Origin: Formicincola oecophyllae
Lineage (GTDB): Bacteria; Pseudomonadota; Alphaproteobacteria; Acetobacterales; Acetobacteraceae
NCBI RefSeq assembly: GCF_006542395.2
Contig: NZ_CP038231.1
Span: forward strand, 1,116,001 to 1,180,000
Direction of reading: 5' to 3'
DNA length: 64,000 nucleotides
Made by a program: the position numbers and the translations under genes. Below, piece after piece: positions 1-64,000 of the stretch; positions within the stretch are counted from its first letter, which is position 1, and every line of letters starts with the position of its first letter. The notes beneath the pieces are model-generated. The model ran no database searches and was not told the DNA's origin. It saw nothing but the letters and a program-made list of their open reading frames with translations.

Positions 1-354
1 GATGTCCTGGCCCGTATCAACAAGGGTGACGTCGTTAACTGCGTTGTTTCCGCTGTGCAGAGCAACGGCATTGAAGTGAAGGTTGATGACGTCCTGACAG
101 GCTTCATCCGCCGTGGCGAGCTGGCCCGCGACAAGGCAGAGCAACGTGCTGAGCGCTTCAATGTCGGCGACACTGTGGAAGCCAAGGTCATGGCTGTGGA
201 TCCGGGCGCGCGCAAGCTTTCCCTGACCATTCGCGGCCGTGAAATGGAAGAGGACAAGCAGGCCCTCAACGAGTACGGCTCCGCTTCCGACAGCGGCGCG
301 TCACTGGGTGACATCCTGGGTGCGGCCATCCGCCGCCGCAACCCGGAATCCTGA
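1..354 (+). CDS. rpsA: 30S ribosomal protein S1, C-terminal part (partial)
   Basis: The reading frame is open from the first base of the window, so only the last 117 residues are present. They form an S1/OB-fold RNA-binding repeat: a conserved start (NGIEVKVDDVLTGFIRRGEL), then VGDTVEAKVMAVDPGARKLS, then an acidic tail. This matches the last repeats of bacterial S1, which binds mRNA on the 30S subunit and helps initiation on weakly structured leaders. The gene is followed by a clear intrinsic terminator, so it ends its transcription unit. Identity rests on the repeat sequence and the tail. The 5' end and the other repeats lie outside the window. Confidence 0.9.
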   Translation, partial: DVLARINKGDVVNCVVSAVQSNGIEVKVDDVLTGFIRRGELARDKAEQRAERFNVGDTVEAKVMAVDPGARKLSLTIRGREMEEDKQALNEYGSASDSGASLGDILGAAIRRRNPES

Positions 355-480
355 TCCAGTTTTCTGGAAGCCCCATAAGGGGCCCGGGTGGCCAATATGC
401 CTCCCAGGCCTGGGCGGTTTCCTGAAGCAGGTCATGGAGCAGTCCAGCGCTCCGTTTTGAGCGGTGGCTGACAAGAGAAA

Positions 481-513
481 AGCCCATCCCTTTTCAGGGA
501 TGGGCTTTTTCTT
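481..513 (+). terminator. Rho-independent terminator after rpsA
   Basis: A perfect 10-bp stem (agcccatccc / gggatgggct) closes a 6-nt loop and runs directly into a T-rich tract. It lies about 125 nt after the rpsA stop codon. Confidence 0.9.
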
Positions 514-592
514 ATGGCAGTAGCTTAGGCAGCCCCTGACCTAAGGTATCGCGTGCAGGGGCCAAGCTGTGGCTGACCCCCACCCCAGACCA

Positions 593-3355
593 TCAGGGTG
601 TGGGTTTGAAGCCTTTGGGCGCTGGCCCCAAAATAATGGTGGAGAGGTCCTCAGGCCTGATCCAGCGTGCGAAGGCTTTGCGCACCTTAATGGCCGTCAT
701 GCTGTAGACGGCTTTGGCGCCTTCGTCTGGCGCGTTCAGGGGCAGGCCAAGGTCAATCATGCTCAGCCAGCTTTCAGCTAGATCATCGAAGCTGGAACGG
801 CCCATGGGCATGCCGCGCAGCAACGTGGCTTTGGCCAGGGCCAATGTGTCGGGGGAGACCAGCGTGGTGCGTAGCGTCTTGATGTCCTCCAGCGCCAGTT
901 TGCGGGCTGGTTCCACCTTGTCCGGGTCAGCGCCGAAGCTCACGGAGAATGTGGTGCGGGTGCGGCTGTAGCCAATGGAGCTGCCAGCGCCATAGACATA
1001 GCCTGTGCGCACACGCAGGTCCTGCAGCAATTTGGAGGCGAACCCGCCCCCCAGGATCTCATTACCCACCGCCAGCGCGTGGCGGTCTGGGTTGCGAACG
1101 TCAAGGCCCAGGGTCTCTGGTAGTTTGACGTCTGCTTGCGAACGGCCAGGGTCACTGACGTCAGCTTGGGAAGGTTTGCTGAGGGGCACAGGTGGAAGGG
1201 TGGTCGCTGGCGTGGGGCCTTCGTTTTTCCAATCGCCAAAGGCGGCGCGTACCTGCTTAACGGCCTCGTCATTGGTGATGTCGCCCATCACCACAATGGT
1301 GGTGAGGTCAGGCCGGTAAGTGTGGTGGTAATACGCTTTCACGTCGTCAAGCTTCAGGCTTTTGATGCTCTCTGGCGTAGCTTGGCGCAGTGTTGGGTCA
1401 TTGGCCGGAACAAGGGCTTTGCGCACGGCCCGCCCAAAACGGTAACCAGGTGATTCAAGAACGCCAGCCTGGGCACTGGCAGCCTGGGCCTGGATGATGC
1501 GGAAAGCCCCTTCAGGGAAGGCGGGGTGTAGCTCATGGTCAGCCAAAATGCCCAAGGCTTTGCTGAATACAGGCGTCAGCGTGCTGAGGCTGAAGGAAGA
1601 CCCAGCGCTCTCATCTGCCGCCAGGTTGTCCAGGTCACGCGCCAACTTCAGCCTGTCACGGGTGGTGCTGCCGAACAGGAACATCTGGTCTGTGATGTCA
1701 GCAACGCCTTCCTGGCCTTTGGGTTGTTCAAGGGCAGCATTCTGGCGGATGGACCCGACTAGCTCCACAGTGTGGCTGACATGCTCAGGCATAACCAGCA
1801 CCGTCAGCCCATTAGGCAGATGGGTCACTTGGGGCAATGGCATGGGTGGGGGCAGTGTCAGCTTGGCCAAAGGCGCTGATGCCCAGTCAGGAAGCGGCAC
1901 AACCGATTTGGGGGCGGCGCCAAAGGATTCAGTGCCCCCAAAACCCTTGTCCGCCAACACCTTGCCCTTGTCGCTGGGGGTGAGGATGGCTGTAATGGCA
2001 TGGGCCGGGTCTAAGAGGCGGCGTGCCAGTTGGTTGACCTCCTCAGGGGTCACCCGTTTGAAGGCGGCGATCATGTCAGCGGGGCTTTGCAGCTTTTCCA
2101 CCGCCACGGCCTGTGCCCAACTGGAGGCCAGCCCGCTGATGGAGTTGGCGTCAAACTCCAACCCTGCGATTTCGCGCTTTCTGGCTGCTTCCACTAGTTC
2201 GGCTGGAACGCCGTGGCGCCAAGCATGGTCCATCAGGCCCTGCAGGGTTTTCACTAGAGGGGTTGGGTTAGCGCTTTTGGGGAAGCCGGCATAGGCAATG
2301 CCAATGCCCCCTTGGGCCTCAGGCTCATACATGAAGCCCGCTTCCAGCGCCTTGCCAGCGGGGACCAGGGCAAACAGCGCCCCACGCTGGCTGGAGAGGG
2401 CGTCAGACAGCAACGTGGCCGCCGCGTAATCTGGGCTGCGCTCGCCTGGCATACGCCAACCCACCGTCACCAGCCCCACAGGCAGATCTGTGTTCAGGTG
2501 AAGGGTCTGGGCCTTGGCGGCGCCAGGCTTGACATCATGGCGGGCTGGCAGTGGGCGCGCTGGAACGGCGCCCATGATGGCTTTGACCTCAGCTAGGGCT
2601 TTTTCAGGCTGAACGTCACCTGCGATCACCAAGACGGCATTGTTGGGGCTGTACCATTGCTCATAGAAATGGCGCAGAAGGGGGGCTGTTGTTGCGTCAA
2701 AGGATGGCCTGGTGCCCAGGGCGTCATGATCGTAAGGGGTGTTGGCGTAAAGCAGTGCCCGCAATTGGGAAAGGTAGCGGTAAACGGGGTTGGAGAGGTC
2801 GCGTGAGACCTCTTGCTCGATGGCGCCTTTTTCATGCGACCATTCAGCAGGGGTGATGTCCAGCCCCTCCATACGGGCAGCCTCGATGTGGAGGAGGATG
2901 TCCAGGTCATCTGCAGGCGCCGTGAAGTAATACTGCGTGGCGTCAGAGGTGGTGGAGGCGTTCTCGTCATTGCCGATCTCAGCGCCAATGGTAGCCAGTT
3001 GATCGCGCGTCAGCCCTTTGGAACCGTTGAACATCATGTGTTCAAGGGCATGGGCTGTGCCAGGAAAGCCTTTGGGGGCTTCTGAAGATCCCACGTCGTA
3101 GGTCAGCACAGTGCGCACGACAGGGGCCAAGGCGTCACGGATGATCACCACATGAAGCCCATTGGCCAGGGTGGCGCGCAGAGGGTGCAGTTCCGTGGGG
3201 GTGGCAGTGGTGGCTAGGGCTGGTGGGGCTGCCTGCGCTGGTGTGGTCAAACCCAGGGCCAGGCCATGGGCGGCGGCCAAGGCTGTGCCAGCCAGTAGCC
3301 ACTGTGTCAGGCGGGTGTTCTTAAAAAAAGGCAAAAAGGGCAGACGCAAGGACAT
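593..3355 (-). CDS. Periplasmic M16 family zinc metallopeptidase (two-domain)
   Basis: An insulinase/pitrilysin-type peptidase of about 920 residues with the inverted zinc motif HALEH (residues 102-106 from the start used here). The third ligand Glu is at residue 182, inside [10 protein letters not shown], which is the usual spacing of about 76 residues. The N half is the catalytic M16 domain. The C half repeats the fold without a zinc site, as in fused M16 proteins. An N-terminal hydrophobic segment ending TTPAQA-AP looks like a Sec signal peptide, so the protein probably acts in the periplasm on short or misfolded peptides. The frame stays open to an ATG at 3457, but the Met at 3355 (MSLRLPF) gives a normal signal peptide; one at 3367 is also possible. 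No strong ribosome site decides between them. It is transcribed away from the gene at 3567. Confidence 0.85.
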
Positions 3356-3566
3356 GAGCAGCACCATTCCAGTGAAGCGGGGCAGGAAGGCCCCAGGGAC
3401 ACTGGGCCATGGGCACCATAGCATCCAAGCCCCCATGCCCCAACCATGCCTGCCCAAAAGCTTTTTAGTGCAGGGTACTATGACGCAGCCTCCCCCTTGC
3501 GCTTAAAGTGGGCACGCTATGACTGTCGCAGGACCGCCCCCTGCAGACCATCTAAGGAGAGTCCTT

Positions 3567-4115
3567 TTGAACCCTTCCCCCAAACCACATCCGCTTGGCA
3601 ACCTGTTGCGAACCCTTGACCTGGCAGTACTGAACAGGGTGTTCCAACCATGTGCCAACCATTTGCCAGTTGGACTGAGCAGCTGGGCGTTGGGCAACAG
3701 TTTGGTGTTGGGGTCAATCGTGTTTGAAGCGGCCGCTGTGGTAATGCCCATGGTGCTTTATGGCGCTACCTGGGGGGAAAGCCTGAGCAACTGCCTGCTT
3801 CTGTTGAGTGCCGTGTTGGTGTACGTGGCTTTTCAACGCTTGGGGGCCTTGGTGCGGCCTGGCATGGCCAATCCGCTTCAATTCATGCTGTGGGGGCTGC
3901 GTGTCTGTTTTGGGTTGATCAGCTTGGGCAACATGGTGGCCCTGCTGTGGCACCCGCCCTCGCCCAGCATGTGGGTTTGGGATTGGCTTTACGAAATTTC
4001 ACTGATGGTGTTTGTGGCGGGGATCTATTTCATGTCCTGCCAACCCCGCTCCCCCAGCCAGCGCAAGGCACCCCAGGGGCGGTTCAAGGCGCAACCTTCC
4101 CAAACAGGCCTGTGA
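3567..4115 (+). CDS. Uncharacterised four-helix inner membrane protein
   Basis: A protein of about 182 residues with four hydrophobic segments (around residues 45-70, 78-95, 105-130 and 140-155) and a basic, proline-rich tail. I do not recognise the family. The best start is TTG at 3567, because AAGGAG lies 7 nt upstream; an ATG at 3519 is in frame but has no clear site. Its TGA stop (4113-4115) is immediately followed by the GTG start of a siderophore-type binding protein, so the two are very likely co-translated. That suggests a role in the same uptake or membrane process, but this is inference from position only. Confidence 0.55.
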   Translation: MNPSPKPHPLGNLLRTLDLAVLNRVFQPCANHLPVGLSSWALGNSLVLGSIVFEAAAVVMPMVLYGATWGESLSNCLLLLSAVLVYVAFQRLGALVRPGMANPLQFMLWGLRVCFGLISLGNMVALLWHPPSPSMWVWDWLYEISLMVFVAGIYFMSCQPRSPSQRKAPQGRFKAQPSQTGL

Positions 4116-5180
4116 GTGAGGGATCGCTCACCAAGCGCGGTTGGGGCCAGTTGGCTTGCGTGGGCAGCCCTCACGCTGGCTGGGGCGTTCTCTGCCCTCC
4201 CCCAAGTGGGCCAAGCTTCAACTGCAGGCGCGCTTGGCACAACCGCCACATGGGCTGAGGACTGGTTTGCTCATAACGCCATGATGGTCATGATGGGTGC
4301 AGCAGGGAACATTGGCGCCACAGTGGCCAGCCCCAAAGACCAGCCATGGCTGTTCAAGCTGGTGCCCACCCTGGAACGCGCTAAGCGCCTTCACACAGGT
4401 GCGCTTGATGTGGAGGCACTGGTCCATGCTGGCATTAAGGTGGCCATCCTGCCCAAGGCTGACCGTGCCCAGCAAGCCCAGCTGGCCATGGCGGGCATCA
4501 AGGCGTCCGTGTTGGGGTTTGATGATTTTGACGGGCTGCAGAAATGTGTTTGGCGAACCGCTACCCTGGTGGGGACCACTCTGGCGCGCCAGCGTGCGCA
4601 AGCTTACCAGCAAGCGTTGCAGGCCAGCTTGAAAAGGCCCATGCCCCCGGCTGGTGCAGGCCAGCGCAAGCCACGCTTGCTGCATATCGCTTCCCTGCGC
4701 CCTTTGCGGGTAGATGGCTGCGGCACCATCTTGGCCCAATGGACGCAGGCTGCAGGCGCCACCACGGCTGCTCAAGGCGTTTGTGGTAACCGGCAATCAG
4801 TGACCCCTGAGCAGGTCCTGGCCTGGGCGCCAGACATCATTATCCTGGCTGCCAATGCGGGCCCTGAAGAATGGTTGGCGCAGGATCCTGTGCTGTCACG
4901 GTTGGCAGCTGTGCGACATGGTCATGTTTGGCGCAATCCAGCTGGGCTGTTCCTGTGGGACCGTTATGGGCCAGAATTGTTGTTGCAGCTTTCCTGGGCC
5001 AGGATGGTGGTTGAGGCTGAAACGCACCCTATACCTGGTGAAGCCCGTGAAGCGGCCCATGAAAAGGTCGCCCAGGCTATGATGGTTGAAACCAGGGCTT
5101 TTTACAGCCGTTTTTATGGTATTGCCCTCAGTAAGGGGGAGGCGTGGCGCATAGTTCACGCGCAGCCACCCCAACCTTGA
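4116..5180 (+). CDS. ABC transporter periplasmic substrate-binding protein, Fe3+-siderophore/cobalamin type
   Basis: A 354-residue protein with a cleavable N-terminal signal (hydrophobic stretch to about residue 34, ending VGQAS). The layout is that of the helical-backbone (BtuF/FepB-like, PeriBP_2) binding proteins: an N-terminal lobe with LVPTLERAKRLHTGALDVEAL and AGIKVAILPKA, a long linking helix (ATLVGTTLARQRAQAYQQAL), and a C-terminal lobe with LAWAPDIIILAAN and VRHGHVWRNPAGLFLWDRYGP. These proteins deliver iron chelates or corrinoids to an inner-membrane permease. No permease or ATPase gene lies nearby, so it is an orphan here. It starts at GTG directly after the stop of the preceding membrane-protein gene. 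Substrate is not decidable from sequence. Confidence 0.75.
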   Translation: MRDRSPSAVGASWLAWAALTLAGAFSALPQVGQASTAGALGTTATWAEDWFAHNAMMVMMGAAGNIGATVASPKDQPWLFKLVPTLERAKRLHTGALDVEALVHAGIKVAILPKADRAQQAQLAMAGIKASVLGFDDFDGLQKCVWRTATLVGTTLARQRAQAYQQALQASLKRPMPPAGAGQRKPRLLHIASLRPLRVDGCGTILAQWTQAAGATTAAQGVCGNRQSVTPEQVLAWAPDIIILAANAGPEEWLAQDPVLSRLAAVRHGHVWRNPAGLFLWDRYGPELLLQLSWARMVVEAETHPIPGEAREAAHEKVAQAMMVETRAFYSRFYGIALSKGEAWRIVHAQPPQP

Positions 5181-5248
5181 GAAGGTGCTTTGCCTGGCCC
5201 TTGAGCCACGCCATTCATCGCCACCCAATTTAAAGAGGATGAAAAACC

Positions 5249-5473
5249 ATGCAGGAATACTGCCTCTGTGACGCTGAATCAGCCTATGCCCTGAACAAGC
5301 AAGTTAACCAGTATCTTTCAGAAGGCTGGCAGGTTGGGGGTTCTTTCTACGTTTACGCTGTCGCCAGTGGCGATGCGCGCTATTGCCAGTCTGTGGTGCG
5401 GACCAAACCAGATGCCGTTCCAACAACGGAAAAACCCACCCCCAAAGATAACAACACGGCCAAGGCCACCTGA
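5249..5473 (+). CDS. DUF1737 domain-containing small protein
   Basis: A 74-residue protein whose first 50 residues match the DUF1737 pattern by eye: an N-terminal strand, then SAYALNKQVNQYLSEGWQVG, then a strand ending ARYCQSVV. The tail is Lys/Thr/Pro-rich and probably disordered. Function is unknown. A good ribosome site (AAAGAGG) lies about 10 nt before the ATG. It stands alone between the binding-protein gene and the convergent infC. Confidence 0.7.
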   Translation: MQEYCLCDAESAYALNKQVNQYLSEGWQVGGSFYVYAVASGDARYCQSVVRTKPDAVPTTEKPTPKDNNTAKAT

Positions 5474-5493
5474 GGTCATGACCCTGAACGCAC

Positions 5494-5526
5494 AGAACCT
5501 CCCCAGCTTGTGACTGGGAAGGTTCT
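5494..5526. terminator. Hairpin between convergent genes, possible weak terminator
   Basis: A 13-bp stem with one mismatch (agaacctccccag / ctgggaaggttct) lies between the DUF1737 gene and the end of infC. Neither strand has a T-tract after the stem, so termination would be weak or factor-assisted. Confidence 0.35.
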
Positions 5527-5563
5527 GCGGACATCAACGCGCTGATGAAAACGGGTGCTCCGT

Positions 5564-6100
5564 TTAGCGGGGAGCCAGGATCATGATCATCTGGCGGTTT
5601 TCCATGCGGGGCATCTGCTCAGCCTTGGCCAGGGCATCCACTGATTCGCGGATGCGCTCAAGCATTTTCAAGCCAAGGTCCTGGTGGGCCATCTCACGCC
5701 CCTTGAAGCGCAGGGAAACTTTGACCTTGTCCCCCCCTTCAAGGAATTTCTGCACAGCATTGAGCTTGGTGTTGAAGTCATGCTCGCCCGTGCCAGGGCG
5801 GACTTTGACTTCCTTGATCTCAATAACCTTCTGTTTTTTGCGGGCCTCGTTACGTTTTTTCTGCTGTTCATATTTGAACTTGCCGTAATCAAGGATTTTG
5901 GCCACTGGCGGCTCAGCCGTGGGGCTGATCTCCAGCAGGTCCAGTCCAGCCGCAAAAGCGCGTTGCAGTGCATCCCGCGTGGACATGATGCCAATCATTT
6001 CACCATCAGCATCGATGACTCGAACCTGGGGAACGCGGATTTCATCGTTAACACGAGGCCCGCCACGGGTAGGGGCGCTCTGAAAGGGCGGTCTGGCTAT
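5564..6100 (-). CDS. infC: Translation initiation factor IF-3
   Basis: IF-3 binds the 30S subunit and discriminates against non-canonical start codons and elongator tRNAs. The frame shows the N domain (GPRVNDEIRVPQVRVIDADG), the lysine-rich linker (YEQQKKRNEARKKQKVIEIK) and the C domain with GEHDFNTKL and KVSLRFKGREMAHQ. Homology begins at ARPPFQ. The codon just before it is ATA at 6100-6098, with AGGAG six bases upstream (6111-6107). Starting there gives 178 residues, close to the roughly 180 usual for the family. infC is well known to use rare starts (AUU in E. coli) for autoregulation. The only in-frame ATG, at 6148, would add a 16-residue tail with no family resemblance. thrS lies upstream as in many bacteria, but a terminator separates the two. 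rpmI-rplT do not follow. Confidence 0.9.
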   Translation of the reverse strand: MARPPFQSAPTRGGPRVNDEIRVPQVRVIDADGEMIGIMSTRDALQRAFAAGLDLLEISPTAEPPVAKILDYGKFKYEQQKKRNEARKKQKVIEIKEVKVRPGTGEHDFNTKLNAVQKFLEGGDKVKVSLRFKGREMAHQDLGLKMLERIRESVDALAKAEQMPRMENRQMIMILAPR

Positions 6101-6111
6101 GGTCGACTCCT
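6098..6111 (-). promoter_or_regulatory. Shine-Dalgarno and AUA start codon of infC
   Basis: Read on the minus strand this is AGGAG, six spacer bases, then ATA. The codons that follow encode the conserved IF-3 N-terminus (ARPPFQ). A non-AUG start on infC would let IF-3 repress its own translation. The assignment is inference from spacing and homology. Confidence 0.65.
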
Positions 6112-6210
6112 GTCGCTGTGTGGCCTGTGTGCCAGGGCTACTGGGCAAGGCCGTGAAAGGCCAAGCGTGCCTATCAACCCCTTGGCAGCACTTTGAATCT
6201 TTACGGCCAA

Positions 6211-6239
6211 CACATAGCCACAGCCACCACCAGGTGCAA
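6211..6239 (-). promoter_or_regulatory. Candidate sigma-70 promoter for infC
   Basis: On the minus strand TTGCAC (6239-6234) and TATGTG (6216-6211) are separated by 17 bp. Both boxes match the consensus only partly. The position makes sense: it lies downstream of the thrS terminator and about 110 bp before the infC start. Confidence 0.3.
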
Positions 6240-6280
6240 GGGATTGTTGGGGAAAGCAGGGCAGCATGAAATGCAGGGAC

Positions 6281-6310
6281 AAAAAAGGCCCCTGTTTTCT
6301 GCCAGGGACC
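6281..6310 (-). terminator. Rho-independent terminator after thrS
   Basis: On the minus strand an 8-bp stem with one G-U pair (ggtccctg / caggggcc) is followed by six T residues. It lies about 105 nt beyond the thrS stop and so separates thrS from infC, either fully or as an attenuator. Confidence 0.75.
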
Positions 6311-6412
6311 ATGAGTGAAACGGGCACTGCATTATGAAATTTTGCAAAGCCCATCTGTGGGAGCCTGGTTTTACCACGCTTCCAAACGGGAAAACCTGCT
6401 CTCCATAAGCTT

Positions 6413-8377
6413 TCAGCCAGCCATGTGCGCAGCCACAGTGGCGTTTTCCTGCTGGCGCAGCTTGTCAGGGGGGGTAGCTTCAGCACGCAGGCGCTTTATA
6501 GCTTCAGAAAGGGGCAGAACCTCCTGCGCTTTGCCGCCAAGGCGGCGCATGGCCACAGTGCCTTCTTCAGCCTCCCGCCGGCCCACTACTAGGATGACAG
6601 GCACGCGCGCTAAGCTGTGCTCGCGCACCTTGGCATTGATCTTCTCATTGCGGGTGTCTGTTTCCACAGCCAACCCAGCAGCGCGCAGCTGCCTGGCCAC
6701 GTCTTCCGCCCAGGGGGCAGCGTCCGTCACGATGCTGGCCACAACTACCTGGACAGGTGCCAGCCAAAGCGGGAAGCGACCAGCGAATTGCTCAATGAGA
6801 ATGCCGAGGAAGCGCTCAAAACTGCCAAGAATCGCACGGTGCAGCATGACGGGGCGGTGACGTTGGCTGTCTTCGCCAATATAGGTGGCGTCCAGCCGTT
6901 CAGGCAGAACGAAATCCACCTGCAGGGTGCCGCACTGCCAATCACGGCCGATGGCGTCTGTCAGGACGAATTCCAGTTTAGGACCATAGAAAGCGCCTTC
7001 CCCTGGGTTAAGCTCCCAAGCCACACCTGCGGTTTCACAGGCCTTCTTAAGCGCTTGCTCAGCTTTGTCCCAGATTTCGTCTGTGCCGGCGCGGCTTTCA
7101 GGGCGGTCTGAGAACTTGACCTTAAAAGCCTCAAAGCCGAGGTCGCGGTAGACCTCCTCCAGCATCTCCACAAAGGCCACGGTTTCACTGGCGATTTGGT
7201 CTTCAGTGCAGAAAATGTGGGCGTCATCTTGCGTGAAGCCGCGCACGCGCATCAAACCATGGAGCGCGCCTGAAGGCTCATAGCGGTGGCAGGCGCCGAA
7301 CTCAGCCATGCGCAAAGGCAGTTCCCTGTAGGAACGCAGCCCGTGGCGGAAAATCTGGATATGGCATGGGCAGTTCATCGGCTTGAGGGCAAGGGTCTTG
7401 TCCTCATCCTCCACCTTAGCGATGAACATGTTCTCACGGTACTTGTCCCAGTGGCCTGAAGCCTCCCACAAGGCACGGTCAACCAATTGTGGGGTGCGCA
7501 CTTCCTGGTAATCATGGCGGCCTTGGGCACGGCGCATGTAATCCTGCAGGGCGTTGTAAAGGCGCCAGCCTTTAGCATGCCAGAAAATCTGCCCCACGGC
7601 CTCTTCCTGGATGTGGAACAGGTCCATTTCCCGGCCAATGCGGCGGTGGTCGCGCTTTTCAGCCTCCTCCAGCTGGGTGAGATGGGCGGCAAGTTCCTTT
7701 TTGTCGCGCCATGCGGTGCCATAGATGCGCGTCAGCATGGGGTTGCGGTGGTCACCACGCCAATAGGCGCCAGCAACGCGCATCAGCTTAAAGGCCGTGC
7801 CCACATCCTCTGTTGTGCGCAGGTGCGGGCCCCGGCAGAGGTCAAGCCACTCGCCCTGGCGGTAGATGGAGATCTCCTCATCGCCCGGCAGGTCACGGAT
7901 GAGCTCAGCCTTGAAGCGCTCGCCTTTGTTTTCGAAGAACTTGATAGCCTCGTCACGCGGCCATGTTTCGCGTTTGAAGGGCGCTTTGGATGCGACGATT
8001 TCGCGCATCTTGTTTTCAATGGCGGGGAAATCCTCTGGCGTGAAGGGGACCTCACGGGAGAAATCGTAATAGAAGCCATCCTTGATGGCCGGCCCGATGG
8101 TGACCTGCGTTTCAGGCCACAAAGCTTGCACGGCCTCTGCCAGAACATGGGCTGCATCATGGCGGATGAGCTCCAGCGCTTCCTCATCTTTGCGGGTGAC
8201 GAACCGCACTGCGGCGTCTTGGCTGATGGGGGTGGCCATGTCCACAAGCTTGCCGTCCACTTCCATGGCTAGGGCGGCGCGCAGCAGGCCGGGGCCTATG
8301 GCCTCGGCGATGGTAGTGCCCGTCACCGTCTCGCCGAACGTGCGGGTCTGGCCGTCGGGGAAGGTGATGACTGGCAT
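6413..8377 (-). CDS. thrS: Threonine--tRNA ligase
   Basis: A class II synthetase of 654 residues that charges tRNA-Thr. In order it has the N-terminal TGS domain (residues 1-60), the editing domain with H73-D-A-A-H77 and C181-R-G-P-H185 (same numbering as the E. coli zinc-like editing site), the catalytic core with [10 protein letters not shown] and [20 protein letters not shown], and the C-terminal anticodon-binding domain ([27 protein letters not shown]). The start at 8377 has GGGAG a few bases upstream and gives the expected N-terminus (MPVITFPDG); the frame stays open to 8461 without homology. A terminator follows the gene. Confidence 0.96.
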
Positions 8378-8576
8378 GGGTTGCTCCCGGTAAGAATTGA
8401 ATGGCGCTGCGCTGGGGCTGTCGTTCCTGGCCCCGTGGCGCGGCTTTAAGGTTGTGGTCATGGAATGTGTGCCCTGCTGCCTGCTTGAAACCTAGCCAGA
8501 GCATGGGCGGGGCCCTAAATGCCGCCATGATGTCCAGTTTGGCAAGAGGGGCCATAGGATGGGTCAATTTGTTAAT

Positions 8577-9674
8577 TTAATGTGTCCTGGCTACCTCAGC
8601 AAGCAGGGCCTTGAAAGCAGCCAGGACGGTTTCAGGGGCAAGCTGTGCAGCTTGGCGGCTGGACAGCACCCGTGAATGCCCAGGGGTGGGGGCCAAGGGC
8701 GCTGTGCGGCGCGGGTCACTTTCAGCAAAAAAAAGGGTTAGGCTTGGCACATCCAAAGCCGCCCCTAGGTGCATGGTGCCTGTGTCATTACCCACCACGC
8801 CATGGGCCTTATGCAGAAGCAGGGCTAGGGCTGCCAAGTCCGTGCGGCCGCTGCAGTCCACCAAATATTTAGGAGACGCCCCCCTTTTTATAGCCTGGGT
8901 GGTAATGGCGCGCACTAAGGTGCGCTCCTGGTCTGTGCCTGCCAGGGCCACATGCCAGCCTGCTTGGGCCAGTTGAGCAGTCACGTGCGCAAAGCAACCA
9001 GCTGGCCAGCGCTTGCCAAGGCGCCCAGCGGAGCCCCCTGGCACCAGAACAACAAAAGGGCGCTTTGCCAAAGCGTGAATGAAGGACCGCATGGGTTCGG
9101 CCACGCTTTGGAACAGCCAAAGGGGCTGCGTGGGCGCCACAGGCAGCACACCTAAGCAACGCAAATGGGATTTCTGGCGTTCAGAAGTGTGCAGTCGCCC
9201 ATGGTGGTGGAGCCGTTCAGCGCAAGGCCATTCAAGCGCTTTAAGCCCGCGCGCCTGACGCCAGAAGCCATCCAAGCGCCGGTAAAGGCGTGTCCGCCCG
9301 CTTTGCTGGGCATCCACCACCAGGCAATGCTGGTTGAAAAGCCCCGTCAGGTGGCGCGCTTGTCGCCACAGCCGCCATGGCGGTATTCCCCACAAAGGCA
9401 GGCGCCTGTCTTCAGCCACGGCGTCAAACCAGGGCGCCAAGCGCATGGAGGGTGCAAAGGCAGGTTCCGTCAGCAACGTGATCCATGCTTGGGGGCAGGC
9501 CCCCCGCAAAGCTGCGAAGAAACCAAACGCCTGCACAATATCCCCCAAAGCGCCATGGCGGATGACTAGGATGCGCTGTGGCACGCGCCCTGTTTGCCCT
9601 GGTTGCAAAAGGGCTCCCGCCAAAGGGCGTTCAGTCAGCCTTGGGGGCAGGGGGCTGGCCTGTTGAAGCGTCAT
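8577..9674 (-). CDS. Glycosyltransferase family 9 (heptosyltransferase-like)
   Basis: A GT-B fold protein of about 365 residues. Near the N-terminus is the GT9 nucleotide-sugar lobe opening (RILVIRHGALGDIVQAFGFF), and the C-terminal lobe carries VGNDTGTMHLGAALDVPS, the family signature. VLVPGGSAGRLGKRWP is the donor-binding loop. Such enzymes add heptose or related sugars to the lipopolysaccharide core at the inner membrane. The frame overlaps the end of grpE by 44 nt with the ATG at 9674 (AAGG 12 nt upstream); a GTG at 9584, just after grpE, is the alternative. The tight link to grpE suggests one transcript. Acceptor sugar is not decidable. Confidence 0.8.
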   Translation of the reverse strand: MTLQQASPLPPRLTERPLAGALLQPGQTGRVPQRILVIRHGALGDIVQAFGFFAALRGACPQAWITLLTEPAFAPSMRLAPWFDAVAEDRRLPLWGIPPWRLWRQARHLTGLFNQHCLVVDAQQSGRTRLYRRLDGFWRQARGLKALEWPCAERLHHHGRLHTSERQKSHLRCLGVLPVAPTQPLWLFQSVAEPMRSFIHALAKRPFVVLVPGGSAGRLGKRWPAGCFAHVTAQLAQAGWHVALAGTDQERTLVRAITTQAIKRGASPKYLVDCSGRTDLAALALLLHKAHGVVGNDTGTMHLGAALDVPSLTLFFAESDPRRTAPLAPTPGHSRVLSSRQAAQLAPETVLAAFKALLAEVARTH

Positions 9675-10281
9675 TGGCCACAATGACCTTGGCTGGTTTA
9701 AGCAAGCGCCCGTTGAGCATCCAAGCTGGGGTCCATGCCTGCACCACATGGCCAGGGGCATGTTGGTCTGAGGGGACCTCCTGCATGGCTTCATGGATGG
9801 CTGGGTCGAAAGGCTGGCCTTCAGCCTCAATCCGGGTGATGCCGTGGCGCTTGAGGATGTTCAGCAAAGCACGCTCAGTTGATTCAAACCCTTCACGCAG
9901 CTTGCCAATGGCGGGATCTTCGCCTTCATGGGCAGGGGGAATGTGGGCCAGGCCAAGCTGCAGGGAATGGGCAACCTCCACAATGTCGCCAGCGAATTTC
10001 TGCAAAGCGAACTGGCGTGCGTCTGAAACCTCACGTGCTGCGCGGTTGCGCACATTCTGCATTTCCGCCTCAGAACGCATCCAACGGTCCTTCAGGCTGG
10101 CCACTTCTGCCTCCAGCGCCTGCAGGCGGTCGCCACCGTCCTCAGCTTTGCCTGCCGCTTCGCCTTCAGCAGCGTTCTGCGCCTCCTGGGCGGCCTGCGC
10201 CGCAGCCATGGCAGCTTGGGTGGCCTGCTCTTCCTGGCTGGAGGGGTGTTCGTGGTGATGGTCGTGATGGTGTTTGCTCAT
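9631..10281 (-). CDS. grpE: Heat-shock protein GrpE, nucleotide exchange factor of DnaK
   Basis: GrpE releases ADP from DnaK. The 216-residue product has the long N-terminal coiled coil (RLQALEAEVASLKDRWMRSE) with the conserved NVRNRAAREV, and the C-terminal beta domain (GQPFDPAIHEAMQEVPSDQH). The family usually has 180-215 residues. The N-terminus is unusual: SKHHHDHHHEH directly after Met packs eight histidines into 12 residues, followed by an Ala/Gln/Glu-rich helix. The ATG at 10281 is preferred; the frame stays open to 10398 without homology. dnaK and hrcA are not adjacent. The gene is divergent from chvI. Confidence 0.93.
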   Translation of the reverse strand: MSKHHHDHHHEHPSSQEEQATQAAMAAAQAAQEAQNAAEGEAAGKAEDGGDRLQALEAEVASLKDRWMRSEAEMQNVRNRAAREVSDARQFALQKFAGDIVEVAHSLQLGLAHIPPAHEGEDPAIGKLREGFESTERALLNILKRHGITRIEAEGQPFDPAIHEAMQEVPSDQHAPGHVVQAWTPAWMLNGRLLKPAKVIVANDASTGQPPAPKAD

Positions 10282-10535
10282 GGTCTCATCCCGTTGGTGG
10301 TTGGGGGAGGGCTGGGGCGCCTGCCTGCCGCTTGGCGCCTGGCGGGCGGCTTTGCGGTTGGCGCGGCGTTTCCAGAGATTGCTCAGCATGAAATGCACAT
10401 GGGGATTGTTCCTTTGAAAGCAAGGGGGGCGCCACGGCCAGACTGGCCTTGCCGCGCACCCAGGCCCCTGGGGTCAGGCTGGCTTGGCGCCGCCAGGTGA
10501 TGACGCCCCCTTTGGGAGGTGATAATAAGGCAGGC

Positions 10536-11282
10536 ATGGCTGATGACATGACTTCCCCCCCACGGCGCAATCCTAACCAAGGTCCCGCTGTGGCTTTGGT
10601 GGATGATGACCGCAACATCCTTGCCTCTGTCCGGATGAGCCTTGAAGCCGAAGGCTTCACAGTGCGCACGTACAGCGATGGTGAAAGCGCCTTGCGGGGC
10701 ATGATGACGACCCCACCTGATGTGGCCGTCCTGGATGTGAAGATGCCCCGTATGGATGGGATGGAACTGTTGCGGCGCATCCGCAGCCGTTCCACCATGC
10801 CTGTGATTTTCCTCACCTCCAAGGATGATGAGCTTGACCAGCTGACGGGGCTGCGCCTGGGGGCGGATGATTACATCACCAAGCCGTTCTCGGTTCATTT
10901 GCTGGCTGAACGGTTGCGTGCTTTGCTGCGCCGACAGGAAGCCGCCATCCAGGTGGCCACAGGCCAAGGCCGTGAGCAAAGCCTGCCGGTCGTCCGTGGT
11001 GACTTGACCCTCGATAGTGAGCGCCACCAGTGCCTTTGGCAGGGCCATGAAGTTTCCCTGACCGTGACGGAGTTCCTGATTGTGCGCGCGCTGGCCACCA
11101 GGCCAGGCATGGTAAAGTCGCGCGACCAGCTGATAGACGCCGCCTATGGTGACAGCGTCTATGTCGATGACCGTACCATTGACAGCCACATCAAGCGCAT
11201 TCGCAAGAAGTTCCGCCAGGTTGACGACACCTTTGCCCAAATCGAGACCCTGTACGGCATCGGGTACCGTTACAAAGAGTGA
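10536..11282 (+). CDS. chvI: Response regulator, OmpR/PhoB type (ChvI-like)
   Basis: A 248-residue regulator with a receiver domain (acidic pocket VDDD near residue 22, phosphoacceptor Asp67 in [13 protein letters not shown], Lys in ITKPFS) and a C-terminal winged helix ([41 protein letters not shown]). It closely resembles ChvI/ExoR-pathway regulators of alphaproteobacteria, which respond to acid and envelope stress. The start at 10536 has AAGG upstream; an ATG at 10500 is also in frame. The cognate kinase gene follows after 22 nt. Confidence 0.88.
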
Positions 11283-11304
11283 CGGGCTGGCTTAGACAGT
11301 GGTC

Positions 11305-13149
11305 ATGAAAGCAAGCAACGCCCAAGGCAGCTTGAAGCTGGGCGCCACGCCCCCAACGGCACCCTCCCCTGGATGTTCTGGCGCGCGCCCAAGCTGGTCA
11401 AGGGCTTTCAAGCGCTGGTGGCGGCGCTGCCGTTCCCCCATGCTTGTGCGGATTTTACTGCTCAATCTGGGGCCGCTTGTGGTGCTGGCAGGCATGTTGC
11501 TTTCTATCACGCAGTTCCAGACCAGCTTGCTTGAATCAGACGTGACGTCCCTGCGTGAGGAAGCCCGGATCTACGCTGACGCGCTGAGTGAGGTCACCGT
11601 CCACCCTACGCCAGATGGACCAGCCATGGATCCCTTGGCGGCCAGTTCTTTGCTTCAGGCCTTAATGGCGGGCAGCGGCAACGCCCATGTGGCACTTTAC
11701 AATGGTGGCGGGCAGTTGGTGGTGGCCATGCGCCGCGTCAGGCGCAGCCATGGCAGCGCGCTGCTCCCCCACCCGCCAGCCTTGGGGCGCCGTATGGGGG
11801 AGGACACCATTGATGGCATCTATGGCTGGCTGCTGTCACGTCTGCCTCTCAGCACCAGCACCGGCCCCGTTCCTTTTGAAGAGAACCCACCCCCACTTGG
11901 GCAGGAACCTGTTGGCATGGGCGCCAAGATCGGCCTCATGATGGGGGAGGGGCCGGCGCGCATTAAGCGCACTTCGCACCATGAATTCGTCATCACGATT
12001 TCAGAGCCTGTGCTTTATGACGGCGTACGCGTTGGTGAAATCATCCTGACGCGCCACGACCCGGAAATCGATCATTCCCTTTTCGCTGTGCGTTCCCTTA
12101 TCCTGACCATGATGCTGGTGACGTTGGCCGTTTCTGCTGTTCTGTCCTTTATTCTTGCCCTGACCATTGCGCGGCCTTTGCGGCATTTGGCCTTGGCCTC
12201 CCAGGCCATGGGGGAAAGCGCCCAGGGCCGCACTGACCCCGTGCCAGCGCCCTTGCTGGCGCGGCGCGATGAGATCGGCTCTTTAGCGCGCGCTTTGCGC
12301 ACAAGTACCCTTTCGCTTTGGGGGCGCATTGATGGCACGGAGAGGTTTGCCTCTGAAGTCTGCCATGAACTCAAAAACCCCCTTGCCTCGATCCGCTCAG
12401 CATTGGAAACATTGCCGCGCTTGAAAGAGCCAACCCAGCGCCAACGCTTGCTGAGCATCGTGCGGGCTGATGTGGCGCGCCTGGAGCGGTTGATCGCTGA
12501 CATATCGGATGCTAGCCGCGTGGAAGGCGACCTTTCGCGCCGCACGCGCCATGCAGTAGCTGTGGTGCCCTTGCTGGCATTGCTTGTGGAGCTTCACCAA
12601 ACAACGCGGGATGCTGAGGGTACCCGCATGCGCCTTGAGGCTGTTGAGACCGACCCCCCCCTAGCTGTGATGGCGGTGGAGGACAGGCTTGTGCAGGCGC
12701 TGCGTGGCCTCATCAGCAATGCCATTTCCTTCTCCCCCCCCCAGGGCACCATTACCCTGCGCGCTAAGCAGGTGCAGGTAGCCGACCATGGAAGTGATGA
12801 GACAGGCGCCCGTTTGGTTGGTCCCCATGCCTCCTTGCGCCCTGCTGTGGAAATCGTGGTGGAGGATGAGGGGCCAGGCATCCCGCCAGATCAGCTGGAG
12901 AACATTTTTGAGCGCTTTTACTCAGAACGCCCCCAAGGTGAAGGGTTTGGCCAGCATTCAGGATTGGGGCTGGCCATCTGCCGACAAATCATCACGGCGC
13001 TTGATGGCACGGTGAAAGCGGAGAACGTGTTGAAAACCGGACCAGATGGCAAAGGGCATGTGGCTGGGGCGCGTTTTGTGGTTATTCTGCCGTGCGCCCC
13101 TTTGGGGAACAATGACTATTCGAGTGGAATGGGGAACAGTGGGGATTGA
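11305..13149 (+). CDS. chvG: Sensor histidine kinase (ChvG-like)
   Basis: A membrane kinase of about 614 residues. It has a cytoplasmic N-tail, TM1 (MLVRILLLNLGPLVVLAGML), a periplasmic sensor region of about 200 residues, TM2 (TMMLVTLAVSAVLSFILAL), a HAMP segment (IARPLRHLALASQAM), a HisKA box with SEVCHELKNPLASIRSA, and an HATPase domain (N box LISNAISFSPP, G1 VEDEGPGIPP, F box FERFYSERP, G2 SGLGLAICRQII). It pairs with the regulator just upstream. The start is ATG 11305 or GTG 11299; neither has a clear ribosome site. In many alphaproteobacteria hprK follows chvG. Here the next gene is rapZ and no hprK is seen. Confidence 0.88.
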   Translation: MKASNAQGSLKLGATPPTAPSPGCSGARPSWSRAFKRWWRRCRSPMLVRILLLNLGPLVVLAGMLLSITQFQTSLLESDVTSLREEARIYADALSEVTVHPTPDGPAMDPLAASSLLQALMAGSGNAHVALYNGGGQLVVAMRRVRRSHGSALLPHPPALGRRMGEDTIDGIYGWLLSRLPLSTSTGPVPFEENPPPLGQEPVGMGAKIGLMMGEGPARIKRTSHHEFVITISEPVLYDGVRVGEIILTRHDPEIDHSLFAVRSLILTMMLVTLAVSAVLSFILALTIARPLRHLALASQAMGESAQGRTDPVPAPLLARRDEIGSLARALRTSTLSLWGRIDGTERFASEVCHELKNPLASIRSALETLPRLKEPTQRQRLLSIVRADVARLERLIADISDASRVEGDLSRRTRHAVAVVPLLALLVELHQTTRDAEGTRMRLEAVETDPPLAVMAVEDRLVQALRGLISNAISFSPPQGTITLRAKQVQVADHGSDETGARLVGPHASLRPAVEIVVEDEGPGIPPDQLENIFERFYSERPQGEGFGQHSGLGLAICRQIITALDGTVKAENVLKTGPDGKGHVAGARFVVILPCAPLGNNDYSSGMGNSGD

Positions 13150-13325
13150 GAACCTCCCCTTTCCGTTCAAACCAAGGCCGCACAGGCTGGATTTGGTTGC
13201 GTAAGGCGCGCTTTCGGGGACACGGTTCCCTGAAATGAATGCCCTTCAAAGCTGTTTTGTTGGGCTTAGATTGGTGCTGGGGAAGGCTTTGCTGATGACC
13301 ACCATGTTCAGGGTAAAATAACGCC

Positions 13326-14408
13326 ATGTCACCTGTTCTCACTTGGTTGACTGACCCCACCCCCCTTTGGGGGGATGCTTGCCGCGCCCCAGCAGGGGAG
13401 GGTGGTTTAACTGCCAGCTCTCCGCAGAATGCCCCTGGAGAGGGCCAGGACAATGCGCACCGCATTGTGGTGGTGACGGGTGTTTCAGGTGCAGGCAAAG
13501 GTTCTATCCTCAACCACCTTGAGGACTTGGGTTATGAGGTGGTGGATAACCCACCATTGGATTTGCTTGTCGCCTTGGCTGAGCGCACAGACAAGCCCTT
13601 GGCAGTGGGGGTAGATGTTCGCAGCCGTGGGTTTGAGCCGCACCGCCTTTTGGAGGCCCTTTCAGCATTGCGCATGCGCCATTGGGTTGTGCAGATCGTG
13701 TTCGCTACAGCCGACAATGACGTGATTTTGCGCCGCTACACCGCCACGCGTCGCCGCCACCCCCTGGCGCTGGGCGGCAGCATTGAACCAGTGCTTGAAC
13801 GTGAGCGCGACATGTTGGCCCCCTTGCGCCACAAAGCTGACCTGGTCATTGACACAACCGACCTGCCCTTGCCGGAGCTGCGGCGGTTGGTCAACACGCG
13901 TTTTGGCGTGAAGGGTGCCCGCGGGGGGCTTGGTGTGGTGGTGATGTCATTCGCCTATCCAGCTGGCCTCCCCCATGAGGCCGACATGGTTTTTGATGTC
14001 CGGTTTCTGGCCAACCCCCACTATGAACCTACTTTGCGGGCAGCCACTGGGTTGGAGGGGCGCGTTTCAGACCATGTGCAGGCAGACGGGCATTTCAGGG
14101 AATTTTATGAAGCTGTGGAGCGTTTGGTGAACATTGTGTTGCCGCGTTTCGTGGCTGAGGGAAAAAAGTACTTGACCATCGCTTTTGGGTGCAGTGGCGG
14201 GCAGCACCGCTCTGTCACCGTGGCGGAAAAATTGGCTGCTGATTTGGCGCAGGCCATCAGTGCCCAGCGCCAGGCAGGGGTGGGTGGGGCCATAGGAGTG
14301 GATTCCATCATGGTGGTCCACCGTGAACTGGCGCGCCGCGGCCTGACCACCTGGCGCTGGGCACTGCCACCTGAGCAGGTTCAGGCAGTCCAGGCCTTAA
14401 CGCCATGA
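13326..14408 (+). CDS. rapZ: RNase adapter/nucleotide-binding protein RapZ
   Basis: A P-loop protein (formerly YvcJ/YhbJ) with Walker A VTGVSGAGKGS near residue 50, a Walker B-like region (VQIVFATADNDVILRRYTAT), and the conserved C-terminal domain (SFAYPAGLPHEADMVFDVRF; IAFGCSGGQHRSVTVAEKL). In enterobacteria RapZ controls glucosamine-6-phosphate synthase through small RNAs. In alphaproteobacteria the gene often sits with the nitrogen-PTS genes. This frame has 360 residues, about 70 more than usual, mostly from a Gly/Pro-rich N-terminal tail, so a later start cannot be excluded. The stop overlaps the next ATG (ATGA). hprK, EIIA and HPr genes are absent from both sides. Confidence 0.85.
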   Translation: MSPVLTWLTDPTPLWGDACRAPAGEGGLTASSPQNAPGEGQDNAHRIVVVTGVSGAGKGSILNHLEDLGYEVVDNPPLDLLVALAERTDKPLAVGVDVRSRGFEPHRLLEALSALRMRHWVVQIVFATADNDVILRRYTATRRRHPLALGGSIEPVLERERDMLAPLRHKADLVIDTTDLPLPELRRLVNTRFGVKGARGGLGVVVMSFAYPAGLPHEADMVFDVRFLANPHYEPTLRAATGLEGRVSDHVQADGHFREFYEAVERLVNIVLPRFVAEGKKYLTIAFGCSGGQHRSVTVAEKLAADLAQAISAQRQAGVGGAIGVDSIMVVHRELARRGLTTWRWALPPEQVQAVQALTP

Positions 14409-14974
14409 AGGGAGCGGTAGCGCTGAAGGAGACAGGCCAACCCACCAGTTTCAGCCCGGCCATCCAGGCGCAATTACAGCATGCTGAACAGCTCTGCACT
14501 GCCCGGGGGGAGAAGCTGACGGCGGTCAGGCGGCAGGTGTTGGGATTGGTTTTGGCGTCATTGCGGCCTGTGGGGGCTTACGACCTGCTTGAACGCTTGC
14601 GCCACAGCCGCACCAACGCCGTGCCCCCAACCATTTACCGTGCACTTGATTTTCTGCGCGCCCAGGGCTTCATCCACAAGATTGAGCGCCTCAGCGCTTT
14701 TGTGGCGTGCCATGATATGGTCCATCAGGGTGAGGGTGCCCTACTCAATGGCGCTCAAGCACATGATCCTCAAGGTTGGCACCATGCTGACCAAGCCCAG
14801 TTCCTTATTTGCCGCCATTGTGGTGAGGCGAGAGAGCTACGCCATGAAACGTTCCGCACCATCATGGAAGAGACCGCGCACCAAGAAGGTTTCGAACCTG
14901 AAACAGCCGTGGTGGAGATAACAGGGCGCTGCAAGCAGTGCCGCCAATGCCAGGAACATGGCCAGGAAAACTGA
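14405..14974 (+). CDS. zur: Fur family transcriptional regulator, probably zinc-responsive (Zur)
   Basis: A 189-residue Fur-superfamily repressor. It has an N-terminal winged helix (GEKLTAVRRQVLGLVLAS, AVPPTIYRALDFLRAQG) and a dimerisation/metal domain with HHADQAQFLICRHCG and a second Cys pair, CKQC. The four-Cys structural zinc site and the split of the middle region by a short insert are more like Zur than Fur. The gene overlaps the rapZ stop by four bases, so translation is coupled. Metal specificity is inference. Confidence 0.75.
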   Translation: MKGAVALKETGQPTSFSPAIQAQLQHAEQLCTARGEKLTAVRRQVLGLVLASLRPVGAYDLLERLRHSRTNAVPPTIYRALDFLRAQGFIHKIERLSAFVACHDMVHQGEGALLNGAQAHDPQGWHHADQAQFLICRHCGEARELRHETFRTIMEETAHQEGFEPETAVVEITGRCKQCRQCQEHGQEN

Positions 14975-15151
14975 TTAGCGCGAGAGGGCTTGCACGTTTT
15001 GGGGTGGCTGCCAGGGTAAGGCAGCGGGGAGGAACTTTAGGCAGTACGTCAGCACATGGCGGCTTTGCAGGTTAATTTTCCCCAGGCCGTTTTCATCATG
15101 GGGCCATGGCTTGGATATGAAAGCACACTGCGCTAGTGTCCCGGTTACTGC

Positions 15152-15172
15152 TGGACATTTGATGAATGTCCA
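15152..15172. promoter_or_regulatory. Perfect palindrome upstream of the sugar symporter, operator candidate
   Basis: Two 8-bp arms (TGGACATT / AATGTCCA) flank a 5-bp centre. The element lies about 90 bp before the symporter start and has no T-tract, so an operator for a dimeric repressor or activator fits better than a terminator. Confidence 0.4.
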
Positions 15173-15260
15173 TTAAAAACGGCTTTAAGGACCGGGGCCC
15201 GGCCCCAGCGAAGTTCATGAAGTCCTTTGGCGTCACCTACGGTGGGAGAACACCTTCAAC

Positions 15261-16676
15261 ATGACCTCAACCGCACAGCCGGCCTCCGGCCCTAACGCTG
15301 ACGCGACGAACGGCTCTGCCGCGCGCCGCATCATGCTGTATTGCATATTGACATCCCTAGCCGCCCTTCTGGTCGGCCTGGACACTGGCCTGCCTGCTGG
15401 TGTCATCAATGCCTGGGCTGCCCAATATCATGTCGATCCCCTCCTGCAGGGTGGCTTTGCAGCCTGCATGTTGGTTGGCGCCATTGTTGGTGCCATGTCT
15501 GGCGGGTTTTTCTGTCAGCATTATGGCCGCAAGAAAACGCTTTCCCTGGCTGGCATTTTCTTTGCCGTTGGCGCGCTCTGCGCCATGTTCAGCTGGAACG
15601 TGCCCACCATGTTCGCCTCCCGCGCTATTGTCGGGTTGGGTTTTGGCCTGACGAACTTCACGGGCGCGCTCTACCTCTCTGAAATCGCGCTGCCCATCCA
15701 ACGCGGCATCATGGTGTCCACGTTCCAGCTGTTCATGACGATCGGCATCCTGGTTCAGTTCTTCTACAACACCCTTTGGATTCCAAGCGGCAACTGGCGC
15801 GGCATGATCAGCCTTGAAGCTGCTGTGGCCGTTGTGTTCGTCCTGGGTTCACTCATCCTGCCTGAAAGCCCCCGTTGGCTGGCCGCCAAGGGTGAGCACG
15901 CCAAGGCGCTTAAGGTCCTCACCATGCTGCGCGCCACGCCTGAGGAAGCCCAGGCTGAGCTTGACGAGGCCCTCAGCGGTGGCGAGCACAAGAAGTCTGA
16001 CGGTTGGCACCTTTTCCGCACCAACTCCAACTTCCGCCGCTCTGTCGGGTTGGGCATGTTGCTGCAGATCTTCCAGCAGTTCTGCGGCATTAACGCAGTG
16101 CTGTTCTATGCCCCTAAAGTCCTTCAGGCAGCTCATTTCGGTGAACTTGGCCAGATGTGGGGCACAGTGGCCATCGGTGCCGTCAACGCCATCATGACTG
16201 TGTTTGCCATGCGCTACTCAGACCGTCTTGGCCGTCGCCCCATCATGTACCTGGGCTGCACGGCCATGACGATCGCCATGGGTGGTCTGGCCTTCCTGTT
16301 CACTATGGGCTGGTCTGACGTGGCTGCCCAGTTTACCACACTGGCGTTGATCTTCCTGTTCGTCGCTGGTTTCGCCATGTCGGCTGGGCCCATTGTGTGG
16401 CTGCTTTGCGCTGAAATTCAGCCTGCGGCTGGCCGTGACTTCGGCGTGACGGTCTCCACAGCCACCAACCTGACCTTCAGCTTGATCATCGCCCAGAGCT
16501 TCCCAGCTGTTCTGGCCTTCATGGGCAAAGCGGACACTTTCTGGCTGCTGACCATTTTCAACGTGCTTGGCCTGCTGCTGATCTACTTCCTGACGCCTGA
16601 AACCAAGGACGTCTCCCTCGACACCATTGAGAAGAACTTGTTGAGCGGCAAAAAGCTGCGTGACATTGGCCGTTGA
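15261..16676 (+). CDS. MFS sugar porter (sugar/H+ symporter, GalP/XylE-like)
   Basis: A 471-residue protein with 12 predicted membrane helices. The sugar-porter signatures are present: FFCQHYGRKKTLSLAG after TM2, GLGFGLTNFTGALYLSEIA in TM4-5, PESPRWLAAKG at the end of TM6, QQFCGINAVLFYAPK in TM7, YSDRLGRRPIMYLG between TM8 and 9, and PETKDVSLDTIE at the C-terminus. These proteins import hexoses or pentoses with protons. The exact sugar cannot be read from the sequence. GGGAG lies about 15 nt before the ATG. The gene is monocistronic, with its own terminator and a palindrome upstream. Confidence 0.9.
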   Translation: MTSTAQPASGPNADATNGSAARRIMLYCILTSLAALLVGLDTGLPAGVINAWAAQYHVDPLLQGGFAACMLVGAIVGAMSGGFFCQHYGRKKTLSLAGIFFAVGALCAMFSWNVPTMFASRAIVGLGFGLTNFTGALYLSEIALPIQRGIMVSTFQLFMTIGILVQFFYNTLWIPSGNWRGMISLEAAVAVVFVLGSLILPESPRWLAAKGEHAKALKVLTMLRATPEEAQAELDEALSGGEHKKSDGWHLFRTNSNFRRSVGLGMLLQIFQQFCGINAVLFYAPKVLQAAHFGELGQMWGTVAIGAVNAIMTVFAMRYSDRLGRRPIMYLGCTAMTIAMGGLAFLFTMGWSDVAAQFTTLALIFLFVAGFAMSAGPIVWLLCAEIQPAAGRDFGVTVSTATNLTFSLIIAQSFPAVLAFMGKADTFWLLTIFNVLGLLLIYFLTPETKDVSLDTIEKNLLSGKKLRDIGR

Positions 16677-16744
16677 AAAACATTGCCTCTCAGCAAGGGC
16701 AGTGAATTGAACCTTCCCTGAACGGCAACTACTTTCAATATTGA

Positions 16745-16778
16745 AAGGCGGGCTTCCCAATTGGGGCGCCCGCCTTTT
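16745..16778 (+). terminator. Rho-independent terminator after the sugar symporter
   Basis: A 9-bp perfect stem (aaggcgggc / gcccgcctt) with a 14-nt loop ends in TTTT. Confidence 0.85.
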
Positions 16779-17012
16779 GTGTTACATGTGCTGCCAGCTT
16801 GTTGGGACTGAAAGCCACACCTTGGAGTGTCCTTTTCCTGAGTGCCCCAGCCCAGGGATGGGAACGCTGCCCATGATAACGCATATAATTTAAGGGTAAG
16901 GAAGGTGGGGTGCGTGCACCGGGTTCAGTGCTTCCTGAAGGGACCTTAGGGGCAGCCAGAGAGGTAACGGCTTTCCCAGCCAAAACGCTGCGCCCAATTC
17001 TCTGTGTCCATG
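16779..17012. other. Intergenic region without a recognised gene
   Basis: No supported coding frame. A perfect TATAAT lies at 16884-16889 on the plus strand, with no good -35 box at 16-18 bp. The stretch ends at the hairpin that terminates the mechanosensitive channel gene from the other strand. Confidence 0.4.
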
Positions 17013-17041
17013 AAAAACGCCTTGGCTTGTGCCAAGGCGTT
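17013..17041 (-). terminator. Rho-independent terminator after the MscS-type channel gene
   Basis: A perfect 11-bp stem (aacgccttggc / gccaaggcgtt) with a 4-nt loop is followed on the minus strand by five T residues. It lies about 75 nt beyond the channel stop codon. Confidence 0.85.
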
Positions 17042-17113
17042 GCTTTGTAGGCCTGTGCCCTGTCAGGGCAATAGCTCAGCTGGGGCAGCGGTTTGTCCTC
17101 AAATCAAGGCCCC

Positions 17114-19975
17114 TCAATGCATGGAAACATTGATGTGCAAAGCATGAAAACGCTTGAACACATCCCCCAGCAGGGCCGTCTGAATGCCTGTGGCGTCACG
17201 CGCGGTGGCGTACCAGAAGGCTGCCGTTAGAACTACCTCCATGTCACCGATGTGGGTCACCGGCACGACTGGCGCTGGAAAGGCCAGGATGAGTTCCTGG
17301 TCATTCATGGCGTCCATGAGGACCTGGCGCGCTTGGTCAAGGTCCGTGCTGGCTGAGAACGTGAAGTTCAGCGCCATGCGTGAAGGCAGCCCACCGAAAC
17401 TCGCATTGTTCACATCCGATGAAATGAACTGCGAGTTGGGCACGATCAAAGTGGAACCGTCACCCAGCAAAGTGATGTCTGTCGCGCGGATATTGACGCG
17501 CCGTACCTCACCGCTTTTGCCGTTGATGTTGATGATGTCGCCTGGTTGCATGGGGCGTTCAGCCAGCAAGATGAGGCCTGAGATGAAGTCCTTGACGATG
17601 GACTGCAATCCAAAGCCCACCCCCACTGAAAGCGCGCTGACAACCCATGTCAGGTTCTGGACGGACAGGCCCAGCATGGAAAGCACCGTCAACCCCATGC
17701 CAATCCAAATCATGTAGGCCAGGATGCTGATGATGGACGTGCGTGCGCCCATTTCCAGGTTGGTGGTGGGGAAAAAGCGGTTTTCCAGCCAATCCCGCAC
17801 ATAAGCGATGAAGTAATGGGTGCCCACGATGATGGTCAGGCAGATGACGATTTTTTCTGGCGAGATGTCAACGCCCGCGCCAGAGGTGCCAATGAAGATG
17901 TGGTGCATGCGTTCCCACAGCACCGCGAGCGAAAGATCGCCGTGAGTTTGCAGCAGGGCAATCAGGACGATGATAAGCGCCAGTGAACCGAAAGCCCCAA
18001 GCAGAACTTCAAACTGCTTGAGGTGGCGTGGCGACACGCCAATGGAACAAATCCATTTGCCCAGGCCAAATGAAGGGTTGAGCAGTTCCCGAACGGCCGT
18101 TTGCCATGCCCCAGCCAAAACACCGGTGACGCTGATAGCGTAGATGAAGTCAATGATGATGCCATTGAGGACATAGGCAAAGGTGATATAGCCCGTAGCC
18201 ACCGCACCAGCTGTGAGGGTGAAAACAAGCACGCAAAGGGCGTAGAGCGGCTTGCGGAAGTTGATATGGGAGGTTTTCCGCAGCAGAGGTGATGGTGGCA
18301 GGGCAGGCAGCTTCACCGCCGCCCGGTCGTGGCCCTGGCTGCTTTCATGCGTTGATGGGGAGGATGTGCTGCCCTCTTGGCTAGGCTTGCTTGTTTTGGA
18401 TTGGCCATTGCGCACTATGGTCCGCCCCAGCAGGACAATGGCCACAGCGCCGATCAGGGCTACAATGCCACTGAACAGGCCTGCCAGGCTTTGACCGATG
18501 ATCTCCTGGTTTTGCAAAGCGTTGAGCATAGCGTAGCCCATCAGCTCACAACCTAGGTAAAGGCTGAGGATGCGTGTGGATTGGCCATGGTGCCATTGGG
18601 AAAGGGGAATCCCCGCCCCCAGCACGAAAGCACACGCTGGCAGGCTGACCGTCACAGTGTAGGTCAGCACCATGGGGGAAGGCAGCAGCAAGTTGTTCCA
18701 GAGAAGCCAGAACAGGCAAGCCATGAGTGCGCAGGCAATGCCCGTCACCAAGGCTGCCAGGGGCTGCCAGCCAGCTAGCCACTGCTGCTGGCCAGGAGTG
18801 AGCTGGTTGAGAGGGACAGCTTTGCTTGAAGGCCTTGGATGTTTATCTGAAGCGCTGCCAGCAGCATCTTGATGGGGTGGCGGGGAGGATTGGTTTAGCT
18901 GGTCGTCCTTGGCAGTGCCCTGGTCATCCCCGTCTCCTCCTGCTTTAGGGCTACTGGCGCCAGCTGGCAGTTGGCTGCCAGAGGGTGTGGCCTCAGGCAC
19001 GGTTTGCCCAAACATCCTGAGCAGGAAACGCAAGATGTATTTGACGAGCACACGCCCCAGGAGGTTGCTGCCCACCAGCGCAAGCAGCAAGCCCAAGGGC
19101 AGGATGATGACGCTGTGCAATATGCCCACATACTGCATGGATTGCAGGGCATCCTGCCCTTCGCGCCAAACATTGCGCCAAAAAGCCAGGCCCAGGGGCG
19201 AATAGTCCCGGTGGGAGAGGGTAGCTTGCTGAATGTGGTTGGTGAGCGAGCTCAGCAGGTTTTTGAGCTGACTGGTTTCCAGCTCGCATAATTTGGCCTG
19301 GACAGTCAGCGCCTTGAAGGCGGTAGCGTTTTGGAGGGCTTTGGCCCGCTGGGCTGTGATAGTGGGCGCTTCGCCTGGCTGTGGCGTGGGGCCCAGGATG
19401 TCCAGCAGCGCCTTGATGGCGCTGTTGTAGGATTGCAGCTTGCCCAGAATGGACTGGACATCACCCCGAAGGGTGCTGACCTTGTCCATGTAAATGCTCA
19501 AAATAAAGCCCGTGGGGGCAGGGTCTGCGGTCTCCAGAAGGTTGTAGATCTCACTCAGCTTATGCTGGTCAGCGTCAAGGCGTTTGGTTAGGTCCGTTAT
19601 CACGCGGTTCCAGCCAAAACGTTTCTGGGGACCTTGCTGGCTTGTGGCAGGCTGGTTTGGCGCAGGCGCAGCCGTTGTGGTCGCCCCCTCCCCATGGATG
19701 GTGCCAGGCCTAGGCGGCAGTTCAGGCTGCGTGTTTTGGTTTGCTGGCTGCGCAGGTGAGGATGGGGCGAGCTGGGTGGGTGGAGTCTGGTCCTTGGCCG
19801 CGCTTGTGGCTGCCAGAGCAGGGCTGCCCAGTAGGCTGGCCACCAAGGCCACACTGGCCATCCATGCCATGGAGCGTTGAGGCAAAGGGAAAGAGCTGAA
19901 GTTCTGGGCTGGTTTCTGCGGTGGCCTGATCATGCCGATGGTACAATCCCAATTGTTGACGCTGTGAAACATCAT
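17114..19975 (-). CDS. Large mechanosensitive ion channel, MscS/MscK type (DUF3772-like N-terminal region)
   Basis: A 953-residue membrane protein. It opens with a signal-like segment (MASVALVASLLGSPALA), then a Pro/Thr-rich linker, a periplasmic helical region (residues about 130-270) like that of DUF3772-type channels, and ten or more membrane helices interrupted by two low-complexity hydrophilic linkers. At the C-terminus comes the MscS core: the pore helix VSALSVGVGFGLQSIVKDF, then GLILLAERPMQPGDII, VRRVNIRATDITLLGDGS and IVPNSQFISSDVNN. It should release solutes on hypo-osmotic shock. The start is uncertain: ATGATG at 19975/19972, ATG at 19933, or the Met just before the hydrophobic core. 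Confidence 0.85.
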   Translation of the reverse strand: MMFHSVNNWDCTIGMIRPPQKPAQNFSSFPLPQRSMAWMASVALVASLLGSPALAATSAAKDQTPPTQLAPSSPAQPANQNTQPELPPRPGTIHGEGATTTAAPAPNQPATSQQGPQKRFGWNRVITDLTKRLDADQHKLSEIYNLLETADPAPTGFILSIYMDKVSTLRGDVQSILGKLQSYNSAIKALLDILGPTPQPGEAPTITAQRAKALQNATAFKALTVQAKLCELETSQLKNLLSSLTNHIQQATLSHRDYSPLGLAFWRNVWREGQDALQSMQYVGILHSVIILPLGLLLALVGSNLLGRVLVKYILRFLLRMFGQTVPEATPSGSQLPAGASSPKAGGDGDDQGTAKDDQLNQSSPPPHQDAAGSASDKHPRPSSKAVPLNQLTPGQQQWLAGWQPLAALVTGIACALMACLFWLLWNNLLLPSPMVLTYTVTVSLPACAFVLGAGIPLSQWHHGQSTRILSLYLGCELMGYAMLNALQNQEIIGQSLAGLFSGIVALIGAVAIVLLGRTIVRNGQSKTSKPSQEGSTSSPSTHESSQGHDRAAVKLPALPPSPLLRKTSHINFRKPLYALCVLVFTLTAGAVATGYITFAYVLNGIIIDFIYAISVTGVLAGAWQTAVRELLNPSFGLGKWICSIGVSPRHLKQFEVLLGAFGSLALIIVLIALLQTHGDLSLAVLWERMHHIFIGTSGAGVDISPEKIVICLTIIVGTHYFIAYVRDWLENRFFPTTNLEMGARTSIISILAYMIWIGMGLTVLSMLGLSVQNLTWVVSALSVGVGFGLQSIVKDFISGLILLAERPMQPGDIININGKSGEVRRVNIRATDITLLGDGSTLIVPNSQFISSDVNNASFGGLPSRMALNFTFSASTDLDQARQVLMDAMNDQELILAFPAPVVPVTHIGDMEVVLTAAFWYATARDATGIQTALLGDVFKRFHALHINVSMH

Positions 19976-20076
19976 CCTGGGTGCTACGCCAAGGATGGGA
20001 GGGGAAGGCCACTGGAAACACGACCAATGGCCCTAACGGGCTGCATTCCAAAGCGCATGGGCAGCCCACCTGTGGT

Positions 20077-21150
20077 TCAACAGGCGTGGGCGCGCAGGCG
20101 GCCTTCTGCGCGTTCACTGCGCAGTTGACGGATGGATTCAAGGCCATGGCTGCGCATGGCTTCAAGAAGTTCGCGCTTAATGCGGCTGATGACGCTGGGC
20201 CCATCATAAATGAAGGATGAATAGATTTGCACGAGGTCGGCACCCATGCAAAGGCGTTCAAAAACGTCGCGCCCGCTTTCAATCCCCCCTGTGGAAATCA
20301 GCACCAGCCGCCCCTCATTGCAGGCGGCAACGGTTCGCAACACTTCACGTGCGCGCTGGGCCAAGGGGCGCCCTGAAAGCCCGCCCACCTCCGAAGCCAA
20401 GGGGCTGCCCACACCAGGGCGCGTGGTGGTGGTGTTAGTGAGCACAAGGGCTGAGGCGCCACTGCGTGCCGCCGCTTCCACAAGGGGGGGGTAATCTTGT
20501 GAGGACAAATCAGGTGAAAGCTTGATGGCCAGCGGCGGGTGCACAGGGCATTGCTGGCGCACAGCCGCTAGGACCGCCCCTATGGTGTCAGCCCCTTGCT
20601 GGGCACGCACGCCCTGCTGGTTAGGGCAGGAAATGTTGATGACCATGTAACGGGCAAACGGCCCAAGTGCATTGATTAATGTTGGGTAATCCTGCAGGGG
20701 ATGGGCGCCTTCCTTGTTGAGGCCGATATTGATGCCAAGCGGCACGATGCTGCCACCATGGCGTTGAAGGCGGTGCATGTTGGCTTCAAAGGCCTTTGCC
20801 CCCCGACCGTTGAAACCCATACGGTTGATGATGGCCCTCTCGGCAGGCAAGCGAAACAGGCGCGGGCTTGGGTTGCCCTTCTGGGGATGTAAGGTAACAG
20901 TTCCAGCCTCAATGAAACCAAAGCCCAGCCGGGCCAACCCTCTGATGGCGCGTCCATCCTTGTCAAAACCAGCAGCTAGCCCAACGGGGTTGGGACAGCG
21001 CATCCCCATGACGTCGCAAGCCAAGGCTGGATCATCAGGACGTGCCCAACCCGCCAGGCCGCTCTGGAGCGTGCGCATGGCCACTTCATGGGCGTCTTCT
21101 GGGCCCAGGCGCCGCAGAAGCCATGCGGCCATTTCGCTTGCCCTCACCAT
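20077..21150 (-). CDS. pyrD: Dihydroorotate dehydrogenase (quinone), class 2
   Basis: A 357-residue FMN enzyme that oxidises dihydroorotate to orotate and passes electrons to membrane quinone. The class 2 N-terminal membrane-contact helices (AAWLLRRLGPEDAHEVAMR) are present, followed by GLAAGFDKDG, FGFIEAGTVTLHPQ, NRMGFNG, LVLTNTTTTRPG and VLISTGGIESG. The catalytic-base segment reads INISCPNQQG. Class 2 enzymes normally have a second Ser there (SSPN; Ser175 in E. coli), and this protein has Cys175 at exactly that position. Cys is the base in class 1 enzymes. The start at 21150 has AAAGGTGA upstream; the frame stays open to 21237. Confidence 0.93.
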   Translation of the reverse strand: MVRASEMAAWLLRRLGPEDAHEVAMRTLQSGLAGWARPDDPALACDVMGMRCPNPVGLAAGFDKDGRAIRGLARLGFGFIEAGTVTLHPQKGNPSPRLFRLPAERAIINRMGFNGRGAKAFEANMHRLQRHGGSIVPLGINIGLNKEGAHPLQDYPTLINALGPFARYMVINISCPNQQGVRAQQGADTIGAVLAAVRQQCPVHPPLAIKLSPDLSSQDYPPLVEAAARSGASALVLTNTTTTRPGVGSPLASEVGGLSGRPLAQRAREVLRTVAACNEGRLVLISTGGIESGRDVFERLCMGADLVQIYSSFIYDGPSVISRIKRELLEAMRSHGLESIRQLRSERAEGRLRAHAC

Positions 21151-21759
21151 TGTCACGTCACCTTTATCAAGGAAGAATTGCGATGGTTTCGAACGTTGGC
21201 TGAACAAGCAAAGCTGCTGGAACGCTGGCCTGTTCACCCTGTAGCCCCGGCCCCACCATGTTGCGGGGCTCTCTTAGGGCACCATAGCAAATTGCCAAGG
21301 GGCAAATGTAAATAAACAGGCAAAGGGGATGACAGTTCATGCCTAGCTGTTTGGGAAGGGCCCTGGGGCTGACTGGCGCCAGATGAAAAACCAATGAACG
21401 ATCATGGCAAAAGCTAGAAAATCACCTCTACGGCCAAGCTATCCGCACTGCGAGTTTTGGCAGTTTGTCAAGCAAGACCGGGTTGAAGGCCTGTTCAGGC
21501 GCTCGAGTTTTTGAACCTTCCCCTGGTGTATGGCCAATGAGGGAAAAGTCATGCTTTGGCCATCTGGTGCCCTCCATCACGGACCGCACCCAAACCAGAG
21601 GCTGTTTCCATGAGGTGTTACAAAATCCTTCAAGATATTTGTGACGCTTCGTTAACATCTAGCCGTACCTGAAATGAACTGGCACAGTTCAGGGATGATG
21701 GCTTGCACCGTTCTTGCACCATCAACGACCTTTAAACCCTCCTTTAAGGCCGCAACACC
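21151..21759. other. Divergent intergenic region, no gene seen
   Basis: About 600 bp between the diverging pyrD and a lipoprotein gene. It holds a 7-bp hairpin (agccccg / cggggct) at 21243-21270 and a small TTGCC-AAGG-GGCAA hairpin at 21291-21305. Two CTTGCACC copies exactly 11 bp apart (21702-21709 and 21713-21720) lie about 40 bp before the lipoprotein gene. No convincing coding frame. Confidence 0.4.
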
Positions 21760-22713
21760 ATGCCCCCTTCAAACAGGACGTTCTGTTTTTCCTCCCTTAA
21801 GCGTTTGCTTAACGCCATGACCATGCGCATGGCTGGCAGGGGCATGATTCCACTAATCACTTTTGCAGCCCTGACCACAGGTCTGGCTGGGTGCGCAGAA
21901 GACAGCACCTACTGCAAAGGGACTGTACATGATGCGGCTTTTTTCGTTGCGGGGGTAATGTGGCCTGCTTGGCCTGTCAGCCCGCAGGCTTTGTGCCCCG
22001 TGCCCAACACTGCCCATGAATGCCACATGCTGGACCGCGCCACTGCATGCGCCACCCCCCAGCCTGATATGTCTAAGGCGCTTAACAGCACGCTCACCCT
22101 CAATCAAGCCAGCTTGAAAGCGGATAACGGCGCCCCACCGACTGGCACCATCACCCCTGCCGCCAGCTGGGTGACGGAAAGCCGCCCTGGGCAGTGCGTT
22201 TTGCGCGCTCCCACCCTGCCAGGCGGCGTAGCACCGCTGGTGCTGGTGCAGAACGCCCAAGGTGTGGCGGCAGGCGTCATGGCGCCCGCGCTGGCCAATG
22301 GCAATGACAGCACCCCGGTCATGACCCTGGTGGTGCAGGACCGTTCCTCCCCCATGTTCTACCTCATGAACAATGTAATTTCAGGGGCTCTCAACACGCC
22401 TTACACCTTCTCTGGGCGCACGCTTGACGACAGGGGCGGGCAGCATTTCGTGAGCAAGGTCATGCGCTTGCTGTCTTTGTCAGGGGGGCAGGGGATGCTC
22501 TCAGAGCGTTTCGATAACAAGGAGGTGTGGCAATACAGCCTTGCAGGGGCCCCGCAGGCTGCCAGCGCTTTCAGCCAGTGTTCTGTGGCCTTGCAGGCCC
22601 AGGCGGACGCGCATCAATTGGCCCAGGCCAACCAGGCGGCCCAAACGGGCAAAGCGCAAAGTGCCGCCCTGGCTTCCACTGCTGGCCAACAGGCCCCTTC
22701 CCCCACACCTTGA
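21760..22713 (+). CDS. Uncharacterised lipoprotein
   Basis: A 317-residue protein with a signal segment (MIPLITFAALTTGLAG) ending in a lipobox, LAG-Cys45, so it is probably lipid-anchored. An internal ATG for residue 20 would give a signal peptide of more usual length. The mature part contains several cysteines (CKGTVHD, CPVPNTAHECHMLD, ACATPQ) and ends in a long Ala/Gln-rich tail (QADAHQLAQANQAAQTGK). No family recognised. AAGG lies about 10 nt before the ATG at 21760. It stands alone between pyrD and dusB. Confidence 0.6.
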   Translation: MPPSNRTFCFSSLKRLLNAMTMRMAGRGMIPLITFAALTTGLAGCAEDSTYCKGTVHDAAFFVAGVMWPAWPVSPQALCPVPNTAHECHMLDRATACATPQPDMSKALNSTLTLNQASLKADNGAPPTGTITPAASWVTESRPGQCVLRAPTLPGGVAPLVLVQNAQGVAAGVMAPALANGNDSTPVMTLVVQDRSSPMFYLMNNVISGALNTPYTFSGRTLDDRGGQHFVSKVMRLLSLSGGQGMLSERFDNKEVWQYSLAGAPQAASAFSQCSVALQAQADAHQLAQANQAAQTGKAQSAALASTAGQQAPSPTP

Positions 22714-22834
22714 GGGGAGTTGGCTGGAACAGTTTGGCTGGCCCAGCTGAGTGGGTGCCCAGCCAGCTGCCACAGTGCCAGGGCGCCAGGGTGGTTTGCA
22801 CCATCCAGGCGCAGTGGCTTAGAAACGCTTCCCC

Positions 22835-23968
22835 ATGAGCCTGCATTCACACACACCCCTGTCGTCCATACCGGTTCCAGGCCCCACAAAGGCTGGCACC
22901 GCTGCGGAACCCATGGCTGAAAAGCTGTTTCCCTTGCCAGCCATCGACCTTGGCGGGGGCGTCAGGATTGAGGATCCAGTCATTCTGGCGCCCATGTCCG
23001 GGGTCACGGATTTGCCTTTTCGCCGCTTGGCCCGTTCATTTGGCGCTGACCTGGTCATATCGGAGATGATTGCCTCCAAAGCCATGATTCATGACAATCC
23101 TGCCACCCAGCGCATGGCGTTGAGTGCTGGCAGGGGGGGTGTCAACGCTGTGCAGCTGACAGGCTGCGACAGTGACGACCTGGCAGAGGCAGCCAAGCGT
23201 GCCGAAGCGCTCGGCGCTCAAGTGGTTGACATCAATTTTGGTTGCCCTGCGCGTAAAGTGGCTGTTGGCCAAGCTGCTGGTTCCGCCTTGATGCGTGATG
23301 AGACACGCGCTGCCCACATGCTTGAACAAGTGGTCAAGGCGGTTAAAGTGCCTGTAACGCTGAAAATGCGCATGGGCTGGGACCATGAGAACCTCAACGC
23401 CCCCAGCTTAGCGCGCATTGCCCAGGAATGCGGCATCAGGATGCTGACGGTGCATGGGCGCACCCGCCAACAATTTTACCGTGGGCAAGCGGATTGGGGC
23501 TTTGTGCGCCGCGTGCGCGAGGCCTGCACGCTGCCTCTGATCGTCAATGGTGACGTGACGTCAGCTGCCACGGCGCGGCGCGCCCTGGAACTGAGCGGGG
23601 CTGATGGGGTGATGGTAGGCCGGGGCTGTTACGGCAGGCCGTGGTTCCCTGCGCGCCTGGCCCAAGCCCTGCGCTGCGGTGGAGAGGTGGAAACCATGCC
23701 CTTGGTTGAGGAGAAGGGGCTAGCGCTGCAGCATTACCAAGCCATGGTGGCGCATTATGGCCCCGTTTCTGGACCACGCGTAGCCCGCAAGCACATTTGC
23801 TGGTATTCAGCTGGCCTGCGCGATTCAGCCCTTTTCCGTTCAACAGTCAACAGGATGGAGGATGGTGCTGAGGTTTTAGCCTTTATCGCTAATTTCTATG
23901 ACCGCCTGATTGAAAGTGACTGGCAGCGTAGCCTCCCTGAGTCCAACTCAGTCGCTACGCAGTTATGA
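22835..23968 (+). CDS. dusB: tRNA-dihydrouridine synthase DusB (NifR3)
   Basis: An FMN enzyme that reduces uridines in the tRNA D-loop. The 377-residue product shows the TIM-barrel start VILAPMSGVTDLPFRRL, the catalytic Cys in VVDINFGCPARKV, the AGSALMRDE loop, RMLTVHGRTRQQFYRG, the phosphate-binding GADGVMVGRGCYGRPW, and KHICWYSAGL in the helical domain. In alphaproteobacteria this gene (nifR3) is usually followed by ntrB-ntrC. Here ntrY-ntrX follow directly after 58 nt. The start at 22835 has no clear ribosome site; the Met at 22913 (MAEKLFPL) is an alternative. Confidence 0.92.
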   Translation: MSLHSHTPLSSIPVPGPTKAGTAAEPMAEKLFPLPAIDLGGGVRIEDPVILAPMSGVTDLPFRRLARSFGADLVISEMIASKAMIHDNPATQRMALSAGRGGVNAVQLTGCDSDDLAEAAKRAEALGAQVVDINFGCPARKVAVGQAAGSALMRDETRAAHMLEQVVKAVKVPVTLKMRMGWDHENLNAPSLARIAQECGIRMLTVHGRTRQQFYRGQADWGFVRRVREACTLPLIVNGDVTSAATARRALELSGADGVMVGRGCYGRPWFPARLAQALRCGGEVETMPLVEEKGLALQHYQAMVAHYGPVSGPRVARKHICWYSAGLRDSALFRSTVNRMEDGAEVLAFIANFYDRLIESDWQRSLPESNSVATQL

Positions 23969-24026
23969 AGTGCTTACCAGGAAACCGCCATGGCTGCATG
24001 TAAAGTTGGTTGGAGGCTAGCCATGG

Positions 24027-26642
24027 TTGACGGTTGTGGATAATCCCCCCCCTTTGAACGCAGGCCGGGTCACGGTGTTCTTCTGGCGCCTGGCTCAGCT
24101 GGGGCGGCGCCTGCGCAATGGCGCGCGCACTTGGGTTGTGCGCGTTACCAGCACACGTGGCGTCATCACCGTGATGGTCATTGCGCTTTGTCTGGCGTTC
24201 CTCACCTTTGCGTTGCTGGCTGGCGGCATGGGCATGGCGCTAGGGCACAATTCACTTATCCTGGCTTTGATGTTCCTGTTGGACCTGCTGGCCTTGATTT
24301 TGGTCGTTTTGGCAGGGTGGCGGCAAATTGGACGCCTGCAGGCCGAACGCCGCATGGGGTTGGCTGGAGCGCGCCTCCACACGCGCCTTGTGGCGCTGTT
24401 TGGCGTTGTGGCTGTGGCGCCCACCATCATTGTTGGCCTTCTGGCTGCTTTGTTTTTCCATTTCGGCGTGGAGATCTGGTTTTCCAATCGCGTTGACAGC
24501 GCCTTGACGGAAGCGCGCGAAGTGGCGGTTGGCTACCTGCATGAACACAACGCCAATACCCGCACAGAGGCCTTCGCGCTGGCCAACACGCTGCTGACGG
24601 TGGAAAATGACGAATTCGCCCAAGGCGCGGACCTTTTCCATGCCCCATCGCGCCTGCAGGTCCTCCTGGACAATGAGGTGCTAGAGCGCGGCCTGTCCGA
24701 TGCCGTGGTGTTCGACCCCCTAACTGAGCGCGTTGTGGCCTCCGCCGGTTTCCTGAGTGGTCGCAACGCCCCCCCCAACACCCCCCAGGCTGAGCCGGAG
24801 CTGCCGCCGCGCTCCATGGTGGAAATGGCGCGCGCAGGCGATGTGGCCGTCCTTGACCAACCTGAGGATAGGGTGGTGCGCGCCGTGGTCTCCCTGGGGG
24901 GCAACAGTGGGTTGATGCTGGCCATCACCCAGCCTGTGGACCCAGAGATCCTGCGCCATGTTCACACCACCAGCGCCATTGTTGCAGGTTACAAGCACTT
25001 GCTGGCCCACAGGCGTGAAACCCAGGCCGTTTTTGTGGGCATCTTCGCCCTCATGGGACTGCTTGTCCTGGGTGTGGGCATGTTGATTGGGCTGCGGCTG
25101 GCCAACCGCATCGCCAGGCCTTTGAGCCTGCTTATTCTAGCGGCACGGCGTGTGTCCCATGGTGATTTGGCGGTGCGCGTGCCAGTGCCCCAAAATGGTG
25201 GGCGCCATGGCGCAGGCCGTGAAGGCGCAGGCCCAGCCCCTCATGAGCGTGACGATGAGGTGGCCGTGCTCTCGCGGGCCTTCAACCGCATGACGGACCA
25301 GCTTGAAAGCCAACGGGGCGCCTTGGTGACGGCCAACAGGCAGCTTGATGAGCGCCGGCGCTTCACGGAGACGGTCCTTTCAGGCGTTTCAGCTGGTGTG
25401 ATTGGCCTGGACTGCCACCAAATCATCGAACTGCCTAACCGCACAGCCTCAGCTATTCTCCAGCGCAACCTTGATGACTGCATCGGCAAACCCTTGGCGG
25501 AAGTTGTGCCTGAATTCGCCCCCTTGCTGGCCGCTGCCCAACAGGACCCCACCAGGGAGCACACGGCGGAGGTGCAAATTGACGCTGAAGGCGCAGCAGC
25601 GCCAGGCGGCCCTGGCGATGGTGGCGGCGCAGGCGCTGGGCGCACCCTGCTTGTGCGTGTCGCTGGCGAGTTCGGCGCAGACCAGCTGCCCACCCAGCTC
25701 ACGCGCGGCGCGCAGCATGAGGTCCAGCCCGCCAAAGCAGTTGGGCGCGGTCCTGTCCCTGCAGGCTACGTTGTGACGTTCGATGACATCACGGCCCTAC
25801 AGATGGCCCAGCGCAAAGCGGCCTGGGCTGATGTAGCGCGCCGCATCGCCCATGAGATCAGAAACCCCCTTACCCCCATCCAGTTGGCCGCCGAACGCTT
25901 GCGGCGGCGCTTCCAGAAGGAGATCTCGTCAGACCCTGAAACTTACAGCCAGCTTGTAGAGACCATTATCAGGCAAGTGGGTGACATTGGGCGCATGGTT
26001 GATGAGTTTTCAGCCTTTGCACGTATGCCCCAACCTGAGATGGCCCCCCACGATTTGGCCAGGCTTTGCCGTGAAGCCCTTGTGTTGCAGCGCCATGCCC
26101 ATCCTGAAATCACGTTTGAGACATCAGGCCTGGATGGGCCAAAGCTCACAGCCTTGTGTGACCGCAGGTTGATTACGCAAGCTTTAACCAATTTGCTGCA
26201 GAATGCCGCTGACGCCATCGACATGGCAGGGCGCCCGGCAGGGGTTGACGGCACGCGTGGCACGATAGCCCTTACCCTTCAGCGTGACGGGCATGACGGG
26301 GTGATAACAGTCATGGATGATGGTATTGGCCTGCCTTCTGCAGAACGTCACCGCTTGGTGGAGCCGTACGTCACCCACAAAGAGAAGGGAACCGGTCTGG
26401 GTCTGGCCATTGTGCGTAAAATCATGGATGCCCATGGTGGGGGCCTCAAGCTGGCTGACGCGGTTTGGGAACAACCCACCCCGGCAGAACAGATTGGCCC
26501 CGCACATGACTCAAAAGCCCCCCCAGGCACCCAGCTGGGGAGCGGTGTTGCACGGGGAACGCTTGTCAGCCTGCGCCTGCCACTGGCAGAACAGCAGGGG
26601 GGGACTACAGGCAACCAGGGCCTGGAGCGCTCTAAAACCTGA
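24027..26642 (+). CDS. ntrY: Nitrogen-regulation sensor histidine kinase NtrY
   Basis: An 871-residue membrane kinase. It has two N-terminal TM helices (VITVMVIALCLAFLTFALLA; ILALMFLLDLLALILVVLA), a third at LVALFGVVAVAPTIIVGLLA, a periplasmic sensor region, a fourth TM (FVGIFALMGLLVLGVGMLI), HAMP, a PAS-like domain with a Gly/Ala-rich insert, HisKA (IAHEIRNPLTPIQLAAERL) and HATPase (LLQNAADAIDMAG, VMDDGIGLP, KGTGLGLAIVRKIMDAHGGG). The start is odd. GGAGG at 24012-24016 is best spaced for an ATG at 24023 that runs only six codons to TAA; the ntrY frame opens with TTG at 24027 or GTG at 24036. Confidence 0.92.
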   Translation: MTVVDNPPPLNAGRVTVFFWRLAQLGRRLRNGARTWVVRVTSTRGVITVMVIALCLAFLTFALLAGGMGMALGHNSLILALMFLLDLLALILVVLAGWRQIGRLQAERRMGLAGARLHTRLVALFGVVAVAPTIIVGLLAALFFHFGVEIWFSNRVDSALTEAREVAVGYLHEHNANTRTEAFALANTLLTVENDEFAQGADLFHAPSRLQVLLDNEVLERGLSDAVVFDPLTERVVASAGFLSGRNAPPNTPQAEPELPPRSMVEMARAGDVAVLDQPEDRVVRAVVSLGGNSGLMLAITQPVDPEILRHVHTTSAIVAGYKHLLAHRRETQAVFVGIFALMGLLVLGVGMLIGLRLANRIARPLSLLILAARRVSHGDLAVRVPVPQNGGRHGAGREGAGPAPHERDDEVAVLSRAFNRMTDQLESQRGALVTANRQLDERRRFTETVLSGVSAGVIGLDCHQIIELPNRTASAILQRNLDDCIGKPLAEVVPEFAPLLAAAQQDPTREHTAEVQIDAEGAAAPGGPGDGGGAGAGRTLLVRVAGEFGADQLPTQLTRGAQHEVQPAKAVGRGPVPAGYVVTFDDITALQMAQRKAAWADVARRIAHEIRNPLTPIQLAAERLRRRFQKEISSDPETYSQLVETIIRQVGDIGRMVDEFSAFARMPQPEMAPHDLARLCREALVLQRHAHPEITFETSGLDGPKLTALCDRRLITQALTNLLQNAADAIDMAGRPAGVDGTRGTIALTLQRDGHDGVITVMDDGIGLPSAERHRLVEPYVTHKEKGTGLGLAIVRKIMDAHGGGLKLADAVWEQPTPAEQIGPAHDSKAPPGTQLGSGVARGTLVSLRLPLAEQQGGTTGNQGLERSKT

Positions 26643-26717
26643 TGGTTGGTGGCCAGGTGCGCCGTTGCGTTCACGGGTCCAGCCCCCTTTCAACCATCCC
26701 TGACACAAGGACGCTCG

Positions 26718-28148
26718 ATGAAGCATGAGATTTTGATCGTCGATGATGAGCCTGACATCCGCTTTCTCCTGAAAGGGCTTTTGGAGGATGAGGGTTATGA
26801 AGTTCACGGGGCGGCCAATTCTGACGAAGCCCTGGCCGCCTTCCGTGAGCACAGGCCGTCCTTGGTCATTCTGGATATCTGGCTGCGCAATTCTGCCCTT
26901 GATGGCATTGGCCTGCTTGAAATCTTCAAGACCGAGGATCCAGACGTCCCCATTTTGATGATGTCAGGCCATGGCACGATTGAAACCGCTGTTGCCAGCC
27001 TTCAGAAGGGCGCCTACGACTTTGTAGAGAAGCCATTCCAGTCCGACCGCCTGGTCATGCTGGTTTCACGCGCTTTGGAGGATGCGCGCCTGCGGCGTGA
27101 AAACGCTGAGTTGCGCACAAGGGCCGGGCAGGAAATGACCCTTATGGGCACTTCTGCCCAGATGCAGGCTGTGCGTTCGCAAATCGCCCGGGTCGCCCCC
27201 ACCAATTCGCGCGTCATGATCAGTGGTGGCGCTGGGGCTGGCAAAGAGGTAGCAGCGCGCATGATCCATGCTCAGAGCCGCCGTTCCGAAGGGCCCTTCG
27301 TGGTGCTGAACTGCGCCACGCTGGCGCCAGGCAGCTTTGAGGAGGAGTTGTTCGGCGCTGAAAAGGACGGCGAGACGCGCCGTGGGCTTTTGGAACGCGC
27401 CCACCGTGGTACGCTCCTACTTGATGAGGTCGCCGATATGCCGCTGGAAACGCAGGGCAAAATCGTGCGTGCCTTGCAACTCAAGACGTTTGAGCGGGTG
27501 GGGGGTGCACCTGTGCGCGCTGACGTACGCGTTATCGCTACCACCAGTCGCGACCTCAAAGAGGAGATCGCTGCTAGGCGCTTCAGGGAGGACCTTTACT
27601 ACAGGTTGGCTGTGGTGCCGCTGCACATCCCCTCCTTGAAGGAGCGCCCAGACGATATCCCCGCCCTGGCACGGCATTTCCTTGAAACCTGCGCCATTTC
27701 ATCAGGCCTTGGGGTGCGCGAGCTTTCAGTGGACGCTGTGGCCTCCCTGCAGAATTATGGTTGGCCTGGCAATGTCCGTGAGCTGCGCAACCTCATGGAA
27801 CGTATGCTCATCATGGCTCCAGACGCCAGTAATGAGGCAGAGCCCATCCGGGCTGACATGCTGCCAGAGATCGTCCGCAAGGGTGCTCCTTCCATGAGCC
27901 GCCTCAATGCAGACACCGATGTGATGAGCCTGCCCCTGCGTGAGGCGCGCGACCATTTCGAAACGCAATATCTGCAGGTGCAGCTGATGCGTTTTGGGGG
28001 TAACATCAGCCGCACGGCAAATTTTGTCTGCATGGAGCGCAGCGCACTCCACCGCAAACTGAAACAGCTTGGTGTCACCCAGGATGACCGCTCCCGCGTG
28101 CCCGGTCAGGCTGCGCGCACAGATGCCAGCGCTGAAGGAACCACGTGA
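26718..28148 (+). CDS. ntrX: Nitrogen-regulation response regulator NtrX
   Basis: A 476-residue AAA+ regulator. It has a receiver domain (VDDEPD; Asp53 in [15 protein letters not shown]), a central AAA+ domain with Walker [14 protein letters not shown] and Walker [13 protein letters not shown], an arginine-finger region ([17 protein letters not shown]), and a C-terminal Fis-type helix-turn-helix ([20 protein letters not shown]). The GAFTGA loop that contacts sigma-54 is missing, as is usual in NtrX of alphaproteobacteria, so it probably regulates sigma-70 promoters. AAGGA precedes the ATG at 26718. The stop overlaps the hfq start. It pairs with NtrY. Confidence 0.94.
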
Positions 28149-28435
28149 CCATGACTGACACCACCCCCTCAAACGCTCCCTCCCCCCATGCTGTTCAGGA
28201 TGTTTTCCTGTGCCACCTGCGCCGCAGCGCTGAAGCTGTGACGATTTTCCTGGTCAATGGCGTCAAGCTTCAAGGCACTGTGAGTAGCTTTGACCGCAAC
28301 ACCATCCTGCTTAAGCGCGATGGTCACGTGCAGCTTGTCTACAAAAGCGCCATCAGCACCATCATGCCCAGCACACCCATGCCGCGCGACATGGTTGAAG
28401 GGCTTGAGGAATACCCCGCTGCAGGTGATTTCTGA
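28145..28435 (+). CDS. hfq: RNA chaperone Hfq
   Basis: A 96-residue Sm-like protein that forms hexamers and pairs small RNAs with mRNAs. The Sm1 motif ([20 protein letters not shown]), [10 protein letters not shown] and the Sm2 motif with [10 protein letters not shown] are intact, including the YKxA residues of the proximal RNA site. The GTG at 28145 overlaps the ntrX stop (GTGA) and has GAAGGA about 6 nt upstream; an ATG at 28151 is the alternative. The order ntrX-hfq-hflX is typical of alphaproteobacteria. Confidence 0.95.
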
Positions 28436-28449
28436 AGAATGACGGACGA

Positions 28450-29856
28450 ATGACAACAGAGAACATCCAAGCAACGCCAGGCCGCAAAGGCGCCCTCCAT
28501 GAAACGGCCACCCCCAAGGTGCGGGCTGCCGTGGTCCTGCCATGGGAGGCGCGCGGGCAGGGTGAATCGACCCGTGCTGCCGAAGCACGCCTGGCTGAGG
28601 CAGCTGGCCTGGCTTCTTCCATTGAGATGGACATTGTCCATCAGGACATCTTCACCATCCGCACCCGCCGCCCGGCCACCCTTTTTGGCCCCGGCCAGCT
28701 TGAACAGCTCAGCGATGCGGTGCGCGCGCTCGACATAGGCGTGGTCGTGGTGGATGCTCGCCTCTCCCCTGTGCAGCAACGCAATCTTGAGGAAGCTCTC
28801 AAGTGCAAGGTGATTGACCGCACAGGCCTCATCTTGGAGATTTTTGGCGCCCGCGCCGCCACGCGTGAAGGTGTGCTGCAGGTGGAGCTCGCCCACTTGG
28901 AGTATCAGCGTTCACGCCTGGTGCGGCTTTGGACCCACCTTGAGCGCCAGCGTGGTGGCTTCGGCTTCCTTGGTGGCGCTGGCGAAACGCAGATTGAAGC
29001 TGACCGCCGCATGATTGGCGACCGCATCGTCAAGCTCAAGCGCGAGCTTGACCAGGTGCGGCGCACGCGCGGTCTGCACAGGTCAGCCCGCAAGAAGGTG
29101 CCCTTCCCGGTCGTGGCCCTGGTGGGTTACACCAATGCTGGCAAATCCACCTTGTTCAACCGCTTGACGGGGGCGGACGTCCACGCCCAGGACCAGCTGT
29201 TCGCCACCCTTGATCCCACCATGCGCGCCATTGACCTGCCTTCAGGGCGCAAGGTCATCCTGTCGGACACAGTGGGGTTCATCAGCGAGCTGCCCACGGA
29301 ATTGGTGGCCGCTTTCCGCGCCACGCTGGAGGAGGTGGCTGAAGCCGACATCATCCTGCATGTGCGCGACATCGCCCACCCCGACACCGAAGCCCAGCGC
29401 GAGGACGTTCTGGGCGTCCTCAATGACATGGCCGCAGACGGCATCATGGATAGGGAGTGGCCAGCACGCACGGTGGAGGTCCTCAACAAAGCTGATTTGC
29501 TGGGCGGTACGGCGGACGTGCCTTTACGTGAGCGCGCTGTGGCTGTTTCTGCCTTGACGGGTGAAGGCGTACCAGATCTGCTGGAGCTGCTCGACAAGCA
29601 CCTGACATCCTCCATGGAGGATGTCACCATCAAGATTGGATTGGCTGACGGCGCTGCTCTGGCTTGGCTTTATGAACATGGCGAAGTGGTGGAACGCCTC
29701 GACAGTGAGGAGGGGATGGTCCTGCATGTGCGGCTGTTTGAATCTGGCCTGAGCCGTTTCAGGCGCCGTTTCCCCAACGCCATTCTGGAAGGTGCGGCTG
29801 CTGAGGCCCTTCTGGCGGCAGAGCGCGCCTCTGAAGATGAGCTGGGCTTAGTTTAA
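28450..29856 (+). CDS. hflX: Ribosome-associated GTPase HflX
   Basis: A 468-residue GTPase that splits stalled ribosomes. The N-terminal HflX domain shows RPATLFGPGQLEQL and RTGLILEIFGARA, followed by the glycine-rich linker (ERQRGGFGFLGGAGETQIE) and the G domain with G1 GYTNAGKST, G3 DTVGFISELP and G4 NKAD. It lies 14 nt after hfq, consistent with a shared transcript. Confidence 0.95.
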   Translation: MTTENIQATPGRKGALHETATPKVRAAVVLPWEARGQGESTRAAEARLAEAAGLASSIEMDIVHQDIFTIRTRRPATLFGPGQLEQLSDAVRALDIGVVVVDARLSPVQQRNLEEALKCKVIDRTGLILEIFGARAATREGVLQVELAHLEYQRSRLVRLWTHLERQRGGFGFLGGAGETQIEADRRMIGDRIVKLKRELDQVRRTRGLHRSARKKVPFPVVALVGYTNAGKSTLFNRLTGADVHAQDQLFATLDPTMRAIDLPSGRKVILSDTVGFISELPTELVAAFRATLEEVAEADIILHVRDIAHPDTEAQREDVLGVLNDMAADGIMDREWPARTVEVLNKADLLGGTADVPLRERAVAVSALTGEGVPDLLELLDKHLTSSMEDVTIKIGLADGAALAWLYEHGEVVERLDSEEGMVLHVRLFESGLSRFRRRFPNAILEGAAAEALLAAERASEDELGLV

Positions 29857-29965
29857 ATGCCCTTCCTTTAAGGGGGGTGATGAAAATCTTGCGTTTTTTT
29901 GACCTAAAACCCCTTGGGGGGCTGGACGGGAAGCGCAGGATTTTCTAAGTCTTCAATCGCTGTGT

Positions 29966-30042
29966 GGCGGATGTAGCTCAGTTGGTAGAGCGCCGGTTTG
30001 TGGTACCGGTTGTCGCGGGTTCGATCCCCGTCATTCGCCCCA
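29966..30042 (+). tRNA. tRNA-His (anticodon GTG)
   Basis: A cloverleaf with acceptor GCGGATG/CATTCGC, D-arm, anticodon stem CCGGT/ACCGG around TTGTGGT (anticodon GTG), T-arm with TTCGATC, and an encoded 3' CCA. The extra 5' G (position -1) opposite C73, the identity element of bacterial tRNA-His, is encoded at 29966, giving 77 nt. Confidence 0.95.
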
Positions 30043-30395
30043 GCCCTTCCCTTAAAAATCGATAATGGCACGCCCAGTCCATTCAGTTTTTGGCTTCAGG
30101 TGAAAGTCAAGGGCTACCTTGACTGGGGCTTGGTACAGCTGTTCCCCTTCAAGCACGCTGGGCTTAAATGAAGCTGGGTTTTAACACAGTATGATTTAAA
30201 GTGCGGTACCAGCCAGCTTTGGGTCATGAATGCCGCATCGTGCCGTTGCGCCCTATGAATGTGATGGCTTGCAGGGTGGGGCTGCCCCCTGCCTCCTTTC
30301 CACAGTGGTCCTGACAAAGCTTCTTGAAACCTCTGCCCTGAAGGGCCAGAGTGAGGACAAGCGGTTATCAACCTCATGGCAGGAAGGGAAAAGCT
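30043..30395. other. Intergenic region after tRNA-His, no gene seen
   Basis: About 350 bp without a supported frame, repeat or clear terminator. Confidence 0.4.
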
Positions 30396-30731
30396 GTGGC
30401 GCGTACATATAGAAAAGGCCGTTGGTTGGTTGAGGCACGTGCCCCCTTGGGTGAAGAGGGTTGGCCTGTCTATGACCTGGCCCAATACCCTTACAAAGCC
30501 GTTTGGCTTTTGGCGCCACGTCATGCGCACCCCCAGGCGCCCTTGGCCCTGTTTCCCATCAACCATGAACCTTCCCTGACCCAACGGGAGGAGGATGACC
30601 TCTATCACCTCCTGCAAGCCATCACAGTGGAACGCACGTTGGAGAGCCAGCGCAACAGGCCAGAAGCTATTGGCTTCCGGCTGACCACAACGCGTTGGGG
30701 TGCTGTGGTGGTGCGGCCCCGCTACCGCTAA
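30396..30731 (+). CDS. Uncharacterised small basic protein
   Basis: About 111 residues, rich in Arg and aromatic residues, opening VARTYRKGRWLVEARAPL. The middle part (TQREEDDLYHLLQAITVERTL) looks like a helix, and the C-terminal part (AIGFRLTTTRWGAVVVRPRY) like beta strands. I do not recognise a family. GTG at 30396 is preferred because AGGAAGGG lies just upstream. It is probably real: an even codon pattern and a good start. It sits alone after tRNA-His. Confidence 0.5.
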   Translation: MARTYRKGRWLVEARAPLGEEGWPVYDLAQYPYKAVWLLAPRHAHPQAPLALFPINHEPSLTQREEDDLYHLLQAITVERTLESQRNRPEAIGFRLTTTRWGAVVVRPRYR

Positions 30732-30863
30732 GGCAGCGCGTTTTGCTAGGCCAATTGGTTTGGCCCTTCATGCTTTGAAATTCTAAGTTGCCCCGCACTA
30801 GGTGTGAACATGGAAGCTCAGCTGCAACCAGGCAGCTGGGCTTTCATGCGTTTAAATGGCCTT

Positions 30864-32621
30864 TTAAGGCTTCAGGTCTGGGATTGATCTGGCAAGGGGG
30901 GCCTCACCGTGCCCAGATTCTTTGTCTGCTGTGCCTGTACCACTGCTCATGTGAACTGTGCTGAGCTTGAGAGCGTGCATGAAGGCGGCCATGCCGTCAC
31001 TCACAGGGGCATTCTCGAAATTCTTGAGGTTGATGTTTCCAAATGTCAGCCGCAGCACGTCTGGTTGATCTGACAAAAGCCAGGTTTGGGCTGTTTGGAA
31101 TTGGTCGTGCTGTTGGGCTGCGGCACTAACCAATTGCTCGGTGGCCATTTGAGCTTCTTCAGGGGTGTTGCTTTCAGGCAGAAGGCCAAGGCCCTTTAGA
31201 AGGGCCGGGATGAGGTTGTGCCCCTCAATCCTAACCTCAGGGTCAAGCAACCTGGTGTGCAGCAGTGATTGGCCAATGGCCTTGAATACTTCAGAAGCGC
31301 TGACCGGGATGGTGGGCGTCAGTTGCAGGGTGTTTCTAAGGGTAGGCAGGTAGGAGCGCACTGGTGGCATGACGTAGCCCGTTTCCAGGTCAAGCTGGCC
31401 GTTGCTGTCTTGGAACTGCAACGCCAATGTGCCTTTCCAGCCCTTGGGGGTGAGTTCAGCCTTGGCATTGGTGGCTAAATGACCTTGGGGGGGCTGTTTG
31501 CTTGATTCGAATATGGGCCAGACCAATCCAGACACGTCCCCTGCGCTGGTGGCCTCAATGTTTTGACCTAGCGGGATTTCATTGCTTTCAGCGCTGGTTT
31601 CCACAGCGCGAACCGTGGTTGTGGGAATGTGGCGGACAAAGCTGATATTGCCAATGCTGACAGGCTGCGCATCCGCATTGGCCGTTAGGGTTGGTGTGGT
31701 GTTGTCAGACAGCAGCTGGAGTTTCAGGTTGGTGGCGCTGAAATTGCCAGGGTCTTCCCAAAGCGTCAGGATGGGGGCCTGCCAGAAGCGCGCCACGATG
31801 TCACTGTCTCGCTGGAAGGGGTGGCTGAACAGCTGCAGGCTTCCTTCACGTGCGTAGAGGCTGCTTAAAGTGAGGCGCCACTCATGGGCGCGCCCTGGAA
31901 CCTGGGCAGCAAGCGTGCCAGCCGGCATGTAGAGGTTGAGGAGCCGGCGTGGGTCCAAATGATAGGTCGCGGTGGCATCCTGGATTTCAGCGAAAAGGCG
32001 GTTGCCCTTACCATAGCCTTCCAGGATGGCCAGGCGCGCTTGGGCGCTTTTTAATGTCAGCCCTTGACCAACCAGTGCCAGGGGGGTGTCCATGCTGACG
32101 GCCGCGCGCCGCAGGCGTAGCCTGCGGAAGCGCATGCGTGTCAGTTGTTCAGGGGTGAAGGCCAACACAGCTGCCAAGCCGCGCAAGCCAGCCCGATTGA
32201 GGTGCCGCCTGGAATGGCGGGCATAGATGGGCGGCAGGTAAAGGTGGCTGAACAGAATCCGCCCCGCCTTAGCGTGAAGCGGGCCGTCATCGTAGCGCGC
32301 ATCCCTAAAAAGGAGGCTGCTGAACGTCAACGCGCCATCAGGCTGGAAAACAGGATGGCCCAGCCTGATGCTTTCAGTCTGGAAGCGTTCGGTGCCACGC
32401 GCCAAGGTGACGCCATGAAGGGTAACGCCACGCACCAGGAAGGATGGCCTGATGCTAGCGTAGGTGAATTTGGTGCCTGGTGGCAGGGCCGCTTTGAAGT
32501 TGCCCACTGCCTCAGCCAAGGCCTGCTGGGCCTCATGCCACACACCAAGGCCAATGATGCCCCCTGTAAGGATGAACAGGAGAATGGCCCACCATCCCCG
32601 TCTCAGCCAGTCATTTCCCAA
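30864..32621 (-). CDS. Uncharacterised membrane-anchored protein, DUF945/DUF2125-like layout
   Basis: About 585 residues with one N-terminal TM helix (WWAILLFILTGGIIGLGVW) and a long, mostly beta-strand periplasmic region. The order resembles AsmA/DUF2125-like envelope proteins: LPPGTKFTYASIRPSFLVRG soon after the helix, then many short amphipathic strands. No family is certain. The start is TTG at 32621, chosen because GGGGGAGGA lies five bases upstream; the frame runs on to an ATG at 32711 without such a site. It is divergent from rplM. Confidence 0.6.
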   Translation of the reverse strand: MGNDWLRRGWWAILLFILTGGIIGLGVWHEAQQALAEAVGNFKAALPPGTKFTYASIRPSFLVRGVTLHGVTLARGTERFQTESIRLGHPVFQPDGALTFSSLLFRDARYDDGPLHAKAGRILFSHLYLPPIYARHSRRHLNRAGLRGLAAVLAFTPEQLTRMRFRRLRLRRAAVSMDTPLALVGQGLTLKSAQARLAILEGYGKGNRLFAEIQDATATYHLDPRRLLNLYMPAGTLAAQVPGRAHEWRLTLSSLYAREGSLQLFSHPFQRDSDIVARFWQAPILTLWEDPGNFSATNLKLQLLSDNTTPTLTANADAQPVSIGNISFVRHIPTTTVRAVETSAESNEIPLGQNIEATSAGDVSGLVWPIFESSKQPPQGHLATNAKAELTPKGWKGTLALQFQDSNGQLDLETGYVMPPVRSYLPTLRNTLQLTPTIPVSASEVFKAIGQSLLHTRLLDPEVRIEGHNLIPALLKGLGLLPESNTPEEAQMATEQLVSAAAQQHDQFQTAQTWLLSDQPDVLRLTFGNINLKNFENAPVSDGMAAFMHALKLSTVHMSSGTGTADKESGHGEAPLARSIPDLKP

Positions 32622-32890
32622 GGCTGTCCTCCCCCGTTCAAACTGAAGTTGGCCTGCATTGGCCCTTGGCGCCTGCGGTTGGCAAGCTGGCTTTGTCCAG
32701 CCAGCAAGCAAAGGCCCACCCTACAACATATAGGGGTACGGCAAAACGCCATGGCTGGGCAGGCGGGGAAGGGGGCATTGTTAGCGCAAGCACTGTTACT
32801 GCATACGGTATGATAATACCACACGATAGTTAGCAGCGGTTTCCTGCCAGTGAAGGTAGGGTGGTTAGGCAACAATGTTGTGATGGCGTC

Positions 32891-32919
32891 TTGACATCCT
32901 GGCTCTGAGACTGGATAAG
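32891..32919 (+). promoter_or_regulatory. Sigma-70 promoter of rplM-rpsI
   Basis: A perfect TTGACA -35 box at 32891-32896, a 17-bp spacer, and GATAAG as -10 at 32914-32919 (four of six consensus bases). It predicts a leader of about 138 nt before the rplM ATG. Confidence 0.65.
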
Positions 32920-32954
32920 GCCCCTACGAATTTCGCACGCTGCCTGTTTTCATG

Positions 32955-32972
32955 CCCCACCCTGTGGTGGGG
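32955..32972 (+). promoter_or_regulatory. Hairpin in the rplM leader
   Basis: A perfect 7-bp stem (CCCCACC / GGTGGGG) with a CTGT loop and no T-tract, inside the predicted 5' leader. It may be a control site bound by a ribosomal protein. That function is inference. Confidence 0.3.
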
Positions 32973-33063
32973 TCGTGAACATGGGTGAACCACCACCATG
33001 CAGCCCAGCCCGCACGCGCCACAATGCGGGGCGGCGCTGCCATGAAACGGCACTGATACAAGC

Positions 33064-33552
33064 ATGTCACTGACCAAGACCACGCGGCCTTTGAAGCCCG
33101 CTGAGGTGAAACGCGACTGGGTTCTGATCGACGCTGAAGGCCTGGTCCTGGGCCGCTTGGCGACCATCATCGCCAACCGCCTGCGCGGCAAGAACAAGCC
33201 CCAGTACACCCCCAACGTTGACTGCGGCGATGCCATTGTCGTCATCAACGCTGAAAAGGTTGTCCTGACAGGCAACAAAGCTGGCCAGAAACTGTTCCAT
33301 TACCACACTGGCTACCCAGGTGGCATCAAGGAGCGCACTGTTGCCCAGCGCCTGAACGGCCACCACCCTGAGCACCTGGTGGAAAAGGCCGTGGAGCGCA
33401 TGATCACGCGCGGCCCTCTCCAGCGTGCCCAGATGAAGCATCTTTACATCTATGCGGGCACTGAACACCCGCATGAGGGGCAGTCCCCAAAGAAGCTCGA
33501 TGTTGCGTCCATGAACCGCAAGAACACCCTTGCCCGTCCGGGCCAGGCGTAA
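33064..33552 (+). CDS. rplM: 50S ribosomal protein L13
   Basis: A 162-residue L13 with the family signatures [49 protein letters not shown] and [20 protein letters not shown]13 is an early assembly protein of the large subunit. The gene lies 12 nt before rpsI, the usual pair. No clear Shine-Dalgarno precedes the ATG. Confidence 0.97.
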
Positions 33553-33564
33553 GGAACAGCCATC

Positions 33565-34071
33565 ATGACCGAAACTCAGGAAAACGCCGTGATTGAGGCA
33601 ACAGGTACACTGCAGGATCTGGCCAATGTCGCTGCCGCCGTCAGCGCTGCCGCCACCCCTGTTTACGAAGTGAAGCGTGATGCCCAGGGCCGTTCCTACG
33701 CCACAGGGCGCCGCAAGGACGCTGTGGCTCGCGTGTGGCTTAAGGCTGGCAAGGGCGAGATCCTCGTCAATGGCCGCCCCGTGACGGAGTATTTCGCCCG
33801 TCCTGTGCTGCGCATGATCCTAACGCAGCCCTTCCTGGTGGCAGACCGTTACAACCAGTTTGACATCTACTGCACTGTCAAGGGTGGTGGGCTTTCAGGT
33901 CAGGCAGGCGCCATTCGCCATGGCCTGTCACGTGCGCTCACCCATTATGAGCCAGAGTTGCGCAGCATTCTGAAGGCTGCTGGCTTCCTGACCCGCGACA
34001 GCCGCGTTGTGGAGCGCAAGAAGTACGGCCGTGCCAAGGCCCGCCGTTCCTTCCAGTTCTCCAAGCGCTGA
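33565..34071 (+). CDS. rpsI: 30S ribosomal protein S9
   Basis: A 168-residue S9 with an acidic/alanine-rich N-terminal extension of about 45 residues, typical of alphaproteobacteria, then [37 protein letters not shown] and the basic tail [19 protein letters not shown] that reaches the P-site tRNA. It is followed by a strong terminator. Confidence 0.97.
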
Positions 34072-34119
34072 GAACAGCCTGCAGCCTGGTTGCTGGCGAC
34101 AGTGGCCAGGCTTCTTGCT

Positions 34120-34157
34120 AAAACCCTGCTTCCCTATGGGAGGCAGGGTTTTGTTTT
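34120..34157 (+). terminator. Rho-independent terminator after rplM-rpsI
   Basis: A 15-bp stem with one wobble pair (aaaaccctgcttccc / gggaggcagggtttt), a TAT loop and a T-rich tail. Confidence 0.92.
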
Positions 34158-34355
34158 AGGCACAGCGCCCTTAGCCCAGGCTGCCATGAGCGCAAGGCCC
34201 TGTTGCAGAACGGACCCTTGCCAGGGCAGGGCGCCTGGTTAACATTCTGCCGCAATGGCCTGGCAAACACTGTGCCTGTGTGGGAGGCAGCCCCCGTGTT
34301 GCTGGAGCACGCTGCCCCCTGAACCAAGCACGCCCCTGTGCAGGATGGATCTTTG

Positions 34356-35474
34356 ATGAGCGCTGAAAAATTTAAACATATTCCCCACCCCAACCCCACC
34401 CCGGAAGCCGAACGCCGCAAGCTTTTGGCTGAGGGCAACTTTGGCAAGGTCTTCTCCGACCACATGTTTCTTATGGATTACGACCCAGAGAAGGGTTGGC
34501 ATGACGGACGCCTGGAAGCCCGCCGCCCCTTCGCGCTCGATCCAGCCTCGCTAGTGCTGCATTATGGTCAGGAAATCTTCGAAGGCATGAAGGCCTTCAA
34601 AGGCCCTGATGGCACAGTGACGGTTTTCCGCCCTGAAGCCAACGGCCAGCGCCTGGCCGCTTCAGCGCGGCGCCTGGCGATGCCTGAAATGCCTGTGGAG
34701 ACTTTCGTCAGCGCCATTGACGCCTTGGTGCAGAAAGACAGCGCTTGGGTGCCAGAAGCCGAAGGCCATAGCCTGTACCTGCGCCCCTTTATGATTGCCC
34801 ATGATGCTTTCCTGGGCGTGAAGCCTGCTGAACGCTACCTGTTCGCTGTCATTGCCTCACCAGTGGGCAATTACTTTGCTAAGCCCACTGTGGATGTATG
34901 GGTAACGGAACGTTACACCCGCGCAGCACCGGGCGGCACAGGCGAAGCCAAGTGCGGTGGCAATTATGCTGGCGGCCTGGTTGCCCAGCGCGAGGCCTAC
35001 AGCCAGAAATGCGACCAGGTTCTGTTCCTCGACAGCACGCAGGGGCACTTTGTTGAGGAAATGGGGGGCATGAACGTGATGTTCGTGCGCAAAGACGGTT
35101 CCGTTGTCACCCCTCCGCTTGATGGCACCATCCTGCGTGGCATCACACGCAACAGCTTGCTCACCTTGGGCCGTGACATGGGTCTGAACATGCGTGAGGA
35201 GCCTGTGGATATCAATGAGCTTTTCGAAGCCGCAGCAGCAGGTGATGTGGTTGAGGCCTTCGCTTGTGGCACGGCTGCCGCCGTCTCCCCCATTGGGCGC
35301 CTTAAGCGCACCCCTGGTGAGGGGGACAAGGCAGGGCGCCGCACTGAAGCCGTTTTTGGTGACGGTGCCACCCCTGGTCCCGTGACCATGAAACTCAAGA
35401 AGGCCCTTCTGGATGTGCAGCGTGGGCGCGTTGAGGACAAGCATGGTTGGCGCCACAGCATCATGGTGCAGTGA
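34356..35474 (+). CDS. ilvE: Branched-chain amino acid aminotransferase
   Basis: A PLP fold-IV transaminase of 372 residues that makes Leu, Ile and Val from their keto acids. The catalytic Lys lies in EAKCGGNYAGGL. Other signatures are LHYGQEIFEGMKAFKG, YLRPFMIA, EEMGGMNVMFV and ACGTAAAVSPIG. The length and motifs fit the longer class of BCAT (about 360 residues). The ATG at 34356 has AGGA about 10 nt upstream. It is a single gene, followed by the FNR site of the next operon. Confidence 0.93.
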   Translation: MSAEKFKHIPHPNPTPEAERRKLLAEGNFGKVFSDHMFLMDYDPEKGWHDGRLEARRPFALDPASLVLHYGQEIFEGMKAFKGPDGTVTVFRPEANGQRLAASARRLAMPEMPVETFVSAIDALVQKDSAWVPEAEGHSLYLRPFMIAHDAFLGVKPAERYLFAVIASPVGNYFAKPTVDVWVTERYTRAAPGGTGEAKCGGNYAGGLVAQREAYSQKCDQVLFLDSTQGHFVEEMGGMNVMFVRKDGSVVTPPLDGTILRGITRNSLLTLGRDMGLNMREEPVDINELFEAAAAGDVVEAFACGTAAAVSPIGRLKRTPGEGDKAGRRTEAVFGDGATPGPVTMKLKKALLDVQRGRVEDKHGWRHSIMVQ

Positions 35475-35557
35475 GGGTACCAGGGGGCACTTGATGTGCC
35501 TTGGCGTTGTCAATGGCATGGCGCGCCTTGGCGCTCGTTGCTGAGGCATAGCCACGC

Positions 35558-35571
35558 TTGATCCACATCAA
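35558..35571. promoter_or_regulatory. Perfect FNR/CRP-family box (TTGAT-N4-ATCAA) before the Moco operon
   Basis: TTGATccacATCAA is an exact symmetric match to the FNR consensus. It lies 69 bp before the moeA GTG start. TATTAA at 35613-35618 could be a -10 box, which puts the site near -60.5 (class I position). A start site near 35606 would put it at -41.5 (class II). The site predicts oxygen-responsive control of molybdenum cofactor synthesis. Confidence 0.65.
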
Positions 35572-35639
35572 GTGCTTGAGGGGTCAGCCATCAGAGTCTA
35601 GAGTGCAGCCGTTATTAAAAGACCGGCAAGGGGATTCGG

Positions 35640-36839
35640 GTGGCTGCACCATTGAGTGTTACTGAGGCAGCTGCCCTGGTGGCTGAACACGCAGGGGATT
35701 TTGGCATTGAACGCGTCAGCCTGCTGAAGGCGCCAGGGCGCATTCTGCGTGAAACTATCCATGCTGAGCGTGACCAGCCCCCCTTTGACCGTGTCATGAT
35801 GGATGGCATCGCTTGCCGCTTGGTTGATGTGCGCGCTGAAGCGCTCATGTGCACAGGCACCGTTGCCGCTGGTGCCAAACCATTGCCCCTGGGCCCAACA
35901 GGCACCTGCCTGGCCGTCATGACAGGTGCGGTCATGCCGCAAGGGGCGGAATGCGTCATCCCCGTTGAACAAATTGAGCGCCACGGCAGCCAGGTGCGCG
36001 TTTTACCGCAAGCCAAGGCCGTTCAAGGCCAGCATGTGCATGACCGTGGTTTGGATGCCAAGCAAGGCGACGTGTTGCTTGCAGCGGGGCTGCACCTGGG
36101 TGCGCCAGCGCTAGCTGTGTTGGCTTCCAATGCCAAGGGCAGCGTGTTGGTCAGCCGCAGGCCCCGCGTGGCCATTCTGGCCACAGGCGATGAGCTGGTT
36201 GACGTTGAAGGCCCTATAGAGCCCTGGCAGGTCAGACGTTCCAATGACTGCGCTATTGAGGGCAGCTTGCGTGTGCGGGGCGTGGAGGAGATCGCCGCCA
36301 GTCATGTGCCAGATGATGAACGAGCGCTGGAGCGCAGCTTGGGCCAGGCCTTGGCAGAACGTGATATTGTGCTGCTTAGCGGTGGCGTGTCCATGGGGCA
36401 GTTTGATTATGTGCCCCAGGCCCTGGCCGCCCTAGGGGTGGTGAAGGTGTTCCACCGCGTGGCCCAGAAGCCCGGTGCGCCTTTGTGGTTTGGCATCGGC
36501 CCGCAGGGGCAGCGTGTTTTTGGGCTGCCTGGCAATCCTTTGGCGGTCATGGCGTGCATGGCCCGCTACGTTGGCCCCCTGCTGGCTTTGGCAAGCAAGG
36601 CCCAGGCGCAGCCACAGCTGGTGCACTTGGCTGCGCCTGCGCCGCGCCACGGCAAGCGCACCCTTTTCATGCCAGCCCACCTGCAGCGTGATGGCAGCGT
36701 AATGCCCCGCCCCCAGGACACATCAGGCGATTTCATGCATCTCAGTTCCACAGATGGCATCATTGTGGTGCCTTCACAGCAGGAGGCTGGTGCGGACCCT
36801 GTGCCTGTTGGCGCCACAGTGCCTTTTTATGGTTGGTAG
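35640..36839 (+). CDS. moeA: Molybdopterin molybdenumtransferase MoeA
   Basis: A 399-residue enzyme that inserts molybdate into adenylylated molybdopterin. The conserved blocks are PPFDRVMMDGIA, CLAVMTGAVMPQGAECVIPVEQ, RPRVAILATGDELV, SNDCAIEG, DIVLLSGGVSMGQFDYVPQAL, VFHRVAQKPGAPLWFG and VFGLPGNPLAVM. GTG at 35640 has AAGGGGA about 8 nt upstream. It is the first gene of the Moco operon behind the FNR box and lies 19 nt before moaA. Confidence 0.93.
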   Translation: MAAPLSVTEAAALVAEHAGDFGIERVSLLKAPGRILRETIHAERDQPPFDRVMMDGIACRLVDVRAEALMCTGTVAAGAKPLPLGPTGTCLAVMTGAVMPQGAECVIPVEQIERHGSQVRVLPQAKAVQGQHVHDRGLDAKQGDVLLAAGLHLGAPALAVLASNAKGSVLVSRRPRVAILATGDELVDVEGPIEPWQVRRSNDCAIEGSLRVRGVEEIAASHVPDDERALERSLGQALAERDIVLLSGGVSMGQFDYVPQALAALGVVKVFHRVAQKPGAPLWFGIGPQGQRVFGLPGNPLAVMACMARYVGPLLALASKAQAQPQLVHLAAPAPRHGKRTLFMPAHLQRDGSVMPRPQDTSGDFMHLSSTDGIIVVPSQQEAGADPVPVGATVPFYGW

Positions 36840-36858
36840 CGCCCCGGTGCGCCAAACG

Positions 36859-37917
36859 ATGAACGCAGCGCCACCAGTGCTAGACCAATTGGGGCGGCCG
36901 CTGCGGGACCTGCGGATTTCCGTCATGGACAGGTGCAATTTGCGCTGCCCCTATTGCATGCCTGAGGAGAAGTTTGGCCCTTCCTACCGTTTCCTGCCAC
37001 CAGCTGAGCGGCTGGATTTTGATGAGGTCACGCGCCTGGCGCGTTTGGCTGTCAGCCTGGGTGTGAGCAAAATCCGCCTTACAGGGGGGGAGCCTTTGCT
37101 GCGCCCTCATCTGCCCCAGTTGGTAGGACGCCTGGCAGTGCTGGAGGGGGTGCGGGATCTAGCCTTGACCACCAATGGCGTTTTGCTGGCGCGCCAGGCA
37201 AAGGCCCTGCGGCAAGCTGGGCTAAGCCGGGTGACAGTCAGCCTGGATGCCCTTGATGATGGCGTGTTTGCTGCCATGAGTGGCCACAGGGGGGCAGCTG
37301 CCACGGTGGTGGCTGGCCTGGAGGCCGCGTTGGAGGCTGGTTTCCCTGGTGGGGTAAAGCTGAACAGCGTTGTGCGGCGGGGCGTCAATGAAGGTGAGGT
37401 TGTGAAGCTGGCCCGCTGGGGGCGCGACCACGGTGTGCCTGTGCGCTTCATTGAATACATGGATGCAGGCACCCGCAACGGCTGGAACCGTGCTGAGGTG
37501 GTACCAGCGTTGGAGATAAAGCGCCTTGCCGAACAGCTTGGCCCCCTTGAGCCCCTGGTGCCTGCCTATCGCGGTGAGGTGGCGCGGCGCTGGCGCTATA
37601 AAGACGGGCAGGGCGAGATTGGCTTGATCTCCTCTGTCACCCAGCCATTCTGCAGTGGTTGCACCCGCATGAGGCTGTCATCTGACGGCAAGCTTTATGG
37701 TTGCCTTTTCGCAACCAAGGGGGTTGATGTCCGCGCTTTGCTGCGTGCCCCCACACCTGCGACTGATGAAGCCATTGTGGCTGTGCTTGCGCGTTTCTGG
37801 GGGGCGCGCACTGACCGCTATAGCGAACTGCGGGGCCAAGGGCGCGCGCAGGACCCTCAAACCGCTGATGGCGTTGCAGCGCCTGGGCGCATAGAAATGA
37901 ACTATATTGGAGGATGA
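36859..37917 (+). CDS. moaA: GTP 3',8-cyclase MoaA
   Basis: A radical SAM enzyme of 352 residues that starts molybdopterin synthesis from GTP. The SAM cluster is C26-NLR-C30-PY-C33. TGGEPLLRPHL and VTVSLDALDD follow, and the second cluster lies in FCSGCTRMRLSSDGKLYGCL. The C-terminus ends YIGG, with the GG tail needed for activity. The start is ATG 36859; an ATG at 36829 overlapping moeA is also possible. MoaC, its partner enzyme, is encoded 3 nt later. Confidence 0.96.
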   Translation: MNAAPPVLDQLGRPLRDLRISVMDRCNLRCPYCMPEEKFGPSYRFLPPAERLDFDEVTRLARLAVSLGVSKIRLTGGEPLLRPHLPQLVGRLAVLEGVRDLALTTNGVLLARQAKALRQAGLSRVTVSLDALDDGVFAAMSGHRGAAATVVAGLEAALEAGFPGGVKLNSVVRRGVNEGEVVKLARWGRDHGVPVRFIEYMDAGTRNGWNRAEVVPALEIKRLAEQLGPLEPLVPAYRGEVARRWRYKDGQGEIGLISSVTQPFCSGCTRMRLSSDGKLYGCLFATKGVDVRALLRAPTPATDEAIVAVLARFWGARTDRYSELRGQGRAQDPQTADGVAAPGRIEMNYIGG

Positions 37918-37920
37918 ATC

Positions 37921-38454
37921 ATGACAGCGCCTGAACACCACCACGCCAACAAGGGCACAGCCAGCCTGAGTCATGTGGATAGCGCTGACGGACAACCGAT
38001 GATGGTTGACGTTGGCGCTAAGGCCCCAACCAGGCGCACCGCCACCGCCCAAGGCCGGGTGGCGTTCCCGCCAAAGGTGGCTGCGCAACTACGTTCTGCT
38101 GGCTTTATGACCAAAAAAGGCGCTGTTCTGACGGTGGCACATATTGCGGGCGTCTGCGGCGCCAAGGCCACATCGCAGCTTATTCCGCTGTGCCACCCCC
38201 TAGCGCTGAATGGTTGTGACGTGGCGCTGCACATGGTTGGTGACGATGTCATGATCACGGCCACAGTTTCGTGTGAGGGCAAAACGGGGGTGGAGATGGA
38301 AGCGCTGACGGCGGTTTCCGTGGCGGCCTTGACGGTTTACGACATGTGCAAGGCGTTGAGCCACGACATCGTCATCAGGGAGGTTCAGCTTATGGGTAAA
38401 AAAGGCGGCAAGCGTGATTTCAAGCGTGCTGGCAGCAGCCAGGTTCCCTCATGA
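37921..38454 (+). CDS. moaC: Cyclic pyranopterin monophosphate synthase MoaC
   Basis: A 177-residue enzyme that turns the MoaA product into cPMP. The conserved pieces are MVDVGAKAPTRRTATAQG, AHIAGVCGAKATSQLIPLCH (active-site region), CEGKTGVEMEALTAVSVAAL and VQLMGKKGGKRDF. GGAGG precedes the ATG. The stop overlaps the start of the next gene. Confidence 0.96.
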   Translation: MTAPEHHHANKGTASLSHVDSADGQPMMVDVGAKAPTRRTATAQGRVAFPPKVAAQLRSAGFMTKKGAVLTVAHIAGVCGAKATSQLIPLCHPLALNGCDVALHMVGDDVMITATVSCEGKTGVEMEALTAVSVAALTVYDMCKALSHDIVIREVQLMGKKGGKRDFKRAGSSQVPS

Positions 38455-39383
38455 TGGCCAGCAAAATCAAAGCCATGAAGCTCAACGGCCTTGTCCTCAC
38501 AGGGGGGGAAAGCCGGCGCATGGGGCGCGACAAAGCGCTGCTGGCCTATGGGCCTGAAGGCCACAGCCAGATTGAGCGGGCCATGGCGCTGTTGGCGCCG
38601 CTGGTGAAGGAGAGCTTTCTTTCCGTACGCCCTGGCCAGCAGGATGCTGTGCGCCAGCGCTACCGCCAGATCCCTGACCAGCCTTTGGTGGACAACGCTG
38701 GCAAAACCGTTAGTGGGCCAGCAGCGGGTCTTTTGGCTGCCCATGCCCAAGACCCAGACGCAGCCTGGCTGGTGCTGGCCTGCGACCTGCCCTTGCTGGA
38801 TGAAGCCACCTTGTGCTCCCTGGTGAAGCGTTGGCGAGAAGTGGTGGCCAAGGGCAACCCTGTGGGGTGGACAGCGCTTGCTTACCGCAGCACCCATGAT
38901 GGCCTGCCTGAGCCCTTATGCACACTTTGGACGCCTGAAGCCCTGGCTGCCTTGGGTAACCACGTGGCTGAAGGCCATGTTTGCCCGCGCAAGGCGTTGC
39001 TCAACAGCAAAACGCTGCTGCTGGAGCCTGAAAACCCCCATGCGCTTGACAACGCTAACACAGCTGAGGAACGCGCCCAGGCTGAACGGCGCCTTGAGCG
39101 GCGCCGGGCCGTGCAGGCTGCGCAGCAGGGCGTGGCCCCCACAGTGATGGTCCAGGTTACTTACTTTGCCCAGCTGCGTGACGTGGCTGGCATGAAGGGG
39201 GAAGCCATCACCACAGCGCACCGCACGGCTGGGCCACTTTATGATGAGCTACGCCAGCGCCATGGTTTCCCCTTTGAGTGTCAACAGCTGCGCCTGGCCT
39301 TGAATGATTCATTCGCTGAATGGGACACGCCGCTCAAGCAAGGTGACGTGGTCGTGTTCATCCCGCCTGTCACCGGAGGTTGA
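38451..39383 (+). CDS. MobA-MoaD fusion: molybdenum cofactor guanylyltransferase plus sulfur-carrier domain
   Basis: A 310-residue protein joining two Moco enzymes. Residues about 8-200 are MobA-like: the nucleotide-binding loop LVLTGGESRRMGRDKALL, then SGPAAGLLAAH and VLACDLPLLDEATL, which attaches GMP to the cofactor. A charged linker (AEERAQAERRLERRRAVQ) leads to about 80 C-terminal residues that match MoaD: VTYFAQLRDVAG, LRLALNDSF and a final VVVFIPPVTGG, whose terminal Gly-Gly becomes the thiocarboxylate. No separate moaD is seen in the operon, so this domain probably supplies it. ATG overlaps the moaC stop; moaE follows 5 nt later. Confidence 0.88.
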   Translation: MMASKIKAMKLNGLVLTGGESRRMGRDKALLAYGPEGHSQIERAMALLAPLVKESFLSVRPGQQDAVRQRYRQIPDQPLVDNAGKTVSGPAAGLLAAHAQDPDAAWLVLACDLPLLDEATLCSLVKRWREVVAKGNPVGWTALAYRSTHDGLPEPLCTLWTPEALAALGNHVAEGHVCPRKALLNSKTLLLEPENPHALDNANTAEERAQAERRLERRRAVQAAQQGVAPTVMVQVTYFAQLRDVAGMKGEAITTAHRTAGPLYDELRQRHGFPFECQQLRLALNDSFAEWDTPLKQGDVVVFIPPVTGG

Positions 39384-39388
39384 AGGTC

Positions 39389-39976
39389 ATGGACACCCTA
39401 GCTAAGCCCACCAAGCCGCACCAAGCCGCCCAAGCCAGCGCTACCTCTATAGAAGGGGGGCGCCAGGTGCGCCACTTCATGATTGCCCATGCTGATGTGG
39501 ATGTGGCGGCGTTGCGCGAAAAGCTGCAAGCGCGTTCTGCAGGCGGCTTCTGCACGTTTGAGGGATGGGTGCGTGACCACAATGAAGGCGCTGACGTCAC
39601 AGCCCTTGATTACGAGGTTTATGAGGCCCTAGCCCAAAAAGAGGGTGAGGCCATTTTGGCTGAGGCCTGCGCGCGCTTTCCCGTGACGGGCGTTGCCGCC
39701 ATGCACAGGGACGGCACGCTGGCGGTTGGGGGAATGGCTGTTTGGGTGGGGGCCGCAGCCGCCCACCGCGAAGCTGCCTTTGACGCGTGCCGTTACGTGA
39801 TTGATGAAATCAAGGCGCGCCTGCCTGTGTGGAAACGTGAACATTACGTCAACGCCCCGCCCCAATGGGTGGCGTGCCATCACCGTGGCCAACATGCCCC
39901 CCAAGCGCAGGGTGGCGCGGTGGTGGGTGAAACTGGCGCGCATTCCCAGACATGCCGAGGCCATGACCACGCCTGA
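39389..39976 (+). CDS. moaE: Molybdopterin synthase catalytic subunit MoaE
   Basis: A 195-residue large subunit that transfers sulfur from MoaD to cPMP. Conserved parts are CTFEGWVRDHNEG, LDYEVYEALAQKEG, VWVGAAAAHREAAFDACRYV, and KARLPVWKREHY with the catalytic Lys region. The last 35 residues are His/Gln/Gly-rich and lie beyond the usual C-terminus. GGAGG lies about 11 nt before the ATG. It is the last recognised gene of the Moco operon. No moeB or mog is nearby. Confidence 0.93.
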   Translation: MDTLAKPTKPHQAAQASATSIEGGRQVRHFMIAHADVDVAALREKLQARSAGGFCTFEGWVRDHNEGADVTALDYEVYEALAQKEGEAILAEACARFPVTGVAAMHRDGTLAVGGMAVWVGAAAAHREAAFDACRYVIDEIKARLPVWKREHYVNAPPQWVACHHRGQHAPQAQGGAVVGETGAHSQTCRGHDHA

Positions 39977-40015
39977 GACTGCAGCTGCGCGACATGCCCT
40001 GTGAACCTTGAAGGT

Positions 40016-40046
40016 AACCGGCCCTTGAACTGTAAACAGGCCGGCA
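40016..40046 (+). terminator. Hairpin after moaE, possible weak terminator
   Basis: A 6-bp GC-only stem (CCGGCC / GGCCGG) encloses a 15-nt loop, without a T-tract. Confidence 0.3.
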
Positions 40047-40257
40047 GGCTGCTGCTTGGTTCCCAAGGCGTGACGTTTGCTTCCCCGGTCCTGTAAGTTG
40101 AATTGGCGCTCAGACCAATCCCTGTGGGGGCACGGCTGGGCGCTTCATTCAACACAAAGCCAGCCCGTTCGGCTGCATTGTTCAAGCAGGGAGGCGTCTT
40201 CAATTGTTCCTTCAACAGGTTGTGCTGCCCCTTCGGGGCCAGCGCAGATGCAGGGCC

Positions 40258-42498
40258 ATGCCTGGATTCAGGCAGCACCTGCAAGCGCCAACCCATGCCT
40301 TCAAGGCCATGGCGCTGGGGGGGATTGTGTGCGCTTTCGCGCAAGGCACGCCCAGTACCCAGGCCAGGGCGCCTGAGCTTTCATCAAGCACCAGCCCCTC
40401 GAAAACCTATTTGAAAGCCCAGCCCAAGCCCCAGCATTTGGTTATCCATGGGGTGCGTGGCCAAGCGGACATCCTGGGTGCGGATGCCCACTACATGGCC
40501 CAATCAGCTGATCTGGGCCCCCTTGGCGCCCAGTCCATCCTCAATGAACCGTTCACTGTCGATGAGGTGCGCCGTGACGTCCTGCTGAACCAGCAGGTTC
40601 GCAACATCAATGACACAGCCAAGTTCATGCCTTCCGTCCAGCTGGAGGAACGCGGCGACCCCAACATATCGCGCCCCCAGTCGCGCGGGTTTGAAAGCGA
40701 CGTCATCAACAATTCCCGCATGGACGGGCTGAACGTCCTCACCACCACCCCTTACGCTGCGGAGCAATTCGACCACCTGACCGTGCTGGAAGGTTTGGCT
40801 GGCGCCCTTTACGGCCCCCAAAATCCAGCAGGCACGTTCAACTACGTTCTCAAGCGCCCAACGGACAAGCCTATGGCTGTGTTTAACTTCGGCGCTGATT
40901 CCAATGGCGCCCCTTTGGAAAGCGGCGACTTCTCAGGACGTTATGGCCCTGTGGGGGCGCGGTTGAACCTTCTGAACCAAAATGGGCAAAGCTACGTTGG
41001 CGGCTCCTCCCTCAGGCGTGACATGGTGAGTGGGGACTTCGACATCCACTTGGGGCGCGACACCACCCTTTATGTCGATGGCAGCGCTTACAGCAACGCT
41101 TGGCGTGGGCTGCCAGGGGCGTTCACTTTTAAGTCAGGATTGGCGCTGCCTAAGGCGCCTGATATCGCACGGCGCGGCTATGGGCAACGGCAGGGCGGCT
41201 ACAGCACCTTAACTGAGACTGGCCTGGCCCGGTTGGAGCACCGCTTCAACGATGATTGGAGCCTCCGTCTGGGGGGACTTTACCAAAACGCCGCGCGTGA
41301 CGTCTTCACCCCCAACAACCAGATCATCAATAACCGTGGTGATTACACCCAAACCATTGCAGCTGCCAGCACAGCCAATGACTTCGCCGCCTGGAGCAAC
41401 TTCGCCTACCTCAATGGCAAGGTGCGGACAGGCTTTGTGCGGCATGAGCTGGTTTTGGGCTCAAACGGCTATGACCTGGGCAATTACAACCCCCTTTGGG
41501 CGCAAAGCTACACGTTGGGCACAACCAATATCAGCAATCCCAAGGTGTGGGGCGGGACGCGGCCGCGCATGGGCGGGCGCTATCATTCAGCCAATACCCA
41601 GGTGCAGGCGCTTTTAGCTGGCGACACCATCCATTTGGGCCGGCAAGTTACCATCATGGGGATGTTTTCCTGGTCGTGGCTTTCAGTCCAGAACTGGAAT
41701 AGACAATCACGCTTGACCAGCGCCTACAGACGCGATGGCGCCTTTTCACCCACGGTGACGGCGGAATACAAACCTCTTGATGACGTCACGGCCTATTTCA
41801 ACTGGGGCCGCTCCATTCAGCCTGGGCAGTTAGCGCCCACCAACAGCACCAACCAAGGCAGCGTCATGCCCCCCATGCGTTCGGAACAATATGAGGTGGG
41901 GGCGAAATGGCGCCTCAATGACGATTTGATGCTGCGCGCTGATGGTTTTGTGATGTCGCGCCCTTATGCGTTCGTTGACCCTGCCACCATGACCTATGGG
42001 CAGTTCGGCAAGCAGCGCAACTATGGTGTTGAGTTCATGATTTCAGGCCATGTGACCAAGCGCCTGGCCATCATGGCGGGCATGACATGGCTGGACGCCC
42101 AGAATGGCCGCACAGCCAGCGCGCTGACGTCCCACAAGCAAGTGGTGGGGGTGCCGCCTATCGCAGCCAACATCTTGCTGGACTACACTTTGCCGTTGGA
42201 GGGGACCATGCTGCGCGGCGCGGCGCTGACGGCCAATTTCCACTATACGGGCCGCCGTGCTGCTGACGTCTACAACAAGGCGTTCGCAGCCGCTTACGCC
42301 ACGCTTGACCTAGGGGCACGCTACGCAACGGAAATCTGCCACCAGCCGCTGGTGTGGCGTTTCCAAGTCAACAATGTGACGGGGGAACGTTACTGGGCTT
42401 CCGTTTTTCCCAACAGCCAGGCAGGCGGCAGCGGCAACAGCGTGGCCATGGCCGGCTTGCCGCGCACTTTCCAAGGCACAGTGAGCGTGGCGTTTTGA
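40258..42498 (+). CDS. TonB-dependent siderophore receptor
   Basis: About 746 residues. It has an N-terminal signal segment (MALGGIVCAFAQG), a plug domain (LLNQQVRNINDTAKFMPSVQ, PQSRGFESDVINNSRMDGLN, FDHLTVLEGLAGALYGPQNP, GTFNYVLKRPT) and a barrel of repeated amphipathic strands that ends with Phe (QGTVSVAF), as outer-membrane proteins do. The family imports ferric siderophores with TonB energy. I see no Fur box in the upstream 280 bp. ATG at 40258 is chosen over TTG 40204 because it gives a normal signal peptide with AGGG upstream. It may work with the orphan binding protein at 4116, but that is speculation. Confidence 0.88.
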   Translation: MPGFRQHLQAPTHAFKAMALGGIVCAFAQGTPSTQARAPELSSSTSPSKTYLKAQPKPQHLVIHGVRGQADILGADAHYMAQSADLGPLGAQSILNEPFTVDEVRRDVLLNQQVRNINDTAKFMPSVQLEERGDPNISRPQSRGFESDVINNSRMDGLNVLTTTPYAAEQFDHLTVLEGLAGALYGPQNPAGTFNYVLKRPTDKPMAVFNFGADSNGAPLESGDFSGRYGPVGARLNLLNQNGQSYVGGSSLRRDMVSGDFDIHLGRDTTLYVDGSAYSNAWRGLPGAFTFKSGLALPKAPDIARRGYGQRQGGYSTLTETGLARLEHRFNDDWSLRLGGLYQNAARDVFTPNNQIINNRGDYTQTIAAASTANDFAAWSNFAYLNGKVRTGFVRHELVLGSNGYDLGNYNPLWAQSYTLGTTNISNPKVWGGTRPRMGGRYHSANTQVQALLAGDTIHLGRQVTIMGMFSWSWLSVQNWNRQSRLTSAYRRDGAFSPTVTAEYKPLDDVTAYFNWGRSIQPGQLAPTNSTNQGSVMPPMRSEQYEVGAKWRLNDDLMLRADGFVMSRPYAFVDPATMTYGQFGKQRNYGVEFMISGHVTKRLAIMAGMTWLDAQNGRTASALTSHKQVVGVPPIAANILLDYTLPLEGTMLRGAALTANFHYTGRRAADVYNKAFAAAYATLDLGARYATEICHQPLVWRFQVNNVTGERYWASVFPNSQAGGSGNSVAMAGLPRTFQGTVSVAF

Positions 42499-42550
42499 CG
42501 GACTGTGCAGGTGGGGTGTCAGCTGCCTGTGTGCGCCTCTCAAGGGGGAC

Positions 42551-43096
42551 TTAGTTAGTACAACGCCCCAGCTGCGCGCCCAGCAAGCTTGCCAGCTGTT
42601 CCAGCGCCGCCTGGTCAGTGGCGCTAAAGCGGCCAGGGGTGGGGCTATCTATGTCGAGGACGCCAAACAGCTTCCCCTGCCCTGTGCAAAGCGGCACTAC
42701 GATTTCAGAACGGGACGCGCCATCACAGGCGATGTGCTCTGGGAAAGCGTGCACGTCAGCTACGCGCAGGGTTTTGCGCTTGCTGGCTGCTGCGCCGCAC
42801 ACGCCTTTGTTGAGGGGGATGCGGCTGCAAGCAACGCGCCCTTGGAAAGGCCCCAGGACAAGCTCCCCTTGGCTAGGCTGCCCCTCTGTAACCTGCCTAC
42901 AGGGTTTGAGGACATAAAACCCAGCCCAGTTCACATCCCCCACTGTTGCAAAAAGCAGCGCGGCCATATTAGCAAGCAAAGCGGTTTGGTCGGTTTCAGA
43001 TTCCATCAAACCTCGCGCCTGGGCCAACAGGTCTGGCCCCCAATGGTTAGGGCCTTTTTCTTGAAGGGTGGCTGGTGGATGGGCTTGGGCGCTCAT
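42551..43096 (-). CDS. msrC: Free methionine-R-sulfoxide reductase (GAF domain)
   Basis: A single GAF domain of 181 residues that reduces free Met-R-sulfoxide. The three redox cysteines are C90 (GRVACSRIP), C100 (KGVCGAA) and C124 ([16 protein letters not shown]). Their spacing of 10 and 24 residues equals that of the E. coli enzyme. The ATG overlaps the queH stop by four bases, so translation is coupled. Confidence 0.92.
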
Positions 43097-43833
43097 GGCG
43101 TTTCCTTTTTGGTTAGGGGTGAAGAAGCGCTTTCCCCAACGGCTAGCTTGCCCTCTACCCCATAGCGCAGTGTGCCTGGCTCAATAGGGGGGAGGCCTTT
43201 TTGGGCGCGCCAAGCGTTTGAATCACGCAATGAGAACACGCAGCCACAATATTCCTGCTTGTAGAAGTGTTCACGCTTAGCGATTTCCACCTGGCGCGCT
43301 GAACCGCCCCCTTTGCGCCAATTGAAGTCCCAGTAAACCAGATTGTCATAGTGGCTGGCCGCTTTGTGGCCGCAACCATTGACCTGGGCCATGTTTTTCC
43401 AGCGTGATATGGCCAATGAGCTTGTCATGACTTGGAAGCCATTCTCATGGGCGAACAGGGCGGCGCGTTCCAAGCGCATGTCAAAGCACATGGTGCAGCG
43501 AGCGCCACGCTCCGGCTCCATCTCCAATCCCTTGGCACGCCTGAACCACTCTGGACTGTCATAGTCACCGTCAAAGAAAGGGATGCCGTTTTTGCGCGCA
43601 AACGCGATGTTCTCGTTTTTGCGCAGCTCATATTCATCACGTGGGTGGATGTTCGGGTTGTAAAAGAAAATGGTGTAGTCGATCCGCGAAGCCGACAGGG
43701 CCTCCATGATTTCCCCTGAACAGGGTGCGCAGCATGAATGGAGCAAAACGCGCGTTGTGGCGCCAGGCTGAAGTTGGGCTGGTGTGCGCGGCGGCGTCAG
43801 TTTGGGTCGGGTGGTTGGGGGGGTGCTTGTCAT
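43093..43833 (-). CDS. queH: Epoxyqueuosine reductase QueH
   Basis: A 246-residue iron-sulfur enzyme (DUF208) that reduces epoxyqueuosine to queuosine in tRNA, an alternative to cobalamin-dependent QueG. The cysteines of the metal sites are visible: [10 protein letters not shown] (C34, C35, C38), [14 protein letters not shown] (C113, C116) and [12 protein letters not shown] (C196, C198). [15 protein letters not shown] and [10 protein letters not shown] are also family features. queF, an earlier step of the pathway, lies at the other end of the window. Confidence 0.92.
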
Positions 43834-43861
43834 GGGGCAAGTTTAGCGCCCCACCCTGCTG

Positions 43862-44346
43862 GTGGGGAAGCCAGCCATGGTCGCTGACCTGCCCCACCAG
43901 CCCGCTTGGCGCCCCATGGTGGCAGGGCACGTGGGGCGCGTTGTTTTGTGTGGCCTTATTGGCATTGCGGGTTACAACATAGGCCTCAACATGGGCGAGC
44001 GCACAGTCTCACCATCAGCAGCCAGCCTCATCAATGCCTCTGGCCTGGTCATGGCCACACTCACTCAATTCATTCGCCCACAAGGATCACTTATCCTTGA
44101 AGGGGAGGCTGGGGTCTTTGCTGGCATTGGGTGGCGTGGCCGTCATCTGCTTTGCCCAAGGTCCTGTGGGCATGGGACTTGCGCCATGCCTGTTTGTCCT
44201 AAGCTGTGATGTTTTTCTACGCCGTGCCCGTGGCCGCCATCATGGAAACCATTTTGTTGGTGCGCCAATGGCCTAGCCCCGCTGTGCTGGTTGGTGGCGC
44301 CATTGTGTTGTGTGGTTTGGCCCTCACCCAGTGGAGCGGCAGAAAA
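43862..44346 (+). pseudogene. Decayed EamA/DMT family transporter
   Basis: Pieces of an EamA transporter occur in three frames: LCGLIGIAGYNIGLN with SAASLINASG (frame of 43862), LGSLLALGGVAVICFAQG (frame of 44034), and YAVPVAAIMETILLV with LVGGAIVLCGLALTQ (from 44215). They align in order with the intact EamA protein at 45620. The N-terminal part and about 150 middle residues are missing, and there is no start. So this is a paralogue lost by deletion and frameshifts. A sequencing error could explain a shift but not the missing block. Confidence 0.75.
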
Positions 44347-44535
44347 TCTAAAGGAAATTGCTTCAAGCATATGTGACTGCCCTGGCGCGGCCAAACCCTG
44401 CCAGACAGCAGCGCAGCCCAATAGCAGCGCAGAAGGGCGAGGCAATTGTAAAAGACTTGTAGGGGCTGCAAGGTGGTGGGACGTTCCTTGTCATCCTTTC
44501 CCTTCATTCTCCTTGAACAAAGTTAGGAGCAAGTT

Positions 44536-45546
44536 ATGGCTTCCCAACCAGAACAACCTTCAAGGCGCGGCGTATTGCTGGGCACCGCACTGGGTGCTGC
44601 CGCCCTGGCAGCGGGGGCCATGCCCCGCACAGCCCAGGCCCAGGATACTGGCAGCCCCGCCCCGCCCCTTTTCGACCCAGTGGGTGCCTACCCAGCCCCA
44701 CCTTTCCCCCCGCAACCCCAGCCCTGGCCAGGCTTGCAATCCAAAATGCACCCTGTGCCTGATTGCGGCGAGAAATCCTACACAGGCTCAGGTCGCATGA
44801 AAGGCCGCCATGCCTTGGTGACAGGTGGTGATTCAGGCATTGGCCGGGCAGTAGCCATCGCTTTAGCGCGTGAAGGGGCTGATGTGGCCTTGAACTACCT
44901 CCCGCAAGAGGAATCGGACGCGCGTGAGGTCATAGCCCTCATCCGTCAGTCTGGCCGTAAAGCTGTGGCGCTGCCTGGAGACCTGCGCGATGAGGCTTTC
45001 TGCAAAAGCCTTGTAGCGCAGGCGGCAAGCAGCTTGGGCGCGCTCGACTGCCTCATCAATTCAGCGGGACGGCAGCATTTTCATGAAAGCATCCTTGACC
45101 TCTCCACTGAGGAGCTGGACTGGACGCTGAAAACCAACATCTATTCACTGGTGTGGCTGATCAAGGCGGCAGTGCCACTGATGCCGCCTGGTAGTGCCAT
45201 TGTGAACACCACATCGCGCCAAGCTTACTCCCCCAGTGCCAACTTGGTTGATTACGCGGCCACAAAAGCTGCCATCGCCAACATGACGCGTTCCCTGGGC
45301 AAGCAACTTCTGCCAAAGGGTATTCGTGTTAATGCTGTGGCGCCGGGGCCTTTCTGGACCCCTCTTCAGGTTTGCGGCGCCCAACCTGAGGCCGTGGTGG
45401 AACATTTTGGCGCCGAGGTCGCCTACCACCGCCCAGGACAGCCGGTGGAGATCGCGCCCGTCTACGTCACCCTAGCTAGCACAGACAGTTCCTACGTGGC
45501 TGGGCAGGTCTGGGGCATAACCGGCGGCAGCGGCGAGCCGGGCTGA
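44536..45546 (+). CDS. Tat-exported short-chain dehydrogenase/reductase
   Basis: A classical SDR of 336 residues with a twin-arginine signal (SRRGVLLGTALGAAALAAGA) and a Pro-rich linker. It then has the cofactor motif TGGDSGIG (T96-G103), INSAG, catalytic Ser227 (NTTSRQAY), and Y240-x3-K244. The body resembles glucose/ribitol-type or YhxC-like SDRs. A Tat signal implies export with its NAD(P) cofactor already bound, which is rare for SDRs; glucose-fructose oxidoreductase is a precedent from another family. AGGAG lies about 8 nt before the ATG. It lies between the dead and the live EamA genes. The substrate is unknown. Confidence 0.8.
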   Translation: MASQPEQPSRRGVLLGTALGAAALAAGAMPRTAQAQDTGSPAPPLFDPVGAYPAPPFPPQPQPWPGLQSKMHPVPDCGEKSYTGSGRMKGRHALVTGGDSGIGRAVAIALAREGADVALNYLPQEESDAREVIALIRQSGRKAVALPGDLRDEAFCKSLVAQAASSLGALDCLINSAGRQHFHESILDLSTEELDWTLKTNIYSLVWLIKAAVPLMPPGSAIVNTTSRQAYSPSANLVDYAATKAAIANMTRSLGKQLLPKGIRVNAVAPGPFWTPLQVCGAQPEAVVEHFGAEVAYHRPGQPVEIAPVYVTLASTDSSYVAGQVWGITGGSGEPG

Positions 45547-45619
45547 TTGGCCAGCAGCCCCATTTGCCTTATGGTGCCGGCTCGGCAACACCACGGCAAA
45601 CAAGGCTGGCATCCACATC

Positions 45620-46528
45620 ATGAGCGTTAACGGAGTGCACGTGGCCAGGCGGGAGCTTGTCATCGGCTTGTCCATCCTGCTGGTTTTGGCATGGGGTAGC
45701 ACGTTCCCCGTCATCAACATGGCTTTGGGGAATGGTTTCACCCCAGTCCCCCTGGCTGCGGCGCGCTACGGCCTGGCCGGCCTGATCATTCTGCCAGCCC
45801 TGCTGCGTGCGCCCAGAATGTCCCCCTCAGCCTGGGGCGGGTTCGCCCTTTGCGGCCTGACAGGTATTGCTGCGTTCAATGTTTTTCTCAACTGGGGGGA
45901 GATGACGGTCTCTGGCTCCGCAGCCAGCCTCATCAATGCCTCCACCCCCATCATGGCCGCTTTGATGGGGGTTTTCCTGGGCCGGGAAAAACTCACGGCT
46001 TCTGGATGGCTGGGGTCCATTGTAGCGCTTTGCGGTGTGGCTGTTGTGTGCCAAGCCAGCGAAAGCGTGACATTGGGTTGGGGGGCGCTGCTTGTTGTGG
46101 GGTCGGCCTTTTCCAACGCCGTGTTTAACGTGCTGCAAAAACCTTTGGCCCACCGCTATGGCGCTTTGCTCACCATGGGGTGGGTCATCATGGCTGGCGC
46201 TTTCTTCTTGTTGCCCTGGCTGCCAGAAGCCCTGGGCGAACTGCGCGCCGCCCCGTGGGCTGGCCGGGCGGAGGTACTGTGGCTGGCCTTAGTTCCCGGC
46301 CTGGTTGGCTTCGCGTGCTGGGCATGGCTTCTGAAGCATGTCAGGCTCTCACAAGCTTTGTTGCTCCTTTACGCCGTGCCGCCAGCTGCCATTGTAGAAG
46401 GCGTTGTGCTGCAGGGGCAATGGCCAGGCCTTGAAACGCTGGTTGGCGGTTGCATCGTGCTGGGTGGGCTGGCGCTTTCGCGCCTCGACCGGCCGCGGCC
46501 CACGCCAACCCTGGCCCCTGAACCCTAA
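45620..46528 (+). CDS. EamA/DMT family permease
   Basis: 302 residues with ten TM helices in two EamA repeats: WGSTFPVINMALGNGF and SAASLINASTPIMAALMGVF in the first, FSNAVFNVLQKPLAHRYG and LLYAVPPAAIVEGVVL in the second. Such permeases export amino acids or other metabolites; the substrate is not predictable. It begins 73 nt after the SDR gene and could be in its transcript. An inactive paralogue lies about 1.3 kb upstream. Confidence 0.85.
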   Translation: MSVNGVHVARRELVIGLSILLVLAWGSTFPVINMALGNGFTPVPLAAARYGLAGLIILPALLRAPRMSPSAWGGFALCGLTGIAAFNVFLNWGEMTVSGSAASLINASTPIMAALMGVFLGREKLTASGWLGSIVALCGVAVVCQASESVTLGWGALLVVGSAFSNAVFNVLQKPLAHRYGALLTMGWVIMAGAFFLLPWLPEALGELRAAPWAGRAEVLWLALVPGLVGFACWAWLLKHVRLSQALLLLYAVPPAAIVEGVVLQGQWPGLETLVGGCIVLGGLALSRLDRPRPTPTLAPEP

Positions 46529-46569
46529 GGGGGCGAGTATGAGTAAGGGCCTTCACCAATTGTGAATTG

Positions 46570-46655
46570 TGGTGCGCGCTGCGGGACTTGAACCCGCACG
46601 CCCATACGGACTCGAGATTTTAAGTCTCGTGCGTCTACCATTCCGCCAAGCGCGC
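46570..46655 (-). tRNA. tRNA-Leu (anticodon TAA)
   Basis: On the minus strand an 86-nt class II cloverleaf: acceptor GCGCGCT/AGCGCGC, anticodon stem CGAGA/TCTCG around CTTAAAA (anticodon TAA), a long variable arm, T-arm GTTCAAG, and an encoded CCA. Confidence 0.95.
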
Positions 46656-46736
46656 CTGGGGCCACACTTATAGATAATTGCCGCCTTTTGGGAAAGGGTG
46701 CGGCACATAATAATGCCCTTAGGCACCTGTTAGCTT

Positions 46737-47525
46737 TTACACCATGGCATGGAGGGCAAGGCCATTTTGGCGCAGCCAAGCCTCCGCCTCTTTCAAGGTG
46801 TGGGCGCGCGTTGAAGATCGGGCGCCCTCAGGCGATGACCAGGGTGCTTCGTGAAGCTGGCCGCAACAATGCCAAAAAGCGGCGCTGTGGTTAAAATGGT
46901 GCAGGTGGGCCAGTTCATGGGCCATGACGTAATCACGCACGTCAGGGGGTGCCATTATCAAACGCCAGCTCAGCATCAGGCGTCCTTGGCGCGTGCAGCT
47001 TCCCCAGCGGCTGGTGGGGTCGCGCAAGGCCAGGGAGCTGGGGCGCAGCAAGGGAAGGCCGTGGTTTTTATGGCCACCCTGGGCACAGGCGGCAAGCAGG
47101 GCGGGGAAGGTCCGTCCCGCCTCAGCGCGCAGGAAATCACGCAGGCGCCGCGGCTTGTGCGCACTCGCCCCTTTAAGGAACAGTGTTTGGTTGGCTCTGT
47201 CCAAGGTTGTGGTGGCCAGGGCTGCTTCTGTAGCATCGCTTAAGGCGAAGCGCTGCCCCCCTACCATGACAGCGCCGCTTTCAAGCGCTGGCGCGGGCAG
47301 CTTGGCCAGTGCGCCTGTCACCCAATCCATACGGCTGGCCAGGAAGGCATGGCCCATTTGGCGGCTTGCGCCGGTTGGTAACGTCACCACCACCCCACGC
47401 AGCTGTGGGTCAAGGCGCAATGAGATGTGCCGCGCGCGGCTAGAATGGCGCCAAACGATGGGAAAATTGGCCAGTCCTTCCCAGCTGGCCTGGTGGGGGT
47501 GGACTGCCTCAGGCCAAGCAGCCAT
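46737..47525 (-). CDS. YgjP/DUF45-type zinc metallopeptidase
   Basis: A 262-residue protein of the YgjP-like metallopeptidase family. The zinc site is in VMAHELAHLHHFNHSAAFW, with HELAH plus a downstream His. Upstream are SRWGSCTRQGRLMLSWRLIMAP and an N-terminal beta domain starting WRHSSRARHISLRLDP. The biological substrate is unknown. It starts one base after the stop of the YcgN-like gene, so the two are co-transcribed. A Trp-rich segment near the C-terminus (LHEAPWSSPEG) is unusual. Confidence 0.8.
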   Translation of the reverse strand: MAAWPEAVHPHQASWEGLANFPIVWRHSSRARHISLRLDPQLRGVVVTLPTGASRQMGHAFLASRMDWVTGALAKLPAPALESGAVMVGGQRFALSDATEAALATTTLDRANQTLFLKGASAHKPRRLRDFLRAEAGRTFPALLAACAQGGHKNHGLPLLRPSSLALRDPTSRWGSCTRQGRLMLSWRLIMAPPDVRDYVMAHELAHLHHFNHSAAFWHCCGQLHEAPWSSPEGARSSTRAHTLKEAEAWLRQNGLALHAMV

Positions 47526-47526
47526 G

Positions 47527-48141
47527 TCAGGGCGTGCGCTTGGTGGGGGCGGGCTTCACGTGTCGCTTCAATTGCTGTGGCCGCTCCGCCCTAGCGGGCC
47601 ATTTTCCAGGCCACGCTGTTTCGTGGTCTTCCAAGGCCCCCGCTTGCTTTTCGCTGATGGCGCGTCCATCCACCCCCACGCCCACCTGGCGCACGGTTTC
47701 AGCTGTGCCTGAACGCAAGGGGTGCCAGGTGGGCAGATCGAAACCGTCACGCAGAAGTTTGTAAGCACATGTTGGTGGCAGCCAGTCCAATGTGGGCAGC
47801 AGGGCCGGGGTCAGCTGGATGCAGTCAGGCACAAAGCGCTGGCGCACCTTGTAGCGCGTGCAGTGACCACTGCAACTGTCAAGCAGGCGGCAGCCCACAT
47901 TGGTCCAGATGATTTCATCTGTTTCCATGTCCCGAAGTTTCTCAAGGCAGCACCGCCCGCAGCCATCGCACAGTGATTCCCACTGCGTTCTGGTCATTTC
48001 GTCCAAAGGGGTGGTGCGCCAGAAAGGCGCTTCCTTATGGGGGTCTTCCCCGCCTTGGGCCACTATAGTGGGCGATGTGGGGGGGTGTTGGGCTTCACGC
48101 CTTGTTGGCGCGGTTGGTGCTGCCTGGTTGGGGTGTTTCAT
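47527..48141 (-). CDS. YcgN/UPF0260 family cysteine-cluster protein
   Basis: A protein of about 204 residues with the family start PFWRTTPLDEMTRTQWESL and the cysteine clusters LCDGCGRCCLEKL, NVGCRLLDSCSGHCTRY and VPDCIQL, probably metal or Fe-S ligands. LPPTCAYKLL and the Trp-rich C-terminal part also match. The function of the family is unknown. The Met at 48141 adds about 45 residues before the core, and other starts are possible. It is linked to the YgjP-like gene. Confidence 0.8.
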   Translation of the reverse strand: MKHPNQAAPTAPTRREAQHPPTSPTIVAQGGEDPHKEAPFWRTTPLDEMTRTQWESLCDGCGRCCLEKLRDMETDEIIWTNVGCRLLDSCSGHCTRYKVRQRFVPDCIQLTPALLPTLDWLPPTCAYKLLRDGFDLPTWHPLRSGTAETVRQVGVGVDGRAISEKQAGALEDHETAWPGKWPARAERPQQLKRHVKPAPTKRTP

Positions 48142-48284
48142 GCCACCACCCATAGCATGGCCGGCCTGGGCTGGCATTCCTTGGCTGCGCCCTTGCTTCT
48201 GGACAGCTCTGCAGGAGTGGCGCAAAGTCGATGGGTTGAGAGTCAACCACATTTCATTCCATTGCAGTTGAAAGGCCAGGCATC

Positions 48285-48572
48285 ATGAGCGACGAGAAAA
48301 ACACGGCCAGCAAATTGGCCCAGGAAGGCCAGGACCACATCGAGGCCCTGACTGACCAGTTCCGTTCCTTCCTCAGCTCCCCCAAGGGCCAGTCCATGGA
48401 GGTGCTTGGCAAGGAGGCTGGCGCGCGCGCCAAGGAGGCCCTGGACAAGTTGGAAAACATCAACCAGCCTGAACTCAAGGAAGCGCAGAAGAAAGTTCGC
48501 CACCGCCCCATCGCCAGCGTCCTCCTTTCGCTGCTGGTTGGTTTTGTCCTGGGGCGCCTGACCAAGAGCTGA
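48285..48572 (+). CDS. YqjD/ElaB-like (DUF883) membrane-anchored protein
   Basis: A 95-residue protein with a long amphipathic helix (EGQDHIEALTDQFRSFLSS; AGARAKEALDKLENI) and a C-terminal TM anchor (RPIASVLLSLLVGFVLGRLT) after a basic patch. This is the layout of YqjD/ElaB, which tether ribosomes to the inner membrane in stationary phase. The following gene encodes a YqjE-like protein, supporting the assignment. Confidence 0.7.
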   Translation: MSDEKNTASKLAQEGQDHIEALTDQFRSFLSSPKGQSMEVLGKEAGARAKEALDKLENINQPELKEAQKKVRHRPIASVLLSLLVGFVLGRLTKS

Positions 48573-48809
48573 CGTTACCCTTCTGGCAAAGTGCCTTGAA
48601 CAAGGCTTGCCTGAATGTGTCCTGGCCATTTTGGCCAAGGGCACGCAGGCCAGTCGGGGTGAACATGCTTTTTAGGTGGGTTGTGCAATCAGGCCCGGCT
48701 TGCGACAATCCCTGAAAATCCTCCTATTGAACCAGGGTGCTGGCGCCTTGATGACCAACCCCGTTATAAGGCAGCTTATGCTCACTCAAACAGGGACCAC
48801 AGTACTGTG

Positions 48810-49316
48810 ATGACCAACCCTTTTGAACTTTGCCAAGATGCTTTGCATGCCCAGGGGCAGCTTTTTGCCGCCATTTTCAAGCGCTTCGGCATGCGGGCGG
48901 TCATGGCCGCCGCCATGGTGGTGTTCCTGCTTGGGGCCTTTGTCACGTTTCATGGGGTGCTCTGGGCGCTTTTCTATACGGTGCTGGGGCTTGGGGCGTT
49001 GAGTTCCGCTTTGTGCGTCCTGGGGTTTGATCTACTGGGCGTGCTGGTGTTTGGCTTCCTCATGATGCGTGGCCGCCGGCCAGACAGGGCGGAAGATCAG
49101 GCACGGATGAAACGCAACGCCGTGATGGAGGATTTGCGCCAGTCCTTGGCTTTCAGTGCGCTGACGGCGCTTTTGTTCGGGCCTTTGGGGCGTATGCTGC
49201 GCGACATGATTATTCGCCATGTGCGTAATGCTTTCACCAAACGTCATGAGCGCGCTGAGGAACAACCCCCCATCAAGCAAGCCCCCCCCAAGCGCGGCTT
49301 GTTTGGGCGGCGTTGA
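48810..49316 (+). CDS. Phage-holin-like (YqjE-type) membrane protein
   Basis: A protein of about 168 residues with two or three TM helices (AVMAAAMVVFLLGAFVTFHG; LWALFYTVLGLGALSSALC; LGVLVFGFLMM) and a long basic cytoplasmic tail ending PPKRGLFGRR. Size, helices and position after a YqjD-like gene suggest the YqjE/holin 3-6 family. It is not a phage gene by context. The start at 48810 is uncertain: the frame is open from 48681, and GTG 48807 adjoins. Confidence 0.55.
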   Translation: MTNPFELCQDALHAQGQLFAAIFKRFGMRAVMAAAMVVFLLGAFVTFHGVLWALFYTVLGLGALSSALCVLGFDLLGVLVFGFLMMRGRRPDRAEDQARMKRNAVMEDLRQSLAFSALTALLFGPLGRMLRDMIIRHVRNAFTKRHERAEEQPPIKQAPPKRGLFGRR

Positions 49317-49578
49317 GGAACGCCCCACCCCAACCGCTTTGCATCGCCCTGTCCTGGGCGTGAGGTAGGCCAGTCTGGCTGGGGTGTGGCAGTATTGCAT
49401 CATGGAAGCGCCTTTCCCTTGCATTCAGCTCAGAAGGGGTTTGAAAAGCAGGTGCTGGCCAAAGGCCGCCTTATCGGTTAGAGCGGTCGGGCAATTGAAA
49501 CGCACCAGGCACGGTGGATGTGGTTCAGGCCACTCATCTGGCAGGCGCTGGGCCATCAACGGCACGCAGGAGGGGCTG

Positions 49579-49773
49579 ATGCTGGCGGAAGTCAATCTAT
49601 TTGGCATTTATGTCGCCCCCATCTCGATTTATGCCGTTGCGGCGACATTTGTCACAGTAACGATACGCAAAATACTTTGGCGCCTTGGCGCGTTGGGGTG
49701 GTTTTGGCACGTTCCGTTGCTTGAGGTGGCGCTGTATGCCTGTGTCCTGTGTCTTCTCGTGCTTTACGTGTGA
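49579..49773 (+). CDS. DUF1656 (AaeX-like) small membrane protein
   Basis: A 64-residue protein with two TM helices: LFGIYVAPISIYAVAATFVT, and a second one ending ACVLCLLVLYV. This is the DUF1656 pattern of AaeX, the small component of aromatic-acid efflux systems. AGGAGG lies about 6 nt before the ATG. The membrane-fusion gene follows after 50 nt. The large FUSC permease that usually comes first is not present upstream. Confidence 0.85.
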   Translation: MLAEVNLFGIYVAPISIYAVAATFVTVTIRKILWRLGALGWFWHVPLLEVALYACVLCLLVLYV

Positions 49774-49823
49774 AGGGGGCAGGCTATGAATGCAGCCCCT
49801 GACGTGATGGAGGAATTGACAGC

Positions 49824-50735
49824 GTGAACTGGCTTGCCCGCCTTGTCGGCCCTGTCCTGACCGGTTTGGTCGTGTGCATCGCTGTCGGCCTTTCTTATGT
49901 CGTGTGGGACGTCTACGTCCTTGATCCCTGGACCCGTGATGGGCGCGTGCGCGCTTATGTGGTGGTGGCTGCGCCGGAAGTGGAGGGCACGGTCATCTCA
50001 GTTCCGGTGGTGGACAATCAGTTCGTCCACAAGGGCGACCCGCTATTCTCTATCGACACGCTGCGTTTCCGCCTGGCTGTAGACGAAGCCCGCGCCCGTG
50101 TCGCTGGCACCACGGACGAGTATGAGCTGGCCGTTGCCAACGCGCACCGCCGCCGTGGCCTTCACGGTGTCGTCTCGCGCGAGGATGTGGACATCTACGA
50201 TTCGGAAGTGGTGGGCAAGCGCGCTGCCATGGACGCCGCCAAGGCAGCCTTGGACACGGCCCTCCTCAATCTGCAGCGTTCCACCATCTACGCCCCTGTG
50301 GATGGCTACGTCACTAACCTGCAGCTGCGCGTTGGCGATTACGCCAAAATCGGCGAAGGGCGCATTTCTGTCATTGACGCTGCAAGCTTCTGGATGAACG
50401 CTTATTTTGAGGAAACCAAGCTGCACGGCGTTCACATCGGTGACAAAGCGCGCATCAAGCTAATGGGCTACCGGGAGGTCCTTCAGGGCCATGTGGTTAG
50501 CATTGGCCGTGGCATCAACGACCAGAACGGCGTATGGGACCGGCTGGGGCTGCCTGACGTTGACCCCATCTTCACCTGGGTGCGCTTGGCGCAGCGCATT
50601 CCCGTGCGTGTGGAATTTGATGAAGTCCCCCCCTACATCATCCTGGCTGCTGGCGAAACAGCCAGTGTCGCTGTGGGGCCTGTGCGCAGGGGCGCCAACG
50701 GCATCCTGACCACCTGGCTGCAGAACCATTTGTGA
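49824..50735 (+). CDS. HlyD/AaeA-type membrane fusion protein
   Basis: 303 residues: one N-terminal TM (GPVLTGLVVCIAVGLSYVVW), DPWTRDGRVRAYVVVAAPEV (the family start), a lipoyl/barrel-sandwich domain (VEGTVISVPVVDNQFVHKGD), a short coiled hairpin, and YAPVDGYVTNLQLRVGDYAK. It links an inner-membrane pump to the outer-membrane channel. It lies between the DUF1656 gene and an OMF gene, as in aae-like operons. Confidence 0.9.
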   Translation: MNWLARLVGPVLTGLVVCIAVGLSYVVWDVYVLDPWTRDGRVRAYVVVAAPEVEGTVISVPVVDNQFVHKGDPLFSIDTLRFRLAVDEARARVAGTTDEYELAVANAHRRRGLHGVVSREDVDIYDSEVVGKRAAMDAAKAALDTALLNLQRSTIYAPVDGYVTNLQLRVGDYAKIGEGRISVIDAASFWMNAYFEETKLHGVHIGDKARIKLMGYREVLQGHVVSIGRGINDQNGVWDRLGLPDVDPIFTWVRLAQRIPVRVEFDEVPPYIILAAGETASVAVGPVRRGANGILTTWLQNHL

Positions 50736-50829
50736 TGACCACGCCAACCACCGCCCTGCTCCCTGCGCAGCTGCCCTGTTGGGAAAAGACTGGACGCTTA
50801 CCAGCGCCGTGCCCGCTGGAGGGCCTGTC

Positions 50830-52374
50830 ATGAAACGCTTTCTCTCAGCCATGGTTGGCTGCTGCGTCCTGTTGGCGTCTTGCAAGGTTGGGCCTGACTA
50901 CAAGCCCGAGAAAATGCCGATTTCGCGGCAGTTCGCCAGCGCCAAGTACCAAGACCCCACTAAGGAACAGTTGGACGCCACTGCGCGTGAGCTGAAGACT
51001 TGGTGGGCGCGCTTCAACGACCCCGTTCTCAATGCATTGATCGCGCGCGCTGTGGCGGGCAATTACGACTTGCAGGCAGCCACCCAGCACATCATGGCTG
51101 CGCAGGCCTATAAAATGCAGGTACAGGCGCAATGGTACCCGCACCTCAGCGTAAATGCGGGCGGGGGCAACACGCGTTACTCAACCGCCATCGACAATTG
51201 GCCGTTGCGCCCTTTCCACCGTGACGGGCCAGGGCGCTACAACACGGAGCACACGGGCCCAGGCAAATACGCTGACGCCGCCATTATGACCTGGGGCGCC
51301 ACGGGTGGCTGGATTCTGGACATTTTTGGCCAGATCGCCCGTGAGGTCGAATCACAGCAGCACATGGTGCAGGCCACCATCGCCCAGCGCAGGGCTGTTT
51401 TGCTGGGCATCCTCAGCGGTGTGGCCAGTGACTATATCGCTTTGCGCACCATCCAGGAACGCCTTGGCGTGGTGGAGAACTCCATCCGCACAGCCCACCA
51501 ATCCACCGACATGGCCCAGCGCATGTTCGCCAATGGCGTTGGCAACTCGCTTTCCGTTTCACAGGCCTTGGCGGAGGAGCACTCAGAGCGGGCGCGCCTG
51601 CCGGTGCTTCTGGCCCAACAGCAGCACATGATCCATGCCATCGCCATCTTGATGGGGGAAATGCCTGGCACGTTGGAGCCAGCCCTAGAACGGCGCCAGA
51701 AAATGCCCCACCAGCCTGCTTTCCCAGCGGCGCTCCCTTCAACCGTGCTTGAGAACCGCCCTGACATCCAGGAAGCCCAGCAGGTCTACGCAGCCTCTAT
51801 GGCGCGCATTGGCATGGCGGTGGCAGACCTCTACCCCCATTTCAGCGTGCCCATCACCTTTGATCCCAACGCCTCCGCCTTTTCTGAAATGTTCACGCTT
51901 TACGGTATGGCGTGGAACTTCCTGCTGATGGCTTCCGTGCCTGTGTTGGATGGCGGGCGTATCACGTCCGAAATCCTGCAGGCGCGCGCCGCGGCTGAGG
52001 GCAGCAGGCTGGGTTACCGCCAAACTGTCCTAGATGCATTCGGCCAGGTGGAAGACACCATGACGGACTGGCAGCAGGACAATGTCCAGGTGCAGGAACG
52101 TTTGGCGGCCGCCAACCAGGCCACGCTGGCGCGCGACCAGGCGCAGGAGCTTTACGCTGCTGGCCTCACCCCCTTCCTGGATGTGCTCAACACCCAGCAG
52201 AACGCCCTTTCAGCCCAGGAAAGCGCTGTTATCACCAGGGGTGCGCGCCTTCATGACGCTGTCGCGCTCTATGTGGCCATGGGTGAAGGCTGGCAGGGCT
52301 ACCGTGGGCAGACGGAACTGCCCATTCAGCGCAACGGCGGTCCATCCATCATTGAACGCGCCTTCATGCGTTGA
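50830..52374 (+). CDS. Outer-membrane efflux lipoprotein, NodT/OprM family
   Basis: 514 residues with a lipobox (VLLASC, Cys18) followed by KVGPDYKPE, the classic start of RND/MFS-type outer-membrane factors. The two repeated helical-hairpin/strand halves are visible (WWARFNDPVLNALIARAVAG; ENRPDIQEAQQVYAASMARI; YAAGLTPFLDVLNTQQNAL). It forms the trimeric exit duct for the efflux set upstream. GAGGG precedes the ATG at 50830. Confidence 0.9.
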   Translation: MKRFLSAMVGCCVLLASCKVGPDYKPEKMPISRQFASAKYQDPTKEQLDATARELKTWWARFNDPVLNALIARAVAGNYDLQAATQHIMAAQAYKMQVQAQWYPHLSVNAGGGNTRYSTAIDNWPLRPFHRDGPGRYNTEHTGPGKYADAAIMTWGATGGWILDIFGQIAREVESQQHMVQATIAQRRAVLLGILSGVASDYIALRTIQERLGVVENSIRTAHQSTDMAQRMFANGVGNSLSVSQALAEEHSERARLPVLLAQQQHMIHAIAILMGEMPGTLEPALERRQKMPHQPAFPAALPSTVLENRPDIQEAQQVYAASMARIGMAVADLYPHFSVPITFDPNASAFSEMFTLYGMAWNFLLMASVPVLDGGRITSEILQARAAAEGSRLGYRQTVLDAFGQVEDTMTDWQQDNVQVQERLAAANQATLARDQAQELYAAGLTPFLDVLNTQQNALSAQESAVITRGARLHDAVALYVAMGEGWQGYRGQTELPIQRNGGPSIIERAFMR

Positions 52375-52390
52375 GGGTGGTTTGTGCCCT

Positions 52391-53407
52391 TCAAGGCAGC
52401 GGTACATCGGGATGGAGGGCTGAAAAACGCAGCGATGTCTGAAGCGGGGCGCCGCTTTCAGCATCAAAGGCCGTCACAAGCCCCCCTTCAGGGCGGCGCA
52501 TGGCTTCAAGCCCGGCCATGTGGATGATGCCAGCGGGTTTGTGGGGCCAGTAATGCTCACATATAACAGGCCCTCCGCCTGGTTGGCTGCGCATGAACCA
52601 TGGCCCCATGTAATTGCAGCTCACAGGCAGGTAATGCATGGGCAGCCCGCTGACATAGGCTGTCAGCCCAATGGCAAGCTGGTCGGAACTGAAGACGTTG
52701 CCTTTGCGGGCCAGGATGGTCTTCTGCCACTGCCGCAACACAGCCCAATGGGGTGCTTGGCGCGCCAGGGCGAACAATCCGCCGTTGAGGGTGGGCCGTT
52801 GCCCTGCCTGATGGCGCACTTTCCAAGGCAGCCGCGCTACAGCGCTGTTTTTGTAAAGAATTGAACGTACCTGCGCGAAACCCCACCCCAGCCAACGCAA
52901 CCTGAAAGGCTTGTGAGTGAACAGTTCTGGCACGCTTGCCATGGCATGGGTTGGTGCTGCTTGCGGACCAGCGCCAGTGACAACAGCTTCAGCGGCTGTG
53001 AAAAGGTCCGCCAAGGCCTGACCATCCTGCACCCAGGCATCCCCGTCCAGCCACAGGATCGTGTCATGGTTGGGGAAGAGCTGGTCCAGCCAGAGCTTGG
53101 AAAGCCCAATGGCCAAGTTGGGGCGTTTGGCAAGGGCTTTGCGCGCTTGGGGCGGCAAGGGCAGCTGCTGGGGAGCGCGCACCTGCACACCCACATTGGC
53201 TAAGCGTTGGCGTTCTGCTGGCTTCAGGCCGCCATCCACACAGGCCAGGTCTGTCGCGCGCCAATTTGGCAAGGCGCGGATAGAGGCCACCAGTTCACTA
53301 ATCATGGGGAAATAGGCGCTGTCGCCCCCCGTCACGATTAAGCGGCGTGGCGTGCCTGTGGCTTTGGTGCTCAGCAATGGTTGGTGAAAAAGGTGGGGAG
53401 AGGTCAT
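52391..53407 (-). CDS. GT-A fold glycosyltransferase, GT8-like
   Basis: 338 residues. The start RRLIVTGGDSAYFPMISELV resembles the nucleotide-binding strand, and the metal-binding DxD is D121-G-D123 in ILWLDGDAWVQDG. A later LNGGLFALAR (acceptor region) and IIHMAG (second metal-side His) fit family 8. It probably adds a hexose to surface polysaccharide or lipopolysaccharide. The gene is alone; donor and acceptor are unknown. Confidence 0.65.
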   Translation of the reverse strand: MTSPHLFHQPLLSTKATGTPRRLIVTGGDSAYFPMISELVASIRALPNWRATDLACVDGGLKPAERQRLANVGVQVRAPQQLPLPPQARKALAKRPNLAIGLSKLWLDQLFPNHDTILWLDGDAWVQDGQALADLFTAAEAVVTGAGPQAAPTHAMASVPELFTHKPFRLRWLGWGFAQVRSILYKNSAVARLPWKVRHQAGQRPTLNGGLFALARQAPHWAVLRQWQKTILARKGNVFSSDQLAIGLTAYVSGLPMHYLPVSCNYMGPWFMRSQPGGGPVICEHYWPHKPAGIIHMAGLEAMRRPEGGLVTAFDAESGAPLQTSLRFSALHPDVPLP

Positions 53408-53712
53408 GTTAGCGTGCCTTTGGCCAGGGAACTGGCCTGCATGCTATTGACGCGGAGGCCGCGCGGCCACACATTCTGGGTATCATTCTGTCACGTCAAG
53501 ACAGGCACCATGATTTCCCCAGCCCGCGGCTGGGCGCCTGGTGGCTTAGGGCTGTGGCCAAGGGGGCAAGCGCTATAGTAGTGCCCCCGCCAGGTCAGCG
53601 CTGAAGGGCCCAGGGCTTCTGCCGCGTTGCCTGCTGTGGTGAAATGGTGCAGTTTCCCGCCGTCAGCCTGTACGACTGGAACAACAAATAAACTGGGAGG
53701 CCCTGCCGGACC
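53408..53712. other. Divergent intergenic region, no gene seen
   Basis: About 305 bp between the glycosyltransferase gene and the co-chaperone gene. It includes a 7-bp hairpin (CCCAGCC-CGC-GGCTGGG) at about 53519-53535. I cannot pick out a heat-shock promoter with confidence. Confidence 0.4.
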
Positions 53713-54633
53713 ATGACCGCCGATCCTTATGCCGTCCTCGGGGTGCCAAAAACCGCCACCGATGCGGAAATCAAAAGCGCTTACCGCAAATTGGCCAAGA
53801 AATACCACCCAGACGCCAATCCGGGTGATGCCACAGCTGAAGCTGAGTTTAAGAAAGTCAACAACGCTTACGGCCTGCTGGGCGATAAGGAAAAGCGCGC
53901 CCGCTTCGACCGTGGCGAGATTGATGCTGACGGCAATGAGCGTGCCCCTCAGTTCAGTGGCGGTTTTGGCGGTGGCGGCTTTGGTGGCCAAGCCATGCAT
54001 GAGGAGGATCTGGGGGCTTTCTTCTCAGACATGTTCGGTGGCGGCCGTGGCGGCTTTGGAGGGGGCGGTGGTTTCCGTGCTGGCGCCATGCCCCGCAAGG
54101 GCCAAGATCTGCATGGTGAAATTCACGTTCCCTTTGACCAAGCTGTGCTGGGTGGCCACCAGGACGTGCGCATTGGGGACCGCACGGTGGATGTGACCAT
54201 CCCCCCTGGGGTGGAAAGCGGCAACACCTTGCGCTTGCGCGGCAAGGGTATGCCAGGGCGCCCAGGCCATGACGGTACGCCTGGTCCAGCAGGGGACGTT
54301 TTGTTGCGCCTGGTTGTGGGCAGCAGCCCGCGCTACAGGCGCGATGGCAATAACCTGGAAGCCACGCAGGATATTGACCTGCGCACTGCAGTGCTGGGCG
54401 GCAAAGTCCGTGTGGAAACCCCCAAGGGGGCTGTGGCTGTGACCGTTCAGCCCAATTCAAGCAGCGGCACGCTGTTGCGCCTTAAAGGGCGCGGCATCGC
54501 CGCCCACGGTAGCCAGCCTGCTGGGGACCTTATCCTGAAGTTGGCTATCGTGCTGGGCAAGGCTGAGCCAGAGCTTGAGGCTTTCCTGAAAGATCACCCA
54601 AACCTAGGCACCCTGACAGGTGAAGCAGCCTAA
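53713..54633 (+). CDS. DnaJ-class co-chaperone, CbpA-like
   Basis: 306 residues: a J domain with the HPD triad at residues 32-34 (KKYHPDANPG), a Gly/Phe-rich linker (about residues 85-130), and two C-terminal substrate-binding beta domains (GEIHVPFDQAVLGG; VTIPPGVESGNTLRLRGKG). The cysteine zinc repeats of true DnaJ are missing, so it is type II (CbpA-like). It stimulates DnaK. The small membrane-protein gene follows. Confidence 0.88.
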   Translation: MTADPYAVLGVPKTATDAEIKSAYRKLAKKYHPDANPGDATAEAEFKKVNNAYGLLGDKEKRARFDRGEIDADGNERAPQFSGGFGGGGFGGQAMHEEDLGAFFSDMFGGGRGGFGGGGGFRAGAMPRKGQDLHGEIHVPFDQAVLGGHQDVRIGDRTVDVTIPPGVESGNTLRLRGKGMPGRPGHDGTPGPAGDVLLRLVVGSSPRYRRDGNNLEATQDIDLRTAVLGGKVRVETPKGAVAVTVQPNSSSGTLLRLKGRGIAAHGSQPAGDLILKLAIVLGKAEPELEAFLKDHPNLGTLTGEAA

Positions 54634-54694
54634 CACCCTGTCCCGAGGGTGCGACTGCCCAGGACAGAAGCAAGGATAACAAGGTGACAAGCAT

Positions 54695-54859
54695 ATGAAA
54701 GCAGCCCACAGCCCCTTTTATACTGTCCTGCACCTGTTGCGTTGGCGCTTCCCGCCTATCATGGGGTTTGTGGCAGCTTCCTTGTTTGTTCTGTTGCTGG
54801 GCCTTGTAGCTTACAATGGGGTTCTGCTTGTGCATGGTTTCCACCTTGCCGGTGGCTGA
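54695..54859 (+). CDS. Small single-span membrane protein (54 residues)
   Basis: A short frame beginning MKAAHSPFYTVLHLLRWRF and followed by one strong TM helix (GFVAASLFVLLLGLVAYNGV), ending HLAGG. AAGGTG lies about 10 nt before the ATG. The basic N-side would stay in the cytoplasm. No family recognised. It is a candidate gene resting only on a good start, a good helix and clean boundaries between two known genes. Confidence 0.45.
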   Translation: MKAAHSPFYTVLHLLRWRFPPIMGFVAASLFVLLLGLVAYNGVLLVHGFHLAGG

Positions 54860-54937
54860 GGGCACTTTACCCAGACTGCGCCTGCAAGGGTGTAAAGGCG
54901 GCCTAGCACAGGGTTGCTTTGCCCCATGAAGGGCGCC

Positions 54938-56473
54938 ATGCCAACAGCTATGGCACAGCCTGAACAGGCACGCGCGCGGCGTGGCGCCTTTGCCACGGTG
55001 CTGGCGGCAGAATTCTGGGAGCGTTTTGGCTATTACGGCATGCAGGCCATCCTTGGCCTGTTCATGGTGGAGCACCTCCACAGGGGTGATGCCGAAACAA
55101 ACCTGCTTTTAGGGGCATTGGCCCTCTTAACCTACGCATTTCCGGTCTTGGGTGGCTGGCTTGGGGACCGTGTTCTGGGCACCCGCCCAGCCCTGGTGGC
55201 TGGGGCCGTAGGGCTGACGGCTGGCTATGGCTTGCTGGCGTGGGGTGCGCAGACGGATAGCACCCAGTTGGTCATGGGGGCGCTTTCGCTTATCGCCCTG
55301 GCCAATGGCCTGTTCAAACCCAATGCAGGCACCTTGGTGCGGCGCTTGTTCGCTGGGGATGATGGCGCGCTTGATGCTGCTTTCACCCTTTACTACATGA
55401 GCGTCAATGTCGGCTCGACCTGCTCCATGCTGATTATGCCATGGTTGCAGCAAAGTCAGGGCCCAGCAGTGGCCTTTGGCGCCTGCAGCTTGGGCCTGGC
55501 TGGCGGCACAGCCCTTTTCCTGGCGCGCGCCAAGGGCATTGTGGCTTATCTGCACGCCCATAATCCTTTGCACAGCCAAGAAGCTTCCACCCTTAAAAAG
55601 CATGTCGCCTTGTTGCTCATCCCAGGCCTCGCGTTGCTTTGGGCTTTGGGCGCGTTGGTGCTCGCTGACGCACGCTTGGCGCGCTGGTGTGTGCTGTTGT
55701 GCTGCGTGGGGCTGGTGGCGGTTGCCGTTTGGCTTTGGCGGGGTACCGCCATGGCGGAAAAGCCAGGGCTGCTGCTGACTTATGTCCTCTGCGCTCAGAC
55801 CACGGCTTACCAGGTTTTCTACCAGCAAATGCAAACATCGCTGACCTTGTTCGCACTCAGGGATGTTTCAGGGGTGTTCCGGCTGGGGCATTGGGTGCTG
55901 TTCACTTGGAGCCCAGGGCAGTTCCAATCACTCAACCCTTTGTGGGTCATGGTGTTCAGCCCTCTTTTGGCGGCCTTCTACACGTGGCGCCGCCAACATG
56001 GTGGGGCGCCGTCCATGGTGCTGCGCATGTTGTTGGGCTATGGCTTCGTGGCAGCTGGCTACATTTTGTGGTGGTGGGCTGCCACGTGGGTCAAGGGCCT
56101 GGTTTCACCTTGGGTGATGGTGGGCGGTTATGGCCTGGTCTCTTTGGGGGAGCTGCTGACCATCGGCATGGGCCTGGCTGTGATCGCCCGTTATGGGCCG
56201 CCTCGCGCTAGCGCGATTCTCATGGGCATTGTGTGCCTTCTGTGGGGAGTGGGGATGTATGCAGGCAGCTTGGTGGCGAATCTGGCTGCCCTGCCGGCCA
56301 CGGCAGCTGGTGGGGAGGGGGCTGTGCTTTATGGGCGGCTTTTCGGTTTTCTGAGTTGGGGCGCTTTGGCGCTTTGCCTGGTGATTGCTTGCATGGCGCC
56401 TTGGACAATGCGCCTTGAGAGGCGCTGCCGAAGCTTGAATGAGGCAGCCCTTGGGGAGCCCTTAGGAAGCTGA
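54938..56473 (+). CDS. POT family proton-dependent oligopeptide transporter
   Basis: About 511 residues with 12-14 TM helices. The POT signature EFWERFGYYGMQAILGLFM (ExxERFxYYG) is in TM1. PVLGGWLGDRVLGTRPAL, FTLYYMSVNVGS and YQVFYQQMQTSLTLFA are further conserved parts. It imports di- and tripeptides with protons. ATG at 54938 is preferred because AAGGG lies just upstream; an ATG at 54926 is in frame. Confidence 0.9.
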   Translation: MPTAMAQPEQARARRGAFATVLAAEFWERFGYYGMQAILGLFMVEHLHRGDAETNLLLGALALLTYAFPVLGGWLGDRVLGTRPALVAGAVGLTAGYGLLAWGAQTDSTQLVMGALSLIALANGLFKPNAGTLVRRLFAGDDGALDAAFTLYYMSVNVGSTCSMLIMPWLQQSQGPAVAFGACSLGLAGGTALFLARAKGIVAYLHAHNPLHSQEASTLKKHVALLLIPGLALLWALGALVLADARLARWCVLLCCVGLVAVAVWLWRGTAMAEKPGLLLTYVLCAQTTAYQVFYQQMQTSLTLFALRDVSGVFRLGHWVLFTWSPGQFQSLNPLWVMVFSPLLAAFYTWRRQHGGAPSMVLRMLLGYGFVAAGYILWWWAATWVKGLVSPWVMVGGYGLVSLGELLTIGMGLAVIARYGPPRASAILMGIVCLLWGVGMYAGSLVANLAALPATAAGGEGAVLYGRLFGFLSWGALALCLVIACMAPWTMRLERRCRSLNEAALGEPLGS

Positions 56474-56621
56474 ACAAGGGAAAAGAAACCTTTTTTGAAG
56501 GCGGAAACTCATTTTTAACTGTTGTATTCTAAAAAAGCTTTTATAAAGTCGAAGGCGCAAAAAAGGCCAACAGCCCCACTCCTGTTGCGCTGCCCAAAGT
56601 TTGCCGGAGCAACGCCCTCGC

Positions 56622-58604
56622 ATGAACAAAGCTGCCCCAGAAGCAAAGGTTGCCCGCTCTTGTGCCAGCCTTGCAAGCCAGCCCCCCTTTTCCACATTGT
56701 CCCGTCTGTTTTGGTGGGCACGGCTCTGCGCCGTCACGGGTGCAGCCAGTTTGGGCGGCGCCACGGCAGCCTGGGCTGACACCCAACCCGCCGACCCGGC
56801 TTTGAGTGTTGATAGCGTAACACCTACAGGGCCAGCCACACCTGACCTGCTTGATGCGCCCTCAACCCCCATTCCCGCAGACAGCGCCTTGGCTGATGAA
56901 GACACTGGCCCCAGTTCGCTGGTGCGCCGTAAAGGGGCCATACCAGTGGCCTCATCAGCCAAAAGTGCCGTTAAGTCTGAAGCGGCCGCTTTGCTGAGCA
57001 AGCCGCTCATCAACCGCAGCAACGCTTACTACCCCCAGATTTACCAATACATGCCAGGCCTGGACAGTGAGCCAATCGGTGGTGGCACGCTGGCGCGTTA
57101 CCTGCCGCTCTCGCCATTGCCCAAGCAAACCGGCTGGTTGCCTGACAGTTTTGAGGACTGGATGAACTGGCCAACCATGACGGGTGACTGGGATGGTTAC
57201 CGCACCAAGCTGGCTGACATGGGCATTGGCATCAGCGGGCGTTGGCTGCAGGATTCGGCGGCCAACGTCACAGGCGGCATGTCGCGCTCTATGCAGTACG
57301 CTGACGAGGAAGGCTACAGTGTCGACCTCAACTTGCAGAAGCTGTTCCGCTTGGACAGTGACTGGGGCGTTATCCACTTTGCCGGCGTGGCCAGGCAGGG
57401 GCACAGTTTGGCTCAGTCCATGCCGTTGCTCGACAGCCCGATGGAAATCGCGGGCTCAGGCGAATGGCCCCACTTGGTCAAACTCTCCTGGGAAAAGCAG
57501 TGGAACCGCTATGTCCGCACAGAGTTCGGCGAGCTGAACGCGGAAGACCAGTTCGAGGCCTCCTCCACCTATTGGGGCGCGAACCTTTACTGCCAATTTG
57601 AATCAAACGCCATCTGCGGTATGCCCCAATCCATTGCCATGAACTCGGGCTATGGCTGGTACCCAACCGCCCACCCGGGCGCCTGGGCCAAGTTCTTTCC
57701 CACAGGTACAGATGAATGGACCATTCAGGTCGGCGCCTATACGGTGGACAATACCATTGCCGGCAAAGGCCAGGGCTGGCGTCTGTCGCTGCACCAGAAG
57801 GCCTGGATGGATGGCCACAATGGCCGTGGTGGCTACAACACGGGCATTTATGAGCCACCAGGCGTCTACAAAAACGTGAACGGTGCCCAGGGCGCCTTTG
57901 TGCCAGTCCAGTTCCGCTGGCACAGGGGCGGCGCTGACGACTATAGCGGCCCGCTACAGATGAACGTCACGGTTGGCGCTTACTGGGACAGTTCGTCACA
58001 CGTGGATACTTACGGCAACCTTGGCATGTTCACTACATTGCCACCAGGAAACGCCCTTCATTACCGCCATGCTGGCCAGCCCGTCAGCTGGAATGGCGCG
58101 CCTGGCTATATCACGCCCCACAACATCCGCAACCGCCATGGCGCCTACTTCCAGTGGGATGGCATGCTGCAGCGTGACAAAGACGACCCACGCCGCTCCA
58201 CGGCCGCCTTCTTCTCCTTCACATGGGGCAACAGGGCCGCAGCGCCAGCGCCTTACTTCATCACGTTTGGCGTGGTGCGCAAAGGCACCTTCGCCAGCCG
58301 CCCTGAAGACACCATCTCCATTGGTGGCAAGGTGCTGTGGGTCAGCCCCAAGCTGACCAATGAAGTGGGCGCCATCCAGCGTGCGTGCGCCAAGAACGGC
58401 AGCAATGGATTCTGCGCCGCAGCATCGCGCCAGGGTGGGCTGTTCCGCCCAGGTTCTGAAAGTGCTTTTGAAATGAACTATGGCTACCGCCCAGCTTGGT
58501 GGGCACTCATCAGGCCTGGTTTCCAGTACATCTGGAGCCCCGGCGGCACGGGGCGCTACAAAAACGCCTTGCTGCTTGACCTGGAAGCCGGCGTTACCTT
58601 CTGA
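56622..58604 (+). CDS. OprB-family carbohydrate porin
   Basis: About 660 residues with a long N-terminal part: basic n-region, a hydrophobic core ending ATAAWA-DT, then a Pro/Ala-rich stretch of about 120 residues. The OprB core begins MTGDWDGYRTKLADMGIGIS and ends in aromatic strands (LLDLEAGVTF). OprB-type porins let sugars through the outer membrane of acetic acid bacteria and pseudomonads. The upstream 120 bp is AT-rich and probably carries the promoter. A second barrel gene follows after 81 nt. Confidence 0.85.
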   Translation: MNKAAPEAKVARSCASLASQPPFSTLSRLFWWARLCAVTGAASLGGATAAWADTQPADPALSVDSVTPTGPATPDLLDAPSTPIPADSALADEDTGPSSLVRRKGAIPVASSAKSAVKSEAAALLSKPLINRSNAYYPQIYQYMPGLDSEPIGGGTLARYLPLSPLPKQTGWLPDSFEDWMNWPTMTGDWDGYRTKLADMGIGISGRWLQDSAANVTGGMSRSMQYADEEGYSVDLNLQKLFRLDSDWGVIHFAGVARQGHSLAQSMPLLDSPMEIAGSGEWPHLVKLSWEKQWNRYVRTEFGELNAEDQFEASSTYWGANLYCQFESNAICGMPQSIAMNSGYGWYPTAHPGAWAKFFPTGTDEWTIQVGAYTVDNTIAGKGQGWRLSLHQKAWMDGHNGRGGYNTGIYEPPGVYKNVNGAQGAFVPVQFRWHRGGADDYSGPLQMNVTVGAYWDSSSHVDTYGNLGMFTTLPPGNALHYRHAGQPVSWNGAPGYITPHNIRNRHGAYFQWDGMLQRDKDDPRRSTAAFFSFTWGNRAAAPAPYFITFGVVRKGTFASRPEDTISIGGKVLWVSPKLTNEVGAIQRACAKNGSNGFCAAASRQGGLFRPGSESAFEMNYGYRPAWWALIRPGFQYIWSPGGTGRYKNALLLDLEAGVTF

Positions 58605-58685
58605 TGGCGCTGTGAGCGCAGCGCGTCCCCACTGGTTTGGCAGGGCGGCAGTGCTGCCACGACCACGTAGGGAGGATCTGTCTCA

Positions 58686-60152
58686 ATGCCATTGGCACCC
58701 CACATCGCCAAAGCCGTTTCCCTTGTCCAAGGGGGGCGGGGCAGCTGGCTGGCTGGGGGTGCCTTGGTAGCTCTTCTGGCAGGACTGACCTTAAAGGAGG
58801 CTGGCAGTGCGCAGGCAGCGCCCGCCCAGCCGCTTCCCAGCGACAGCCAAGCTGTGGCTGGCGCGCCCACCAACCCCTCCCCCAAGGTGCCAGCAACCAC
58901 TGCCACAGAGACGTTGGCCAGCCCAGCGCCTGCTGGGATGGCCCCCACCCCCACTGCGGGCATGACCGACATCAACAGTTGGGTGGCGCGGAACCTGCAA
59001 GGCACCTGGTTTCATGACCTGCAGCTGGGCCTGCTGGCGGAGGCTGGCGACATGTTCAATTCAGGCCCCAGCCACGCAGGGGCGCGCAACCACAATGGCC
59101 AGAACTTCGGCCAGTTGCTGTCGCCCTATGCCAATGAGCCCATGCTCAACCAGCTTGTGCTGAACCTGTCAAAACCAGTGGATGATGTGGGTGGGGGCTA
59201 TGGTTTGGGTTTCACCATCCAGGCCTTGTACGGGTCAGACGCGCGCATTTACCAGATTGCTGGCATTGATGACCGCATCATGAACACCCAGAACGCCTTC
59301 GCCCTCACCCAGGCCCATTTAGATGTGCACATGCCCTGGCTCTCCAAGGAAGGGCTTGATGGCCAGATGGGCATCCTCATGGCGCCCATGGGGGTGGAGG
59401 TTCTGGACCCGACCCAGCGCGCCTTCTACACCTTGGCTAACACAAGCGAATTCTCCGTGCCTTTTGAACATGTGGGGCTGTATTTCCAGCAACACATCAA
59501 CAGTCATTACCAGATTATGTACGGTCTTGACGCCGGCAACCAGGTTTCATTTGGCCGTGGAAACAACAATGGTCGCCCAGATGGCTATTTTGGCTTCAGC
59601 GGCACCCCCTCTGACACCGTGACGTTCACGGGCTTGTTCAGGGTGGGGCCAGAGGACGCTTGGCGCGCTCTGGGGCGCCACCAGGCCCATGACGCCCAGC
59701 GCTATTGGTATGACCTCAATGCCTCCTGGAAAGCCAACAGCCAGTGGACATTCACTGGCGAGCTCAACCACGTTTATGATGAGGGGCTGCATGACAACAG
59801 CTGGAGCGCCGTTGCTTGGGCTGCTTACCACTTTACCCCCACTGTGACCTTCAACGCCCGTGGCGAGGTCTACCGGGACCAAAACGGCGCCTTGGTGGCG
59901 CAGTATCCAGGCAATACGTCCTACATGCGGGCCATTTTGGGGCTGCCCAACAATTCCTACGGCAATGGCGCGACCACTTATGGTGATTTATCGTTCAACA
60001 TGGTTTGGCGCCCCACCGTCCCCCATGTGGCTATTCTGCAGCTGCGGCCGGAAATCCGTTTTGACAGGGCTTTGAACAACACCAGGCCATTCGCTGACTT
60101 TACCCACCGTGACCGCATCCTGGTTGGTGGTGACGTGACGGTGGGGTTCTAA
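58686..60152 (+). CDS. Outer-membrane beta-barrel porin (BBP2-like)
   Basis: 488 residues: a signal segment (GGALVALLAGLTLKEAGSAQA), a Pro/Ala/Thr-rich spacer, then a barrel with FHDLQLGLLAEAGDMFNSGP, QAHLDVHMPWLSKEGLDGQM and LQLRPEIRFDRALN, ending GGDVTVGF. The pattern is that of putative beta-barrel porin-2 proteins found next to OprB in Acetobacteraceae. GGGAGGA precedes the ATG. Substrate unknown; likely co-expressed with the porin upstream. Confidence 0.75.
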   Translation: MPLAPHIAKAVSLVQGGRGSWLAGGALVALLAGLTLKEAGSAQAAPAQPLPSDSQAVAGAPTNPSPKVPATTATETLASPAPAGMAPTPTAGMTDINSWVARNLQGTWFHDLQLGLLAEAGDMFNSGPSHAGARNHNGQNFGQLLSPYANEPMLNQLVLNLSKPVDDVGGGYGLGFTIQALYGSDARIYQIAGIDDRIMNTQNAFALTQAHLDVHMPWLSKEGLDGQMGILMAPMGVEVLDPTQRAFYTLANTSEFSVPFEHVGLYFQQHINSHYQIMYGLDAGNQVSFGRGNNNGRPDGYFGFSGTPSDTVTFTGLFRVGPEDAWRALGRHQAHDAQRYWYDLNASWKANSQWTFTGELNHVYDEGLHDNSWSAVAWAAYHFTPTVTFNARGEVYRDQNGALVAQYPGNTSYMRAILGLPNNSYGNGATTYGDLSFNMVWRPTVPHVAILQLRPEIRFDRALNNTRPFADFTHRDRILVGGDVTVGF

Positions 60153-60323
60153 GCGCGGGCTGCAAGTCTGCAATGCGTTTGGTGGGCGCGAAAACCTTTC
60201 TGAAACCTGAACAACGGGTTCTCATTAAAAAACACCAGGCGTAAGGTTTGCGCGTTATTTCCTCATTACAGCCTTGTCATCTGGGTTGTTTGTTCAGCGC
60301 CTCAAACGCAGGAACCTTTTTCC

Positions 60324-61472
60324 ATGATCATCTCCTCAGCACGTGATTACCGTGAAGCGGCCCGGCGCCGCCTGCCCCGTTTCCTGTTTGATTACATTGA
60401 TGGCGGCGCAGTTGATGAAGAAACCATGCGTGCCAACCAGAGCGACCTGGAGAAGCTCGCCCTGCGCCAGCGCGTGTTGCGGGGCGTGGGGGAGGTCGAC
60501 CTCACCACGGAGCTGTTTGGGCGCAAGTACAACCTGCCCATCGGCATGGACCCTGTGGGGATCACAGGCATGTACCGCCGCCGCGGTGAGGTGCAGGCGG
60601 CCTTGGCGGCCAAGCAGGTGGGTGTGCCCTATACCCTTTCCACAGTGGGCATCTGCCCTATTGAGGAGGTGATGAAGGCTGTTGGGCGCGAGAACCCCAT
60701 CTGGTTCCAGCTCTACGTTTTGCGCGACCGCGGCTTCATGAAAAACGTCCTGGAGCGCGCCTGGGCCGCCGGGGTGCGCACGTTGGTCTTCACGGTGGAC
60801 ATGCCCATTCCAGGCTCGCGCTACCGTGACGCGCACTCAGGCATGTCAGGTCCCTGGCGCTGGACGCGCCGCATCAGCCAGGCCGTTGCCCACCCTTGGT
60901 GGGCCTTTGATGTCGGCGTTTTCGGCCTGCCCCTCGATTTGGGCAATGTTTCAGCCTATTTCGGCAAGCGCATCAGCCTTGAGGATTACATGGGGTGGCT
61001 CAACAAGAACTTTGACCCCTCCATTGCCTGGAAGGACCTGCAGTGGATCAGGGATTCCTGGAAAGGCAACATGATCTTGAAAGGCATCCTGGACCCTGAT
61101 GACGCGCGCCAGGCCGTGAAGTTCGGCGCTGATGGCATCGTGGTCTCCAACCATGGCGGCCGCCAGCTGGATGGCGCCATCTCCACCGCTAAGGCCCTGC
61201 CACCCATCGTGGACGCCGTGAAGGGGCAGACGGCCATCTTGGTGGATTCGGGTATCCGCTCTGGCCTGGATGTTGTGCGCATGCTGGCGCTGGGCGCTGA
61301 CATGACCATGCTCGGCCGTGCTTATATCTATGCCTTGGCGGCAGGGGGGAAGGCTGGCGTCATCAACCTGCTTTCCATTATGGCGCAGGAGATGCGTGTC
61401 GCCATGACATTGACGGGCGCACGCAACCTCAAGGAACTAACCCGTGAAAGCCTTGCCAAGCTTCCCATCTGA
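60324..61472 (+). CDS. lldD: L-lactate dehydrogenase (quinone), FMN-dependent
   Basis: A 382-residue alpha-hydroxyacid oxidase family enzyme that oxidises L-lactate to pyruvate and feeds the respiratory chain. [37 protein letters not shown] and the catalytic His277 in [10 protein letters not shown] (His275 in E. coli LldD) are present. Flavin ligands lie in [13 protein letters not shown] and [12 protein letters not shown]. It begins 171 nt after the porin pair and seems monocistronic. Confidence 0.92.
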
Positions 61473-61482
61473 CTTGGCGGCT

Positions 61483-61510
61483 CTGTAGCCCCTCCGCATA
61501 GGGGCTACAG
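61483..61510. terminator. Strong hairpin between convergent lldD and queF
   Basis: A perfect 11-bp stem (ctgtagcccct / aggggctacag) with a 6-nt loop, 10 nt after the lldD stop. It lacks a T-tract on both strands but is placed to stop both transcripts. Confidence 0.5.
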
Positions 61511-61531
61511 GGGGAGGCAAGCCAATCCCCC

Positions 61532-62026
61532 TCAGCCGCGGCCGCGGTAGGGGGGGACATCCTGGTTGGGAATCCAGAGGTCCTCTGGCTTGGGGCCGCT
61601 TTGCCAGAACACATCAATCGGCATGCCGCCACGCGGGTACCAGTAACCGCCAATGCGCAACCATTCTGGCTCCAAAAGCTCTGCCAGCTTCACGCCAATG
61701 CCCACTGTACAGTCCTCGTGGAAGGCACCATGGTTGCGGAAACTGCCCAGGTAAAGTTTCAAGGACTTGCTCTCCACAATCCACTGGCGCGGCACGTAGT
61801 CAATAACCAAGTGGGCGAAGTCAGGTTGGCCCGTTACTGGGCAGAGGGACGTGAATTCTGGCGCGGTAAAGCGCACCATGTAGCGCTTGCCCTGGTGGGG
61901 GGCGGGCACGCGTTCCAGCACAGCTTCATCAGGGTGGGCTGGCAGGGCGGCTTTGGCACCGAGCTGCGTCAGGCTTCCGGCCTTGCTTTGGCTGGAATGG
62001 GTGGGGGCTGAAGGTTCATGCTGCAT
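61532..62026 (-). CDS. queF: NADPH-dependent 7-cyano-7-deazaguanine reductase QueF, type I
   Basis: A 164-residue T-fold enzyme that reduces preQ0 to preQ1 in queuosine synthesis. The active-site Cys62 is in [13 protein letters not shown] with Asp69. [20 protein letters not shown], with the cofactor-binding ESKS, follows. The single-domain length is that of type I QueF. It is convergent with lldD and divergent from typA. Confidence 0.94.
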
Positions 62027-62231
62027 CTAAACACCCTGGTTTTCGCGGGTCACATTCACTGGCTTGGGCCCAGACAGGCCACAAGGACTTAAAAAGCCCT
62101 TGAAGGTCCCCAAGCGTCAAGCTGCCAGGGACTGGGGTGCAGGGACGTGCCCAAAGACTATTTGCAATCTGCGCTTATAAGGTGCAGTAAGGCGGCCATA
62201 TTTGTTTTTGTTGAACCGCTGCGTTCGACAC

Positions 62232-62253
62232 ACCAACCCTGAACGGGCTTGGT
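62232..62253 (+). promoter_or_regulatory. Upstream hairpin in the typA leader
   Basis: ACCAA-CCC ... GGG-C-TTGGT pairs 5 and 3 bp around TGAAC with one bulge. It lies just before the terminator-like hairpin and could belong to the same regulatory RNA. Confidence 0.35.
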
Positions 62254-62255
62254 GC

Positions 62256-62302
62256 CGCGGCAACCGCCCCCTCCACAGGGGGCAGGTTTGGCCGCGTTTT
62301 TT
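62256..62302 (+). terminator. Intrinsic terminator in the typA leader (attenuator or small-RNA end)
   Basis: About 17 bp of stem with two small bulges: an outer CGCGGC/GCCGCG, AACC/GGTT, and an inner GCCCCCT/AGGGGGC around a CCAC loop, followed immediately by six T residues. It ends 10 bases before the typA ATG. The only gene behind it, queF, runs the other way. Confidence 0.75.
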
Positions 62303-62312
62303 GGGATGGCTC

Positions 62313-64000
62313 ATGAAACTACGCAATATCGCCATTATCGCACACGTTGACCATGGCAAAACCACACTTGTTGACCAGCTTCTGAAGCAGTCTGGATCGT
62401 TCCGCGAGAACCAGCAGGTCGCTGAGCGCGCTATGGACAGCAACGACCTTGAGCGCGAGCGTGGCATCACCATTCTGGCTAAGTGCACATCCGTGGTCTG
62501 GAATGACACGCGCATCAACATTATCGACACCCCAGGCCATGCCGATTTCGGTGGCGAGGTGGAGCGCATCCTGAGCATGGTGGATGGCTGCGTCATCCTG
62601 GTGGATGCCGCTGAAGGCGCCCTGCCGCAGACCAAGTTCGTGCTGGGCAAGGCTCTAGCGCGTGGCCTTAAGCCCATTGTCGTGGTTAACAAGATTGACC
62701 GTGGCGATGCCCGCCCTGATGAAGTGCACGAGGAAATCTTCGACCTTTTTGCAGCCCTGGGCGCCAATGAGGAGCAGCTGGACTTCCCGATGCTCTACGC
62801 TTCTGGCCGTCAGGGCTGGGCTGATGCTGAGCTGGAGGGCGCGCGCAAGGACCTCTCCCCCCTCTTCGAGCTTGTTCTCAAGCATGTGCCTGAGCCAGGG
62901 CTGGATGAAAGTAAGCCTTTCGCCATGGTCTCTACCATCCTGGAGAGCGACAACTTCCTGGGCCGCATCCTGACTGGCCGCGTGGAACAAGGCCATTTGA
63001 AAGTCAACGCCCCCATCAAGGCCATCCGTCCAGACGGCACGGTGGTGGAGCAGGGCCGCGTCACTAAGCTGCTTTCATTCCGTGGGCTGGAGCGTGTGCC
63101 GGTTGAGGAAGCCAAGGCTGGTGACATCGTGGCTATCGCCGGGCTTTCCGAAGCCACCATCCCAGACACGCTCGCTGACCCTGCGGTGGCGGAGCCCCTG
63201 CCTTCCACCCCTATTGACCCGCCCACCCTCTCCATGACCTTCCGCATCAATGACAGCCCGCTGGGCGGCCGCGAAGGCAAAAAGGTGACCTCCCGCCAGA
63301 TTCGTGACCGCCTGATGAAGGAGACGGAGAGCAACGTTGCCATCAAAGTGACTGACAGCGCTGAGAGCGAGGCGTTCGAAGTGGCTGGCCGCGGCGAGCT
63401 TCAGCTAGGCGTCTTGATTGAGAACATGCGCCGTGAAGGCTTTGAGCTGACCATTGGGCGCCCGCGTGTGCTGTTCCGCAACAACCCTGAGACTGGCGAA
63501 CGCGAGGAGCCCTTTGAAGAGGTGCTCATTGATGTTGACGAGCCCTACTCCGGCGTCGTGGTGGAGAAGATGTCCCTCCGCAAAGGCGTGATGCAGGACA
63601 TGCGCCCCTCCGGCGGCGACAAGGTGCGCTTGACGTTCCTCATCCCCTCACGCGGGTTGATTGGCTATTACGGTGAATTCCTGACCGACACGCGCGGCAC
63701 GGGCATCATGAACCGCCTGTTCCACGGCTACCTGCCTTATGCCGGCCCGATTGAGGGGCGCCGCAATGGCGCGCTGATTTCTGGCGAGGATGGCCAGACG
63801 ACCGCTTATGCCCTTGACGCCCTCAAGGACCGTGGCGTGCTGTTCGTTGACGCTGGCGAAACCGTCTACACGGGCATGGTGCTGGGCGAGCACTCCCGCG
63901 AGAACGACCTGGACGTTAACCCGGTGCGCGGCAAGAAGCTCACCAACATGCGTGCTTCAGGCAAGGATGACGCTGTGCAGCTGGCCCCGCCGCGCCGCAT
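62313..64000 (+). CDS. typA: Ribosome-associated translational GTPase TypA/BipA (partial)
   Basis: 562 residues up to the window edge, with the C-terminal end missing. G1 AHVDHGKTT, the switch region [14 protein letters not shown]3 [12 protein letters not shown] and G4 NKIDR are intact. The beta-barrel domain, the domain III region ([20 protein letters not shown]) and the C-terminal domain with [18 protein letters not shown] distinguish TypA from EF-G and LepA. It binds ribosomes under cold and other stress. The leader carries a strong terminator just before the start. An ATG at 62306 is out of frame. Confidence 0.96.

Follow-up and report, generated by a model that had tools for sequence, protein, structure and literature searches.

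Does the FNR-type dyad in front of the molybdenum cofactor (Moco) operon of Formicincola oecophyllae serve a regulator, and does it tie cofactor supply to oxygen? The question arises in the acetic acid bacteria, which are commonly regarded as strict aerobes. The features of the locus are collected in Table 1; the window is the whole stretch of 64,000 nt that was analysed. We predict, with a probability of roughly 0.6, that the one FNR/FixK-type regulator of this genome works through the dyad. That the operon truly responds to oxygen seems to us slightly less than an even bet, because the cluster ligands of this regulator are rearranged.

Table 1. Features at and around the Moco operon (positions in the window)
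Feature	Position	Strand	Description
ilvE	34338..35474	+	Branched-chain aminotransferase, upstream neighbour of moeA
ilvE-moeA intergenic region	35475..35639	+	165 nt, contains the dyad
Inverted repeat, 5' arm	35487..35498	.	GCACTTGATGTG; 12 nt, perfect; includes a lone TTGAT half-site
FNR/FixK-type dyad	35558..35571	.	TTGATCCACATCAA; exact match, weight-matrix score 21.6 bits
Inverted repeat, 3' arm	35564..35575	.	CACATCAAGTGC; overlaps the right half of the dyad
moeA	35640..36839	+	Molybdopterin molybdotransferase, 399 aa; GTG start
moaA	36859..37917	+	GTP 3',8-cyclase; TIGR02666, 358.9 bits
moaC	37921..38454	+	Cyclic pyranopterin monophosphate synthase; TIGR00581, PF01967
mobA::moaD	38451..39383	+	Fusion, 310 aa; PF12804 and PF02597 over cut-off
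moaE	39389..39976	+	Molybdopterin synthase large subunit; PF02391

The operon reads moeA-moaA-moaC-mobA::moaD-moaE, with gaps of 19 nt (moeA-moaA), 3 nt (moaA-moaC) and 5 nt (mobA::moaD-moaE) and a 4-nt overlap between moaC and mobA, just as the sequence-only reading had it (gaps of 19 nt or less, or overlaps). The start of moaA was set by choice at the ATG at 36859, and further in-frame starts lie upstream. All five proteins carry Pfam domains over cut-off; MoaA and MoaC also exceed the cut-offs of their NCBIfam equivalogs (TIGR02666 and TIGR00581), and MoeA, MobA, MoaD and MoaE match their own equivalog models below the curated cut-offs. The fusion protein consists of a MobA-like NTP-transferase domain followed by a MoaD/ThiS domain with a Gly-Gly end, and mobA and moaD are separate genes in all 13 relatives checked. 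At E<=1e-20 the genome has a single MoeA match. Recent horizontal transfer of the operon into this genome is not supported by the MoeA tree, because the protein groups with those of the relatives G069 and G029 (support 0.936, midpoint-rooted). MoeA of most acetic-clade entries branches with the Gammaproteobacteria Dyella and Rhodanobacter. The latter share the operon order (moeA-moaA-moaC-mobA-moaD-moaE), but their mobA and moaD are separate where checked and no box with at most one mismatch is found within 400 nt.

The claim of an exact FNR/ANR consensus upstream of moeA stands: the TTGAT-N4-ATCAA dyad occurs once in the window, against 0.02 expected from dinucleotide shuffles (2 of 100 shuffles contain one). 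The spacer to the GTG of moeA is 68 nt and not the 69 bp first given, with 82 nt from the start of the dyad to that of the gene. With a tolerance of one mismatch, occurrences in the window do not exceed chance (0.95 expected), and this site is the sole one found. On a weight matrix trained on 31 distinct boxes upstream of fnr or narG in relatives, it scores 21.6 bits, the median of these boxes, and the second-best position in the window scores 10.9 bits; such scores depend in part on the consensus, because the training boxes were preselected at no more than one mismatch.

The whole 1.96-Mb genome contains three exact dyads. Two are intragenic, presumably by chance, and therefore the dyad upstream of moeA is the only exact one outside called ORFs (longest frame, at least 80 aa). 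Forty-one sites have at most one mismatch, and the two outside called ORFs, upstream of moeA and upstream of fnr, represent no enrichment over the approximately 4.1 expected, as ORF calling leaves 9.9% of the window outside ORFs. Those scoring at least 18.5 bits are the moeA site, the fnr site (21.1) and three sites within called ORFs, 121447 (20.4), C3:403 (19.5) and 1910741 (18.7). Two more sites inside called ORFs could be promoter sites: 1465348 lies 92 nt upstream of a gene of the amino-acid-kinase family and scores 15.2 bits, and 53513 lies 85 nt upstream of a gene that matches no Pfam model and scores 12.1 bits. Both are under every training box (minimum 18.5 bits). Judged by sequence, the near-perfect promoter boxes of the regulator are only two, those of fnr and of the Moco operon.

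As for the regulator, one Crp/Fnr protein only exceeds the profile cut-offs in the genome, encoded at C1:992.2-993.07 kb. It combines the two Crp/Fnr domains (cNMP-binding fold and Crp HTH) with an ETVSR recognition helix of the FNR type (ExxSR), as in relatives, and its own gene is preceded by the box TTGATATAAGTCAA (at most one mismatch), features that place it among the FNR/FixK-type DNA-binding proteins. Of 28 aligned relatives, 27 carry a dyad with no more than one mismatch upstream of fnr; the 28 come from the 29 best-scoring among 171 genomes of the family that have a match (several share a genus, and L238, unaligned, was left out). The closest genome by MoeA score, G069, has an exact dyad there. 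Because the dyad precedes fnr in these relatives, in G069 and in this genome, it is very likely the box used by this regulator family.

The sequence-only reading had proposed to look for an FNR/FixK homologue with a [4Fe-4S] cysteine set. The homologue and its FNR-type helix are present, but the N-terminus has CC-x5-C in place of CxxCx7C, and an extra Cys precedes the pair by eight residues; the central Cys is kept. By its N-terminal motif the protein is set apart from the [4Fe-4S] FNR subfamily, which is defined by C-x2-C-x7-C plus the central Cys. CxxCx7C is found in 28 of 28 aligned relatives and in 7 of 9 further proteins examined, the exceptions being a distant second paralogue in G048 and a truncated copy in G173. 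A frameshift behind the odd N-terminus is not supported, as neither of the other two frames gives C-x2-C-x7-C joined to family-like sequence. It might be that the regulator binds the dyad but is FixK-like and does not sense oxygen via an N-terminal [4Fe-4S] cluster, in which case the operon would follow the level of an autoregulated protein. The altered motif fits this idea, as do the closest solved structure by sequence, FixK2 (4i2o, E 7.5e-29), ahead of FNR (5cvr, 1e-16), and the top NCBIfam match, FixK of Caulobacter, which is below cut-off. However, four N-terminal Cys and the central one suffice as ligands for an unusually spaced cluster, and the HTH and the own-gene box are retained; on balance we find a FixK-like regulator rather unlikely. 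This possibility overlaps with the preferred reading, which requires only a working site.

Conservation of the site in related strains, which had been put forward as decisive, was not borne out: related genera are without the box at moeA, with no congener among the matches listed. Among nine acetic-clade moeA loci, a single one-mismatch site was found at -283, and the rest have none (at most one mismatch, 400 nt); that genome is also the only one of 29 relatives with a dyad upstream of moeA. The absence of a box is weak at two loci (L248 and L271), where moeA does not read in frame from the expected position. Five more moeA loci have a one-mismatch site farther out than 400 nt, at -712 to -1099. 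Among moe-operon loci of named genomes, none of 39 has the dyad upstream; they are those of 80 loci with moaA after moeA (L070 was left out though qualifying), and they include one from Acetobacteraceae (KSS8, same contig as G056) and one with only 306 nt upstream (L053).

This lack of conservation in other genera argues for a dyad that is a chance occurrence or a relic without effect, moeA being constitutively expressed from a weak promoter of its own or by read-through from ilvE. The ilvE-moe order is common to the relatives G029 and G069, with approximately 2 kb between in G069 and only approximately 51 nt in G029, a genome without an FNR match. Our consensus scan of the ilvE-moeA region revealed no terminator-like and no sigma-70-like site, and read-through from ilvE is therefore possible. 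The intragenic exact dyads and the lack of enrichment outside ORFs point the same way. Nevertheless, an exact match is hardly expected in a window of this size, the dyad lies where a promoter site would be, the second of the two sites outside ORFs sits upstream of fnr itself, and the genes that follow support the respiration of nitrate and formate, a classic FNR theme. Taken together, an inert dyad is unlikely.

The ilvE-moeA region also contains a perfect inverted repeat, and the dyad might be a by-product of RNA or DNA structure. Arms of 12 nt are rare: only 1 of 400 shuffles has them, as do 2 of the 387 tiles into which the window was cut, one of these tiles being the region itself. However, the left half of the dyad (TTGAT, 35558-35562) is outside the repeat, which leaves the dyad spacing unexplained, the overall fold is no better than those of shuffles (z -0.92), and there is no Rfam match at the dyad; we regard this origin as very improbable. 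No covariance-model match to the Moco riboswitch (MOCO RNA motif) was found at E<=1 in 35000-40500. Matches to prion-pseudoknot and mir-3130 were set aside, being under gathering scores and inside genes.

FNR activates from -41.5 at class II promoters, and positions -60.5 and -63.5 are near class I. The first -10-like hexamer puts the dyad centre at -46.5, whereas with alternative -10 hexamers it falls at -60.5 or -63.5. As -46.5 is not the class II position, the dyad might be a repressor site through which the active regulator lowers Moco synthesis; according to the introduction of PMC10845959, E. coli moeAB is repressed by FNR, yet elsewhere the same article has moeA activated by ArcA 'in addition to FNR'. 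Repression strikes us as improbable, since the alternative hexamers bring the dyad near class I, and less Moco when NarG and Fdn are needed makes little sense. The box-to-gene distance is also similar at narG in relatives. Matches to narG occur in 65 other genomes, and 16 of the 29 best have a dyad with at most one mismatch upstream of narG; in 12 of them it lies within 150 nt, at 76-147 nt from box start to gene start, a range that brackets the 82 nt at moeA.

Three families of molybdoenzymes were searched, and only narGHJI and formate dehydrogenase-N were found; the search revealed no enzyme of the xanthine-dehydrogenase or sulfite-oxidase family. The former are arranged as narK-narGHJI, with adjacent genes for narG, narH, narJ and narI equivalogs over cut-off (TIGR01580, TIGR01660, TIGR00684 and TIGR00351), and the fdnGHI-fdhE set encodes the alpha, beta and gamma subunits and FdhE, likewise over cut-off (TIGR01553, TIGR01582, TIGR01583 and TIGR01562). 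Molybdoenzymes with the same box had been envisaged. The enzymes are there and are respiratory, but neither operon has the box: upstream of narK there is no dyad at up to three mismatches (best weight-matrix score 0.4 bits), and upstream of fdn there are only two three-mismatch sites (best score 4.4 bits). The narG box carried by many relatives is missing in this genome.

In the reading that we prefer, the regulator, when active, would most likely activate the moe/moa operon, which holds the sole MoeA found. The MobA encoded there would turn the cofactor into its guanine-dinucleotide form, for use by formate dehydrogenase-N and by NarGHI, the respiratory nitrate reductase, and the resulting formate-to-quinone-to-nitrate chain would be usable at low oxygen. 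It is tempting to go further and imagine that the FNR regulon of this reduced genome has been pared down to fnr and the Moco operon, the regulator with contracted Cys spacing gating respiration by rationing the cofactor rather than the enzymes. This extension is speculative and decidedly unlikely.

Two elements of an FNR-controlled Moco operon, a dyad in the moa/moe promoter region and a cognate Crp/Fnr regulator, are present, conservation of the site in relatives is not seen, and the layout belongs to a known kind, with an unusual sensor region in the regulator. FNR boxes upstream of Moco genes are already known from E. coli and Sphingopyxis, and nitrate respiration from Commensalibacter. Excerpts of PMC10845959 bear out the earlier statement that FNR activates E. 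coli moaABCDE, where an FNR-type site likewise lies upstream of a Moco operon tied to anaerobic respiratory molybdoenzymes (see also parts of PMC1805755); unlike that system, the operon described here has a different gene order, no Moco riboswitch match and a regulator with an altered Cys motif. In the alphaproteobacterium Sphingopyxis granuli TFA, which respires nitrate, PMC7713065 describes narUGHJI-nifM-moaADEBC-moeA as one operon under Fnr, with three Fnr boxes upstream of narU and one immediately upstream of moeA, whereas nar in our genome is located elsewhere and has no box. FNR-type regulators were also rightly said to occur in acetic acid bacteria: GoxR of Gluconobacter oxydans, which lacks a true CRP, is one, although it is an iron-sulfur protein according to sections of PMC9429829 and the regulator found here has an altered cluster motif. 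Passages of PMC10149009 report a dissimilatory nitrate reductase in Commensalibacter, insect-associated acetic acid bacteria of which some strains grow anaerobically on nitrate; the main text of that paper does not mention molybdenum, and its sole match to 'fnr' is FNRS, a funder.

The proposal of an oxygen-linked Moco supply thus keeps its FNR-type site upstream of the operon, and the oxygen link is plausible as a prediction, the CxxCx7C motif of the regulator being altered. Our analysis connects a Moco operon with a single FNR-type regulator and a putative formate-to-nitrate chain, all in an acetic acid bacterium of 2 Mb. The system lends itself to a sharp test of whether anaerobic respiration can be regulated through cofactor supply alone. 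With its altered Cys motif, the otherwise intact FNR is also a natural variant for studying the cluster ligands required in oxygen sensing.

A gap of 165 nt separates ilvE from moeA and contains the FNR/FixK-type dyad TTGATCCACATCAA, with 68 nt between the dyad and the GTG start codon of moeA. Only 0.02 exact matches are expected per window, and the exact FNR-consensus dyad reported by the sequence-only reading was confirmed; with one mismatch allowed, the pattern is at chance level (0.95 expected per window). We built a weight matrix from 31 boxes with no more than one mismatch that precede fnr (the gene of the genome's single Crp/Fnr regulator) or narG. On this scale the moeA box reaches 21.6 bits, which equals the training median, and the runner-up place in the window 10.9 bits. 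The box centre would fall at -46.5, -60.5 or -63.5, depending on the -10-like hexamer chosen, and no choice is decisive. We predict that the dyad is a real and probably functional site, with a probability of roughly 0.6.

Features in and around the molybdenum cofactor (Moco) operon, in window positions
Feature	Position	Remark
FNR/FixK-type dyad	35558-35571	
12-nt perfect inverted repeat	35487-35498 and 35564-35575	3' arm overlaps right half of FNR box
moeA	35640-36839	
mobA::moaD	38451-39383	one ORF here; two genes in 13/13 relatives checked
TonB-dependent siderophore receptor gene	40204-42498	

Part of the dyad also belongs to a perfect inverted repeat, whose other copy, 65 nt upstream of the dyad's right half, includes another TTGAT. 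Arms of 12 nt occurred in 1/400 shuffles and in 2/387 window tiles, one of these being the ilvE-moeA region itself, and the repeat leaves the left half of the dyad unexplained. It is also possible that moeA is transcribed by read-through from ilvE, since a terminator scan of the gap found none and the two genes are only about 51 nt apart in G029, a relative without an FNR match.

The whole genome (1.96 Mb, three contigs) contains three exact dyads and 41 places with at most one mismatch; 39 of the latter are inside ORFs according to a simple ORF caller, and the other two precede moeA and fnr. Applied to the window, this caller assigns all but 9.9% of the sequence to ORFs; chance alone would then put about 4.1 of the 41 places outside ORFs, and the two observed there represent no enrichment. 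The looser pattern TTGA-N6-TCAA occurs 22 times genome-wide. What supports the moeA site is its exactness, where it lies, and which two genes carry such boxes; site numbers do not contribute. Conservation of the moeA box in sister genera was not borne out. Within 400 nt of moeA it was found in 1/29 relatives, the same genome that provides the sole site, with one mismatch at -283, among nine acetic-clade loci, and it precedes moeA in 0/39 moe-operon loci from named genomes. No congeneric genome was among the matches listed.

Two profile searches of the genome identified one Crp/Fnr regulator over the cut-off (C1:992.2-993.07 kb). A second cNMP-domain match lies in an 894-aa frame without a Crp-type helix-turn-helix match at its place, and a second helix-turn-helix match, on contig C3, is below the cut-off. 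The regulator has the recognition helix ETVSR, its central Cys is conserved with relatives, and among proteins of solved structure FixK2 is the closest to it in sequence. An N-terminal C-x2-C-x7-C motif is found in all 28 aligned relatives (the best of 171 genomes with a match), as well as in G069, the genome closest by MoeA score. The corresponding stretch in F. oecophyllae is PCLGKVGFDCCAGRLRC: with the AGR residues aligned, each Cys interval is two residues shorter, yielding CC-x5-C, and an extra Cys lies eight residues upstream of the CC pair. An FNR/FixK homologue is present, but its putative Fe-S cluster motif is altered relative to the [4Fe-4S]-type set of its relatives. Among nine further Crp/Fnr proteins from eight genomes, seven have the motif, the exceptions being the second paralogue of G048 and the G173 copy. 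The latter (L281), a 172-aa frame, lacks the sensor domain, yet an exact box lies upstream.

The dyad is very likely the site of the genome's own Crp/Fnr regulator, as predicted from the boxes of relatives. Of the 28 aligned relatives (best of 171), 27 have it before fnr with at most one mismatch, 16 of them exactly, and an exact dyad precedes fnr in G069. In F. oecophyllae, fnr is preceded by TTGATATAAGTCAA, which scores 21.1 bits. Among narG loci from the 29 best of 65 relatives, 12 carry the dyad at most 150 nt upstream and four carry it at a distance of about 1,480 nt; in the other 13, two of which are out of frame, the 1,500 nt upstream are free of it.

Similar arrangements are known elsewhere. 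As the sequence-only reading stated, FNR activates moaABCDE of E. coli according to PMC10845959, which also reports repression of moeAB by FNR and is looser on this point elsewhere. Other papers list FNR sites before moaABCDE in several gammaproteobacteria (PMC1805755) and describe an Fnr box upstream of moeA, within a nar-moa-moe operon, in Sphingopyxis granuli (PMC7713065). That FNR-type regulators occur in acetic acid bacteria agrees with the description of Gluconobacter GoxR as an FNR-type iron-sulfur regulator (PMC9429829). In Commensalibacter, nitrate reductase is encoded in the genomes and anaerobic growth on nitrate is described for some strains (PMC10149009). For acetic acid bacteria, the literature searched, with subscription papers mostly outside it, yielded no description of a Moco operon preceded by an FNR site.

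The tight packing of moeA, moaA, moaC, the mobA::moaD fusion and moaE was upheld, with gaps of 19, 3, -4 and 5 nt. All five proteins have Pfam domains over cut-off; MoaA and MoaC exceed NCBIfam equivalog cut-offs, and the remaining proteins match below theirs. A search with MoeA gave one genomic match at E<=1e-20. The single mobA::moaD ORF is either a true fusion or the result of a lost stop codon. A midpoint-rooted tree groups the MoeA proteins of acetic-clade Acetobacteraceae with those of Lysobacterales (joint-clade support 0.94) and sets the eight remaining Acetobacteraceae sequences apart; this grouping suggests that an old transfer between classes may have occurred. In both F. oecophyllae and G069, moaE is followed by a TonB-dependent siderophore receptor gene (66% identity). 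Between ilvE and moeA, G069 has MocA-like and XdhC-like genes (L133:1328-3102), both below NCBIfam cut-offs. Elsewhere in F. oecophyllae, a CRISPR-like array of five repeats with a 60-nt period (L010:8856-9132; C1 about 1911855-1912131) sits downstream of a valS-like ORF; we take its repeat to resemble type I-F.

Two molybdopterin oxidoreductases are encoded in the genome, narG (narK-narGHJI) and fdnG (fdnGHI-fdhE). NarGHJI, the three Fdn subunits and FdhE exceed NCBIfam cut-offs, and NarK scores slightly below the cut-off of its model. Searches of the genome for the xanthine-dehydrogenase and sulfite-oxidase families gave no match. NarG and FdnG belong to an enzyme family that uses the guanine-dinucleotide cofactor, a need that the mobA part of the operon fits. 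Molybdenum enzymes were thus found, but the narK and fdn promoters lack the box sought there. Across the wider family narG is no rarity: it is present in 66/249 genomes and 44/102 genera, F. oecophyllae included. G069 has one molybdopterin oxidoreductase (fdn), no narG and two xanthine-dehydrogenase-family matches, to which its MocA-like and XdhC-like genes correspond; F. oecophyllae has neither those genes there nor the enzymes. In G029, a 1.9-Mb Acetobacteraceae genome, an Fdh-alpha formate dehydrogenase adjoins NuoB/NuoD-like subunits (L211, C1:750000-765000), resembling a formate hydrogenlyase cluster.

Oxygen-responsive expression of the Moco operon may follow from such a site, although we hold this only tentatively. 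It is notable that a rearranged FNR sensor coincides with near-perfect promoter boxes that are confined to fnr and the cofactor operon, the enzyme operons nar and fdn being without one.
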